DNA from: Cristatella mucedo
Taxonomy: Eukaryota > Bryozoa > Phylactolaemata > Cristatellidae
Assembly: GCA_009760855.2 (NCBI GenBank)
Contig: WPIO01000033.1
Location: forward strand, 4,413,938 to 4,477,937
Length of the DNA: 64,000 bases
Direction of reading: 5' to 3'
Shown: positions 1 through 64,000 of the stretch, piece by piece
Numbering within the stretch: the first letter of the stretch is position 1
Layout: each line of letters opens with the position of its first letter
Position numbers and translations under genes: made by a program
Notes under the pieces: generated by a model
Told to the model about the DNA's origin: nothing
Seen by the model: the letters and a program-made list of their open reading frames with translations, nothing else
The model's database searches: none

Positions 1-120
1 GACCGAGGGACGCTGTCAGCTTTGGCCTCCAGCTTGACAGCGTGGTCAGCAGCGGCCACAAGCCGAGGGTTCCGGCAGAGCGCCGAGGAGGTGCGCCCTG
101 CGGCTGCTGCGTAGGGATAC
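1..120 (-). other. EXT1: EXT1 intron 4, 5' end (partial)
   Basis: On the minus strand a GT donor (bases 120-119, GTATCC) follows exon 4 directly. The remaining 118 bases read as intron. The in-frame continuation soon meets a stop codon and does not resemble EXT1, so exon 5 must lie outside the window. Confidence 0.8.
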
Positions 121-240
121 CTCGAGCGTGGTGGCCACAATCTTGTCGATGGACGAGAAATACGCCTCCCAGAGGAACTGCAGCTGCTGCTGCATGGCCA
201 TTACGGTGGCAACCGGGACCGACCGGACAACGTCGGGAAC
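121..240 (-). CDS. EXT1: EXT1 exon 4 (exostosin-1, internal exon)
   Basis: This 120-bp exon is open in phase 0 and encodes 40 residues. The core reads [20 protein letters not shown]; the human EXT1 counterpart, as I recall it, is [20 protein letters not shown]. It is preceded by a CACAG acceptor and followed by a GTATCC donor. The length equals human EXT1 exon 4 (120 bp, from memory). It lies in the exostosin (GT47, pfam03016-type) domain, whose family transfers glucuronic acid to growing heparan sulfate in the Golgi. It is the last EXT1 exon in the window, so the second catalytic domain (GT64 type, GlcNAc transfer) is missing only because the window ends. Confidence 0.95.
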
Positions 241-3175
241 CTGTGCGGGAGTTCGAATCGGCTGTCAAAACGATCTCGGCATTCTGTTCTAACAGTTTGC
301 TGTAAGATATTCCTAGCAAGGCGGGCGAAGCCTTGCATCGCTCTGTACAGCCCAGACAAGATAACGCCCTCGGCCTCATGTGGCGAGCAGCAAAAACGGG
401 TCAAGTGGCAACGAATTGGATCGTGATCATAGATCATACACAACCAATGAAACCCTTAGAGTGAGAAAGTAAACAGGCACCCAACGTAAAACCCCTCCAC
501 AACACTAAAAACAGCAGTGGTGCCCTCTCTTGGCAGTGCTCGTTAGCAAGTTACGCCTGCTGGGGCAAGCCTGCTGCGGACAGCAAAAATGCTGGTCAAG
601 GAGCCAAGCTGAGACCATTCCTCACACATTCGGGTACAGCTGCTTGCCTTTGTTATCCTTTGCTTGGGAGAGTTTCCTGCTATGTGGGCCATCATCGGAC
701 CAACGATTTTCCGTGTGCCACTATGCAGCTTCCTTTGTCTACCCAAAGGCAGCAGCACACAAAGGCAGCAGGACTCCGACGTCATAATCCCCTGGCAGGG
801 ATTTAAGGATCACCCTGTGCAGCTGAGCTAACTGTGGTAAATAAACCTATTGAGCTCAACGACTTGTACCGAGTCAACAAACCGCTTAATGTTTTTCCAT
901 TAAGAGAACAGATTACAATTGTAAATTGTTCCATGCGAAAAAACCGTTGCCTCCAGCGTTCGGTGATATTTCCTAACTGGGCTAACACTTGACAACCGGT
1001 TTGCTTTGGCTCACGCTGCAGCTCCCAGTCCTATATCGGTGCCCCTCCACGTGCCCGTGAGCAGCATTCGACACAAGTGACCTTCCGGGCAAGCATGGCC
1101 AGTCCTGAGTCTCCGAGAGCTGGCTGGCTCGGTTGTGCTGATGCTGTTTGCAGCCCCAATTGTGCTAGACCCACAGGTTGCCGTGCTACTAAGCAGTTCG
1201 AAATGGGCCATGTGTGCCATAAATCTCGAAGTGGGCCATGCAACCACCGATCTTCTACAGCTTCTCTGGGCAGGTGTTAGGCTGGCTGCCTGCTGCTGCC
1301 TGCTGCTGCTGCTGCTAAGTACAGCCATGCAGCATCGCCGGCAGAGAAGTGCTGGCCAGCCATGACGTGCCGGCCAAAATAGCAGCTGCTCACAGCAGCT
1401 GGCAGCTTGCATTAGTCTCAGGCCTGTCGTGGCTGCAGAATTGCTGATCAAAATCGCCATCCAGACCTTTAGCAGGCCTCTCCTTGTGTCAACCACGACT
1501 GCACCGGATTATGGTAATCAAGCCCATGATGAGGCATAATGCACTATCGACTTTTTGACTGCACTGAAACACAAGGCCCGGTATACAGTTAACAGCCGGC
1601 GCTTAAGCTCGTGCATCAACCCTGACCATGATTCACAGACAGCCATCCGGCCAGGCCACCAAGCCAGTGAGCCTAGAGAGTCGTAACAGGAAGTGCTGGC
1701 TTGGCGGAAATTGTGCCGAGGTCGATGATACAGATTCACACACTAGCCAATATTTTGTCCACAATGCAAGCGCTTACTTCTGCTGCCTAGAATCCCACGT
1801 CAGCTCCGAAGTGCAGCTGACTCGTTGAGAGAAAGCACAGCTAACTTACTATCCTGACAGAAGCTGAAGGCACAAGGAGGTTGGTGCTGCTGTGACAGTT
1901 CCAGCACCTTCTCAGTCTGTTACCGAGAGTTCTTGCCAACACTCAGGTGCTCTGATAGAAAGTCAACATAAACATACTACATCTACTAGAAATCCAACCC
2001 TGCCACGCCTGTTTACAGCAGCAGCAGCTTCTTAAAGCCTGGTGTCGAGGCTTGGGCTTTTCCCATCATATGACAAATGCGTGCACATGGAGCCGCTAAT
2101 TTGACAAGGTGTGACCTGAACAATTTAGCACAGCCACAGATATAACCAGGTCTTACACAAGACAATGGATCTCAGGCTTACACCAAACGACTTAGGTCGT
2201 GTGTTCGAGTCCAGCAGAATCCTTGATTTCCCACTGCAAGCCGGAGTGATAGTTGTTAGGGGGGCTCTTCTTCAGCTTTATAATCGAGGGTGTTCACTAA
2301 ACGGACCTTTCTTCTACCCATGTTACCCATCTAAAAAGAGGGTAGTGGTTGCCAATCCCCCAGTGGGCGGGTTTCAGCAGCACCAGCAAAACTCGGGCAA
2401 GCTCCACCGACTGCAGGCTACAGCTAGACACATTGTCTGACCGGGGTGTGTAAAAGAGCAGTAGGACCCACTGAACGACTGGCTTTGTCTGAGGCAGACA
2501 GCGCTTGGCCAGCCTGGCAACTTGACACAATAGGTATTCGGTAGCCATCGCACTGCACTGCACTGCACTGCACGGCAGATGGCTGGGGCAGATGTGGCAC
2601 AATTAGCTGCCATCAACCAGCAGCAAGTGGTCGAGTCAGTTACGAGTCGGCGACACCAAGGAACATCAGTGATGAAAAACGGCTCTCATTGCTGAATGTC
2701 TGCATCGCCCTTCCCTACCACCGGCCTGCCCTGTAGAGACCATGCCTGGCCGACGCCGGATCAGAGATGCTAAATGTCTCACAGCCAAGTATGACTGGGG
2801 CAGAGCTAAAGTGCGCCGCTGCCGAGGCAAGAGAGGCTCGACCAGTGTCTCGGCTGCAGCCGAGACAGCAGCAGCTGCTTGCATGGGCGGCATGTCTAGA
2901 CAAGACGAAGCAAAGCTGCCGCGCAAGCAGTGCAGCCCGTGCGAGCTGCGCTTGGGGGGAGGCCAGGCTCTGTTTGCCAAGATCGCCTGACCATAAATAA
3001 AGCTTCGCTGAAGTGCTCGGGTGGGTAGGGGCGGTGGCTGAGTGCATCTTGGTTCCCATGCAGCCAGTACAAGCGGATGACAGCCTGCATGATAACGTGT
3101 CAGCCAAGTGCATGGCGATACACCGGCGATACCATGTATACATGGCGATACCAGCACGGCATGTAAATTGCATAC

Positions 3176-3178
<3 letters not shown>

Positions 3179-3249
<71 letters not shown>

Positions 3250-3271
3250 AGGGAGACAGACAGACAGACAG
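3179..3271. repeat. (GA)n microsatellite grading into GGGA and GACA
   Basis: About 32 uninterrupted GA dinucleotides are followed by a few GGGA and GACA units. The mirrored ORFs over it (Ser-Leu or Arg-Glu runs) are low-complexity translations, not genes. Confidence 0.98.
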
Positions 3272-3361
3272 CATTCAGAATCGCCGTTTGCAGCATGGAT
3301 GTTTGCTCCTCAAAGCCTGCCTAGTCCTATCAACGGTGTAGGAAAGAGCTCTTAGCTGGCT

Positions 3362-3484
<123 letters not shown>

Positions 3485-3767
3485 TGCAATCACCTGATGC
3501 CGGGAGCCAACTGGCCAGTTGGATAGTTGGAGGATGGATGGAGGAAAGAGGGGGACACAGGCATGCTAAGAAAATCACGAGTGGGCAGCAGTCACCCTTA
3601 AGCTGCTTTGGTACGACCCTTCAGTAGTGAGAAAACATTGCAGACGAATGCCACCTTGGTGTAGGCTGTGAGGCAAGTGCTTTCTTCATTAGTAGCAACC
3701 GAATAGCTCCAGCTTATATTGAGTTTGCAGGGTCACCACTCGACCACATCGTCATGTCCAGGCAGCT

Positions 3768-3798
3768 TCAGTTGGGGTCCCTTGGGGACCCCAACTGA
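3768..3798. repeat. Short perfect hairpin (14-bp arms, 3-base loop)
   Basis: The arms TCAGTTGGGGTCCC and GGGACCCCAACTGA are exact reverse complements around the loop TTG. It lies deep in intron 3, with no T-run that would suggest a Pol III terminator. Function unknown. Confidence 0.9.
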
Positions 3799-4103
3799 GC
3801 CACCATAGTAGATAAGCCGAATGAGTGGAATGGCTGCAATCCCCCCCCCCCTTGGACCGGCTCTTTCCAACGCTTCAGGATTAGTCAAGGTAGAGGTTCG
3901 GTCATTGGAATACTCCTGGGTGCATTTGCAACTGAAGCAGCAAGCTGTTTTCCTTTGCTTTTCTTGTCCTTTCGTGATTTATGCTAAGTCAAAGCCTGAT
4001 AGCTGCATTAGTGATCTGGGAGTAGAATCTGTAAGAATTCTGAAGATTTGTAAGAATGCTGAACAAACGGCCACAGTTGTCTTTGCCCTCACGATTAGTG
4101 ACA

Positions 4104-4258
4104 TTAAAAAAAATAAAAATATACTTCTTTGCATAGCGCCCTAAGAGAACTTGATTTATATTCAGGCGCTTCACATATGCCACGGGGCTCGACCCCATGA
4201 CCTCGGTCAAACCTTGGTCGGGGCAAGCACCTTAACCAGTGGGCCAAACCAGCTCGGC
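4104..4258 (-). mobile_element. SINE-A (tRNA-derived SINE with L2-type tail)
   Basis: Read on the minus strand, the element opens with a tRNA-like head: GCCGAGCTGGTTTGGCCCA, an A-box-like TGGCCCACTGG, and a B-box-like GTCGAGCCC segment. It then enters the conserved tail (GAAGCGCCTGAATATA, then AGTTCTCTTAGGGCGCTA) and an A/T-rich end. It matches nine other copies in the window. Confidence 0.85.
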
Positions 4259-4785
4259 ATTCGTGGTGGCCACACAAAATCTTACTAATAGAAGAGCATA
4301 TTCGAAAAATTACCTTTGAGGAAAAGAAGAGGCCCGTGATTCGATAATACTCGAGACAGCTTATCTCAAGATTCAGAAACGCATGTGCTACTGCTCCAAG
4401 GAACCACTTCCCAGTATTCATAACAATGAGATCATGTAGGATGGGGAAAGTATACTTTGTGGTCACCGTTTTCCTATTTATGTTTCTCCTCAAGTTTCGG
4501 CATCTCAGATGAATGCTTAGCTGCCTAAGTGCTTAATTCTGAGCTCTTGCATGACGGCTCGAATCCTGGAAACATTAGGACACGTGACAGGTTACCTAGC
4601 CCTCCAAGCCAAGCAAGCGCAGCCCTGGGGAGGCAGGCATGAGAAAGAGTGCAGTATGCAGACAGCAGAAAACCTACTGACGCACGTGGGGCCTGGACAG
4701 CATGGCAATTACCAGAAGGTCTGAAGCTGCTAAGACCTGACAGCTAAGGCAGTGCTGGCACACCGTGAGCGATGCAATACTAATA

Positions 4786-5345
4786 TAATTATAATAATGA
4801 CGTTTGTACAGCACCATCAGAGAACTTAATCTCTATCCAGGTGCTTTACAACTGACTACAAGAGAATCAATAGCCAAAGATAAACGAGATGCACGGTACC
4901 ATGCATGGAAAAGCATGCAAAAGCGCACAAGAAGAGACGACACTCAGACGTCACCGGTTAGTCAGACCTCTAGCTAGTAATGAATCATGCACAGGTACAC
5001 AGGAGCATAAACGGCACATTCACTGCAGCAAAACGAAAGCTGACCGGAACAGATGCATCTTGGGCTGACACTTGAATAATGCCACGTCAATGCATGCTGT
5101 GACCGAAGCTGGAAGCGATGTCCAGACGTTCAGTGCACAGGAACTAAAGGCTCGATCACCAAAATATTTCAATTTAGAAGAGAGATGGCGAGGCAACTAG
5201 AAGCCTAGGAGTGGGTGGTGCACAAGCGCCATCCGCTGGAGGAGCAAGGAGGTCGGATAGAAGGGCTGGTGCAAATTAGCAATACGACCTGTAAGCCAGA
5301 TAGAGATCTCAAGAGTCGATTTAATGATTGGTAGGGAGCTTGTGA
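4786..5345 (-). mobile_element. L2/CR1-like LINE 3' fragment, set C
   Basis: On the minus strand the fragment ends in the LINE tail (AAGCACCTGGATAGAGATTA, then TTCTCTGATGGTGCTGTAC) and a TAATTATA-type terminus. Upstream, weak ORF remnants (IKSTLEISIWLTGRIANLHQ) resemble the copy at 21011-21600. It is heavily decayed. The right edge is abutted by an L2 copy on the other strand. Confidence 0.65.
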
Positions 5346-5354
5346 AGCTCAGAC

Positions 5355-6220
5355 TGAATGATGTGGCAGCATGTATTGATGACATTCGCACATGGATGGC
5401 AGCAAACTTTCTTAAATTGAATGATGATTAAACCAACTTACTAGATATGGGAAAACCAAGTGTGATTCAGAAATTCGAAAGGCTAATGCTCACAATCGGC
5501 TCTGCCAGCATATCAACTGTTGAATCTGCACGAATACTAGGCATCATGTTCCAAAATGACCTTTCATTGGATGACCACATCGGCTCCGCAGTCAAGTCTG
5601 CCTAATTTAAGCTTCATAACATTGCAAAAAATCGGGCTTGTTTTGACAGGGATACCAAATCTAAATTGGTCCATGCATTTGTGACATCCTGTCTCGACTT
5701 CTGTAACTACTAGCTGGTCTACCGGCCTGTGAAATCAGGTGCTTACAGCTTGTGCAAAACTCGGCAGCTAGGCTTATCTGTCGTGAGTTTCAAAGTTGCC
5801 ACATCACATCACTTCTCACCTACCTGCACTGGCTCCCAGTAAAGCAACACATTGACTTCAAGGTCACTCACTTTTAGGTCTCTTCATTCTTTGGCTCCAG
5901 CCTGCCTATCAGATCTACTCCCCACCAGGCTAAGTATCGTACCACCCGCTTTTCAGAATCTAATCGTTTAACTATACCTCGTACAAACATCAAATTCTTT
6001 GGAAAATGTGCCTTTAGTTAGTTTGCTCCCAAGGTCTCGAACTCACTTCTGACTTGTGTCATGACATCCCCTGACTTGACCACATTTGAAAAGAAACTAA
6101 AAATGCATCTATTTATCACAGCATTTAACGGGTTCCTGTGATTCGTCCTTTATGTGCTTATGTATGCTCACACTGTGCATGCTGCCACTAACCATATTTG
6201 CATGCTAACCCTGTGCATGT
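5355..6220 (+). mobile_element. L2/CR1-like LINE fragment, set A (decayed ORF2 C-terminus)
   Basis: Conceptual translation with stops and frameshifts gives the family's post-reverse-transcriptase segment: MGKPSVIQKFERL, then LGIMFQNDLSLDDHI, then KSKLVHAFVTSCLDFCN, then FRSLHSLAPA. The order matches the better-kept copy at 47440-48200. It is nonfunctional. Its 3' tail resumes at 6403 after an inserted SINE-B. Confidence 0.88.
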
Positions 6221-6242
6221 CACCCCTAAATAAAAATAAATA

Positions 6243-6402
6243 CTAGCTGATTTAACAGCCTTGTTTTGTATAGCAACAGAAGAGCCTTTACGACTATCAC
6301 CACCACTTGCAGTGGCGATAAAGGATCGCCCACCACAGGATTCGAACGGGGCCGAGGTCGTGAAAAGCAATCACCTTACCCAGTGAGCCATAACGGCCCA
6401 CC
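6243..6402 (-). mobile_element. SINE-B (tRNA-like head, GCTGTTAAATCAGCTA tail) nested in an L2 copy
   Basis: Read on the minus strand, it has a tRNA-like head (GGCTCACTGGGTAAGGTGAT, then CGTTCGAATCCTGTGG as B box), a GGCGATAAAGGATCG-type body and the tail GGCTGTTAAATCAGCTAGTA. It interrupts the L2 3' region, whose sequence is continuous in the copy at 39735-39945. Confidence 0.82.
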
Positions 6403-6548
6403 GAAGCCCTAACCATGTTATGTTTGTTGTCATCGAGCATGCTACCACTAGCCATTCGTTAGTGCTTCCTTTACAGCAGATGTAAAGTGCCTAGAAAGAA
6501 ATTGATTTCTCTGAGGGTGCGATATCAAATGTATTATTATTATTATTA
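6403..6548 (+). mobile_element. L2/CR1-like LINE 3' tail, set A (distal to nested SINE)
   Basis: Contains ATGTAAAGTGCCTAGAAAGA, then TTGATTTCTCTGAGGGTGCG and a (TTA)n/(ATT)n end, the terminal sequence of this LINE. It continues the element at 5355-6220 beyond the SINE-B insertion. Confidence 0.82.
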
Positions 6549-7444
6549 GCTATGAGTCATGGCTAGCTGCATGTACTCGCGGGGCTGCACGAAAGCCAGG
6601 TAAGAGCTTCAGGTCACATGATGAGCCTCGCATCACAGGATGAGCCAAAATCAAGCACCAGTATTAGGGCTAGTCGACTTACCTACCCATCACCACCACC
6701 AGCGCCACGGCTGTGTCCGAGAAAGTGCACCGGGTGAGGTCGTGACAAAACATCTATGCTATCGCCCCATACTACTGCTGCTACCAATTCAGAGCTTGCA
6801 GTCAAAATATTTTTTCATCTACATGTTTCGTTTCTGGAAGAAGCTATTTGCCCAATAAAGAAGGCAGTACTATAGAGTGACAAGAAACGGATATGTTGGT
6901 CATCGGACCGCCAAGAAGCTGAGAAATAAGAACAGTTCACAAATCAGAACTGCTACAAGGGTCTAAGCTTCGTTTGCCACAAAGCACGTGACTGCTGAAA
7001 TGAGCCTCTTAGTAGCAACTAATTTGTAAGCAATTGCCCTTCTAATGAACCTCGGTCGGAAAACAGACAAGTGGGGTTAAAACTTCTACAAGTGCTGCAA
7101 ATTGTGAAGGTGTAATATGTGCCGGTCAAAGTGTAATTGGGGTTTCTGTTCTGTCATCCCCCTACACGTGCTTTAGTACAGTATGTTCCTACTCTCACCA
7201 ACTGCACTTTGCTTGACAATCGAACCACTCTTTTCTGAGCCAGTGGAGGCAACACGCGAAAGAAGTGCCTCACCAGGTTGTCACGCTACAGACACTATGC
7301 AAAGCAACATCGCGTATCCAGTTCGTCGACACGGGCGGTGAAAAAGTTGTTACATCACACTCACGTAAGCATCAGGCCCAGCAATCTGCCTAATCTGCAG
7401 CCAACCAAAAAAGCTACCTTGCCGCAGTCGGCTAGCGTATGTAC

Positions 7445-7571
7445 CTGAAACACGAGCCGTTCGTCGCTCCAAATCGCAGCTTTCTTCCAATCGATGACTT
7501 CTGAGAAAGGCAGCTCCCAGTTGTCGCTGGCTATAACTGGTATGCAGACGTACTGTAGAGATTCTAGAAAT
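7445..7571 (-). CDS. EXT1: EXT1 exon 3
   Basis: This 127-bp exon has one base completing the Arg codon split with exon 2, then 42 codons. It reads [16 protein letters not shown], then [16 protein letters not shown], then [10 protein letters not shown]. It aligns with the human EXT1 segment FLEALQAACVPVMLSN, then [12 protein letters not shown]. The acceptor is CCACAG and the donor GTACAT. A (CT)n tract lies 36 bases upstream of the acceptor on the transcribed strand. The exon starts 19 nt earlier than the human exon 3 start, while exons 2 plus 3 total 202 bp in both, suggesting a shifted intron. It lacks an in-frame ATG, so an ORF scan requiring Met misses it. Confidence 0.95.
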
Positions 7572-7603
7572 CTGTGGCAAATGAGGAATGGAGCCGTGTG
7601 AAT

Positions 7604-7607
<4 letters not shown>

Positions 7608-7653
<46 letters not shown>
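7608..7653. repeat. (GA)n / (CT)n microsatellite beside the EXT1 exon 3 acceptor
   Basis: About 23 GA units on the plus strand read as CUCU in the EXT1 pre-mRNA. They end 36 nt before the exon 3 acceptor, within the usual range for regulatory polypyrimidine tracts. Confidence 0.97.
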
Positions 7654-7660
<7 letters not shown>

Positions 7661-10600
7661 CCCAGAGCTTCAAGGATGCAACAAAAATGTACGATTCGGT
7701 AGAGAGCTTAGAACGTCTTAGCCACCGCAGATCATGCTAGAGACTGGCAAGATAATAGCTTCATCAGGTGGGAGTTCTCAGAGACTAGCAGGTCAATCGA
7801 CAGGTATGCCAGTGCACAAACGAGCTCCCATTCCATTCCAACAGGTATGACAGAATTGGAAGCATTTCTGGAACTCAACTGCAATTGTAAAAACAGGTGT
7901 CTTATCACACATGCAAGAATCGTTGAGAGGCTAAAACTAGGTGCAGTTGTGAGCAAAAATAGCTTGACGTGGCAGACAATTACTTTCTCAAGAGGAAGAC
8001 CTCAAGATGCTATTCAATTTCCAGATTATACTGACTGTCACCTGTTTAGGGAATAAAATAGAACCTAAGCAGAAATCATGCCGCTCCAAGTGACGCCATG
8101 ATAGAAGCCATCGAAGGCAGCACTCCCACACATACTAGAAGAAGCAAGGCAAATGATGTCAGGCAAAGAGAGCTCATCGTACTGCTTGCACTACTGGATG
8201 CACGGCCCACAGAGTAGCCAACATGAAGATCGACAGCTGAAAAAAGACTCAAGTGTGGCTCGTGTGGTTCGTTTGTGTGCTCTTCGGCAGGGTACATGAC
8301 CCTACATGACTCAGTGCTAGCTCAGCTGCCAGCAGCAGACAGCTCTCCGATTTATTTCTTAGACCTTCAGCTCAAAGTCCTGGCTGCGATTGGCTCTTTC
8401 GCAAGAAACTTTCCAGTGACAGCTTCCGGCACCTTACAATGGTATTGGATGACGAAAATCTAAACAAAGCAGAGCTTGCAGCTGGCACCTTCCTAAGCAG
8501 AGGCTGCTGTCAACGCCTTATGCAATGAGTCTACTCAACAGCCCACATACAGGCCTTCTCAATTATTTTCTGCCACTAAAAATAAACGAACCGGTCGAAC
8601 GCTGCCTGAGCACCAAATGTAGCCAACGGCTTCAATAAACCATGACCCAATAAATCGCAGTAAAGGTAGAACAGCTGCGGGTGCATGGCTGTGGTAGGTT
8701 ACAAGATATTTAAATATGGCGTCCCGAGCACCTGACATGTTCGTGGTGTTGCAGCTTTTAGCTCCATATGAGCACTCTTATGTGTACACAGTCACTGCGG
8801 GCATGAGACGAGGGTTTCCCTACCGGCCAGTAGAGTATTAGCTTCAGTCGGCTCATTTTTGGCCTCAAGTCCAACAGGAAGTAGGCAGTCACAGCACCAC
8901 GAAAGAGTGACTACAAGCTTTGCATGACATAGGCCGAAGCAACCAAAACGCACGGACTCGTAAAATAAGCCATACAGCCATAATCTTGAGAAACGTTTAC
9001 AACTTATGGAAGTAAGGTTAGTATACAGCCCGAAAAAAACTATCAGGTCGGACGACTTTCACCTGAAGGTGCTGGGTCTTGCAGGCAGATAAAATCATTT
9101 CGCATGTTTAAACTCTGTCAATTTGACAAATGCATAAATCAATTGAACTACCTTCTAATAATCTCAATGGGAACTTTTTAATACATTTAGATTACAAAGG
9201 TTTTGGCATCTCAGATGTTTGCCAAGACTTCTAAAGTAGTTTTATATATGTCCAGAGGTCTTTTTCCATCAGGAAACTTGGTTGATAGGTTTTTCACACT
9301 AACTGCACTATCAAACTCTAGCATAGACTCGAGAAAGCTCTGGCCTACGTCTTCGCATGCACAAACCGGATGTCTCAAACACTGAACAATCCTGAAGAAC
9401 TGCCCAACAGCTTTTTCACACCTAGTAGGCAAACAAAGGTGACAAAATGCATAATTTTTTAAAGTATTGTTTCATCCTCTTCATGCCACATTCAAAGGTA
9501 TTTTTGGCTTCGATTTAGTAACAATGACAATGTTTGAGATTTGTGTTGATTCCCAGGATACACAATAATTTTATACCAACACTGTACATACTACATTGTG
9601 CGCAGAAATCGTAGATGAACTTTTTTGCATGCTATGTTGAAAGCCATCAGCCGGCACCAAGTGGGTACCACCATACAGGACTTCACCATACAAGACTTAT
9701 GCATATAACATGGTCGGAAAAGACAACAAAAAATGCTGAGGCCCAGCTTGCCACATTGTAATGTTTCGGCTGATCACAGCTCCAACGTTGAGCCAAGCCA
9801 TGATACAGGATTGACACCAGTGGTTAGTGACTGGTCGGCACCCTTACTACAGTGCCACACAAGTACGAGGCATCTGGCCCACCGAACACTACGCTATTGC
9901 TACATGCTTCGGCAATATCTTGCAGCCCAAGCCATACCAGGATTCATTCACGGAAGATGGCATCTGGAACTGGTATGTTTTACATTACAGACACGGACAG
10001 CAAATGTGGACAGACCTCAGGTGAAGTATCTCTTCTTTCAGGAATTAGAATAAAAAAATTACTCTTAGCTTAACGAAGCCCAGTATTGGTTGACTCGTCA
10101 CTTAAGACTTCAAAATAGGTCGACTCACCAAACCAAAGAGTCCACTAAGCTCTGCTAATGGCTATTCGCTGGCTAGTTTAGATCTCCTGACCTAGCAAAG
10201 CAGCAGGCTCTTGATGCTGCTTGCATGATGGTCGATCCCAAGAAGTCCTGGTTGAGCAACTCTAGTAAAGGATCGACAAGTCCATCAACCCAAGTGCCGG
10301 CTGAGTGTCACATGTGCCTCGCAATATTCGTGAGCTGACAGCTTTAACAAGTGCTTTGCACTCACACGGAGGCTATGCAACATGATCAGCAAATGCAAAC
10401 TTGCCCATATCGATAGAAACCCTTTACTGGATAAGCAGCTGTCGAAAAATCAATCGCCTGTGCTAATTAGGCAACAGCCAGAACACCAGGGAAGTACAAT
10501 CAAGCAACCGAATATCAACCGTGAGCATAAGAATCAGTCGGGCAGGTCGGCTGCATTCTCCAGTGTTGTTCACAACCAGACAGATCACTAGAGCTCAAAA

Positions 10601-11429
10601 GTCGAGTTTTCATTCCTGCAAATTACATGTATATGAATATTTCGGTTCATATGAGTCCAAGTCTCATCTGCATACGTAATTTGCTTGGTTTGCTTGCCTT
10701 TCATGCTGACTTCTGCAAGTAGAACTAATAGAAAGAGAATGTGTGTATAAGGTCTTGAGAGGTTACAGGAGGACGATAAGGCTGCTAGTTTGCTGCACTT
10801 ATTTGATACTTTAACAAGCATGCACCTTGTAGGCCAATCTTTCAAGCTACGACAAAGCAATTTGTCGTAGAGTTGCTCTGAGCGAGAGTTGAAAAGAAAA
10901 AGGCTCATCACTCGACGAGTTCAGTCGTGTGCATACATGCGACGGGTTGGACCTAGGAAGTAGGAATGTAGCAGATACGCAATGATTCCAGCTGGCACCA
11001 GCAGCCCCACTTACCGTAAGGAGTCCTATATTAAGGTACACCCTAACTAAGCCCCGGCAAATTTGCTCGGGCCTGCTGGGGCTTGAATTAGGATTTGCAG
11101 AGGGCAATTTTTTTACCGTAACGAGTTGGAGTGCTGCCAAAGCGGTTATGCTTAAATAGAGGCAATTTCTGGGCGCCTTTCTGTCTGCTGGCCGTCGCTA
11201 CACTGGCCGACCAATCACGGGCGGTTCAATATTCAACGAACCAGGGCGTAACCCTCAATCCAGTGTTACTGCCTCAGTGCTCACTGCTGCAACTGAGGCC
11301 GTGAGGCATAACGCAAGGCCTCATTCTAGATAGACCGAAGACTTTTTGGGGGTGGCTACCCTAAGCCAAGCCCCAGATAAATTGTCGAGGCCAGCTCAGA
11401 CCCCAAATTTGGCTACTCCGCTGGGCCTT

Positions 11430-12540
11430 ACAATATTAATAACAATACATTTTAGATTTGTATTGTGCCTCAGAGAACTTAATCTCTTTCTAGGCACTTT
11501 ACATATGCTGTAAAGAAATCGTGACCAAATGGTTAGTGGCAACATGCACAATGTGATCAGGCATAACACGGTTAGAGGTGACATGCTAAGGGTCACCATG
11601 TAGACATGTTTATTGGCAGCAGGCAGAGTATCAGCACACACAAGCACAAAAAGGAAAAATCACAAGGACTCACTAAATACTGTGATAAACAGGTGCATTG
11701 TAAGCTTCTTTTTAAATGTCGTCATGTCAGAGGATGTCGGACCTAAGTCGGGAATGAGTTCCAGCCTTCGGGAGTGTTCGAACAAAACACACGGGCTCCA
11801 GAGGATTTGAGGTGTATTTAAACAATTTGAGTCAGAACAGAGGGTGGTACGATGCATCGCCTAGGGGGGGGGGAGTAGTTCCGACGGGTAGGCTAGAGCC
11901 AGAGAATAAAGAGACCAGAAAGTGAGTGACAGAACCTTGAAGTCGATATGCTGCTTGATTGGGAGCCAGTGCAGGTCGGCGAGAAGTGGTGTGATGTGGC
12001 CACTGCTGAGCTCTCGACAGATAAGCCTAGCTGCAGAGTTGTGCACAAGCTGTAAGCGCCTGATTGCACAGGTCGGTAGACCAGCAAGCAGTGAGTTATA
12101 GAAGTCGAGACGGGATGTCACAAATGCATGGACCAATTTGGATGCAGTATCCTTGTCAAAGCAAGCCCGAATTTTAGCAATGTTACGTGGCTGAAAGTAG
12201 GTAGATTTGACTGTGGAACTGATGTGATCATCTGTGAAAAGTGACTGTGGAGCAGGACACCAAGATTACGTGCGGATGCAACAGGAGATGTGCTGGCAGA
12301 GCCTATTTCGAGCGATAATCATTCCAATTTCTGAGTAACACTTGGTTTGCTCATAACTAGTAAGTTGGTTTTATCCTCATTTAATTCGAGAAAGTTTGCT
12401 GCCATCCATGTGCAGATGTCTGCAATACATGCAGCAAGGGTGCATAGAGAACTCGACATGCTGGCAGCTGGGAGGAATCATGGCAAAGGTACAACTGAGT
12501 GTCATCTGCATAGAAGTGAAAGCCTAGATTGTGCTTGACG
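11430..12540 (-). mobile_element. L2/CR1-like LINE fragment, set A
   Basis: Minus-strand translation gives DVCTWMAANFLELNEDKTNL-type residues, then LVHAFVTSRLDFYNSLL, then CAIRRLQLVHNSAARL, then HITPLLADLHWLPIKQ, then IDFKVLSLTFWSLYSLA. It ends in the L2 tail (AGTGCCTAGAAAGAGATTAA, then GTTCTCTGAGGCAC) and an AT-rich terminus. The reading frame is broken; this is a 5'-truncated dead copy. Confidence 0.9.
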
Positions 12541-12601
12541 ATCACATCGAGTCACACAGGGAGTCGGCATCGGTACGTGGCCAACAAGCAGGCTCTCAGA
12601 G

Positions 12602-12762
12602 AAAAAAAATGAAAAAAAATATAATTCATTTGTATAGCGCCCCAAGAGAACTTAATCTCTATTCAGGTGCTTCACATATGCCTCCGGGCTCGAGCCCACG
12701 ACCTCAGCCAGACTTTGGTCGGGGGGGGGGGGGCGAGCACCTTAACCGCTGGACCAAACCAG
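12602..12762 (-). mobile_element. SINE-A, with an expanded poly-G in the head
   Basis: The standard SINE-A order is read on the minus strand. A C-run (G-run on plus, around 12721-12733) replaces the usual CCCCGACC segment between the A and B boxes. The outermost head bases (GCCGAGCT) are missing. Confidence 0.85.
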
Positions 12763-14744
12763 AAGAAAACAAGAGGCCAGCTAACGAACAGCACTCGTGC
12801 TCAGGGCCCCCCCCCCAGTCCAACGACCTCTCCCCCACCCATCCTAACTTTACTCAAGAGTCCAAGTTCACAGAAGCTTGCAATGAGCATAGCCAGCCTA
12901 TAGCTAGGTAAGCTATGAGCACGAGGCCAGTTGCGCAGCTTCGACATAGTCATGATGACGACAGTGCACGATACAAGAGCTTTCGAAACGTTTGTCAATA
13001 ACTACCCATAGAAATATTGGCTCACCGTGCCTGGCACGAGCAACATGTTTACTTTGAGACAGTGCAGGCACAGCTAAGGCGTGAGCACACACCATATATG
13101 CAACCTTACAGAGAGGCGATGGTTCAATACAATAGACTTCAGCAGAGCGATGACACTTCAAGTGCTTGGCAAAGACCCACACGTCACGCTGCCTACAGCT
13201 GGCCTTGCTGCAGTTCGGGAAGCCATTTGAGAAACTTCGCAAACAGCAGCCGAGATTTAACATGCTTACTGGAAAGACGACAGTCGGGCGGTTCTCCCTT
13301 AGCTAATGTTGACAACCTTTAAGAGCACCACGACAGTAGGCTTGAATATTTAAATCTGATGGCTAGGGGGATATGAGTAGATACATTTTTACCTCAGACC
13401 AGCAACTAACTTGCAACCCTTGGCTCCCCAGAACAATGCTCAAACCATTGGGCGGGCTAAAGAGAGTACTAAATCAATCGCTCAGGAAACCAAACATAGC
13501 AAGAGTGTGCATAGAACTGTCGAAGAACGCATGACCGTGTGAGCACATGCTGAAAGCCAGCCAATAGTGTGTTGCTGCAAGTTCCCTATCACGTGACGGT
13601 GATAAATTCAACTGAGCATTCTAAGCTCTGCCCATACTATCAAAGCAAGCCACGGCTATCTGCTGGTGCAGTAGGCTTACTACCAAGCAATTCAAGTGTA
13701 ATCAATGCAGCAGCCGGCTGCTTAATTCGTGAGCATGGGTCTCCCTCGAAGCAGGACCAGGTCTACATTCGCTTCAGCCCATTTCTTTACAGGAAGCATC
13801 CCTTCCCTCGGTAATACGGTTTACTTCCTCTGGTAGCAGGTGGCATCCGTCGGTCAGAGAGGCTACTACTCCGCGGTGCTTTTTCACATCCTAGTTTATT
13901 CATAGCTTAGCTTGAGCTCCCCCCATAGCTCCTGAAGGTCAGGTAAGGTCCGGCTCTCATATTTCGGAAGATTAAAGTGAGGTCCACAAGAGCTATCCAG
14001 ACCCCTGCCTGAAGAAATAAAAGAAAACACCTTTGAGAGAAGACATTCCTGCTACTAGGCATGCAGGACTCTCGGTGAATGCAGGAGGGTGGGGGATGAG
14101 CAACCATGCTATGCACCGACACCGGCAAGATGGATATACAGGCATTGCCAGTTAGTGCTACACCTGCTTGCCACCTGAGCTCACTAGATTGGGGTAAAAC
14201 GTAAAGAGAAAGAGAAAACCAGCAAAGCGAGATGTGGCAGCAAAGCCTGCTGCCACATGTGGTCACTGTAGGTCACCATCTCTGCAAAAGGTGCACCGCG
14301 ATGCGACCTGTTGGGCACAGGCGGCATTGCTACGGTTGCTTGCTTTTCATCACGGCTGCTCTCTGCCAAGGAGGGCTGGTGAGCATAAGGAAGCTGGTGG
14401 GCATTGCCTGCAAAGGTCAGCCATGCGCCTGCAGTCGACCAGACCACTCAGCTACCTGAAAACTGTGCAGCCTGAGCGATTCTATTACATCTCTCCCAGA
14501 AGCACCAACCAGCAGCCGCCTTGCCAATAAGATCACCCCCCCCCCCAGGCAGCCCAGTGTAATCAGAACATGGCATGCATGCAGGCAAGCAGGGCTTTTC
14601 AGAGAAGAAAGCCACCTTGTGTGGAAAATACAATGACCTTTTGGGGCAAGCAAATCGTGTTATCCCCCCAGCGATCCACTTTCACTACAGACGCCTGAGC
14701 TAATAACCCGGGATGCATCCAGTAGCACGGTTTGCTTTGGCAGC

Positions 14745-14770
14745 GGGGGGGGGGGGGGGGGGGGGGGGGG
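14745..14770. repeat. Homopolymer run of 26 G
   Basis: Twenty-six consecutive G on the plus strand in EXT1 intron 2. The length is likely polymorphic or uncertain in the assembly. Confidence 0.97.
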
Positions 14771-15546
14771 CATCCACTGCCACTGTGCCAGGCTTTGGAC
14801 TTCCACCACTGCACGAGCCTCCTTGGGGGTCCCACCTGAGCACCCAGTACTTGGTGCAAGAGCAACAACTTACCTTACCTACTATGCACTAAGCACTCCT
14901 TAGGTGGCAGTCATGCTGGCTGCCCTAACGACTCGGTGCCTTGACACAGGGCCTGTCTGCTGTGCTGGACTAGCCACCCGACGACCACCCTCTCCATTTA
15001 CCAGCAAAACAGCCCACCCAGATCAACCCTTGTGGTGGTGAAAGTAGCTACCCATTTTCTACCTTGAATTATTGCACGACCTCCTCCACGACAGCTCTCT
15101 CACTGTGCCCCTGGTTCACAATATCCAAATCGTTTTTTTAACTCTAGTAAATACCGGGCTTGCTCCTGGAATGGAAATAGAAAAAAACACTTGCAGGGTG
15201 GCGACTAATCATAAAGCCAAAAGAAGGATGCCACGAGACCCAATATCTTTCATCTGCCAGAATATCTTTCACGGGAAGGTGTGATTTTTCAAAGAACAGC
15301 TGCCTCTTTCAATGACCAATACAACGTCCCCCATGGCACATGTTCGAGTCTGCAGGTGAAATTTCCAGCAGGCTGATGCAGCCATCTGGTGCTGGCAGCC
15401 AGTACTTTATTTTGTTCAAGTAAACAGATATGCAATGCAGTGAAACTGATATACAGTGTAAACAAAACCTTGCAGGTGTCCAGTATCATTCTTTTTTTTC
15501 CTTTGCAGACCCGAAGCCCACACAATTCATCCCATTACCGATAAGA

Positions 15547-15698
15547 AATATAAAATATATAATTCATTTATATAGCACCCTGAGAGAACTTAATCTCTAT
15601 TCAGGCGCTTCACAGATGCCACGGGGCTCGAGCCCACGACCTCGGCCAGACCTTGGTCGGGGAGAGCACCTTAACCACTGGGCCAAACTAGCTCGGCG
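15547..15698 (-). mobile_element. SINE-A copy
   Basis: A near-complete copy on the minus strand: GCCGAGCTAGTTTGGCCCAG, TGGTTAAGGTGCTCTCCCCG, B-box GGGCTCGAGCCC, then the L2-type tail AATAGAGATTAAGTTCTCTC and an A/T-rich end. Confidence 0.88.
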
Positions 15699-16889
15699 AT
15701 AACACACTTTCTTGGTTGCCAGAGGTATCGCAGACGCGAAATATTGAAGAATGCTGATGGGTTAAGATGAACATGACACACTGATTCTGTGACCTTTCAA
15801 AAACGAGGCAACTTGGGTGAGTTTAGCGACAAAAACGCTTGACAGCACGAACTGCTTCGGCCACCCCCAGAATAGCTTTCTCTTATGATGAGATCAGCTT
15901 CAAACTACAGTCCAAGTGCCATAAATGTTTGGCTTTGGCTATTACATGAGTATGTGCTCACGATATCTCTTTAATGGCAAGGCACTCAATAGCTATAACT
16001 ATGACCCTCGTAAAACCAATTTTTAGTAGCAACAAGAAAAAGCCTTCGTCCGGCATCTGATATGGAAACTAACTAGCAATAAGCCAAGCACCCGCTTTGG
16101 GCTTTATGGCCCCGGGATTCTTGTAGTGCTTGCATCATAACTGAGAGCTTACAATTAAAAGGGTTTCTTGTTTTTACCTCTTAAGCTCGAGCAGCTCAGC
16201 CTAGCAACAACTTCCCTGAGATCCTGTTTCCACAGCATCAGGATCTGCAATTGTGCATTATCCCGGCCACCACCCATCCACCCATCTGTCACCTCTTTCA
16301 TGCCTCAGCAGCCAGATCTAAATAGACCAAACCGAAAGAGCCAACAGCTAATCTTCTGCAGCTGCCTATTCAGACCAATGACTCAGCCAGGTAGGAAAAT
16401 TGCCCAGACACAGTGAACAGTAGGAGCACTGATTGGTGCACTCAACCACTAAGGAGGTGACACAGCAGGCGAATCGTATGCCAACATTATCTTGATTATT
16501 TCCAGCTGTCACAATTGGTTGGCAATTCAGTAGTAGACTGGGGGATGGTGCAGGATACATACACCAAATAGGCTGGTAGCTACGACAGGTAGCACAGTCA
16601 GTAATCAACATGGAAAGAGCTGACCCCGGTTGTACCGATGTTCGACAATCCCAGCAATTAGTTCGGCCAAGGCCTGATCTAAGATTAGAGTAGAGCAAGA
16701 AACTTGGCTTTCATCCCTTTTAATGGCTTCACTGACTCCGAAGGGGGGGTAATCACTTATGGATGACAGACTTGCTGGCCGGGCATTGGCAGGTGAATTT
16801 TGGAAACATAATGCTGATTTATCCTATCTGGGGGCTAAGGCTATTTGTTCAAACAATACCTTCTTGGGGTGCAGACCAGTCTGAAGTGC

Positions 16890-17245
16890 TTGGAGGCTTC
16901 AACGGCTGCCACAGCCACCTAGATAAGCAGCGCCTGCTTCATTGATTGCTGTAGCCAAAGAGATCGGTCGCCTAGATCGGCCGACGTTTCACCGACTGCT
17001 GTAGCTGCCTAGATTGGCAGAGGCTTTACTTGCAGCTGCAGCCACCCAGATCAGCTGTCTAGATCAGCAGATGCTTCAGCGGTGGCTTCGGCCACCTAGA
17101 TCAGCTGTCTAGATCTACCGAGGCTTTACCTGCAGCTGCCCAATTCAGCTGTCTACATGAGCAAAGGCCTCACCGGCAGCAGCAGGCGCCTAAATCTGCT
17201 GTCTTGATCAGCTGAGACTTCACCGGCTGCTGAAGCCATCAAGAT
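16890..17245. repeat. Degenerate tandem repeat, period roughly 48-66 bp
   Basis: Recurring modules such as GCCACCTAGATCAGCTGTCT and GAGGCTTTACCTGCAGCTG occur about six times with variable spacing and substitutions. It lies about 180 bases past the EXT1 exon 2 donor, inside intron 2. It resembles an old minisatellite. Confidence 0.65.
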
Positions 17246-17426
17246 CAGCTGCCTGTTATCAGCACGGGCAGCAGCGCTCTCAATGAGGCAAGGATGTGAC
17301 GTCATGAGCCCACACACCATATTGAGGCAAGGCATTGTGCTGCAGCCTGTCAAACTGCAGTGACTACAGTTTGATTCAAGACCGACCACGGCAGGCACAT
17401 ATGACTGGCCTATGGCAGCAAAGTAC

Positions 17427-17501
17427 CTGAAAGAGCCAAGGCGCCTGCCTCGTGGCACCAGACAGAAAGTAGCATTCTCCAACAGGTCCTCATAGCTGTA
17501 C
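17427..17501 (-). CDS. EXT1: EXT1 exon 2
   Basis: This 75-bp exon joins exon 1 across a split Arg codon (AG|G) and encodes YSYEDLLENATFCLVP, then RGRRLGSF, ending in a second split codon (AG|A). It contains the highly conserved exostosin segment FCLVPRGRRLGSFR, which in human EXT1 includes Arg340, a residue altered in hereditary multiple exostoses. The acceptor is TCTGCAG and the donor AG|GTACTT. Reading through the donor gives no exostosin similarity beyond a few residues, and exon 3 resumes exactly with FLE, so the 75-bp boundary is well supported. Human exon 2 is 94 bp as I recall. Confidence 0.95.
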
Positions 17502-19439
17502 CTGCAGAGAAGAAACAGACGAAAACCGTTATAATGGCAATTGGCCGAGCACTTCAGTGCAGCAGAAGTATCCGAAGCAGCAGAGAAGGCAAAGGTAGCA
17601 GCAGTAGAATCGCTGCGGCCATGCCAGCAGCAGTAGCAAGGGTGGTGGAATCGCCTACTTCAGCAATTTCAGCAGCCGTGTTGACACCAGGCCTAGCAAC
17701 AACGGGCATTAGCAAAAAAAGTGGAAAACAAAAAAGGTAATGTTACACGAAGCTTCCGTATCTGACGAAGCTGCAGTTTCGCATGCAGCCAAACGGATTG
17801 CTGCAGGTTGGTGGGCACTACCAGCCACTGGCTACTTGCTTAAGATAGTGCAGTGAACGTCTGAGGGCATGCCGACAATTCGATTGACAATTCTTTCAGG
17901 TCAGGTACATGTACTAGACGTACATTCTAAAGCGAGCCCACCGAATTTTGGCTACTGCCGAACCTGTGAGCAGAGGACCGCACCAACAAACTGCCGGTGC
18001 CGGCTACCCACGATCCAGCAAATGGGTGAGCGTGAGCTCATGCTACGGTGCTTAGGCCAGCACTCGGGTCACTGCATCTGCTAAGAGATGCTGCTATCAC
18101 GGCCAGGCCGGGACGGCCAGGCCGCAAGAGCAGCCGTGGCTGCTTCAAGACTGCCGGTAGACTTAAGACTGTCCCCCTCACTGGTGGAAGACAGTGACAT
18201 GGGCACCTAACTGGTCGTGTTTGCTTACATAAAATTAGCTGTTAATTGGAGCTGACTAAAGTCAACCTACAATCGAAAAGCTCTTGTTTACCTGCCATGC
18301 AAGCCGAGGCCCCCACCGGCGTGGGACACCTGCTCTTTCTCGCCCCCAGCCCTCTCGAGTAGCACCAGGGTATCACCTAAAAGCATGGATTGGGGCCCAA
18401 CGGTGGCCAAACCTCAATGTGAGAAAAAAGGCACCGCTAGGAGAGCTAGCAGGGCTGTATGACAGGCGGCAGGGGGCTGCTCAGCTCTACCATAGCACGA
18501 CTTGCTGCCGGATGCAAAGGTTGTAATCCCTGCTCACAAATCCTATGGGTGTGAAGCATCCAAATGTACCTGCTCTGGCTGGCTGCACTGCCAGTCTCAT
18601 TCCCCACACGGTGTGCTTTTTTAATGAGCGTTCCGGTAGGCTGACGTAATTTCAAGCAAGCAGCAGAACATCGGCAGCCGAAATAGTATTGCACCCGGGT
18701 CTTGCTTGAGTAGCTCTGAGCTTGGACCAGACTGTCCGGTGCACTGTAGCAACAAAATCTGGATACACGGTCTGGAATGGCAAGGCCCTCCAAGCTGAGT
18801 GAATTTATACTTGCACGGCACCAACAGGTGACATTAACTAGCCATGTAGGCACTGGCCGAGTTTAAACATTCGACGGCCCACATTCCTATGTCCAGAATC
18901 AGACCGGTCTCCAGGGTGGCTAGCCAATGCTGTCATTGATTGCCTGCTTCCCAACTGCTGGTCGAGCTGGTCAAAACCAAACTGGAAGCTATCTCAGCCC
19001 TTGTGTGAAACCGCAACACCACAACTACGGTTCCTTAAAACAAGCATTGTGAAGGTGGAATTTCCAATACAAAAAACACCGACGACAAACCAACCCTTAT
19101 CGGCCAATCTGCAAGACCACATATGTCACCTGATCCATCTGGTGGATCGGCAGGTTACTGTGCTAGTGTGATTGAAGCCAGCTGCCAGTGGGATCCATTT
19201 GCCCAGCCGAAGACAACACAGTCAGAGGGTGCGGGTCAGGACAAACCGGCTATGCCCAGTTCATCGCATCTCAGTCTGACAGCTAAAGGTGAGGCAACGT
19301 CTTGAGGGCAGCCAGCCCAGGAATTCCTAGGCGGCAGGTAACCTAACGAACACCCACACGCCAGCACACCCATGCACCGATCCACCCACACATCTACATA
19401 AGAGCGTTACACGACCGTGCCATTTGATCTGAGATCAGC

Positions 19440-19680
19440 GATAAGATGCTTTCTTATGCAACGACAACTAATCTCCTGCTGCCGACTATGGCTCATCCTT
19501 TCCAGCAGTCCTGAGCTGCTAATTCTATGCTACTCCCTACCTCAACTGCTAACCTGACTCTGCTATGCTTCCCACTTTCTCTTTGTTGCGTGAGACGAAG
19601 TCTGTTGGCTACCGAATGCTCACCGAAAGCAGCGTAAGCTGTGAGTGCGCTATACAAAACTCTCCTCCCCCATAGTCTTT
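19440..19680 (+). mobile_element. L2/CR1-like LINE 3' fragment, set B
   Basis: Broken translation such as LLLPTMAHPFQQS, then LTLLCFPLSLCCVRRSL, resembles the set-B copies at 35176 (minus) and 42340 (plus). Most of it lies in arm 1 of the inverted duplication. Confidence 0.65.
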
Positions 19681-19681
19681 G

Positions 19682-19841
19682 TGGAGTTACAGACACATAG
19701 CATTACATTGCAATTCACGACCGGGTCGTAGGTTCAAGTCCTGCACCAAGCAATAAAGAATTACCAGGTGAAAATAGGGCAAAAGCCTCTAATGTTTTCT
19801 GTCAACATAGATAAGGCTGTTGAATCAGCTGATATTTACCC
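19682..19841 (+). mobile_element. SINE-B copy (arm 1)
   Basis: A tRNA-like segment (CGACCGGGTCGTAGGTTCAA, then GTCCTGCACCAAGCAATAAA) is followed by the SINE-B tail GGCTGTTGAATCAGCTGATA. The tail runs straight into the (TCAC)n microsatellite. Confidence 0.75.
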
Positions 19842-19890
19842 CTCACTCACTCACTCACTCACTCACTCACTCACTCACTCACTCACTCTC

Positions 19891-19938
<48 letters not shown>
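19842..19938. repeat. (TCAC)n-(TC)n compound microsatellite
   Basis: About ten TCAC units grade into about 25 TC units at the 3' end of a SINE-B copy. The same compound array, inverted, is at about 20459-20563. Confidence 0.95.
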
Positions 19939-19939
<1 letters not shown>

Positions 19940-20009
19940 AGCACACACAGGCACAGGAGTAAACGCTGCTTAACTCAACTGTGGTCTGAGCATCATGACC
20001 TCCCATCCT

Positions 20010-20340
20010 AATAACAATAATAATATTAAGTTTTTCGAATAAAGCCCTGAGACAACCTGAGATACATCCAGGTGCTTTACAACTCCCTGCAAGAGAAGCA
20101 ACTACCAAAAGCCAATGGCAAGCAAGGTAGCATGCTTAGACATGCATGAATGAGCACACAAGTATCACGCTTTGCAGGCACATATTTGCTTACAAGAAGA
20201 CACTCTGGGCCATTGGTTAGTATGACCCCTGATTAGTAACAGGCACTGCATCATGCACAGGTTGGCTTGGCGAAGCACATTAGATCGAAAAAAAGAAAAC
20301 CGTGCTAGGCTTGGTAAACCTGAGTGGTAGACATCCATAT
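20010..20340 (-). mobile_element. L2/CR1-like LINE 3' tail, set C
   Basis: The minus-strand end GTAAAGCACCTGGATGTATC, then TCAGGTTGTCTCAGGGCTTT, and a (TTATTG)n terminus match the 3' end of the copy at 4786-5345. It forms most of the spacer between the two inverted arms. Confidence 0.65.
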
Positions 20341-20375
20341 TATTATTGTTATTAGGATGGAAGGTCATGATGCTT

Positions 20376-20455
20376 TATTGTTATTAGGATGGGAGGTCAT
20401 GATGCTCAGACCACAGTTGAGTTAAGCAGCGTTTACTCCTGTGCCTGTGTGTGCT

Positions 20456-20490
<35 letters not shown>

Positions 20491-20861
20491 GTGAGTGAGT
20501 GAGTGAGTGTGTGTGAGTGAGTGAGTGAGTGGTGAGTGAGTGAGTGAGTGAGTGAGTGAGTGAGGGGTAAATATCTGCTGCTTCAACAGCCTTATCTATG
20601 TTGAGACAGAAAACATTAGAGGATTTTGCCCTATTTTCACCTGGCAATTCTTTATTGCTTGGTGCAGGACTCGAACCTACGACCTGGTCGTGAATTGCAA
20701 TGTAATGCAATGTGTCTCCGTCTGTAACTCCACAAAGACTATGGGGGAGGAGAGTTTTGTATAGCGCACTCACAGCTTACGCTGCTTTCGGTGAGCATTC
20801 GGTAGCCAACAGACTTCACCTCACACAATAAAGAGAAAGTGGGAAGCATAGCAGAGTCAGG
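20376..20861 (-). repeat. Inverted duplication, arm 2 (about 486 bp)
   Basis: Reverse complement of arm 1 across its whole length, including the SINE-B and LINE set-B pieces. Its inner end is preceded by a 34-bp partial tandem copy (20341-20375, TTATTGTTATTAGGATGGAA type). Confidence 0.9.
20572..20736 (-). mobile_element. SINE-B copy (arm 2)
   Basis: Mirror copy of the SINE-B at 19682-19841: tail read on minus as AAGGCTGTTGAAGCAGCAGA, tRNA-like core CGTAGGTTCGAGTCCTGCAC. It exists because of the inverted duplication, not an independent insertion. Confidence 0.75.
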
Positions 20862-20864
20862 TTT

Positions 20865-21010
20865 GCCGAGCTGGTTTGGTCTAGCAGTTAAGGTGCTCGC
20901 CCGACCAAGGTCTGACTGAGGTCGTGGGCTCGAGCCCCGAGGCATATGTGAAGCGCCTGAATAGAGATTAAGTTCTCTTGGGGCGCTATATAAATGAATT
21001 ATATTTTTTC
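20865..21010 (+). mobile_element. SINE-A copy
   Basis: Starts GCCGAGCTGGTTTGGTCTAG, then CAGTTAAGGTGCTCGCC, B box GGGCTCGAGCCCCGAGGC. The tail is AATAGAGATTAAGTTCTCTT, then GGGGCGCTATATAAATGAAT. It directly abuts arm 2 of the inverted duplication and a LINE on its right. Confidence 0.9.
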
Positions 21011-21600
21011 TTTTATCCATCTTTAGCTGAGATTTAAATGATGTAAATTCAATGCAGGTTGAGGCGAAAGCCAATTCCAGACTTTCGGGGGCATGCTAAC
21101 TGAAAGCCTGATCCCAAAAGATTTCACTCTAATGTGAGGGAAAGGTGTGACAACAAGGATCGGGTTGTACAAGAGCACATTTTTGGGGGAGGAAGTCGAA
21201 TAGATGGGTCGATGCAAACGAGTGAAGCGATCAGTAGGCCAGAGAGAAGATCTTGAAGTCAATTCGATACTTCATAGGGAGCAAGTGGAGCTCAGATAGA
21301 AGTGGTGTGATTTTGCAGCTATGCAGTTGACGGCAGACCAGCCGAGCTACAGAGCTTTGCACCAGCTGCAGACGATGAAGGACACGGGCCAGGAGTCCAT
21401 AATAAAGGAATTGCAGCAATACAGGTGGGATCTCATCAAAAAGTGAAGACGTTTGGCTGTCTGTACTATCGTCTAGGCAGGCTCTAATTTTTGCACGGCT
21501 ACTCAGCTGAAAGGAGGCCGACTTGACAATGGAGGCAGTGTGCTCATCCAATGACAAGTCGTTTTGCCTTAACCGACTACATGCAACTGAAAAAAGAGTG
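21011..21600 (-). mobile_element. L2/CR1-like LINE fragment, set C
   Basis: Minus-strand pieces read MSLDEHTASIVKSASFQLS, then RVLHRLQLVQSSVARLVC, then CKITPLLSELHLLPMKY, then RIDFKIFSLAY. These are the conserved C-terminal segments of L2-like ORF2. Frameshifts break the frame. The 3' end was replaced or truncated next to the SINE-A. Confidence 0.85.
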
Positions 21601-21712
21601 TTGTCAGGAGCCGAAATAACCTTTCATCGTAAGACTTGTTCAGACAATCCTTTGCCATCTAAATCAACTTCCAGTTTCGTCATGTCGGAGAGGTTCACAG
21701 TAAACTGGAATC

Positions 21713-21851
21713 CCTGGTTTGGCCTAGGGGTAAGGTGCTAGTCTGTAATTACCAAGTCCGTGGGCTCGAGTCATTCGGCGTATGTAAAACGCCTAGATAG
21801 ATTTATTTACAAGTTCTCTAATGGTGCTATACTAATGAATTATATAATTAC
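21713..21851 (+). mobile_element. SINE-A copy (diverged)
   Basis: CTGGTTTGGCCTAGGGGTAA, then GGTGCTAGTCTG, B-box-like GTGGGCTCGAGTCATTC, then tail AACGCCTAGATAGAT and AAGTTCTCTAATGGTGCTAT. More diverged than the other copies. Confidence 0.8.
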
Positions 21852-23000
21852 ATACTATATAAGCCATGATGAAGGGAGCATCCCCCGACAATCGGACTTG
21901 CGTACCACCTCCGTCCATTTTAACCATCGGCAGCATGAACTCACGGTGTAGGTAAGCTTCGTCGGCTCACCATCACACATAACGCCTGGAGCTCAAAAGA
22001 AGCACCAAGTCACATTACCACTCAAGGCAGTATCACCTAAGTCCAAGTGATTCTAGAAAATCCAGACCTTGGCCCGGCTTAGGCAGTAGTATAAATGCTG
22101 AGCAGACCAAGGTGGCCTAACCATGTCACTAAAATGTGGCCAGCACTGCCTGACCGCCCTCTAGTAAGGTCAGGATTATGAGTATCCAGCCACCTGCACG
22201 ATACTACCGATAGCCATCACAAAGTATAGTAGCCAAAAGCTTCAACCACTAGTTATCGGCCAAACGAAAGCTGAAAACGATGCCGTTTGACGGCTTTACT
22301 CGAAATGGACACCCAATTTACAAGCAAGTGTACCGGTGACAGAATATACAACATAATCCTGATGGCTGGAAAAAAGGGCTTACACCGACATTCTTTTAAA
22401 GGAATAAAGTAGCATTACCCGCCAACTATAACCAGCATGCAGACTTTTGCATTCGCAAACATTTCAAATGATCGAATCTTCAAATACTTGGGCCACAATG
22501 CTCAGGCTTTGCCACCAATTTCGTTGCTGAATGGCTCCTTTTGAGCTATCCAAAAGACGAGCTCGAAAGCTTCTGTGCTTGAGAACATGTTTGAGTGTGT
22601 GTGTGTGTGCACCCAGTAACAAGACAAGCTGCTGCCCATGCATTCACACACGTATGGCTACATGTGTGGGTGCATGCTTGCATGCATCGGCATCCTACTG
22701 CAAGTCTGCATTCTGCATCCATGCTTCTATTGCAATACCAAACCAGCAGGTGAGTAGCATGCTTCTCAGTCCAGAGCTGTGCTGGCTACTAAGACTATAT
22801 GTTGTGCTACGGTAGAGCATTTCACTGCTGAGCACTCTTTGCAGATCAGAAAAAAGCAATTCGTAAATATTCTGCCTCTGGCTTGGAGACCTCACGTCCC
22901 TTTGATAGAACCATCAAACTGGACACAGGATGACCGATTCATCCAAAACAAGCCATCGGCTTCCAACCCTGCCAAGAGCTAATGCACGATGACAAAAGTG

Positions 23001-23142
23001 GAAATAAAAATATATAATTCATTTGCATAGCATCCTAAGAGAACTTAATCTCTATCCAGGTGCTTCACAAGTGCTACTGGGCTTGAGCTCACGACCTGTG
23101 GTCAACAGTGAGCACCTTAGCTCCGGGCCCAAACAGGGTGGC
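23001..23142 (-). mobile_element. SINE-A copy (diverged head)
   Basis: The minus-strand tail AAGCACCTGGATAGAGATTA, then AGTTCTCTTAGGATGCTATG is clear. The head is shortened, with GGAGCTAAGGTGCTCACTG and B-box-like GAGCTCAAGCCC. Confidence 0.78.
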
Positions 23143-23910
23143 TAAGCTAAAGATATGGGTGAAGGAGCAAGCAGTACAGCACAGATTACATGCATCTTGG
23201 TTGGACATATGCTGGCACCGTAACTATCTGTAAACACGCTTCACGTTCGGATTCAGCATTCACTGTGCTTTGCAGTACTGCTATGTTTAATTTGAAATGG
23301 CATTGCAAGCGCAGAAATACATGCGTATGGAAAAGGGCAGCGAATAAATGCTGCACGGAAGGCCAGGACTCGGTGGCAATACGGTGGTGTGTGCTACTGA
23401 TGGAAATTTGCTGCTGCTGCTATCCTTTAAAGTAGGCACCTGCCTGACATCGGTCTAGCACACCATTCTTTAAAGCCGAGCTTCTTTCCAAACACATCGT
23501 ATGCTTACGTGAGCTTTTCATTCTTTGTATTACACAGTACCGGCTGTGTACAGATTTGTACTGGACCACTGGACATAGTACACTGTTATGAAGCATCCGA
23601 CCGGCTCGCAAGTTTATGGATACCTCAGAAACAGTGGTAGGTAGCTGTTGAGGTCGACATTAGAGGGAGTACATTGTCGTCCCACTAATGCAAGAGGCAT
23701 CTTGGAAAGAGGCAGCAGCATGCAATGGATGCACGAATAATCATGGCCAACTTAGGAAAGTGTCACCTGAGGAAGCAAGACCAGCTGCTCGTCAGATCCG
23801 TGCCACAGCCACAGCATAAGAGCCACCTGTCGATAAAAGCCACTTGTGACCAGATGTTCGGCTGGCCCTTACAGCCAGACTTGGCTGCAACCACGGAGAG
23901 CAAGGACGAA

Positions 23911-24321
23911 AGAGGCAGAAGAGAGCAGACGACGCCGAGAGGCAGACGATGCCGAGAGGCAGACGACGCCGAGAGGCAGACGACGCCGAGAGGCAGACGA
24001 CGCCGAGAGGCAGACGACGCCGAGAGGCAGACGACGCCGAGAGGCAGACGACGCCGAGAGGCAGACGACGCCGAGAGGCAGACGACGCCGAGAGGCAGAC
24101 GACGCCGAGAGGCAGACGACGCCGAGAGGCAGACGACGCCGAGAGGCAGACGACGCCGAGAGGCAGACGACGCCGAGAGGCAGACGACGCCGAGAGGCAG
24201 ACGACGCCGAGAGGCAGACGACGCCGAGAGGCAGACGACGCCGAGAGGCAGACGACGCCGAGAGGCAGACGACGCCGAGAGGCAGACGACGCCGAGAGGC
24301 AGACGACGCCGAGAGGCAGAC
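23911..24321 (+). repeat. 17-bp minisatellite, about 23 near-identical copies
   Basis: The unit is GACGACGCCGAGAGGCA. Because 17 is not a multiple of three and the unit has no stop in the relevant frames, long ORFs run through it on the plus strand in all three frames and on the minus strand (translated period 17 residues, RRREADDAERQTTPRG). The ORFs of 127-273 residues here are consequences of the repeat. Units are almost identical, implying recent expansion. Confidence 0.97.
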
Positions 24322-27216
24322 ACCGGTGCTAAGGAATGCAGCTGCTTTGGGTCACGAGCAGGTGGCCAGCAGGTAGCTCAGGCAGCCGAACTGCCAGCAC
24401 CCAAGCGGTTGTTTAATAATGGCACAGAGATAGAAACGGTCACTAAAGTATTGATGCATTCTTCTGCGGCACTGTGTGCCAAATACACACAAGCTGGCGG
24501 CTTTCGACGACACTTCAGCTGGATCAAAGCTCTGACAGGGTACTGACCACCCGCAGGCAGCTTAGAGATAGAAGCATGCAGCTTAGAGGTACGGTGGGGC
24601 TGCCAGCTTGCAATACTTTCCAATGGGGCAGCAGCAGCAGGCAGGCACCAGCAGGCAGGCACCAACCAGCAGGCAAGGCTTCGGTGGACCAACACCGTAC
24701 GAAAGGGAAGCCGGCTTAGCAGAGCTAGCTGAACATGAATAGCAGTGCAAGCGGCCCAGCCGGGTTGACTACATGTCTTCAGGTGATGAGAAAACCAGCC
24801 AAGGGCAGGCATCAGTTTTAAAGAAAATACCATATCTCCTTGAAGTGGGAGTGCAGACAAGGGGGTCATGCATGGACAAAGAGGGGGGATAAATAAATGA
24901 ACTGCATTTGCCCTTCTGGTCGCACTCCACTCGGAGGCAAGCTTCATGGCTTTCTTCTACTGATCGATCGAACAGCAGGCATGGTAGCAGCCAAGGCCAA
25001 AGTAAACAGAAAAAGGCACAGCAAAGAGTCTGCCATGCATGCAAGCTAGTGCTGGCCAGATAGATGGGAGAAAGTGCAAGCCGTCGGGTCACTTGTGGCT
25101 ATCTAAATATGTTTGGGCTACAGACTTATTCTAACTAGCCCACACGAGCCTTTCTCACTCAAGGTCTCCTCAGCCAGCTCGTGCATCTGGGCCGAGCATC
25201 TGTGGTCGCAGCCCAGACAGGCCACGTGCTGCTCGGTCTGTGGCAACCGGTCCAGTCTAGACCTTGCCCCTCATTAGAATAAGTGTATCACACTCACTCC
25301 TGGGGTGGTCTTCACTGGCTGACCCGATGCCTTAGGGGGAAGATGGCAAGCAAGCAAGCAAGCATTGGCAATTCACATTCTTGGCACCCTCTCCTCAGCT
25401 GCTAGCTGAGCCAGCTAGATATCCTAGTGCCGGTGAACCGTTCCACAACTAGAGTGGCACGCTGACAAAGCTGTTCCTGATCAGTACTAGAGGGATATCT
25501 TGAAGTATGCTTAGTGAATCAAGCCCACAAGGCTAGCACGAAACCTTTGCAAGCACGTGTGTGGAACGCGCTACAGGGGTACACAAAGCTACAATCAGCA
25601 AAAGGTGTTGGCAAAACACTACGAAGCCTTCTAGTGGCTATGGTGGTATGCCACCTGGGGGCGGTCAGCCAAGCAGGTCGCTTGGTCGACTTTGTCAGTT
25701 AAAGGCATTATTAGTTTACCTCGACCCCCCCTCTATTGGCTTATGTGTCCACCTCATGCAACAGGCTGAAAAAGCTGTAAGCACAGCTTTCGGCACTGGC
25801 AGAGCAGCATCCTTTGCATACGGTCTGACGTCGAGTCCCAGCACACGGCCACGAGACGACAGCTAGGAAATAGCGATGAACAGCCCCCTTCAGGGCCTTG
25901 ACGGCCGGGCAGGACCTCGCGTGTGGTTGCAGGGACTGAGCACTCTGGCACCCGGAAGCCACGACCGAACGAGCTAGCCCGGCCAGAGGACAAACATCAT
26001 GTTCAGGCATGGCAGGCGGCAGGCGAGCATAGTTCGAGCTACTGGACAGCAGAGGGTAGCTTGCTAGCAGGAGGCAGTGGACAGATGGTGAACGATGGAT
26101 AGGGAGATGAGAGTTAGAAAGAGAGCCGGGAGATAGTCGTGCATGCAGCCGAAAGAACCAGAAGCCAGCAGCAGACAATAATTGGCTGTCGGCAAAGGAA
26201 AGCCATTGTCAATTATGGGCTAAGACCAGATGGCCTTCAGAAGCCGGTTGCTCTATCTATGTGGCAGCCGGCGGTAAAAGGTCAGCTCTCATTGGTGTAA
26301 GCCTACGTTATGGCAGCCTACAGGAGAGCTCCGTTTGGCAGGATAGACCGTCGATGCAGCCAGCACGAATAGCACGACGGATGACTGGCTGGCAGCAGAG
26401 CTCCTTGTGGGCTGCGAGCAGGAAATACACATGGACAGCATGGTAGCACGGTCTACTGGTTGAGTGTACAAGTCCAGTCAAAAAGCACTGTCGGCATGAC
26501 TGCTTTGCTAAATGCCAGGGGAGTTTTTGCTCAAAGCATGATGAGACCCCAGAAAGCTGGCCACAGATTAAAATATCCTGTATCGAGTTGAGATACCGGA
26601 GCAGGCCACAGCCACACCAGCAGCAACACCAACTTCGAGCAGTGGTAGGATGGCAGCAACAGCAGCAACAGTAGCATGCACACGGTAGATAATTGCGGTC
26701 GACTGCTGGGCCGTTCCCACAACACCCTGTGAAGCAAGCCCAGGCCAAGCAAACAGAGAGCACTGACAAAGCTAGGCTAACCGAGAAAAACGTGAGCATT
26801 ATGGCACCGGCTAGCGGTTGAGCTCTACGAGGCTGGCAGCAGATGAATTAGCAGAACTGCATGCAGAAGCTGGCAGCCGGAGCTGCTGTCGAAGCAAGAG
26901 CTGTTGTGGCCGCTGCAGCAAAGCATGATGTGGCATGGACACTGCTGACATGGGCCATTTGGCCTGCTGGTGGTCAAACAGCCATAGCTTTTTAACTCAA
27001 ATGTAGAAAAGAAACAGCACGTGACCTCAAAAAAGATTACAGGGCTTGCCTCTGGCTGCCAGACACTGGGAGTGCTCGGTATAGAGCTGCAACAAGTCAA
27101 GATGGAAGCAGATCAACTCAGCCTCACCCAAGCAATGACTGGCAGTGAACTGGCTAATCATATTTAGCTTACCCTTTGCCTGGGGAGGGCATTAGCCATC
27201 TATCCTATCCTTAAAA

Positions 27217-27399
27217 AATACCAGCTGATTTAACAGCCTTTTTTGTATAGCAACAGAATAGTCTTTATATTTATTTATGCTATCAACACCGCTTGCAGCG
27301 GCAATAAATAATTACCCAACAACCGCAGGATTCGAACCAACGACCACGGTCCCGAGGTCGTAAAAAGCAGCTGACTTACCTAGTGTGCCATCACGGACA
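27217..27399 (-). mobile_element. SINE-B copy
   Basis: Minus-strand tail AAGGCTGTTAAATCAGCTGG, body ATTATTTATTGCCGCTGCAA, B-box-like GGTTCGAATCCTGCGG and a TAGGTAAGTCAGCTGC head segment. Confidence 0.82.
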
Positions 27400-27764
27400 T
27401 CTATCACGACCTTGCAGCTACTAGCTGACAAATTTGACTTACAAGTACATACTTAATTTCTCCTAATATTTACACACACACACACACACAAATATACACA
27501 CCTTCGCATGAGCACACTTCACACTCATAAGGAAGATAGCACGGCAGACTATTATTTTGTTTTGCTCCTCCCTCTTTCTCAATATAGATGTGTGTATGTG
27601 TGTGTGTGTGCACGTGTGTGCATAAAGACTTGCTGTTAAGTGTGTGGCTTTCCCTGGCAATTCCTCCTGTACTGCTTTCAGGAAGCATTACTTTGCATGT
27701 TAAGTCATGGTAGTAGATAAACAGGTTATGCTTCAATATTTAACTACTAAATTACTAACCGGGA

Positions 27765-28000
27765 GTGGCTCCACCATAATGTTTAACCATTTCCTTTTTC
27801 GGCTTGGCATGGACTTTATGCACGATTTCGGAGCAATATCTCGCCAGCATGGGCATATAGCCTAAACTAAGACATCTGAGGTGATACGAATAGCTGCCGA
27901 TCTCATGCTTAGCTCAGAAACCCAGAAATCTTTGATGGGATTCAGGTCAGTACTCACGTTTAATCGTGGCAATATAACCAGTTGAGGAAACCAGGGATCC
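27765..28000 (-). mobile_element. Tc1-like transposase relic (C-terminal DDE region)
   Basis: On the minus strand one frame reads LVILPRLNVSTDLNPI, then KDFWVSELSMRSAAIRI. TDLNPIKDFW matches the Tc1/mariner signature around the last catalytic acidic residue (usual SPDLNPIENLW); here the E of ENLW appears as K. After a frameshift it continues YCSEIVHKVHAKPKK, then EMVKHYGG, as in transposase C-termini. It is short, shifted and nonfunctional. Confidence 0.72.
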
Positions 28001-28344
28001 GGATCATTCTCAAAACATTCTCTCACCTACAGTATGTTGTACTTAGGATCGTTCTATCGTTAGGATCGTTGCCGGTGTCTTATAAAATCTAGCCCTCTCA
28101 GAGCCATTGCACTTGAAATATGGAAATTGTTTACATCTGAGGTTGAAAAATGCTGCTTTACTTGAAGTCACTTGACTAACTGGCAAAAGATACATCAACA
28201 GGCCAAACAATGTGTACCACTCTTATTTGCTTAGCGGCTTTGCCCTCTATCCAACTAATTCTTTACAAGCTAGTCTCCAGCAGCCAGTTCCCAGCTGTAT
28301 TTGCAATCCACTACTGTAATATCACAGGAATTAAGCCACATACT

Positions 28345-28870
28345 ATTGATAATAATAATAATACATTTATACATTTGTGTAGAGCCCTAAGAGTACTTAA
28401 TCTCTTTCTAGACATTTTACATATACTGTAAAGGAAGCATGATCTTAACATGTATAACATGATTAATGGTAACATGCAAAAAGCAACGTGCAAATATGAT
28501 TAGTAGTAGCATGCACAATGTCAACACAGCTGACAAGTCACAAGGACCCTGCAAATGTTATGAGAAACAGGTGTGTTTGCTCCTTTTTAAATATTGTCCA
28601 GTCAGAGGATGTCCTGACGTCAGTCGTGAGTGAGTTCTAGGCTTAGGGAGCATACGAACTAAAGGCACGGTCTACAAATGAATTCAGGTCAGTTCGAGGC
28701 ATTGCTAAAAGATTTGAGTCAGAAGAGCAGGTGGTAGGATGCCGAGCCTGGTTAGTGAGTAGTTCTGATTGGTAGGCTGGAGCCAGAGAATGAAGGAACC
28801 TGAAAGGCCAGCTTAAAAGATAGCTGTGCCTCATTCGGACTCTATGATACTACCTCAAAGCTTTATCATT
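28345..28870 (-). mobile_element. L2/CR1-like LINE 3' fragment, set A
   Basis: Minus-strand residues FRFLHSLAPAYQSELLTN, then QARHPTTCSSDSNLLAMP, then RTDLNSFVDRAFSSYAP match the set-A C-terminus. They are followed by the 3' tail TGTCTAGAAAGAGATTAAGT and an ATTATTATTATC-type end. Confidence 0.88.
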
Positions 28871-29009
28871 CATATTTGCTTCGCATGCTTCAACTACTGT
28901 GGCTTGTGTTAAATCCTTTCTCGGCATGAAAATTCGACAACAGCCTTCGTGGCCTAAGCCTACTGCCGTCATTCAACAATAGCATTAAAAAGACAACAAT
29001 CGTCCCAAG

Positions 29010-29345
29010 CAAATTAGCAATAATAGTTACAATAAAATATTCGCACAGCACTCCAACAGAACTCAATCTATGTCTGGGTGCTTTAAATATGCTCGATAAG
29101 GAAGTGTGTCACTCATTAAAAATAGCATGTACAATTTCAGCATGCATACGCACATACGTTAATTCATATGGATGGAGCAAATGCTTCGAGTTTTTTTAGC
29201 TTGCTTTTTTTCTGTTCTCAGGTAAGATGATGTCGTGAAGGCAGAGTTCCCCGAGGATTTGAGATTGATTAGAGGCATTTCTTAACGACCCGAGTCTGGA
29301 GAGAAGTGGTACCACAGTAAGCATGAGGAGTATTTCAGATAGGTA
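29010..29345 (-). mobile_element. L2/CR1-like LINE 3' fragment, set A
   Basis: The minus-strand terminus AGCACCCAGACATAGATTGA, then GTTCTGTTGGAGTGCTGTGC, and upstream residues such as YLSEILL mark a strongly decayed 3' end. It is separated by about 140 bp from the copy at 28345-28870. Confidence 0.7.
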
Positions 29346-30059
29346 AGCCGTACAGCAATTTTCGTCTAAACCTTCTACGAGTCATCAAATAGTCCATGCC
29401 CACTTGTATCGGCCAATGGGCACAGCAGTCCTGGTGGCTGATCCTACATTTAAGCAGTACTATAGTCTATTATATATATGTGTTGTATTTTGCTAGTACA
29501 GTTACCCATGCAATGCAATGGTCGAAAAAACTTGGGGGGGGCTCAGAGTTGGACTCGCTACCTCAAACAGTATGTGCCCTGTCTGTGTAGTGCCTTTCAA
29601 ATAGATAAAGGTCGTTCCTTGGCCGGCATCACCCAGAAGAGCCCTGGAGCTAATGAAGCACAAATCCAGCATGTGATGCATTGGATTGGTCAGAAGAAAG
29701 CTCAAGCAGAAGTGGCAGTGTCTTCACAAAGTACGACATCAAGTAAGAAAATTAGCAGTAACTTCTGCTGCAGCAGCCTCCCCAGCCTATGCCGACAGTG
29801 TATGCTCTATTCTGCAAAAAGTGTAATGACACTACAAATCCATGAACGGTTCTGCACCTCCACCAGCAGGTAGCTATTACCTAAAGCAAGTTTTCTTGGC
29901 TACCTCTTTCATGGCTTTCACTTCACTAGTTCCAGTAGGTGGCCATTTTGTGAATAGCTTTACAGTGTAGCCCAATGGTTTGGCACTTGAGGTCTGGAAT
30001 ACCTTGTTTCCTGCTATAGCACAGTAGATCCCAAAATTTAAACAAATTCATTAATTATC

Positions 30060-30320
30060 TTTTTATTTTAGGTACCTTCATTCTCTTGCTCCAGCTTACA
30101 CATCCAAAATACTTCCTAGACAGTCTTTCCACCGTACCATCCACTCGTATGAGTCAAGTAGGTTAGTTGTGCCTTTCTAACCAGCCTCAAATCCTTTAGA
30201 AACTCGGTCTTCAGTCGGTGTGCTCACAAAGCCAAGGAACTCATTCCCGACTGAACCCGTGACACTCCCTGACTTGACATAAAAACTCAACGAATCTCTA
30301 TTGGCTGCGTTTTGTAGATG
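30060..30320 (+). mobile_element. L2/CR1-like LINE fragment, set A
   Basis: The plus-strand text reads roughly YLHSLAPAYTSKILP, then SFHRTIHSYES, then LKSFRNSVFSRCAHKAK, the terminal part of set-A ORF2, with stops. The distal tail is not evident. Confidence 0.75.
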
Positions 30321-32489
30321 CAAACTAAAACAGCATTAGATCTTACTTGTTTTGCTTCTAAGCACATAAATGAAACAACCCCATATGCTAGTGGCATCTG
30401 CAACTTCCGGTAGGCGGCCGGCATGTGCTCCCAGCAGTTAAATGCCTCTAAATGACCATCAGGAACCCCACAGGATTGCAGGTTTTCACATTGATTGCTG
30501 GTTTCATCTCATTGAGTACACTGAATCCAATGGCTGTTGGGTGCGTGTAAAGGTGCAATAGCAGTATTATTGTAACACCGTGGGCAGGGGTATGCATAGA
30601 ATAACATGAGCTGCATGAAAACTACCACTGAAGCCTGTGCAATGAGCCACTACTTAAAATGCTGTCGGCAAAACTTATCTGACAGATTGTGGTACCAACA
30701 ACATCAAATACAATTTGAAGTAAAAAGTTCTTATTTTATTCTTTAGGAGCATGCTGTCGAAGCAATACAACCTCTCTGCTTCAGAGCAGACGACCACCAT
30801 TACATGTGTGATTGGCAAAGTAAAGACTAAGGCTTGGACCATGACCTGCAGCTGAACACCCAGCCAGCTCCTTCAGCCCCATATGGTTGGCATACCGTGT
30901 AAAGTCAGCATCTGGTCTCAACCATGGCTTACTCCTCGGTGTGCACCTCAAATACCCAAAACTGCACGTGAAAAATACCCACGATGATGCAATAGAGGAT
31001 GTGTTAATTACTTCCTACCAGCAGGTGGTCGGCTGCTAGGCAGATAAAATAGCATTGAACAAAGTAAGTTAATCACATCGTTAGAATAGTAGCATTGGGG
31101 TTGCTACTTAACAAGATACAAATCTTACGCTGCTACTGTTTCAGACACACATGAGCGAAGAGCAAACTGCTTGCCAGCAGGCCAGCCGGCTGGCAAGCTA
31201 GCTGCTCATGCAATGCTCTTTCGTCTAACCAGCCAATTTCAGCCTTAACCGTTTGCTGATTCATCGGCTGACTCTCTATCAGCCTTCAGGCGCAGCTTGC
31301 AAAGCACGGCTGTTGTCTAGACAGAACGCTTAGGCTACTCCCACCCATTTGTTCACTGACCATTTTCTGCTGGGTTGGCTGAAGATCTATCTGAAAATCA
31401 CTCATCGATGGCTGCTCTGTGGTGTCTGACACCTAGTCCCAGGTCGTCTCAAATTGCACTGGCTGCGAAACAGCCAAGTGGAATAATTTTGAAAGACCTG
31501 ACACCTAGGTCGGCCAGGACAAAGATGCAGCACTAGCTGCACACTGATAAGTCCAAGGATAAGCATGAAAGGTCCACCCGGGAAGGGGGAGGGAACTGCT
31601 GCCACAACAGGCTTACAGGCTTGGCAGTTACACATGGGTGCAGTCCGATTCAAACAGAGGAGCACTTCCTAGGTGAGCTACTGCAGACTACATAGAAAGG
31701 GGTGGCATTCATCATGCAACAATGCTTCGACATGCTGCCATGTCCTACTACCAGGAATCGACATTCATAATATCAGTATAGCCTAAGCCGAGAAGCAAGC
31801 CAGCTTGATCGATTAACGACTTGGTTCGATCGTATTGATACTAATACGTGACCCAAAAGAGCCGACCAACCCAAAAACTGAAATCTATATGCATCGCAGA
31901 TCAGTTATTTCGAGCAACTGGTTGCATAAGGGAAAAGCAATCACGAGCAGTGTTCATAGCAGAGCCGCAAGATCCCAATGCACATGTATTGCTTGCTCTA
32001 TATGTTTGCAGAGACAGCAGCAGCAGCGAGGCCATCCGAGTAAGCCTAGCTACAGCAATGACATTCAAGTACATCAATCGTAGCAATAGAGAAGTAGGGT
32101 GACAACATTACTGCTTTTGCTTACAGCCACAATCAGGAGAAGCAGCGGCATAGGTAGCATATCGGTGGACTGAAGGACAGCTGGCTGGTGTGGGGTGGAC
32201 TTCTTTATGCACCAAAGCTAGGTTGTGTGTGAAGCTATTACCAGCGATTTGCTTACGCTTGTACAGGAACTGATATTGCAAAGCACATCAACAATCGCGA
32301 CTAGTCCATAAGTCTTCCACAAACGACTACGATGCACATGGCCTACAAAGGACGAGCTCAGCCCAGGATCGGCTACCATTGGCAGGAAAAAGTTAGAGCT
32401 ACCAAGAGTGAGCCTGAGTAGTATGAGACAGAGCCAGAGAGTAGAGAAACAGGGTGGGCAAAATTGTAAGATTGACAAAGAGAGACAAA

Positions 32490-32580
32490 TGAGAAAGATA
32501 ATAATAATATATTTGTATAGCACCCTAAGAGAGCTCAATCTTATTCTACACATTTGACATATGCTGTAAAGGAAGCAATT
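32490..32580 (-). mobile_element. L2/CR1-like LINE 3' tail only, set A
   Basis: The minus-strand end TTTACAGCATATGTCAAATG, then TGTAGAATAAGATTGAGCTC, then TCTTAGGGTGCTATACAAAT and ATTATTATT is the shared LINE/SINE terminal sequence. It directly adjoins a long (GA)n tract. Confidence 0.75.
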
Positions 32581-32611
32581 ATGAGACAAGAGACTGAAGC
32601 AGCGGCAGAAT

Positions 32612-32752
<141 letters not shown>

Positions 32753-33796
32753 TGTGAAAAGGGGAAAGATGGAGGCAGAAAGAGAGTGAGAGAGAAAAGA
32801 AATTGAAAAAGCTAGAGTGAGTGTGAAATAGTGTGAGGAAAAGAGAGAATGTGACAGCAAGATAGTGCATGAGTGGCTGAATAAGAAAATAAGCAAGGAA
32901 ATGAGTGAGGGAGTTCGAGACACAGAAGATGGACAGAGATAAAAGCATGGAGGCACAAGGCTGATTAAATAGCTGTGAAGGCTGTAGAGCCACTCAAGTA
33001 TAATTGGATAGCTGCGTGTGGGAGTCTGGTTGCATTAAGATGGCAGCCGCTCGAGCTGACATTAAAACCTTCAAGTTTCAAAGCTAGCATACCCCTTCTT
33101 ATTTTCAGGTTGTGCCCAAGCTAAGCATGCTTTGTGCATTTACCTCGCGATGCAAAATGTGTACCGATATGGATCGACTGTTCTTACAATGCGAATGCAG
33201 CATGCAAACGTGCAGCACCACTACCGAAATGTAAATGCTCCATAGTAGTCACGCCATGGGGTTTTCTTGCTTGAAAAGATTGCTGTACATGAACTACATG
33301 CATTCGCTTCCTAAAATCCCTCACTAAGCTTACAGCAAATATATAGTCACACACCAAGGGACAATCAGCCGTGCTCAACTGAGTGTCAATACTCTTGCTA
33401 CTTTGCATGAAGAGAAGGTCGTGGTTTCTAAGGGCATGCTATTTTGAACCAATACTTGTGTCTAATCCAATCAGTCTTTAGGACAGATAGCAGCAGGTGA
33501 GCTGACCAAAGAGCATGGCACGTGCATTGGTATTGGTCTACGTAGCCGATACCGGATCTGCATGTAGCTGCATCTCTAACTGATCAAAGCTCTCGAGCCG
33601 TATATGCCAACTGACTAATCACCGAATACGATAAGAGACAAAGTCCGGCAGGGCCGCGGTCCAATTACAAGGCAGTGCACAGAGCCTTTGGAGCTTTTTT
33701 CTGGTCTAACCTCAGCACAAGTATCACGACCACGATCATGGACAACTGATCAAGACAACCAAACCAGGACACCTCAGCCGGCCTCAGATGAGCATC

Positions 33797-33834
33797 GGGG
33801 GGGGGGGGGAGGGAGGGAGGGAGGGAGGGAGGGG
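33797..33834. repeat. G-run plus (GGGA)n, G-quadruplex-prone tract beside EXT1 exon 1
   Basis: Thirteen G are followed by about six GGGA units on the plus strand. For minus-strand EXT1 this is the template strand. It starts about 25 bases past the exon 1 donor (33860). Confidence 0.95.
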
Positions 33835-33860
33835 TAAGGACTCAACATAGCAGCTCTCAC

Positions 33861-34792
33861 CTGTCGTAGGCCTCGTTGTCCAGATCGCACCGGTCGTCCT
33901 TGTAGCGCTCCCAGTCCTTGCCGTGCCGGCAGGTGGTGAGCATTATAATGTCTTTGCCGTTGTGCAGATGGTGAACGAAGTTCCTCGTCTCCGAGCCGAT
34001 ACCGACCAGGTAGCGCTTGCCCTTGAACGCCAGCAAGTACTTGTCGTTGGAGGGCACGTTCAGGTTGCCCAGCTTGCCCGGCTCACCTCCTTTCTCGGCG
34101 AGGACGTCGTGAAAGAGCGGCAGCGATATGTCGAAGTGGGGCCTGAAGTTGTGCGTCGAAATGCTGGCCTTGGCGAGCATCGCGTAACCGTAGTCGAAGT
34201 CCAAGTGCTCCGAGTAGTCGGGCCACGTGCCCGAGTACAAGTTGAACACGATGTGGTTCCGGCCGCCGTTCCAGTGCGGCAGCTCGCTGAGCCGCTCCAT
34301 CAGGCTCCGCACGTACCAGTCGCGGCTCAGCGGGTCTCGGTCCAGCGTGTCGAGCGCCAGCACGAACACGCACGCGTCGCGAGCGCTGTCCGTGTAGTAG
34401 GCGGACGCCTTTAGCGAGCGGATGATTTTGGCGTACGACGGCGAGACGGGCGCCGCCGCCGGGTACACGTACACGCGAAACGAGTCGCCGCTGCAGCGCG
34501 CGTGGTCGAAGCAGTTGTCCATGCGGCACTGCACCGGCCGCTCGGGCAGCGCCTTGCCAGGGCCGCTCGGGTCGACCGCGCCGCTAATCTCGACCTGCGA
34601 TGCGAACGAGCCCCGCCGGCCGGCCTCCAGCGACGGCGCTGGGCCGAGCGGCCGTGACGCCGCGTCCGCGCCGTCGTCGCTACCGCCGCCGCCCACGATG
34701 TGCGCTCCCCACGCCAGCAGCACGGTGAGCACTACGCTCAGCGCTAGGCCGACACTAACTACGAGACAAAAGAGAGGCTTGAAGCGCACCAT
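33861..34792 (-). CDS. EXT1: EXT1 exon 1: N-terminus, membrane anchor and start of exostosin domain
   Basis: EXT1 with EXT2 forms the Golgi/ER type II membrane polymerase that extends heparan sulfate by alternating GlcA and GlcNAc addition. This exon gives 310 residues plus a split Arg codon. I start at the ATG at 34792 (MVRFKPLFCLVVSVGLALSV); the codon before it is GTG. Residues about 6-33 form one hydrophobic anchor after a short basic N-terminus. Residues about 34-85 are a Gly/Ser/Pro/Ala-rich stem. From about residue 88 the family sequence begins: CRMDNCFDHARC, FRVYVYP, CVFVLALDTLDRD, GRNHIVFNLYSGTWPDYS, MLAKASIST, FRPHFDISLPLF, FKGKRYLVGIGSETRN, LLTTCRHGKDW-type (here MLTTCRHGKDW). It closely follows human EXT1 (exon 1 coding 962 bp from memory; here 932 bp, same phase 2 end). 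Coding GC is far higher than the surroundings. The donor is AG|GTGAGA. EXT2 and EXTL proteins fit less well. Confidence 0.97.
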
Positions 34793-35230
34793 CACGTCCC
34801 CATGGCCGCCGGGTTATCGGAATCCGGCTAGAGGGTCCTCAGCTGCGCGCGAGCGAGGCTGCGACCGACGTCCCGTGTCAAGTGTCGATGGCGACGGCTC
34901 TGGGCGAGAGGCGGCGGTGGCGGCTCGTGGACGCAGTCACTCCGCGGCGACGACGGCACGAACATCGCGGCCGGAAGCTCTTACTCTCATGTTCAGGAAC
35001 CTCGATGTAATCAGGACACGCTGAACGGCGAGCTCCCGGACGACGACGAACCGCACGACAGCCGTCGCCAGCGATGCGCAGGCGACAGCGACCTCGCGAA
35101 GGTAGAGGGTGTCACCCACACCCACGGCAGCGGCGGCTAACAACCGGCCATTGCGTCCGGGTCAGCGGTGATAGGTCAGCCTGACCGCAGCGGCAATAGG
35201 TCAAACGGACTGCAGAAGGGGAGGGGGGCA
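34793..35230 (-). promoter_or_regulatory. GC/CpG-rich 5' flank and probable promoter of EXT1
   Basis: The sequence just upstream of the EXT1 ATG is very CpG-rich (for example CGGCGACGACGGCACG) and contrasts with the AT-richer surroundings. It is a likely 5' UTR plus CpG-island promoter. No clear TATA box near the start codon, and the transcription start cannot be fixed from sequence alone. The boundary at 35230 is where GC content falls and LINE sequence takes over. Confidence 0.5.
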
Positions 35231-35870
35231 ACTGGTGGGGCCGCGGTCGATACGCATCTCAGTCTGTAACTCCTCAGAGCCTCAGAGACTAAGCGAGTGC
35301 TACGCACGAGAATTTTCAATAGCGCATACGAAGCCCAACCAAGCTTTCGGTACGCACGCCGTAATACCAACAGACTTCCTCTCACGCAACGAAGAGAAAG
35401 TAAGAAGCCTAGCTGAGCCGCGAGGACACTCGAGGTAGGGAGCAGCAGGGAAGTAGAAGCTCGGGACGGCTGGGAAGGGTGCGCCACTGTCGGCAGCAGG
35501 AGAACAGATGTCGTTGCGAAAGAATTGCGGAAGTGAATTCCACAGTCTAGAAGCTGCAGAGCAAAAGCTTCCATCACCAACGGTCGTAGGGTGTATGAAC
35601 AGAACAGCTGAGCTATTATCTATAGAGGCCCTGGGGGTAAGAGGAGGCTGAGGCGGGTGCAGCACTTCAGCAAGCTATGAATCAGCCAAGCAACGGCGGA
35701 CCTTGTGGGTCAGTGCAAGAATTCTGCTCTGTATTCGCCCTCGGATTGAGACGGAATCGAGCTCTCGACGCTCACCAGCACCAACGATAACAACGATAGT
35801 AATAATAATAGCGACACGTCTGTACAGCAGCCTCAAAGAACTAAATCTCTGTCAACGCACTTTGCGTACG
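35176..35870 (-). mobile_element. L2/CR1-like LINE 3' fragment, set B, just upstream of EXT1
   Basis: Minus-strand residues FIHPTTVGDGSFCSAAS, then RLWNSLPQFFRNDICSPA, then LTFSSLRERKSVGITACV are the terminal part of an L2-like ORF2 (the GDxxFxxAAxRLWNSLP motif). The 3' tail-like sequence GACAGAGATTTAGTTCTTTG, then AGGCTGCTGTACAGACG at 35800-35870 reads in the same orientation but lies upstream of these residues. That implies rearrangement or two adjacent copies. The decayed copy starts about 400 bp from the EXT1 ATG. Confidence 0.8.
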
Positions 35871-36068
35871 AAGGCTGGCGGCCGCGAGCGAGGCCACCCG
35901 CTGCGACGCCCATTCTTACGCCAGGTAGCAAAGTTGCGTGCGGTCTGCCCCCTCCTGGCTCTCAGTCCTGACTGAGAGCTTATCACCGGTGCGTACTTTG
36001 GCCAAGCTCAACGTGAAGTCGAAGCGCTGGGCAATATTCGACGGTCGTTAGGCAGTGGCTAGAAGCTG

Positions 36069-36224
36069 TAGCTGGTTTGGTCTTTGGTTAAGGTGCTCGC
36101 CCCGACCAAGGTCTGACTGAGGTCGTGGGCTCGAGCCCCGAGGCGTTTGTGAAGCGCCTGAATAGAGATTTAAGTTCTCTTGGGGCGCTATATAAACGAA
36201 TTATATTTTTTATATATTTTTTAA
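36069..36224 (+). mobile_element. SINE-A copy
   Basis: GTAGCTGGTTTGGTCTTTGG, TTAAGGTGCTCGCCCCGACC, then the B box GGGCTCGAGCCCCGAGGC. The tail GAATAGAGATTTAAGTTCTC, then TTGGGGCGCTATATAAACGA leads into a T/A-rich end. Close to the copy at 20865, which shares the GAGGC variant. Confidence 0.9.
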
Positions 36225-36298
36225 TTTGACGCTTCTCGGAAACCGGTCCCCGAGCGCGGAAATTGCGCGCGGAATCTCGGAAAACTGGAGGCTCTCGG

Positions 36299-36342
36299 CG
36301 GCGGCTGCTCGTCGATGCAGCTGCATCGACGAGCAGCCGCCG
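36299..36342. repeat. Perfect 44-bp palindrome without spacer
   Basis: The centre lies between 36320 and 36321 (GATGCAG|CTGCATC). Each 22-base arm (ending GGCTGCTCGTCGATGCAG) is exactly complementary, GC-rich and has no loop, so it could extrude as a cruciform. Confidence 0.95.
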
Positions 36343-37085
36343 ACAAGGTCGCCGCCCGCGACAGTAGCAACCTACTGCGGTGGATCCATTTTTTTTTAAG
36401 ATTCGCTAGTTTCCGCGAGCGTGAAGTTGGCCAAGCGCGACTGGCACTTTCTTACCAGCGCAGAGTTTTGCCGAAATCAAAGTTCTGAATAGTGTAGAAT
36501 TCAAAAATTGGGACAAGTGTGCGGATACAGGCGTTGTACGTTGCTGGCATTTCGAGTGTATTGTACGGAAGGACGGGTTGACTGGCCATTCTCCTCGACC
36601 GGCAAAATTGGTTTCTCCTTGCCCTATGGGTTCTGCCCTCGACCTGCACGGCTGAAGGGTAGGGAGAGGCAAATTCACTACCTATCGGACTATCCGTTAA
36701 ACCGCTGCTGCTGGATGAGACCACATCAACGTTTATCGCGCTGCTGATGCCGACTCCTCCTCCTCTCAACGTCTCGTGCTTCCACATACCAGGCGATAGA
36801 CTTGGCTTCCTGGAGGGGGGATCTAGAAGCGGGGCCTCGGGTCAACTTATTCACCCAATTAACGCCAAGCAGGCATGAGGGGTGGGCCATCGGAGATAGC
36901 TGTCAACCTCCCACCCCCCTATGCATGCCACCCTGATCCGCAATCTTAAAAGATAGGGCGAATACGTGTAGCGGGGTCTTCGCTTCGTTCTTTTCTTCGG
37001 GTCTTCTCTTGGACACACCGGTGGCGTCGTGGCACGGCGGACACTCTCGCATACGCACACGTACACACAAGCACACACATGCATA

Positions 37086-37140
37086 GCCAGACCATGGTCG
37101 GAGGCGAGCACCTTAACCGCTGGACCAAACCAGCTCGGCG
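37086..37140 (-). mobile_element. SINE-A head fragment
   Basis: Only the 5' head is present: CCGCCGAGCTGGTTTGGTCC, then AGCGGTTAAGGTGCTCGCC on the minus strand, ending before the B box and tail. Truncated at the 3' side, which is unusual for a SINE, so it is probably a deletion remnant. Confidence 0.7.
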
Positions 37141-38128
37141 GATTAGGGTAGCGTAAAACCTCCGCAGTGAGTGAGGAGAACCCACGCCACACCATTAGTG
37201 AGGACAACGTTGGAGACCCACTGAGATTCCCTTGCAAGATTTTTCGCTGAGGTACGACCACTGCCCAGCAATGTCGCCTAGGCTGGTCATTCCTTCCGAC
37301 CGAGCGAAACAGCGCCCGCTTGCGAACGCTCGCTTGCAAGCCAATAACTGAACACGGGCGCTCACAAACGGCTGCCTCTTGTTATTTAGCAAATAAAAAA
37401 TTGGAAAAAATATCTGCCGTGTTCGTTCTTGAGTTTCATTTTGTGTTTTAAGCGTTTTGTTGCTTTTTGGCTATGCGTACGTTTGCAGTACATTCTTAGT
37501 GAAAGCAGTCTATATCTTGTCTGCTTATGTGGTGGGGTTCACGGATACTGGCCTATTGTTGCTAGAGCGGCATACTATCTATGCCCGTTCTTGGTCGCTA
37601 TACGAGCCCTCCGACAACAGCGGCTCAAGGGTGATCGACCGGGTACACAACTCTTTAAAGGATACACACGCATGTGCTACACAAAGGGGAACTAGACAAG
37701 TCTACAGGGAGGATAAGTAAATTATAGAGACGCGAGATAACACTGCCAGCGGGAACAAACGTGTCAGTCGGTTGCTCAAGAGAAAGAGCATGAGGTCCCA
37801 AATCCGGTCCTCGAGCCTCTGAGGGCTGACCCCAGGTTTAGCCCTTCTGGGGCTAGGCGACGCCCAGCTCGACGAATCAACGTCAGTGGCTCCGCCTACA
37901 CTAGGGTACACTTCTTAGTTATCCTTTTCATTTGTTTCAGATGATTTAGGAATCGTGAAAATTTGAAGTTTTTCCTAATTTTTAATGCATGAACTTTCTT
38001 TCTCTGGCTCGGGAACGAATTAATTTTTTTTCTCTATACCCTGTGGGAATTCATATCCGGATTTCGTACGAACCGGGTTATTAATCCAGTCCGGGAATGG
38101 ATTAGGTTCACAACCTGGGATCCGGCTG

Positions 38129-38231
<103 letters not shown>

Positions 38232-39128
38232 GCATGCGTGCGTGTGTGCGTGCGCGTTTAAGCTTATCCTTCAGCATAGGTATCTGCGGCTCAGCCATCA
38301 TCAATGCAACAGCACCGTCCGGTAACTAGTTTCTACCCACACCGGTATAGCCATCGATTTAAAATGTATAAATTTAATTATACCTGCATATTATTATAAC
38401 TTAATAAAACGCGTTTCTAGCTTCCTCAGTCTCCAATCCACAGTTTCACAGAATTTTGTCTTCGTATGAATACTTTTCTCAGATTGGGGCTTTTTTCCGC
38501 TTATATTTTGTCTGACCCTAGCAAGCGCTCGACGGTACAGAGCTGCACGCGCGCCACATCCTACAGCAGGAATATGACTCACCAAATTCGGTCGGGTGGC
38601 ATTCAGTCAAAAAAATCCTCGTATCGCGATAGCTACTATAAAAACATACAGCTGCAATTCTTAGAGAACTAAAGGCGACGATAGCGATACCATACGACAG
38701 AATTTATATTGCGAAGTAGTAATAGGGTTAAACATACAATGTACTTCCTTAATTTGGTTTGCTGCCGATGAGAAAATAAATATTACACAAAAAGGCTCAT
38801 TTCAACTGTTTTTGAGGCCATTACTTACTTTGAATTGGCCATGGTTTTTGGAAGATAATTCTCTGTAGCATTGTTCCTCAATATCGCACAAAGAATAGTT
38901 GGAAATACGAGGAACTGTTCGCAAAGTATTTATCAGCGGTTGACTGAGGCACTTCAATGGCAGCTATGAACGTTTTGGTAAGTCTCCCAGTTTGCACTTG
39001 AGCAGCTGTGATTTTTGTAACTAATGAATTAGGGAATTTAGTCAAACTATGCAGCTCGAATAGAATACTGTAGCGCATCGTCTTGTGGGAAGGATCCTAT
39101 GACGAAAGACAGCGGTTTGGCTGATTGG

Positions 39129-39370
39129 CGGTTTGAGTGATTCAGGGTTCAAGTTTTATCACAGATTAGCAGTTTAGCATGTTCATGCTTTAGGTTTAGG
39201 CTTATAGTTTATGGTTTAGATTTATGGCTTTCGCAGAAAAGTGCGGTTTGACAGATTTAAGGTTAAGGTTTTATTACAAATGAGTGGTTTGGCGGAATTA
39301 CAGTTTATGGTTTAGTCTTAGGTTTAAAGTTTTTGGTTTAAGATGTTTGGCTTCGCAGATTAGCGGGAAA
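39129..39370. repeat. Degenerate tandem duplication, about 118-bp period, TTTAGGTTTA-rich
   Basis: Two modules share the order GCGGTTTGA, then AAGTTTTAT (or AGGTTTTAT), then TTATGGTTTAG, TTAGGTTTA, then GGCTTTCGCAG (or GGCTTCGCAG). Short TTTAGG-like words recur but not as a regular telomere array. Confidence 0.6.
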
Positions 39371-39734
39371 GCAGGTTTCTAGTTATGGCAGGGAGATTTA
39401 TGACTTTGCAGTTAAGCGACTATGCCTTTCACGTCGACGGCGTACTTACGTTGGCCAGGAGGCCACAGGTAGCCCGGCGGTTTACGGATGCGAGGCTTCA
39501 GAGCCAGGATAGTCGGATGGGGAAGACGGGAGTGAAGTGAGTCAGGAGAACAGGTGTCAGAGGGAGGGCGAGTGTCGGCGGGCGGAAGCGTCCGCTCAGC
39601 AGAGCGCCGCCAGGAGGAAGGATTCGCAGGAGCTTCACCGGAGCCAAAGAGCGAGTCGGCCAGCCAGCGACCTACCGGCATTGAGCCTACGCCAAGCAGG
39701 GAGCGGGCAAACACGCTCTCCACCCATGTGCTGA

Positions 39735-39945
39735 CACTGTGCATGCTGCCACTAACCACATTTGCAGGCTGACCCTGTGCATGTCACCCCTAAGCATATT
39801 GTTCATTTTGTTTGTTTTTCAAGCATGATTTTACTTACTATTCTATTGCGTATCACTTTGCAGCAAATGTAAAGCGTCTAGAAAGAGATTAAGTTCTCTG
39901 AGGGCGCTTTATCAAGTGCAATATTATTATTATTATTATTATTAA
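39735..39945 (+). mobile_element. L2/CR1-like LINE 3' terminus, set A
   Basis: Untranslated 3' end: CTGCCACTAACCACATTTGC, then GTAAAGCGTCTAGAAAGAGA, then TTAAGTTCTCTGAGGGCGCT and an (ATT)n end. It gives the cleanest view of the LINE tail shared with SINE-A. Confidence 0.85.
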
Positions 39946-41172
39946 TCAACGATAGCGGAAGTTCCCGAGGCAGGTGCTCGGCGGGAGTCTTGGAACGCGG
40001 GTGGTGCACGCCAGACACATTTGTATACGCGCACGCGGTTGGTTGTTCCCGTTTTGAGTTGGGGGGGGGAGGAAGAGGGAGCGTTTCCGGGAAATAGGAT
40101 GTGTCTTTGTTTGAGCGGCGTTCTGGGCTCTTAGGGTTTCTACCGAGCTCAGAGAACCTGAACCGGCGCTGCTAGTTACTTCCTCTGTAGTAGCTTTCTG
40201 GGTATAGGGCGCGAGTGTTAGCGAGTAGTGAGAGGCTAACGCGGAAATAGACTCGCAGCGACATTGTGCACTTGTATGCAGCTGAGCAAAGCCCCTTTTG
40301 TGCATGGTATCTCGGTCCAGCTAACGCCAACGAGCTCGCGAACCCTGCGTAGCGGTAAGTAGGATAGCGCCGGAAACGCTGTACGCGGGGCGACCTGCTT
40401 ATTTCGCGTTTAGCGCTCCGAACCGGCGCTCGGCCGTTGGCAAACCCGCTTGGCAGGCGCAGGCGCAGCCTCCTACACTGAGCAATCGGCTTACAGATTC
40501 TATTAAAAGCTCCTGTAGATGTCCGCTGAATTTTGTTTTGCCGTAAACGTTTTCGGCGCATTTTCTCTCCCCCTCCACGTCTGGCTCCAGGCAATGCTTA
40601 GCCGTGCGAAAAACCGAAACCAAGCCAAACATAGTTCTAGCCGATAAAGCGAAGTGCCCTCGCGCGCTCGCTCGCCCGACGTCCTACCGCAGTCGCGAGG
40701 CTCCCAAAACACAGCCAGACTGCATCAAAAGCTGTGGTAGATCAGGGCCCGCGAGCTTTATCTACTGAATGCGACTTCACCAAAGTGAGAAGAGGGCGAC
40801 GGGTCTCGTTGGGGTGTCGCAACGGAGGTGCACGCGAGGGGGAGTTACGCCGCCGGATCGCTCGGGGAGGCAGGGCCGACGGCGCCGTACGGAGCGAGCT
40901 TGCGAGCGTGAGGAACGCTAAGCTGTACCTTTCACGAGAGCGGCGAAGCCAGGATTCGCAGCGCGCTCCATCCGCGCGAAGGCCCCCCCCCCCCGCTCCA
41001 AAGGACTCGCTCAACGAGCGGCCTCGACGTGCGTACGTCGCCGCCGCACGATCGCGCGCTAACCAAAATGTGTGCGTTCGCTGGACCCGCGCGCGAGCCG
41101 CTACGGCTGCGGGCAGCCGACTAACCGATGCCGGCTTGGCGCCAGCGCACGGAGCGGACGGCATCCGGAATA

Positions 41173-41345
41173 CAGTCGACTCCGCTTATAAGAATACGCT
41201 CGGGCCAGCAAATGGCCATTCTTATAGGCGGAGTACTCCCATATACGGAGTGAGACTGTAGCTAGAGTAAATCTGGGATTCGGAACTGGTATTATAAAAA
41301 GCGGAGTATTCTTCTATTCGATATTCCTATACGCGGAGTCAACTG
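41173..41345. mobile_element. pogo/Tigger-like MITE (173 bp) with TA duplications
   Basis: Begins CAGTCGACTCCGCTTATAAG and ends CCTATACGCGGAGTCAACTG, imperfect terminal inverted repeats of about 25 bp (CAGTYGACTCCGC...). It is flanked by TA on both sides (41171-41172, 41346-41347), as in Tc1/mariner/pogo insertions. No transposase; nonautonomous. The interior also holds sub-terminal copies of GCGGAGTA. Confidence 0.8.
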
Positions 41346-41743
41346 TAACAGCTGTAATAATGATAATAATAATAGCGAGCAGCTCGCTGCCTGTGGACTC
41401 GCTTCGCTGCGGGCGGATTTTTACGCACTGGACCTCCTGTTGCGCCTGAATGTAGGGCTCCGCTCGTTTGTTTTTCTTGTTGACACACGCGACAATGGCT
41501 GGTCAGTCGTTGGTGGTTCAGTTGGGCCGCCGCTCCTACGGTTGTGGTGCGCCGCCGGAATCCAGTGGCCCAGGCCAGGTGCCGGTGAAAAAAGGCCCCT
41601 CCGCCCGCCGCTATAGTCTCCGCTGCTTCTGTCAATGCATCCGCTGCCGGAGTCTCTCGTCTGTTGCCCGCCGACTTCTGACTGCTAGGTTGGCGGTGGC
41701 CAGCTAGCAGTCAGCGCGTTGTGGCTGAACAAAAGCTGCCCTC

Positions 41744-41946
41744 GGTAGGAGAGAGCGCCCCCCCCCCCAGCTGTGGGAGTGTCGGCGTCGGTAGGAGCAA
41801 GCGCCCCCCCCCGAGCTGTGGGAGTGTCGGCGTCGGTAGGAGCAAGCGCCCCCCCCCCCGAGCTGTGGGAGTGTCGGCGTCGGTAGGAGCAAGCGCCCCC
41901 CCCCCCCGAGCTGTGGGAGTGTCGGCGTCGGTAGGAGCAAACGCCT
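41744..41946 (+). repeat. Minisatellite with variable poly-C, about 4.5 copies of a 46-48 bp unit
   Basis: The unit is GTAGGAGCAAGCGC, a run of 8-12 C, then GAGCTGTGGGAGTGTCGGCG and TCG. Copies differ almost only in the C-run length. Reverse-complement pieces (AGCGCTTGCTCCTACCAAC) appear at about 42103-42121. Confidence 0.93.
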
Positions 41947-42339
41947 CCAAGAGCTGAGGGGGCGTCGCGAAAAAAGTTATGAAGCAGCAGCATGGCAACG
42001 TAAGGCGACTGTCAGACAGTGGGCGCTGCAAGGGGGCGCCAACTCCTACCAACAATCCCGCAGCTCAGAATGGCGTCGACTCTTAAAGACGTTCCCACAG
42101 GAGAGCGCTTGCTCCTACCAACAGTTCCTCAAGGGGGGCGAGCGGGTGCTTGCTCCTATCGACCACTTTCCGCAAACGGACTGGTCAGCTCGTTTTGCTC
42201 TCCTGCGACTGATGGGCCGAAGTCCAAGGTTCGTGCCCCGGGGACGCATTCCCCTGCCGACGAGAGCAGGAAACGGCGGAGCGACTTAAGCGGAATGCGC
42301 GGCCGATCTGGCCAGCTGGCGCCGATGCTCTCTTCGCTG

Positions 42340-43060
42340 GCTAGCCATCGCGTCCGATCCTTATCTGAGAATAGGAATCGTCGTCCACGGTGGCTGGCAA
42401 AGAATTCAACTAGCTCCTTGGTTCTGTCTCGGTTAGATCATTGCAATTCCGTCTTGGCTGGGCTACGAAAAAAAGCAACCAGGCCACTGAAGCTGGTGAC
42501 GAATCTGGCTGCAAGGCTAGTTACAAATCCTTGAGGTTTAACCACGAGTCTCCTTAGCTGAAAGAGCTTGGATGGCTGCCGGTTGATCAACGGATACAGA
42601 GCAAAGTTCTTACGCTGACCCACAAGGCCCGCCACTGATTGGCTCCTTCATACCTGGCTGAACTGCTGCACCAGTTTCAGCCTCCTAGTGCTCTCAGGTC
42701 CTGTATGAACAATAAATGAGCTGTTCCATTCCTACACCTGAAGACCATTGTTGACAGAAGCTTTTGTTCAGTAGGTCCTAGACTGTATAACGCACTTCTA
42801 CAATTCTTGTGCAACAGTATCTACTCCCCTGCTGCTGATTATGGCACATCTTTACGTTGCTCTGAGGTGCTACTTCCACGCTACTCACTACCTCAACTGC
42901 TCTTTTGACTCAGCTACGCTTCTCACTTTTTCTTTGTTTCGTGAGTTGGAGTCGGTTGGCTACCGAATGTGCACTAAAGCCGCTCAGGCTTTGTTTGCTC
43001 TATGCGAAACTCTCGCACGTAACACCTACAGAGTCTTTGCAGAGTTTTGGACGGAGATTT
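42340..43060 (+). mobile_element. L2/CR1-like LINE fragment, set B
   Basis: Plus-strand residues SLVLSRLDHCNSVLAGL, then KATRPLKLVTNLAARLV, then (next frame) LGWLPVDQRIQSKVLTLTH, then FCSVGPRLYNALLQFLC, then ATLLTFSLFRELESVGYRM. The order is that of the ORF2 C-terminus. Frameshifts and stops show it is dead. Confidence 0.88.
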
Positions 43061-43350
43061 ACATTACATTAAAGGTAAAGAAAAGGGCCAAATTAGCATC
43101 AGAAGCCTACTACTGCTTAAGGGTGACTTGGGGTAAAGCATGCAGTTTTTATCCGAAGAAACCAGAGTGGCTAAGCTGACTTCTGATGGGTCTTTCTTAA
43201 CTGCATGCCTAGGGTAGACTTCTCTTGACAACAGCTGCCATAAGTGAAGTTATGCTGTTCCCTAGCAACAAACTTGGTTACTCTAACTGCAAGTGGCAGA
43301 GTAATGTCGTAACCACGTATCAGCTAGAACTGCATTTCATGTACCGAGAT

Positions 43351-43353
<3 letters not shown>

Positions 43354-43389
<36 letters not shown>
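43354..43389. repeat. (AT)n microsatellite, 18 units
   Basis: Uninterrupted AT dinucleotides. Confidence 0.97.
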
Positions 43390-44236
43390 CATCTAAAACT
43401 GCACTTGCGTGTCTACGGAGAATGTATACGGGAGCTGAACACTGGCTTTGCTCGAGCTAGCCCGACGTAGCAAGCGGCGAGTTCCATTAGGGCCCGAAGC
43501 CTGACATAAGGGGAGAGAGTGTAAGCAGTCTGCTTTCGGCGTCATCGCGGTGCTAGCTGCTAGTGTTCTGTGGTTTCCACAACGCCCGGTAAATATTTGC
43601 TGATTATTTCGAGACTTTCGTGATAATTTCTGCAGATCTGTGATGGAAAGTTGAGCTTGGCAATTATTCGGCAGCTAATATTCTACATGAAAAAGCCGCT
43701 GGCACAAAGTAACTGCCCAATGAGTTGAGGACACTTGGTGGCAGCGAGAAAGTGTGGTTCTAAAGACTCGACGGAATTCCGTGGCAATAAACAAGCGTCT
43801 CCAGGGGCAACCAGCAGCCTCGTTTGAACTCAACAGGGTAGCCACGGTAGTGTGTGCGTGTGTGAGCAGTCGCGCTTGCCTGAAGACCGTACAGATAACG
43901 TGGCTGTTTATTGCAAATAGCAGGAAGCCACGCTGGAGCTAGCGGCAATACTGGCCTAAGAGAATCCGGAAGTCCTAGAATAGGCTTGCTGTCTCTGCCA
44001 GAAGAGGCTGCTGCAAAAGTATGTCCAGCGAACCCAAGCTCCTCTCTTATGTAATTATATACATAAGTCGTTTGTGTGTCTGTTTCATAGCATACATAGG
44101 GTAGGCAGGTTGCTGGCAGGACTGCTAATGCCATTCACCAAAATGTGGCACCTGGAAAGCATCATGAGCCAAGTTATGCTAGCTTATCGAGGAAAAACAA
44201 AAACCTAAAAGTCTGGGTGTGCACCAGAGCCTTTCT

Positions 44237-44485
44237 CTAAAAAAAATCCCATGGAGCAATTTCGTTATGCTGCCATGTCTTCTTTTCGCGGTAAGACCGG
44301 CCATTGTCTCCAATTGCTACTAATTGGTATGGACCTGAGTTGTTGTATGGCTCAAACGGATGATCGAAGAATGGCATACCCTTAGCGAAAGCTCGACGCC
44401 ATTCACTCAATTTGAGTTGGCAATGCGAGCTCTCCGTCTGGCAAACCCCTGCTTGTAAGTTTGCATTTTTGTCATATGCAAGCAA
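44237..44485 (-). other. Protein-like ORF of unknown family (possible exon or pseudogene fragment)
   Basis: An 82-residue minus-strand ORF has an unusually protein-like composition, with W, Y, F and charged residues mixed and no low complexity: QLKLSEWRRAFAKGMPFF, then DHPFEPYNNSGPYQLVAI, then EKKTWQHNEIAPWDFF. It ends at a TAG next to eight T; one T fewer would extend it by about ten residues. I do not recognise the family. No clear splice sites were established. It could be a fragment of an unknown gene, a retrocopy, or chance. Confidence 0.3.
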
Positions 44486-44611
44486 AACTGTCCAGGCAGT
44501 GACCGGCCAGCTTTTTTCATTGGTCGCAGCAGTAGAGTTCTGGGTTCAATAGGTTGTTGTCTTGCTGTAAGGACATGGAATTTAGGCGACACTTCGACGA
44601 TTGGTTTGGAT

Positions 44612-44771
44612 GCCGAGCTGGTTTGGCCCAGTGGTTAATGTGTTCATCCCGAGCACGGTGTGGCTGAGGTCGTGGGCTCGAGCCCCAGTGGCATATGTGA
44701 AGCACCTGAATAGAGATCAAGTTCTCTTAGGGCGCTAAACAAATGAATTATATTATTATTATTAATTATTA
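44612..44771 (+). mobile_element. SINE-A copy, full length
   Basis: GCCGAGCTGGTTTGGCCCAG, then TGGTTAATGTGTTCATCCCG. The A-box consensus fits TGGCCCAGTGG and the B box is GGGCTCGAGCCCC. The tail GAATAGAGATCAAGTTCTCT, then TAGGGCGCTAAACAAATGAA ends in (TTA)n. The best full-length example of the family in this window. Confidence 0.9.
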
Positions 44772-47439
44772 TGTGAGGCGCTCAAGGAGAACTTTGATGC
44801 GTTATGCGAAATACCAGCATTGCTTTGAAGCAAATCGTGCAGAAAAAATTGGTCGTGTCGCGCTAATAGAACCTTAGAATAGCAGTATTCGTTGTCAGGC
44901 ATCCAGAAATTCATGAAAATATTGCATTTGTTTCGATTTGGGAAATATGCTGTCCTTATCCAGATTTAAGATTACCGATTCGCCATAGAGCTGCTTAATT
45001 TGACCTGCAACTGGACGAGCCGCTGCTGCTGCAGTCTAGCACTATCGCCGGGCGCGGCTGCGCTGCAAGACCTCACACTGGTCGCTACGACTAATTCATT
45101 GGTAGAATTGGTGCCTAATCTTACCACTTTGGTTGGAGTCAATGACTTTTTTGCAGCGTCACTATGTGACTGACTGTTTGCTTAAAAGTTCTCTCCAGTT
45201 TGTGATGATTTGAGTTTTGTCAGCCACTTGAACTGAGGGACTACTTGTTATACAGGCACCTGCTCTTAGTTATGCGGAGATGACAGTTTGTGTCAGCTGT
45301 ATTAACTGAATGAATGCTTGCCATAAATAGTTACGAACTTTTGCCCACAAGTGTTTTTCCAGTACATGATTTTCTACGCTAAAATGAAAGATATAAAACT
45401 GGTCTTATTTTAACAATTTCCTGCATTAAAATAATTTACTTGTCACTCTGCAATAATGACATGCATAAAGCTCGTCCTATCAGCGAAGATCAGACCATCA
45501 TGTCGCCTCGCCCAAAGCTGGAGGCGCTGCCCTACAGCCTGGACTACTGACGGAAGCCAACAGACTACGGCTTCAAGAACGCTGGCTAGTGAAAGCACCG
45601 GCGAGCTGGTCTGCCTCAGCACCACACTCGCTGCTATGATACGTCCTGCCCTTACAAAGCACTGGTCCCTAAGTCATTTGTGCTCTAGCCAACATCGTCT
45701 TCGAAGAAAGTGTCGAATCGTCATATCGGAGCTGTTGTCCGAGTTCGCTTTTATTATGACACTTTGAGCCCCATTTTCTCATATCCTCCCAGTATGAACA
45801 GCTGTCCATCTCCAGTGTAAGCCTCCTCCTTCCCACCTTCCTCTCAGGCCACGGGGTCATCAACATGGGGTAGCTTTCCCATACGCTTTTGCAGCCCCAC
45901 CCACTGGTTAACAATCTTTTCTGGTCGAACTGACAGACAAGATATACCTTTGCTTTTCAGAATTTGGCAGTCGGGCAGCTAGAAAGCTCAGCTATTCGCA
46001 TCATGCTAGGAAGGGCTCTAAGCGAAGAGGTTATTTGTGGGCCGAGCTTAACGACGGCTGTCGACCGGTAAACAACTCAAGCAGGCCCAGCTGCTTGGCC
46101 TGCCGATCGGTCAGATCCTGTTAATGCAGCTAGGGCTGTCGTGGTCGGTAGGCTTCACTCCCCATGTGCCGATCGAGAGGCAGTAAGGCGAGTCCGAAGT
46201 GGAGCCCCACCCCCGTTTCGAGTGCCCCATCCTGCCATCAATCCCATTGCAACCACTGCCCTTGCTGCGATGCGATTGTCCAAAGCAGTGGCAGCGATTA
46301 CACCCTCCGAGTGAGCTGCTTATTTAGCAGCCCCACTAGAGCCCAGCAGAAGGCTGGCGGTGGGCATCTTGCAGTCCGGCCCAGGCTGGTCTGCAATTAG
46401 CTCAGCTGCTTGCTGCCTGCCCATAGCACCCCCTACTGTTGCTGCATGCTGGGCGAGCGACTATTGTTAATTGTTCTTGAGCAGTCCGTATTGTAGTTCT
46501 TTTGCAGGGCAAGTCGGCGACGCTTTTACAGCTGGGGAGTGACCTTTGGTTAAAACAAAATTGACTTCGGTACTTTCCTTTGTCCTCGAACAGCTCAGGC
46601 TCCAGCATGCTGTGTCGGCTCACTTCTTTTGTACGCAAACACCAAAACCTTGCGGCCCCCTCTACTGGTCCGACTCTTATTTTAAAGCATGTCACTGAAG
46701 GACCCTACCTCGCTGACTCGTCTGCTTCGTGAGTTCATGCTCTCAACTCCAACGGCAACTATTTTTTAATTGCCACTAAGTGGTGCGACACTTCATGCCA
46801 ACACTTGAAGTACAAGGATTGATCCAAGAATCGTCGTAAGACACCTGAAGTGAGCCAAGGTTTGCCACATAAAAAGTCTTTTTATCCGACAGCTAAGCTA
46901 AAGCTGACCATGAAGTACAACTCCCCTTGATACTGACGATCATGCATGCTTACTACTCATGTGGTATGAGCTTTTTCAGTTTGATGACGTCATGCATGAC
47001 AAATGACAACTCCAACGAGTGGTACATATTTGTAGATAAGCTCATTCAAGGGCCTGCCAAATGTAGGCATTATGTTACGTAAGAGGTGCTAGCGAGTGCA
47101 TGTGAACTATCTGATCTCGGCATGCTCTAAATATAGGAAAATGACAGATCATTTGCAATCGGCAAAGAGTATGAGCATGGCAGAGCATCTGCAGTCGTTC
47201 GAAAAAATATGCTCTACCCAATTGAAAAGAGAATAAAAAGGAGGCATACAGCTACACCTCACCCAGAACCAGGAGGCTGCTGGTCGTCCAGTCAGCTGGA
47301 CACCGAGGCCAAGTTTCGGCCAGATTAAATGCAGCAGCACGTCTTAACCTTGGCACCCTGGACAACCGGTGCCCGCATGACATGCAGGGGCAGCAAAGCT
47401 TAGCAAAACCAAGCATGGGCCGGACCATTCGCATAATTC

Positions 47440-48200
47440 AAGCGGCAGAAACTCATGATTATGATAAAACTAACTTACTAGTTATGGGCAAACCTAGTGT
47501 TATTCAGAAATTGGAAAGGCTGACTTTCAAAATTGGCTCTGCCAGCATATCTCCAGTTGCATCAGCTCGAAATCTAGGTGTCATATTCCAAAGCGACCTC
47601 TCGTTAGACGACCACATCAGCTCCACAGTCAAATCAGCCTATTTTCAGCTTCATAACATTGCTAAAATTAGGGCTTGTTTAGATAAGGATACCACGTCCA
47701 AGTTGGTCCATGCATTCGTGACATCTCGTCTCGACTTCTGCAACTCACTGCTTACTGGCCTACCAGCATGTGCGATCAGGCGATTGCAGCTGGTGCAAAA
47801 CTTTGCAGCTAGGCTTGTCTGTCGTGAGCGTCGCAGTTGCCACATTACTCCACTTCTCGCCGACCTGCACTGGTTACCAGTTAAGCAACGGATTGACTTC
47901 AAGGTTTTGTCGCTCACTTTTAGGTCCCTTCATCCTATGGCTCCAGCTTATCTTTCAGATATACTACCCCATCAGGCAAAGCATCGTACCACTCGCTTTT
48001 CGGAATCCAACAGTCTAGAAATACCTCGTACAAACCTTAAATCCTTTGGAGACCGTGCATTTAGTTTATATGCTCCCAAAGCCTGGAACTCCCTCCCGAC
48101 CTGCGTCAGAACATCCCCCAACCTGACCACATTTAAAAGGAACCTAAAAACACACCTATTTAGGACAGCATTTAGCGGGTCCCTGTGATTCGTCCTTGGT
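47440..48200 (+). mobile_element. L2/CR1-like LINE fragment, set A, best preserved (ORF2 C-terminus intact frame)
   Basis: One uninterrupted frame (within an ORF at 47382-48188) encodes the post-RT region: LVMGKPSVIQKLERL, SLDDHISSTVKSAYFQL, SKLVHAFVTSRLDFCNSLL, IRRLQLVQNFAARLVC, CHITPLLADLHWLPVKQ, RIDFKVLSLTFRSLHP, KSFGDRAFSLYAPKAWNSLP, then a stop. It has no reverse-transcriptase catalytic domain or endonuclease, so it is 5'-truncated. The open frame suggests a fairly recent insertion. The L2 3' tail is not obvious after 48215. Confidence 0.93.
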
Positions 48201-49985
48201 GTGCTTATTATTATACACATGGAGACATTCGGCGGACATTAACCAGCTCTAGGTCTCGGATAACACACTAAGGTTCCTTCCCAAGGCACTGGTGACTGAA
48301 CCGATGTGGCAGCAGCTTCATGGATGATGCAACATTGTGCTGGTAAATGTCAATGTGGCACCACCTTTCCAGATTATGGCTCTTGAATTCCACAGTTGCT
48401 TATCGAATATCTTCTATTTTCACTCTCTCGACGGAACTTTGCCGAACTAAGGATGAGTGCAACTTTGGGAAGACACTCAAGAGTATCGTCAGATTTGTTT
48501 AAGCTTTTGCTAGATTCTATCGTAGTACAATTTCATGCCGTTGCTCAAGACTACCGCATGCTTGCCCCTCGGTCTTGGCTCTCTTCACGACCCAGGTTTT
48601 GGGTACAGGAGCAGGCCATTCTTTATTGCCCAGTGAAACTGGAGTAACAGCAGCAACTGATAGCAGCTACGGCTCTTCTGACGGCTATGTAAGTAAATGA
48701 GGCTTTTACTTAAGCTAACCTTTACATTTTACTTTGCTTCCAGTTAAGTATGCCTGCCTGCTTCATCCTCCACTTAGCAAATAAAAAATATTTCTAACTG
48801 CAGAGGCCCAAGTGTTAGGCGTGAGATCCATTGCCTCTTTCCCCATCCCACGGTCCCCACCAGCTGGCAGAATGATCAGCCAGCGCTTGCTGAGGGACTG
48901 CTGGCAGGCAGCACGACCTGCTGCCTGCCCAAGGGCTGGCCTCCATGGTCGTGCATTCTAGCATCCATACATCTGCTGGCTTGCCCTACTGATGTGCTGA
49001 GCACATAAAGGACGATTCACGAAGTCGAAGCACATGCTATGAGAAAGAGGGGTTTTATGACATTAGATAGATCACGATAAACAAACTCAAGGCACACATG
49101 GCATTAGAGCCACAATCATAAGACCTCCAGTGCACGTAGCCGACACGGACCATTCACATCAACTACATTGAAGGCAGTGGCATACGATATAAAGAAAAGA
49201 AGTAGAGAGCAGTTAGAGGGTTATCTGAAAGTGGGTCATGCATAGCTAATACTGCTGAACAGTACAATATCATTCCGATCACGTGTTATACAATTTACAA
49301 TCTATTAAAATGAAATAAAAACATACAATGCCACAGGCATCTGGCGATATCTTGAGTATGCAACATGGAAGGCAGTCAGCAAGCAATCCTATACAAGCAT
49401 GGCCTGACAAAACGACTAGCGTCGTGTGCGCCCATGTCGTGCAGCCTCGAGCAGGTCATATTGCTGAGAGACAGCAGACCCAGAGCTGATCTTGTGCCTA
49501 AGCCAGAATGCCAGTGCCTCATGACAAAGAGGCTGCACAAATATAGAAACAGCTCAGTTAATGAGCACCTGAGGCAGCAGAAAAAACCGGCCACAGAGCA
49601 AATATGTCGTCTTGTACATCAAGCCCATGACCACTGGCAAACTCATTTGTGCTCTCCTGCCACCTTTTAAAAATGTGATCATGCATCACCGTCCAGTCAG
49701 TTGCTCTAACTTAGTCAGGGCTAACACACGTCCACACTCAATTTAAGCAGCAGCAGCATCAGCTGCTCACTGACGCCGAGCAATTGTGTTGTAATGCAGC
49801 TGCTGTAAGCAGCTCATGGGCGGAATCCCCAGAGAAGCACAAGGGAGGTCGTGCGAGCATGCCAACAGGTCGCTGAACAGGCATCTACTGTGACCCCTGA
49901 AATGTGCCATTACTAGTGGCACTGCTAGTGTCTTTGGGCTATACTGCCTATTACTTTTGAATAAAGATGCAGACCAATACATGGA

Positions 49986-50144
49986 TCAGAAGTTCTGCTG
50001 TCGCCGCTTCTTAGCATCAATGGCTGCCTGGATTGGAGAGCGCTTGACATGATAACGCTTCTTCAGCTCTTCTATTTCTTTCTCCATATCTATGTCTAGC
50101 TGCTTTATTCGCTCCTGTATCTGCTCTACGGTAAGATCTTTCAG
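49986..50144 (-). CDS. hpo: Hippo/MST kinase last coding exon: SARAH domain
   Basis: The terminal exon encodes 52 residues and a TGA stop: LKDLTVEQIQERIKQLD, then IDMEKEIEELKKRYHV, then KRSPIQAAIDAKKRRQQ, then NF. This is the SARAH coiled-coil domain of MST1/2 and Drosophila Hippo (human ends KRQPILDAIEAKKRRQQNF). It mediates kinase homodimerisation and binding to Sav and RASSF proteins in the Hippo growth-control pathway. The acceptor is TTTTAG, phase 0. The previous exon ends DGDTES, giving DGDTES|LKDL, aligned with human DGDYEF|LKSW. The 3' UTR must lie below 49986. Confidence 0.96.
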   Translation of the reverse strand: MKDLTVEQIQERIKQLDIDMEKEIEELKKRYHVKRSPIQAAIDAKKRRQQNF

Positions 50145-51022
50145 CTAAAACGTATACCACAAATAAATTCCACGAGTTGGGATGCCCCAGGAAGATCGCT
50201 TCACCAATCGAGTTACTTAGAGCACGACATCCCGAGGCAACATGGCACAAAACATACAAAGGTATAGCTTCACTCTGACTTCAGTTGCATGCAACCAAAT
50301 ATCTACTTGTAACGTGCAACCTGAGTTGCATTTATATGTGCACTACAGCTAAACGGAAGATCATCGTACTGTTGTAGACAAAAGCCAATTTCCACCAATT
50401 TTAAATTGACATAGATGCCTAAAGTGGCTCAGTCATTCACTAAAGCAATGATTCCCGACAACCAATGGTGTATTAACGAGCCTACACGTGAACCATCCGA
50501 TTGAGTAATTAATAGATGCAGCACATCTGAGGCATTAATCTAGGCAAATTGCATCGAAGTTATGAGAATAAATCCACAGCCATTTATCTGGGGAAGCTCA
50601 ATTGAAAGTGACACGGATGAGTGAGCCTACGATCCAACGAAGCGATCATGCTTACAGTCTTTTAATCCTCCACAGTTTTATGAACATGCAAGGATGGCTC
50701 TATCTAGGAAAGAGCCGTTGCTTCTATCCTTGCCACCTGCAGGACATTACTGGCACTGACATCACCACACACGTAAAGGCGACTCGATACAACAATCCAG
50801 CTATGTCGCCGTTGTGCAGAAAGAATATACCGTTGAGCAAGGTCGTGCGAGGCAATTGAGAAAGGAGAGGAATATTCGTCGAGGTAAGAAAACAGCTAAG
50901 CGAGTAAAGATGTGAGCACGAAGTGATGACTGAAAAGAAAAGGCCCGAGACTGTTCACATGGCCGTGGCCTGAGAAGTAAAAGCAAAGATGTACCGAGTT
51001 GAGAAGTATTGCAGTTCAAGAG

Positions 51023-51206
51023 CAGTGGTTCCAACCGGTGCGTCACGAACCCTTTGGGGGGTCGAACGACCCTTTAACAGGGGTCGCCTAAGACCATCAG
51101 AAAACACATTTCCACATTTTGCACATAATAGTTTTATGGTCGGGGGTCGCCACAACGTGAGGAACTGTATTAAAGGGTGCCACATTAGGAAAGTTGAGAA
51201 CCACTG
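51023..51206. mobile_element. SPIN-like hAT MITE (nonautonomous, 184 bp)
   Basis: Terminal inverted repeats CAGTGGTTC(T)CAAC open and close the element (right end GAGAACCACTG). Inside are GGGTCGAACGACCCTTTAAC, then AGGGGTCGCCTAAGACCATC, then GGAACTGTATTAAAGGGTGC and CACATTAGGAAAGTTGAGAA. From memory these match the short nonautonomous SPIN (Space Invader) hAT elements of tetrapods and some invertebrates. The flanking 8-mers (TTCAAGAG and CTGTAGAC) do not match, so the target-site duplication is lost or the termini are altered. No transposase. Confidence 0.82.
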
Positions 51207-52118
51207 CTGTAGACGCATGTGTGATATAGTTAGCCGTGATTCGTGGAAGCCGATCTAAGGTCCCTAGTAGGTTAGTAGGGCACCAGGAGCCAAAGAACGT
51301 CTTGTAATCGTTAGGCTAAAGGAAATTTGAAGACCATCAAGAACAATGAACAATTTAAGAACAACCTCAACCTATTAGTTTTAGCTAGTCCAAACCTCAT
51401 GTTGGCTCAAAGGGATAAATGGACTGGTAAGGCTTAGGACTGTTTGCATAAACTAGAATTTTTTTTAATGCTGAATGATTTGCCACAGAAGTATCAAGAA
51501 TAAAAGGTATCCAAGCATAATGCACAAACAGGTACCACATTTAAGAGACTTGCTGGACGAGGATCACCATCCTGCCAGCATCATTTAGCTGCAGCAAGTC
51601 AGTTGAAATGCTAAGGAGATACGACTCATCGAGTGCTTACAGTTGAAACCTGACTGAACTTCCTGGTCAGTCCATATAAGTCTATTCGGCCATAAAATTG
51701 CTCGGTGCCGAGTTCCTCAAATAGTGGAGAAAATAGGAAGAAGCAACAAAGCATAAAAAATCGATAGAAAATCTGGGCCAAGGTCGTAATCAAAACCCCT
51801 TGCGATTATTCTTAGCCAAGTATGAACCTCACCACACACTAAAGCGTTACAGTTCAATCTCAGTTACAGATCTCAATTTTTGAATTTACCTTGCTACTTC
51901 CAACACCTACTCAAAGCTCAGAGATTCTGCCATCACCCACTGAGGCTCTTGAGTATTAGCAAATCCTTGCTAATTAATCAAGCAGGGAAACATACTAGCA
52001 GTGCAACTAAACACAAGAAGAAAATTACTTTTATAAGTGCACTACTTTAAGTGAAAGAACTAAGCAGGTGTGTTATAACAGCTGCACTTCTGACCTCTGG
52101 ATTATGCCAATATCAACC

Positions 52119-52135
52119 GGGGGGGGGGGGGGGGG
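52119..52135. repeat. Homopolymer run of 17 G
   Basis: Seventeen consecutive G on the plus strand in a Hippo kinase intron. Confidence 0.97.
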
Positions 52136-52293
52136 CTTCATGCCATCTATACAACACACCATTGTTACACGAAAAGACATATATAAAATACTAGTAAATT
52201 ATCAATGCATGATAAGAGGAGGCACACATAGGCAAATGAATGAACCATGTCCTCAAAGGCATTCAAACATAAACGCCCACAGTGAATACCAAA

Positions 52294-52426
52294 CTAATTT
52301 GCTTGTACAGCGTCCTAAGAGAACTAAATCACTCTCCAGACCCTTTACATTTGTCGCAGGGCTCGAGCCCACGACCCTGGCCGTTAAAGGCAAGCACCTT
52401 AGCCCCTGAGCCAAACTAGATTGGTG
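52294..52426 (-). mobile_element. SINE-A copy (diverged)
   Basis: Minus strand: TAGTTTGGCTCAGGGGCTAA, then GGTGCTTGCC, B box GGGCTCGAGCCC, tail TCTGGAGAGTGATTTAGTTC and TCTTAGGACGCTGTACAAGC. The segment between A and B boxes is shortened. Confidence 0.82.
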
Positions 52427-53106
52427 TACACGGGTGATGGGTTAACTACACCTTATAAAATGTATAAAACATTTGGCTAAAACATTCTGGTGTCAAAGCT
52501 GCAGATATGCTATATATACAAGTAAAGTGGGAAACAGGACAGTCGAGCCAAGGAAAAAAACAGTAAGTAAGGTTGCATACAAAGTAGAACGTCTAGAAGA
52601 TAGTTTTTTCGGCAGTCCAATTAAGGGTAAATGTCGAGATAATACTGAGAAGGCTGGTAGAACATCAATCGAACATCGAACATGTTTAGAATACCATTCA
52701 AAAGACCAATATGTTAGAACTGGGATCTGCTATGTTGACACGTTCCACATAAAAAGAAAGCATCAAAAAACAATTAGGCTAACAATGTCTAACCCGAAGG
52801 TAAATCAGAAGCAACATACCTACACATTAATTTTTTTTTACCGATCTTGGCTTTATATACGACATATATCCCTCCCTGCTCTCTCATAACCGACAAGCAT
52901 CTCAGATGGTTTCGAGGATAAGTCGGGTGCTAAAAAACCCAGCCGACAGACGGTTCAGCAACAATTTAGCTTGCTTTTTAAACTCGAAAGCTGCTATGAG
53001 CCTATACAATCACATCTAAGTGCCCAACAACTTAATAACATCATAAAGTATCACTAGGTTAGTAAGGCATATGAGCGCCAAGCTTGCTGGCCAGATGTGC
53101 ACGCAC

Positions 53107-53324
53107 CGACTCGGTGTCACCGTCAAGACAAGATTTCTTCAACTCGACTCCTGATCGCGCCTGAGGTAGGTGCTGCACAGGCTGCGGACCTGCCAGTCCC
53201 ATGCTGCCACCCCTCATCTGCTCCATGCCGGCATCGGCAGCCTTCTTCAGGCGAGCATCCTGGGACTCGAAGTGGTCCAAATATGCAGGCCTGTACCCAG
53301 CCTTATTTTCGGCAGTGCTGTGCT
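53107..53324 (-). CDS. hpo: Hippo/MST kinase exon: linker distal part up to SARAH
   Basis: A 218-bp exon has two bases completing a Lys codon (A|AG), then 72 codons: HSTAENKAGYRPAYLDHF, then ESQDARLKKAADAGMEQ, a Gly/Pro/Gln-rich variable stretch, then VELKKSCLDGDTES. PAYLDHFESQD corresponds to PSFLEYFEQKE in human MST1, and DGDTES to DGDYEF just before the SARAH domain. The acceptor is TTTCAG and the donor TCG|GTGCGT. An in-frame read-through past the donor meets a stop after about 14 codons. The donor choice rests on perfect phase and homology with the SARAH exon. Confidence 0.92.
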
Positions 53325-54744
53325 CTGAAAATTGATTAATAACGTGGTTTCAATGAGAAGAGCATTATCCGAGTGCACTAGGGAATGTCAGCTGAGAAAG
53401 CACGTCGACGCTCACGAGAAAGCATGAAGTGAAAAAATCAATACACAATGAATACACACTATGGCATTAGTTGCATCTGGGGTTTGGTGGCTACCCCGGA
53501 AAGTGTGGGGTTTTTTGTCGAAGCAAAGAGCACGCTCTCTCGACCAGCAGTTGCCTCAGAATGGATGGACCACACGAACGTTGCAATGAATGGATCACAA
53601 TACAACACACAGCTGCTGCTTATACCTACCAGACATAAAATGTGCACCAAAGTCAAAAGCTGCTCTCGGAGCGACCAAACACATCAAACCAGCTAAGAAA
53701 AGGGCAGAATCTTCCAAACCACAATCTATACCAAGCTCCTCGCCTAGCCCCCATACGAAAAGAGTTGTACACACTTTTACATCTGACCACCATTTAGGGA
53801 AAAGTGCAATTGAATTCTCTCACTGTACTTAAGTTGTTGGCCACACCGCTAATACACGACAGGTTTTCTACAAGGGCCACTGTTCACCGAGAAATGGCTC
53901 GTCAGTGAATACAGCGTAGGAGGAGAGCTCTGGAAATGAATCCCGAGCTTTTCTCGTCAGTCGGGCATCATGGTGCCACCAAACTGGACGGCATACTAAC
54001 CTTCAGGTGCGCTTGTCAAGTGTGCTGCCAGCAAGCACTTCTTGCAGCAAGGTCCTTCTCATCTCTCTGCTACTTTAACCCCTAGTGGTCCCAGTGGTTC
54101 ACACGCGAATCCTGGGGCCACCGAGCACGCACATTTCACCACAGCGCACAGATTGGCCCATCCCGTCGGGTTTGCCTTGCCTTTTGCCCACCTAGTATGC
54201 ACATCTGCTGTCTGCACGTCGATAATGCCACGAGGAAAAAGCAGGTACTAAGCTGCAGGGGCTTTCTGCAGATTGCCCAAAGTCCAAGTCGGAGCAGTGG
54301 TGCACTGATGCAGCACGTAATGAGCTCGTGGCGCTATGCAGAGCCAACACTTGCTATGCGTCGCGTATGGTGACCCCATGATGCGGCATTGTGATGTTCC
54401 TTGATGCAAACAGGCACGATGGAGCAGCTACATACCAAGTACGAGTGAGAGCAAGGACATGCTTCGATAGGGCAGACAAAACAGAAGCACACGATCAGTT
54501 CAGCAAGAGGTGATTGGCCAAGCCACCCATCCTGGTTGTACAAATTGGTGACACCAGCTGTTTCCAAAGGTTGCTTGCATTGTCGGTGCAAGCTGGGAGT
54601 AGCAATTACGAGGAAGTTTAGGGCTATGCGTACGGTCAAAAGTCACGAGCGAGCCTCATATTATGACAATACAGTATACTAGGAATTATAGTGCTCAAGA
54701 TGGAGGTGGCTCAAAAGAAACATTCAGGCTGAAAACAATAGAGA

Positions 54745-55340
54745 GAAAGAGAGACGACCACATCAGTTCCACAGTCAGCTGCCTACTTTCAGGTATGTAG
54801 CAATGCATAGCTTCGGGCCTACTTAGACAAGGATACCACAGCCAGGCTGGTCTACGCATATGAGATATCCCGTCTTGATTTCTGTGACTCACTAGCAATA
54901 GGTCTTCTGGCTTGTGCAACCAGCTTACTGTTGGTGCAGAATCTACAGCTAGGCTTGTCAGTAGTGAACGCTGCAATTGCCATATTACACCACTTGTCAC
55001 CGATCTACACAAGCTGCCGATCAGCAGCATATCGAGCTCTGTCAGTCACTTTTAAGTCCCTTCATTCTCTTTGGAATACCTATCTGAAATACTTCCTAAT
55101 CAGGCTTTGCATCGCATTACCCGCACCTCTGACTGAACGCGTTTAGAAGTGCCTCAAACCAACCCCAAGTCCTTTGGAGAGGTACCCAGAGTTTCATTGC
55201 TCATTTGCATGCTTATGCGTGCTGATACTGTGCATCTATTCACTAACTATTTAACACATTCCTTTCCCAGAAAATGTAAAGTGCCTAGAAGGAAATTTTG
55301 CTCTATTAGGGCATTAGACAGATGTTTTATAATTATTCCT
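54745..55340 (+). mobile_element. L2/CR1-like LINE fragment, set A (decayed)
   Basis: Plus-strand pieces DDHISSTV, then ARLVSSERCNCHITPLVTD, then LHKLP, then YLSEILPNQALHRITRT, then VPQTNPKSFGE. These are followed by the tail AAAATGTAAAGTGCCTAGAA and GGAAATTTTGCTCTATTAGG. Stops and shifts throughout. Confidence 0.87.
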
Positions 55341-55801
55341 GGCAACACCCAAGGCAAGGACACAGACACATGCATAAAAATGTGCCAACGTGTACACACA
55401 CAAAGCTAAATGTAAACAGACACATGCAAGGGCAGAGTCAAGTGAGGGCAGCACAAACATAATGTAAGGGCCTCGAGCTGTGAAGGAAAAATCCTTGTGC
55501 CTTTGTTTGCTATCGGATACCAGTTCCCAAGGCATAATCACAGTGCAACATAGGAAGACGATTGCTCCAAATCCACACAATCCCACAATATTAGCCCAGT
55601 TAGCATGCAGCATTCTGAGGACTGCCATAATTAAACGAATAGTATGTACCATGTGGCTCAAAGATTGGGATGCAATGGCATGCACCTTAGCTGACTAGTT
55701 ACATACCAGACAAGCTACGCTGCTGCTGGGTGTGAGGGCAGGCAGGCAATGGCAGAAAGGAGAGACATAGAAAGCAATAAAGAGAGAGAGGGAGGAAGAG
55801 A

Positions 55802-55805
<4 letters not shown>

Positions 55806-55870
<65 letters not shown>
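55806..55870. repeat. (GA)n / (CT)n microsatellite 36 bases past a Hippo exon donor
   Basis: About 32 GA units (plus) lie inside the Hippo kinase intron, reading as CUCU in its pre-mRNA. A purine-rich transition extends to about 55779. The Ser-Leu and Arg-Glu ORFs over it are spurious. Confidence 0.97.
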
Positions 55871-55874
<4 letters not shown>

Positions 55875-55905
55875 CAGGCAGGCACAGGGCAGGGACAAGA
55901 CTCAC

Positions 55906-56040
55906 TTTTCATGGTAGCTTCATCGTCCTCTCCATCGTCTTCATCGTCATCGTTAATAACCATTGTTCCCAGACACGACTCCATCGTACTAGTTCCACTC
56001 TTGACGACGACGGTCGAGTCATTCTTACGAACTAGGGTGC
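55906..56040 (-). CDS. hpo: Hippo/MST kinase exon: acidic Thr-Met linker, part 2
   Basis: A 135-bp exon (2 + 44 codons + 1): TLVRKNDSTVVVKSGTS, then TMESCLGTMVINDDDEDD, then GEDDEATMK. GTMVINDDDEDD is the counterpart of GTMVINAEDEEEEG in human MST1. It lies in the flexible linker between kinase and SARAH domains. It has STM, GTM and ATM motifs; in human MST1/2, phosphorylated Thr-Met motifs bind MOB1 and the FHA domain of SLMAP. The acceptor is GAGCAG and the donor A|GTGAGT. Gly is split with the previous exon (G|GC) and Lys with the next (A|AG), both in phase. Confidence 0.95.
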
Positions 56041-56383
56041 CTGCTCGAAAAACGCATGCGATAGAGATAAGCTCGAGCCATTCAACTGCCGCCCAAAAGT
56101 ACCCACAAACTGTGCGGCTGCAGACGGCCTCGGTATAGAGGTGGTGGCACGGAGCACGCTGGGGTAGCAGTCCAGACTGCTTCCACACTATGGCTTCTGC
56201 AAACGAATATGGCCAAGTGATTCGGCTACGTTCGTGCGAACAGCACAGGAAAGAACAGGACCACAGAAGTAGAAATTCGTGCATACGAGCATTTGGCCGT
56301 GGGGTAAGTGGAGGCAGTGGGAGGGTTTGAACCCCTGCGAAGCCCCACAGACGGAAGCTCGGGCATAGAATGAGCAACCTCAC
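56041..56383 (-). other. hpo: Hippo kinase intron (343 bp)
   Basis: Donor G|GTGAGG at 56383 and acceptor GAGCAG at 56041. No repeat or other feature recognised. Confidence 0.9.
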
Positions 56384-56453
56384 CATCCGTCTCCGAGTGA
56401 GAGATCATGGTACCACTGTCGTCCTTCACCATGGTGTTGCTGCTGTCGTCGTC
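56384..56453 (-). CDS. hpo: Hippo/MST kinase exon: acidic Thr-Met linker, part 1
   Basis: A 70-bp exon with 23 codons plus one base: DDDSSNTMVKDDSGTMIS, then HSETD, then a split Gly. It carries NTM and GTM motifs in an acidic context, equivalent to DSGTMVRAV in human MST1. The acceptor is TTGTAG and the donor GTGAGG. The region is an autophosphorylated docking linker in known MST kinases; phosphorylation here is inference. Confidence 0.93.
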
Positions 56454-56907
56454 CTACAAGCAGACAATAAATAAGTGAGTGTGAAAGCACACTCAGCCGG
56501 AAATGCTGTGCTCATTACTAGTAGTCATACGCCTGTCGCTCAGCTGGCAGGTAATACGAAGCTGAGACAGCCTTGCCCGAAAGGGTGGTTGGTATACAAA
56601 CGTGAGCTAAGCACTCGAGCTGCTGCGCAGACGGATTTCCTCACAACAACCCAGCCGTGCGAATACATGGCCTGAAGGCCTGTCCAGGATAGGAAAGGGG
56701 CTCCGTGAGGAAGCACAACCAAGCCATTTAATCATGGTTCTTATAGACGACAGATAGAGAGGCTTAAGGCAACGGATGGGGACAGGCTGACTGACCTATC
56801 AGCCAAACATAAAATACCAGGTAAACCTTCAAAGCGATTTATCGAACTTTTCTTCTTCCAGAGAACAAGAAAACGTTTGCTCGCTCTGGGCAGTCGAACC
56901 TAGCCTT

Positions 56908-57071
56908 TGGCAGCCATGCAGTGAATCCAAGAGGCAAGGTTCTCGCTCTTTGTGGGTTCGAATCCTGCAGTGGACGATCCTTTATTGCCAATTGCAAGCA
57001 GTGGCGATAGCAGTTGTGATTCTTCTGCCACTGTACAAATGAGACTATTAACTAAGCTAATATCTAAACCT
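56908..57071 (+). mobile_element. SINE-B copy (diverged)
   Basis: TGGCAGCCATGCAGTGAATC, B box GGGTTCGAATCCTGCAGT, body GATCCTTTATTGCCAATTGC, then AGTGGCGATAGCAGTTGTGA and a diverged tail AGACTATTAACTAAGCTAAT. Confidence 0.78.
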
Positions 57072-57869
57072 TTCAGCCCATCTGAAGACAAATCACACAT
57101 ACGGCTTTGCCAACAGCTCCCCAACGTCGCAACTACACATATGATACCGTGTAATTATAGTTAATGCTCATTTACCACATATATCACGAGATGCCAGGTG
57201 TTCGAAGCTTGTTTGGAGGTTGCCAGCAAAGTCGGCTACAGCACAACTTACTGTACCCTAAGAATGGTGCTACTACAAAAGTTGGTTTCCACAAATTCAA
57301 TACCACCAAAATATGAAATACGACGGAGTGAAATAGTTAAGCGCACTGGGTTTGCCATATTGCTATCATTTAGCATCGTTTGAATCCAAGACCACCACTA
57401 GCCAGAGCTGCTTCGCATGTCTTTTGGAAACTTTTGCTATGCATGCTCATCGGCTTGCTTAGCAAAGGTAAAAGGTAGAGTAAATGAATAGATATGTCTA
57501 AAATGACGAGTGCCCACTCCTCCATTGGTGGACAAAGCAGCAACTAAACATGTGCAGGCACACAAGCACGGTCACGTACGTGCACACCTCCGGCAAACAC
57601 ACGAACTCGCCAGCACAAAAACGAAGAGGTGAGCATGCATGCGAGCCCACAACCGAGCAGCCACGTGTGTGTGTGCGCTCGAGAATGCATATAGATACGT
57701 TCTGGACCATAAACATTTGTATAGGCAAGCAAAAATATTGCCACTGGACAACTGGTCCACGATTTTCAAGTCAAAATTCTCCCACACGTTTAAACAGAAG
57801 CTGAACACGGTAATTTTTATAAAATGCATTACAAGTATAAGGCAAGGCATCACCGTCCTTCCTGTTTAG

Positions 57870-58135
57870 TACGAAGTGGATCTCACTTCAGTTTTTGAGG
57901 ACCTCTTGCACCCTGCAGGGCATCGACACAATCAGCCACTGCCTAGTGTCTTTCGACTCTTCCATCCCACAGCCTTTGCAGCTGCTCACAGATCATCGTT
58001 TGCACTGGTTGCTAGGTTGACATTGCTTCCAAACCACTGGTTTAGGTCCTCCCGTAGATTCTCTAAGGGATTCAAATCAGGCAACTAACTTGGCTGATTC
58101 TCGGCATAGCCGGCAAAAACTTAAGGAGGGTAATG
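57870..58135 (-). mobile_element. Tc1-like transposase relic (C-terminal DDE region)
   Basis: The minus-strand frame reads GYAENQPS*LPDLNPLE, then NLREDLNQWFGSNVNL, then AKAVGWKSRKTLGSG. PDLNPLENL is the hallmark around the third catalytic residue of Tc1/mariner DD34E transposases (usual SPDLNPIENLW); the E is retained. Internal stops show it is dead. It is a different copy from the relic at 27765-28000. Confidence 0.8.
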
Positions 58136-60303
58136 TAACGATCTGATTGGTTCCTAGGCTGACAGGAGTGACATTGGAGGTTGGCGATGATGCTCGAAGA
58201 GAGAAAAAAGGAGATCTCCTCAGCACCTCGGGGTCACAAGCCCGTATTCTTACCAGGCTGCCACAACAGTAACCGTCGAGCTCTTGCCAAATTAGCAGTG
58301 CATCATTTACAAATACTGCATACGGTATATACCTCAGACCTGAAAAAGTTTTTTTCTCCCGGGTGCTTGCACTCCTGTTCTAGTATACTAGCTGAGACCT
58401 AAGTGGTTCACAGCTCGGCAAAAACAATCGACGTTTGATTGACAAGTAGTTCTTAAAGGCAATCAAGACAGAGGATAGGGCTGCCAAGAGCTAGCCACCA
58501 TACACAGCCAATTGCCAAAGACTAGTGATGTCTTAATACCCCAATCATTCAGGTGTGAGTATAAAGAATTGGCCACAAATCCCAACACCACTAATGCTAA
58601 CTACAGGCATTTCTTATTGCACTATTAATACTCGAAACGAATTAAGATAAGAGTACTGGCATTAAAGGTTAACCAATACAAAGCCCCTCCCCCCATACAA
58701 AGCAATAAGGGTAGGTTTAGTGCTCCGAGGGAGCAGTCACAGCAACCAATGGTGACACTTTCTTTCTCTGTCAGCACTCAATCAAAAGGTAAGCACAAAG
58801 CTAAGCTCTGCCGGCAGGATCAACACTGTGCTAGTTAATAAGGCACCATACCCTGACCTCGGTGCCATCTCTGACAGACAAAGCTTGATTGGACGAAGTG
58901 AAGGAATGGGGTTATTTAATTTGTCTGACTAATCAAAACTGGCCAGTGAACATCGCCTGAAGACTTGCTTGCTATACTTAATAATCTATATGACGAATAA
59001 CATTTAGCACTAGCATACCAATCGTTAGTGCAGTTATGCTTTTGCTTGCAGTTTAGGGAGTTTCATTTGCAGGTTGCATCTTCTAGATTGAAAGCAACAG
59101 CCCTTGGTAGCACAACCCTTCGGGCGGTACATTCGGTGGAGGCAAGTTATCATTTAGAAGGTAAAAGATCATTCAAAGAAAGCAACGCATGCGATTCCCT
59201 ATCGAAAGCAATAGGGGTTCATGCAAAGCAAGAATATGGAACATAGTAAGAACAATGGGGATTTCCCTTACAGACGTTGGTCTAAAGACAGGCAAGTACT
59301 TGTTTTTATTATACCACAGGCATACCAATACCATGACTACAGTCGGAAAGATAATTTGCACAGAAATCTAAACCCCCTCCAAGTACAAGCCGGCTCTAGC
59401 CCCAGTATGAGAGAATGCTTACCGATTGCATTACGACCGTAATTAAGAAGGTAGAGCATGTGTTGCTTTAAATTTTCATCTTAGTAGGCTTTACCCACTG
59501 CGGTTGTGACGCTTTCGTTATGAGGCCTCACATGTCGTCTTTGCTACCGGGACACGATCCTGATGTTTTACATAGACTAACTAAACTACATCAGTAGATG
59601 TTGCTTGAAACAACTTGGTCTAGACTAGATATCCACATGAACTGGAAATCTTTTTATGACGATGCAGGGGACCAACACTGGTTCCTAAAGAACAGCAAGT
59701 TTGCTCCCAAAACGCCAGCATAAATGGAGTTAAACATCACTGCAACACCACGATTTGACGAACGGCATCTTCTAGCCACAAGTGCAGTAGCGAGGATTGT
59801 GTACCTCTGCTCCACCCGACAGTGTGCAAAATAAAGCTATTGTATATTGGAATTTTTTTCAAGACACAGGCTGATGTGTCCAACTTCTTTGCATTCATAC
59901 CATACACTTGTCACACACTCTACTTTCAAGTTGTTTTCATTAACCGGCCGTTTTTTACAAATCAATAAGGTGGCACATGCAGTTGTTAATTATCTGTCTC
60001 TCTAGACCTCAGAACCAATGACACAGGCATAGGAACAAGGGTAAGCCGCTCCTGGCAAACAGCTCAAGCAAGGGACCCTGACATCGGCCGATGACTTTGG
60101 TTTATGGCCCTAAACGACTCTCGCATTCTTTTTCATTACAAAGCATTTTCCGACAAGCACATTATTGCTGGGCAAGATCACCATATGAATAACATGAGAG
60201 CAGACGAGAACTGCAAAAAAGGTATAGCAAGGCAAAAGGGCCCCACGAATGAGTGGGGCTGAGCAGCACTTGTTATAAGCACTCGAGCACTGAGCAAGCT
60301 TAC

Positions 60304-60420
60304 GCAGGACTCCTCTTCTTCTTGCATGACCTGGTCCGACTTGGCCAGCTGAATTTCTTTGGCTTCCTGGATCATATTGTGCAGCTTGCTGCAGGAATCA
60401 GAATTCTTGACGAACACGTG
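60304..60420 (-). CDS. hpo: Hippo/MST kinase exon: end of kinase domain and start of linker
   Basis: A 117-bp phase-0 exon encodes 39 residues: HVFVKNSDSCSKLHNMI, then QEAKEIQLAKSDQVMQ, then EEEESC. It matches human MST1 HPFVRSAKGVSILRDLI, then NEAMDVKLKR, with HPFV changed to HVFV. It completes the kinase C-lobe and leads into the acidic linker. The acceptor is TTGTAG after a 95-bp intron and the donor is GTAAGC. Confidence 0.93.
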
Positions 60421-60515
60421 CTACAATTGGTGGCACGACACCAAACTCAGCAACGACAAACACTGAGGCCACATACTGCAGGAACAACGCAAAACCAAAA
60501 GACAAAGCAGGGTAC
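60421..60515 (-). other. hpo: Hippo kinase short intron (95 bp)
   Basis: Donor AAG|GTACCC and acceptor TTGTAG. Read-through in frame gives VPCFVFWFCVVPAVCG and never the expected HPFV motif, whereas splicing joins QLLK to HVFV exactly as in MST kinases. It is much shorter than the gene's other introns. Confidence 0.9.
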
Positions 60516-60653
60516 CTTGAGCAACTGGGAGGCAGTGGCTCGTTCTCTTGGGTTCTTGACAAGACATCTCGAGACAAAGTCAGCAAACTCGGGTGACCAA
60601 TCGTCTGGATACCTGAATGACGGCGGTGGCTTCGTAGGTATCATGAATATTGC
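60516..60653 (-). CDS. hpo: Hippo/MST kinase exon: kinase C-lobe subdomains X-XI
   Basis: A 138-bp phase-0 exon encodes AIFMIPTKPPPSFRYP, then DDWSPEFADFVSRCLV, then KNPRERATASQLLK. Human MST1 has AIFMIPTNPPPTFRKP, then ELWSDNFTDFVKQCLV, then KSPEQRATATQLLQ. The conserved Arg of subdomain XI (RERAT) is present. STE20-group (GCK-II) kinases share this layout; the IPTxPPPxFR string is diagnostic of MST1/2/Hippo and relatives, and the SARAH exon makes it Hippo. The acceptor is CGTAG and the donor GTACCC. Confidence 0.96.
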
Positions 60654-61048
60654 CTACGAACAAACACAAGAAAGCACTTAAGACGGTCGTTTCTCGATGT
60701 GATGTGGCAAACCACGTGAAGGTGAGGTCCAATCCAGGCGGCAGGAGCTTCCACTGGGTCACTTAAAATCGATCTTAACTAGACAACAGTCATCTAGGTG
60801 ATTTTTAGAGGTAACCTGCAGGTTGTTCACCAAAAAAACGCCATCCCCATTAGTCAGTGCAATGCGTCTTATTCTTGGAACCTGGTCACACAACATGCTA
60901 ACAGCATGAGGAATGAATAGCCTGGCAAGAAGCTTCGTCAAAAACATCTAACCGAGCTAGGAGTGTAGCAAAATTGTAGCACGTACAATTACCAATGAAT
61001 GCTAAGAACCACGTTTGCTATACACGGTCAATTGGCATAAGAAAAAAT

Positions 61049-61195
61049 GAGCAGCTAATTAAACAGCCACATTTATATAGCCCAAAATAAGAGCCTTAGC
61101 AGCTATCACTCTGCTACGAGCACACAATAAAGAATTAATGCTTGCTTCAGGAGTCGAACCCACGACCTCCACCGTTTAGTGACTGCCAAGACCAC
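61049..61195 (-). mobile_element. SINE-B copy (diverged)
   Basis: Minus strand: B-box-like GTGGGTTCGACTCCTGAAGC, body ATTAATTCTTTATTGTGTGC, tail TGTGGCTGTTTAATTAGCTG. The head is shortened. Confidence 0.75.
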
Positions 61196-62269
61196 AAAAA
61201 AGAGCGGCCAGCTTCACGGGTGTCTTAGCTGCTAACAAACTCTCTTTTAAGACAGCCTAATAATTTCGATCCATTAAGCGATATAGCAAAACCTGAAGAT
61301 GCCAATGACACCCAGCAACCTAAAGGCAGGCCTTTGGCAGGTAACAGAACGTTTTGGCCAAGGCTCTTTAATAGTTTAGTAACCTTGTCGTTGTGCTATG
61401 TGATAACCGAAACATGATTCGATGTGTGATTCACCACTAGGGGGTTTTCCTTGGGCCAAAACGTCCGGCATTCACCTGGAGCAACCTGCTTCAGACCACT
61501 GCGGTCTAATTTCAAGTGCCGGTCTGTCAGCATGCTAGTAAATCGTACACAGTACACCTAGTTAGCAAACGGCAATGTCTGCCAAAATCGTCTGAGTGCC
61601 ATGAAGCATGGGAACAAGTGAGTGATAACAAGTTTTCGGGAATCTCCCGGTACCTGCGACACAAATAAAAGCAGCTGTGGCTACAGCTCAGCTGCACAGA
61701 CCCTAGCTGACTTCAAGCTGTCCATTAAACAATAAAGCATCATGACACACGATAAGCAAGGGCAAGCAGTAGGCATAGATCAATGGTGCTGTCCTATGGT
61801 CGCCTGTAGATGCTGCTATACATTCAAGGGTCAGGGCTAGCCTATAATTTAATGAGTCAAGCAAACCAGGTCAAGTCAAGCAAGCAAGTCACCTGTCAAG
61901 GGAGAAGTATGTGTGAGTACAATTAAGCTATAGGGCTGAAGTCACAGGCAATTTCTTAATTAACAAGGGCCACCGTTGAGCACATACACACACTCATGCT
62001 AACACCAGTCCAATAGAGATTACAGACCTGGATAGAGCACATGTATCAAACAGCTCTTAACAGGCTTCTGAACACGATAGTTTTTTTGCTGATCTCCGAG
62101 TAACAATTTTTAATTTTACATAAACCTTTCACGTTGTTCAATCAGCACTTCCAACATTTCAACCTCACATGAGATACCTAATCCGGGAAGAAATGCCAAC
62201 AGCAACAGAACCTTGAGAGATATTGAGTTGTCATCAAATTGTTAGGCATATGGAATGGGCTTATTTAAC

Positions 62270-63060
62270 ATCGATCATTTTAACAATAACGTTAAGAATA
62301 AACATTGTGAGGAGCACTCAAACAGAATGAATCATTTTCTAGTCACGTCATGTATGTTGGAAATAAATCATGGTAATGTTAATTGACTGGTGATAATATG
62401 CATACTTTCAACATGCATAAGCACGAAAAAAACTGCAGCCAAGGTCTCTTAAGGTTTTGAGGTTGGTTACAGGCACAGCTAAACGAATTGAGTAAGAGGA
62501 GTGTGTAGTACGATGTGCCACCTGATTAGAAAATACTTCAGATAGGTATTCAGGAGCAAGAAACAATACACACACACACACACCAGGTGAGAAGTGGGGT
62601 GCTATATAGCAGTTATGAAGTTCACGACAGACAAGCCTAGTTGCTGAGTTTTGGCTACCTCTGGTATGCATCTTATTGCACGGACTGGCACATCAGCAAG
62701 TAGTTATTTACTAAGTCTGGACGAGATTTAACAATTGCATAAGTCAGCTTGGCTGTGTCTTTATCTAAACAAGAAAAATGTTCAGCAATGTTACACAGCT
62801 CAAAATACAGACTTGACAGTGGAGCTGATGTGGGCATTTTGTGAAAGGTCATTTCGGCCAAGACATTTGAGAGTCAGGGTTCCCAATTTATAAGTGACAA
62901 TAGGTTTGCGCACAGTTATTTAAGCTGTCTATCGTCATTCGATTTGAGAAAGCTTGCTGCTTTCCAAGTGCCAACGTTAGCAATGCATTCTGCCACGAAG
63001 TTGAGAAAGCTTCAGGTACTGGATAGAAAGATGTGAAGAATCGAAGCACAGGTACAGCCA
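62270..63060 (-). mobile_element. L2/CR1-like LINE fragment, set A (decayed)
   Basis: Minus-strand pieces LSSLYFELCNIAEHFSCLD, then KDTAKLTYAIVKSRPDLV, then QNSATRLVCRELHNCYIA, then LAPEYLSEVFSNQVAHRTT. The order and orientation match the ORF2 C-terminus. It has frameshifts and a small internal (CA)n. The 3' tail at about 62290-62345 is weak. Confidence 0.82.
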
Positions 63061-63169
63061 TGTGCAATAGGCCTAAAAGTAAAACCTAGATAGCACTTGG
63101 CAATAACAGTGGCAAGAGGGAGATTGTGTACCGTGAAAAGAAGTTGACTGACCTCAAGGGTACCCCAGA

Positions 63170-63335
63170 CCCCCGGGTCTCAGCATAGGGGTAGGGTGAA
63201 TGCACCTCACGACCTAGGTAGTGGGTTTGAGTTCTACTGCAGGCAATTTTTATAGCCTTCAGCAAGTTTGAGTGAGAGCCACCAAGACTCTCGTGCCCCC
63301 ATGTAAATGAGGCTGTTAAATCAGCTAACAGTTAC
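63170..63335 (+). mobile_element. SINE-B copy (diverged)
   Basis: CTCAGCATAGGGGTAGGGTG (A-box-like), then GACCTAGGTAGTGGGTTTGA, then GTTCTACTGCAGGCAATTTT, with the family tail GAGGCTGTTAAATCAGCTAA at the right end. Confidence 0.78.
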
Positions 63336-63784
63336 TCAACTTTAGATACTTTAAAGGCACTACTTAGTGTATTGGGATAATGTAACTAATAATTGCAGGT
63401 GTTTATGAACTATCTCGGTCTGCTTACTGTGACAGCTGATTTTCCTTGCGAAAATTCGAAGGATCATGCTAATTTTACGATACACTGTTTCGGTGTCGTT
63501 GGTGAGAAAGTAAATTGCTTTGGGCAACCACAGCATCAAACCACTGATTTATAGCTACCCACTACAGGCCTGTGGCCTAGAGAGCAGAGAACACACACCA
63601 GGTTCATGTCGTACCTACCTCAATAAGATGACACATGGATTTAAAAAATGTCAATGAAAAAGGCCTAATCAACAGGCTTAGAATATGGGTATACAAATTA
63701 CACAATATGAGACCTCAGCTTTATTGTCTGAGGGCTGAGTGTCCAGCAAGTCGAGCAAGGTAAGCATGTAACTTCGGTACTTAC

Positions 63785-63846
63785 CCGCATAGGATGGATG
63801 TCACCGTACGGTGGTTTACCTTCAGCCATTTCCAAGGCCGTAATTC
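63785..63846 (-). CDS. hpo: Hippo/MST kinase exon: kinase C-lobe subdomain IX
   Basis: A 62-bp exon: two bases complete a split Gly (G|GA), then 20 codons ITALEMAEGKPPYGDIHPMR. Human MST1 has GITAIEMAEGKPPYADIHPMR, giving a near-exact match. The acceptor is TTGCAG and the donor CGG|GTAAGT. It is the most upstream Hippo exon I can identify; the rest of the kinase domain (ATP site, HRD, DFG, APE) should lie beyond 64000. Confidence 0.96.
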
Positions 63847-64000
63847 CTGCAAGTTAATAGGCAAATGAGGCCACAGCACTATGCTCAAAACTCAGTAGCA
63901 GCAATCATGCCAGGAGCACACTGCACACGAATTAGCTTTACCAAGGGAACGCATGGTAATGTCACGATCTGGACAACACAGGGGAGAACTAAAATATCTG
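63847..64000 (-). other. hpo: Hippo kinase intron, 3' end (partial)
   Basis: Sequence upstream of the subdomain IX exon, ending TTAACTTGCAG. No kinase APE or DxW motif was found, so the preceding exon is taken to lie outside the window. Confidence 0.7.

Follow-up and report, generated by a model that had tools for sequence, protein, structure and literature searches.

SPIN (Space Invaders) elements of tetrapods, which are also found in Rhodnius and reportedly in Lymnaea, have hAT ends, are flanked by 8-bp TA-centred target duplications, exist in MITE form and occupy distant animal hosts. We take an nnnTAnnn target to be a mark of the Buster group of hAT transposons, and SPIN to be a member of that group. 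According to the available excerpt of PMC11614815, the SPIN, OC1, hAT1 and ET copies of Rhodnius share as much as about 98.1% identity with their counterparts in opossum, squirrel monkey and bat, and the part of PMC4054807 at hand gives 385 SPIN elements for the painted turtle. Biomphalaria glabrata has a further invertebrate hAT near SPIN, with significant identity to it and a copy number of about 1,000, as described in the excerpted text of PMC5440852; that description served for its comparison with our element. Here we analysed a window of 64,000 nucleotides (the whole stretch of DNA under study) that contains one copy of a hAT MITE family with the features listed above for SPIN.

A hAT MITE in a Hippo intron

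An earlier note on this DNA had reported an element of 184 bp with hAT terminal repeats at 51023-51206, and both observations were borne out by our analysis. The same ends recur in genome copies next to 8-bp target duplications, and the outermost bases of the window copy, CAGTGGTTC-CAAC and CAGTGGTTCTCAAC, pair as an imperfect inverted repeat in which 13 of the 14 columns match and one holds a gap (left repeat at 51023-51036, plus strand; right repeat at 51193-51206, minus strand). The target duplication of this copy is regarded as decayed, because the left flank TTCAAGAG (51015-51022) and the right flank CTGTAGAC (51207-51214, central TA retained) match at only 4 of the 8 positions. A near-palindromic subterminal block, GGGGTCGAACGACCC, is located at 51058-51072, and GGTCG appears additionally at 51082, 51138 and 51145; the block, or the GGTCG motif, is a possible transposase-binding motif. 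No second copy of the element was found in the window.

Exons of a Hippo/MST kinase gene, encoded on the minus strand, were recognized on both sides of the element. The last exon of the gene, coding for the SARAH domain (49986-50144), matched Mst1_SARAH with an E value of 6e-15 as well as STK3 and Drosophila Hippo. Upstream of the element, a C-lobe exon at 60516-60653 gave a weak Pfam match below the cut-off (E 0.0086) and a further C-lobe exon ends at 60420; the joint peptide of the two matched STK3 with an E value of 7.6e-24. Since the element sits between the C-lobe exons and the SARAH exon, its previously proposed placement in a Hippo intron is correct, the intron being the interval between these identified exons, in which small exons could intervene.

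Other repeats were also observed in the window. A 17-bp tandem repeat at 23920-24321 comprises about 24 copies with 99% matches and, on either strand, has several frames free of stop codons. LINE-like copies with a reverse-transcriptase-like tail lie at 5366-6229, 11572-12435 and 47458-48245, among others, and a tRNA-like SINE was seen at 4.1, 12.6, 15.5, 20.9, 36.1 and 44.6 kb.

Copies of the family in the genome

The assembly searched comprised 572,011,866 bases (572 Mb) in 688 contigs. A first look produced 2,110 candidates for the element, and all of the best 40, which were then scored, matched at an E value of 0.001 or less. These were the window copy and 39 others, 85-88% identical to it and spread over many contigs; as the best matches of the 2,110 candidates, they are biased towards well-kept copies. 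Twenty stretches of 10 kb, sampled at random from five large contigs together with two single stretches and amounting to 197.5 kb when N is discounted, contained 1 copy, against 0 on the reversed sequence, which would correspond to about 2,900 copies per genome with the very wide error of an estimate from 1 copy. Random 10-kb stretches of this genome varied widely in G+C, from 0.29 to 0.545.

The 40 scored places and the copy from the random sample (n=41) were aligned, giving a family consensus of 187 bp that was identical when derived from 28 and from 41 copies. Both ends were complete in 33 of the 41 copies, and in 28 of these 33 the 8-bp flanks were alike at 6 or more positions, the window copy (4/8) being among the other 5. 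When left and right flanks were paired wrongly as a control, 105 of the 1,056 pairs were alike at 6 or more of the 8 positions, a value raised by the target preference common to all copies. This preference has a TA centre, with T at target position 4 in 59 of 66 cases and A at position 5 in 62 of 66. The fixed ends and the 8-bp target duplications identify the family as a hAT transposon; its short terminal inverted repeats, fixed length, many copies and lack of coding capacity are, together with the fixed ends, those of a hAT MITE. Moreover, its targets follow the nnnTAnnn rule, which we take to mark the Buster group.

Divergence from the consensus outside CpG, CpA and TpG, expressed as K2P, had a median of 0.053 and ranged from 0.007 to 0.085 (n=41). 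At 0.077 the window copy is one of the more diverged, and the copy from the random sample stood at 0.070. We class the window copy as a decayed representative of this hAT MITE family.

Similarity to mouse noncoding DNA

Genomic DNA of the mouse FDH (Adh5) locus, printed in PMC8376875, where the excerpted text leaves the repeat unnamed, aligned with the window copy over 81 columns (62 identities in 79 aligned letters) and better still (67/80) with the consensus of the family; of the printed vertebrate stretches compared, it is the longest, at about 80 bp. Against this mouse stretch the window copy scored 40, whereas the best of 200 dinucleotide shuffles of the element reached 17.5 and the best of the window's other 31 2-kb chunks 19. 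Mouse primers for the Ate1 locus (PMC2767504 and PMC2837401) and for Il1b (PMC10570371), in the excerpts of which the repeat is likewise unnamed, matched three parts of the element: the end repeat (14/14 positions) and two blocks in its interior (18/20 and 15/16). A Cldn8 primer in the accessible part of PMC9880436 was an ordinary one, of no use for the comparison, and the portion of PMC5486091 that was consulted did not contain the element sequence string.

If the element were a generic hAT-Charlie MITE with nothing but its terminal repeat in common with vertebrates, this likeness would follow from the descent of hAT ends and no transfer would be needed. The end repeat does turn up elsewhere: it is the one feature that a human primer in the excerpt of PMC2958982 has in common with the element, and it resembles, in part, the end of another hAT in this genome. 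However, the excerpted mouse FDH match spans 81 columns rather than the 14 of a terminal repeat, and two of the mouse primers, as excerpted, match internal blocks of the element. We consider such an origin improbable.

The mouse repeat matched here is, we presume, a hAT-Charlie repeat of URR1 type, for which both name and consensus are provisional, and this URR1-type repeat presumably belongs to SPIN. The URR1-type consensus used in the comparison, a provisional sequence that serves as a lead and not as a reference, had been written down before the consensus of the host family was built. Its two arms agreed with the family consensus at 76/76 and 78/80 positions (154/156). Overall, it agreed at 174/187 positions with the family consensus, versus 160-162 of 183 aligned letters with the window copy, which is without part of the provisional mouse centre; this mouse centre differs from that of the host family, being longer and unlike it. 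At 14 sites that differ between the window copy and the family consensus, the provisional mouse sequence had the letter of the consensus in 12 and that of the window copy in 0; with the printed mouse copy, this comparison gave 5/6 and 0/6, respectively. Because the provisional consensus predates the host consensus and yet fits it better than it fits the window copy, the resemblance to mouse was not derived from the window.

The description of the element as SPIN-like in the earlier note thus stands in one part, that of a hAT MITE close to vertebrate noncoding DNA, as seen in the printed mouse letters. The name SPIN itself is one that we infer through the provisional mouse consensus, the family being likened to SPIN by description and by that repeat and not by a SPIN reference sequence. 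Likewise, the identity of more than 85% to SPIN_NA that had been proposed as support was reached only against this provisional mouse consensus, by the two arms and by the window copy (162/183). Regarding the link between URR1 and SPIN, the available part of PMC10458454 states that URR1B is a hAT-Charlie element and no more than that, and the excerpts of PMC5331948 and PMC5791352 contain general statements only. The element gave no match to phages and plasmids, and its patterns gave none in collections of genome contigs and viral contigs, which by design are without animal genomes.

The window copy might also have been retained as a regulatory element of the Hippo intron, and its location in a conserved signalling gene is the one point in favour of such a role. 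Against it, this copy has a K2P of 0.077, compared with a median of 0.053 and a maximum of 0.085 (n=41), it carries indels in addition to the decayed target duplication, and the mouse likeness is a property of the family consensus, not of the window copy. We give retention for this reason hardly any credence, and the copy probably has no host function.

The host genome

SPIN copies would be ordinary if the host were a vertebrate or if the contig were vertebrate contamination. The genes that accompany the element speak against both. EXT1 exon 1 was identical to its human counterpart at 123 of 223 positions, the Hippo C-lobe to human STK3 at 43/69, and the SARAH exon to human at 33/52 and to Drosophila Hippo at 25/51, so that identity to human in the neighbouring exons amounts to 55-64%. 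From vertebrate orthologues, a much higher identity would be expected. The CpG observed/expected ratio was 0.43-0.78 in 28 of the 32 2-kb bins of the window, and the remaining four, at 34-42 kb, gave 0.96-1.19; such mosaic depletion is similar to that seen with gene bodies in many invertebrates and is unlike what is usual in vertebrates. As the neighbouring exons are at 55-64% to human and family copies lie on many contigs, the vertebrate contamination that the earlier note had considered was judged unlikely, and a lamprey or other vertebrate host was rejected on the exon identities. Taken together as one reading, vertebrate contamination or a vertebrate host is very unlikely, and the host is, from its sequence, probably not a vertebrate.

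An arthropod host is disfavoured. The cuticle family PF00379 had 0 matches in the genome, which is a weak test since PF00379 gave a signal in 0 of 14 controls. In 20 contig ends, each of 400 bp, none of the commonest hexamers was a telomere repeat. With respect to gene order, EXT1 adjoins the Hippo gene; it is represented by 33861-34792 on the minus strand and, beyond large introns, by matches to further exons at around 17.4-17.5 kb and 7.4-7.6 kb. The CpG-rich region at 34-42 kb lies between the two genes.

Candidate transposase sources

Of 766 candidates for the PF05699 profile, 150 were scored, giving at least 138 matches; 62 of these reached 73.5-78 bits, and 16 of the 138 were in open frames of 635-642 aa. 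One match, at C44:3588049-3588285, lay within an open frame of 1,947 aa, far above the others, possibly from a fused or neighbouring gene. With PF14291, at least 46 matches were obtained among the best 150 of 237 candidates scored.

Two hAT families were compared with the MITE. A hAT of about 3.2 kb, from among the PF05699 matches, is represented by two copies (contigs C222 and C210) that are 99.1% alike, with ends TAGGGCTGTACCGG and intact 640-aa frames, and it seems to have been active here recently; the MITE arms are absent from both copies and it was not supported as the autonomous partner. The second, a DUF4371-type hAT of about 2.7 kb from among the PF14291 matches, is represented by three copies (C645, C244 and C99) that are 94.6-95.6% alike, one of them with an open frame of 563 aa. 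It resembles the MITE in its 8-bp TA-centred target duplications and, in part, in its ends, CAGGGGTGTCCAAC, and has hAT transposase frames, but it lacks the MITE arms. As no match to these arms was found in the three copies, it is not taken as the partner. An autonomous partner with the MITE ends was thus absent among these 5 hAT copies from two families, out of at least 138 PF05699 and at least 46 PF14291 matches; the partner transposon may still be present or may have been lost.

Discussion

The similarity of this family to mouse noncoding DNA, as printed in the excerpts consulted, exceeds the vertical expectation set by neighbouring exons at 55-64% to human, provided that the host is not a vertebrate. 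With noncoding arms nearly identical to those of a rodent repeat, horizontal transfer, as put forward in the earlier note, is the best reading. We propose, with a probability of roughly 85%, that a hAT MITE of the SPIN/Buster kind, mobilised in trans, entered a probable invertebrate by horizontal transfer and that the window copy decayed in a Hippo intron. In such a history, the family would have come into the lineage from a pool common with vertebrates, either directly or via a third host. Having no gene of its own, it would have been mobilised by a hAT transposase acting on the terminal and the GGTCG-rich subterminal sequence, and cut-and-paste insertion into 8-bp TA-centred targets may have raised it to perhaps a few thousand copies. 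The window copy would have decayed afterwards within the intron.

Similar invertebrate cases are already in print, in Rhodnius and Biomphalaria, and this family adds one more probable invertebrate genome to what is a textbook example of transposons passing between animal phyla. It also supplies evidence at the level of copies, in the form of a consensus, target duplications and a spread of divergence. The ecology of the host could be compared with possible routes of transfer, and the insertions could be dated in its relatives. A bolder suggestion, which we advance tentatively and hold to be doubtful, is that the SPIN radiation reached, at high copy number, an invertebrate lineage outside arthropods and molluscs with its arms almost as they are in rodents. 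If this were true, the host, or a parasite common to it and vertebrates, would have served the spread of SPIN as a link or reservoir that has gone unrecognised.
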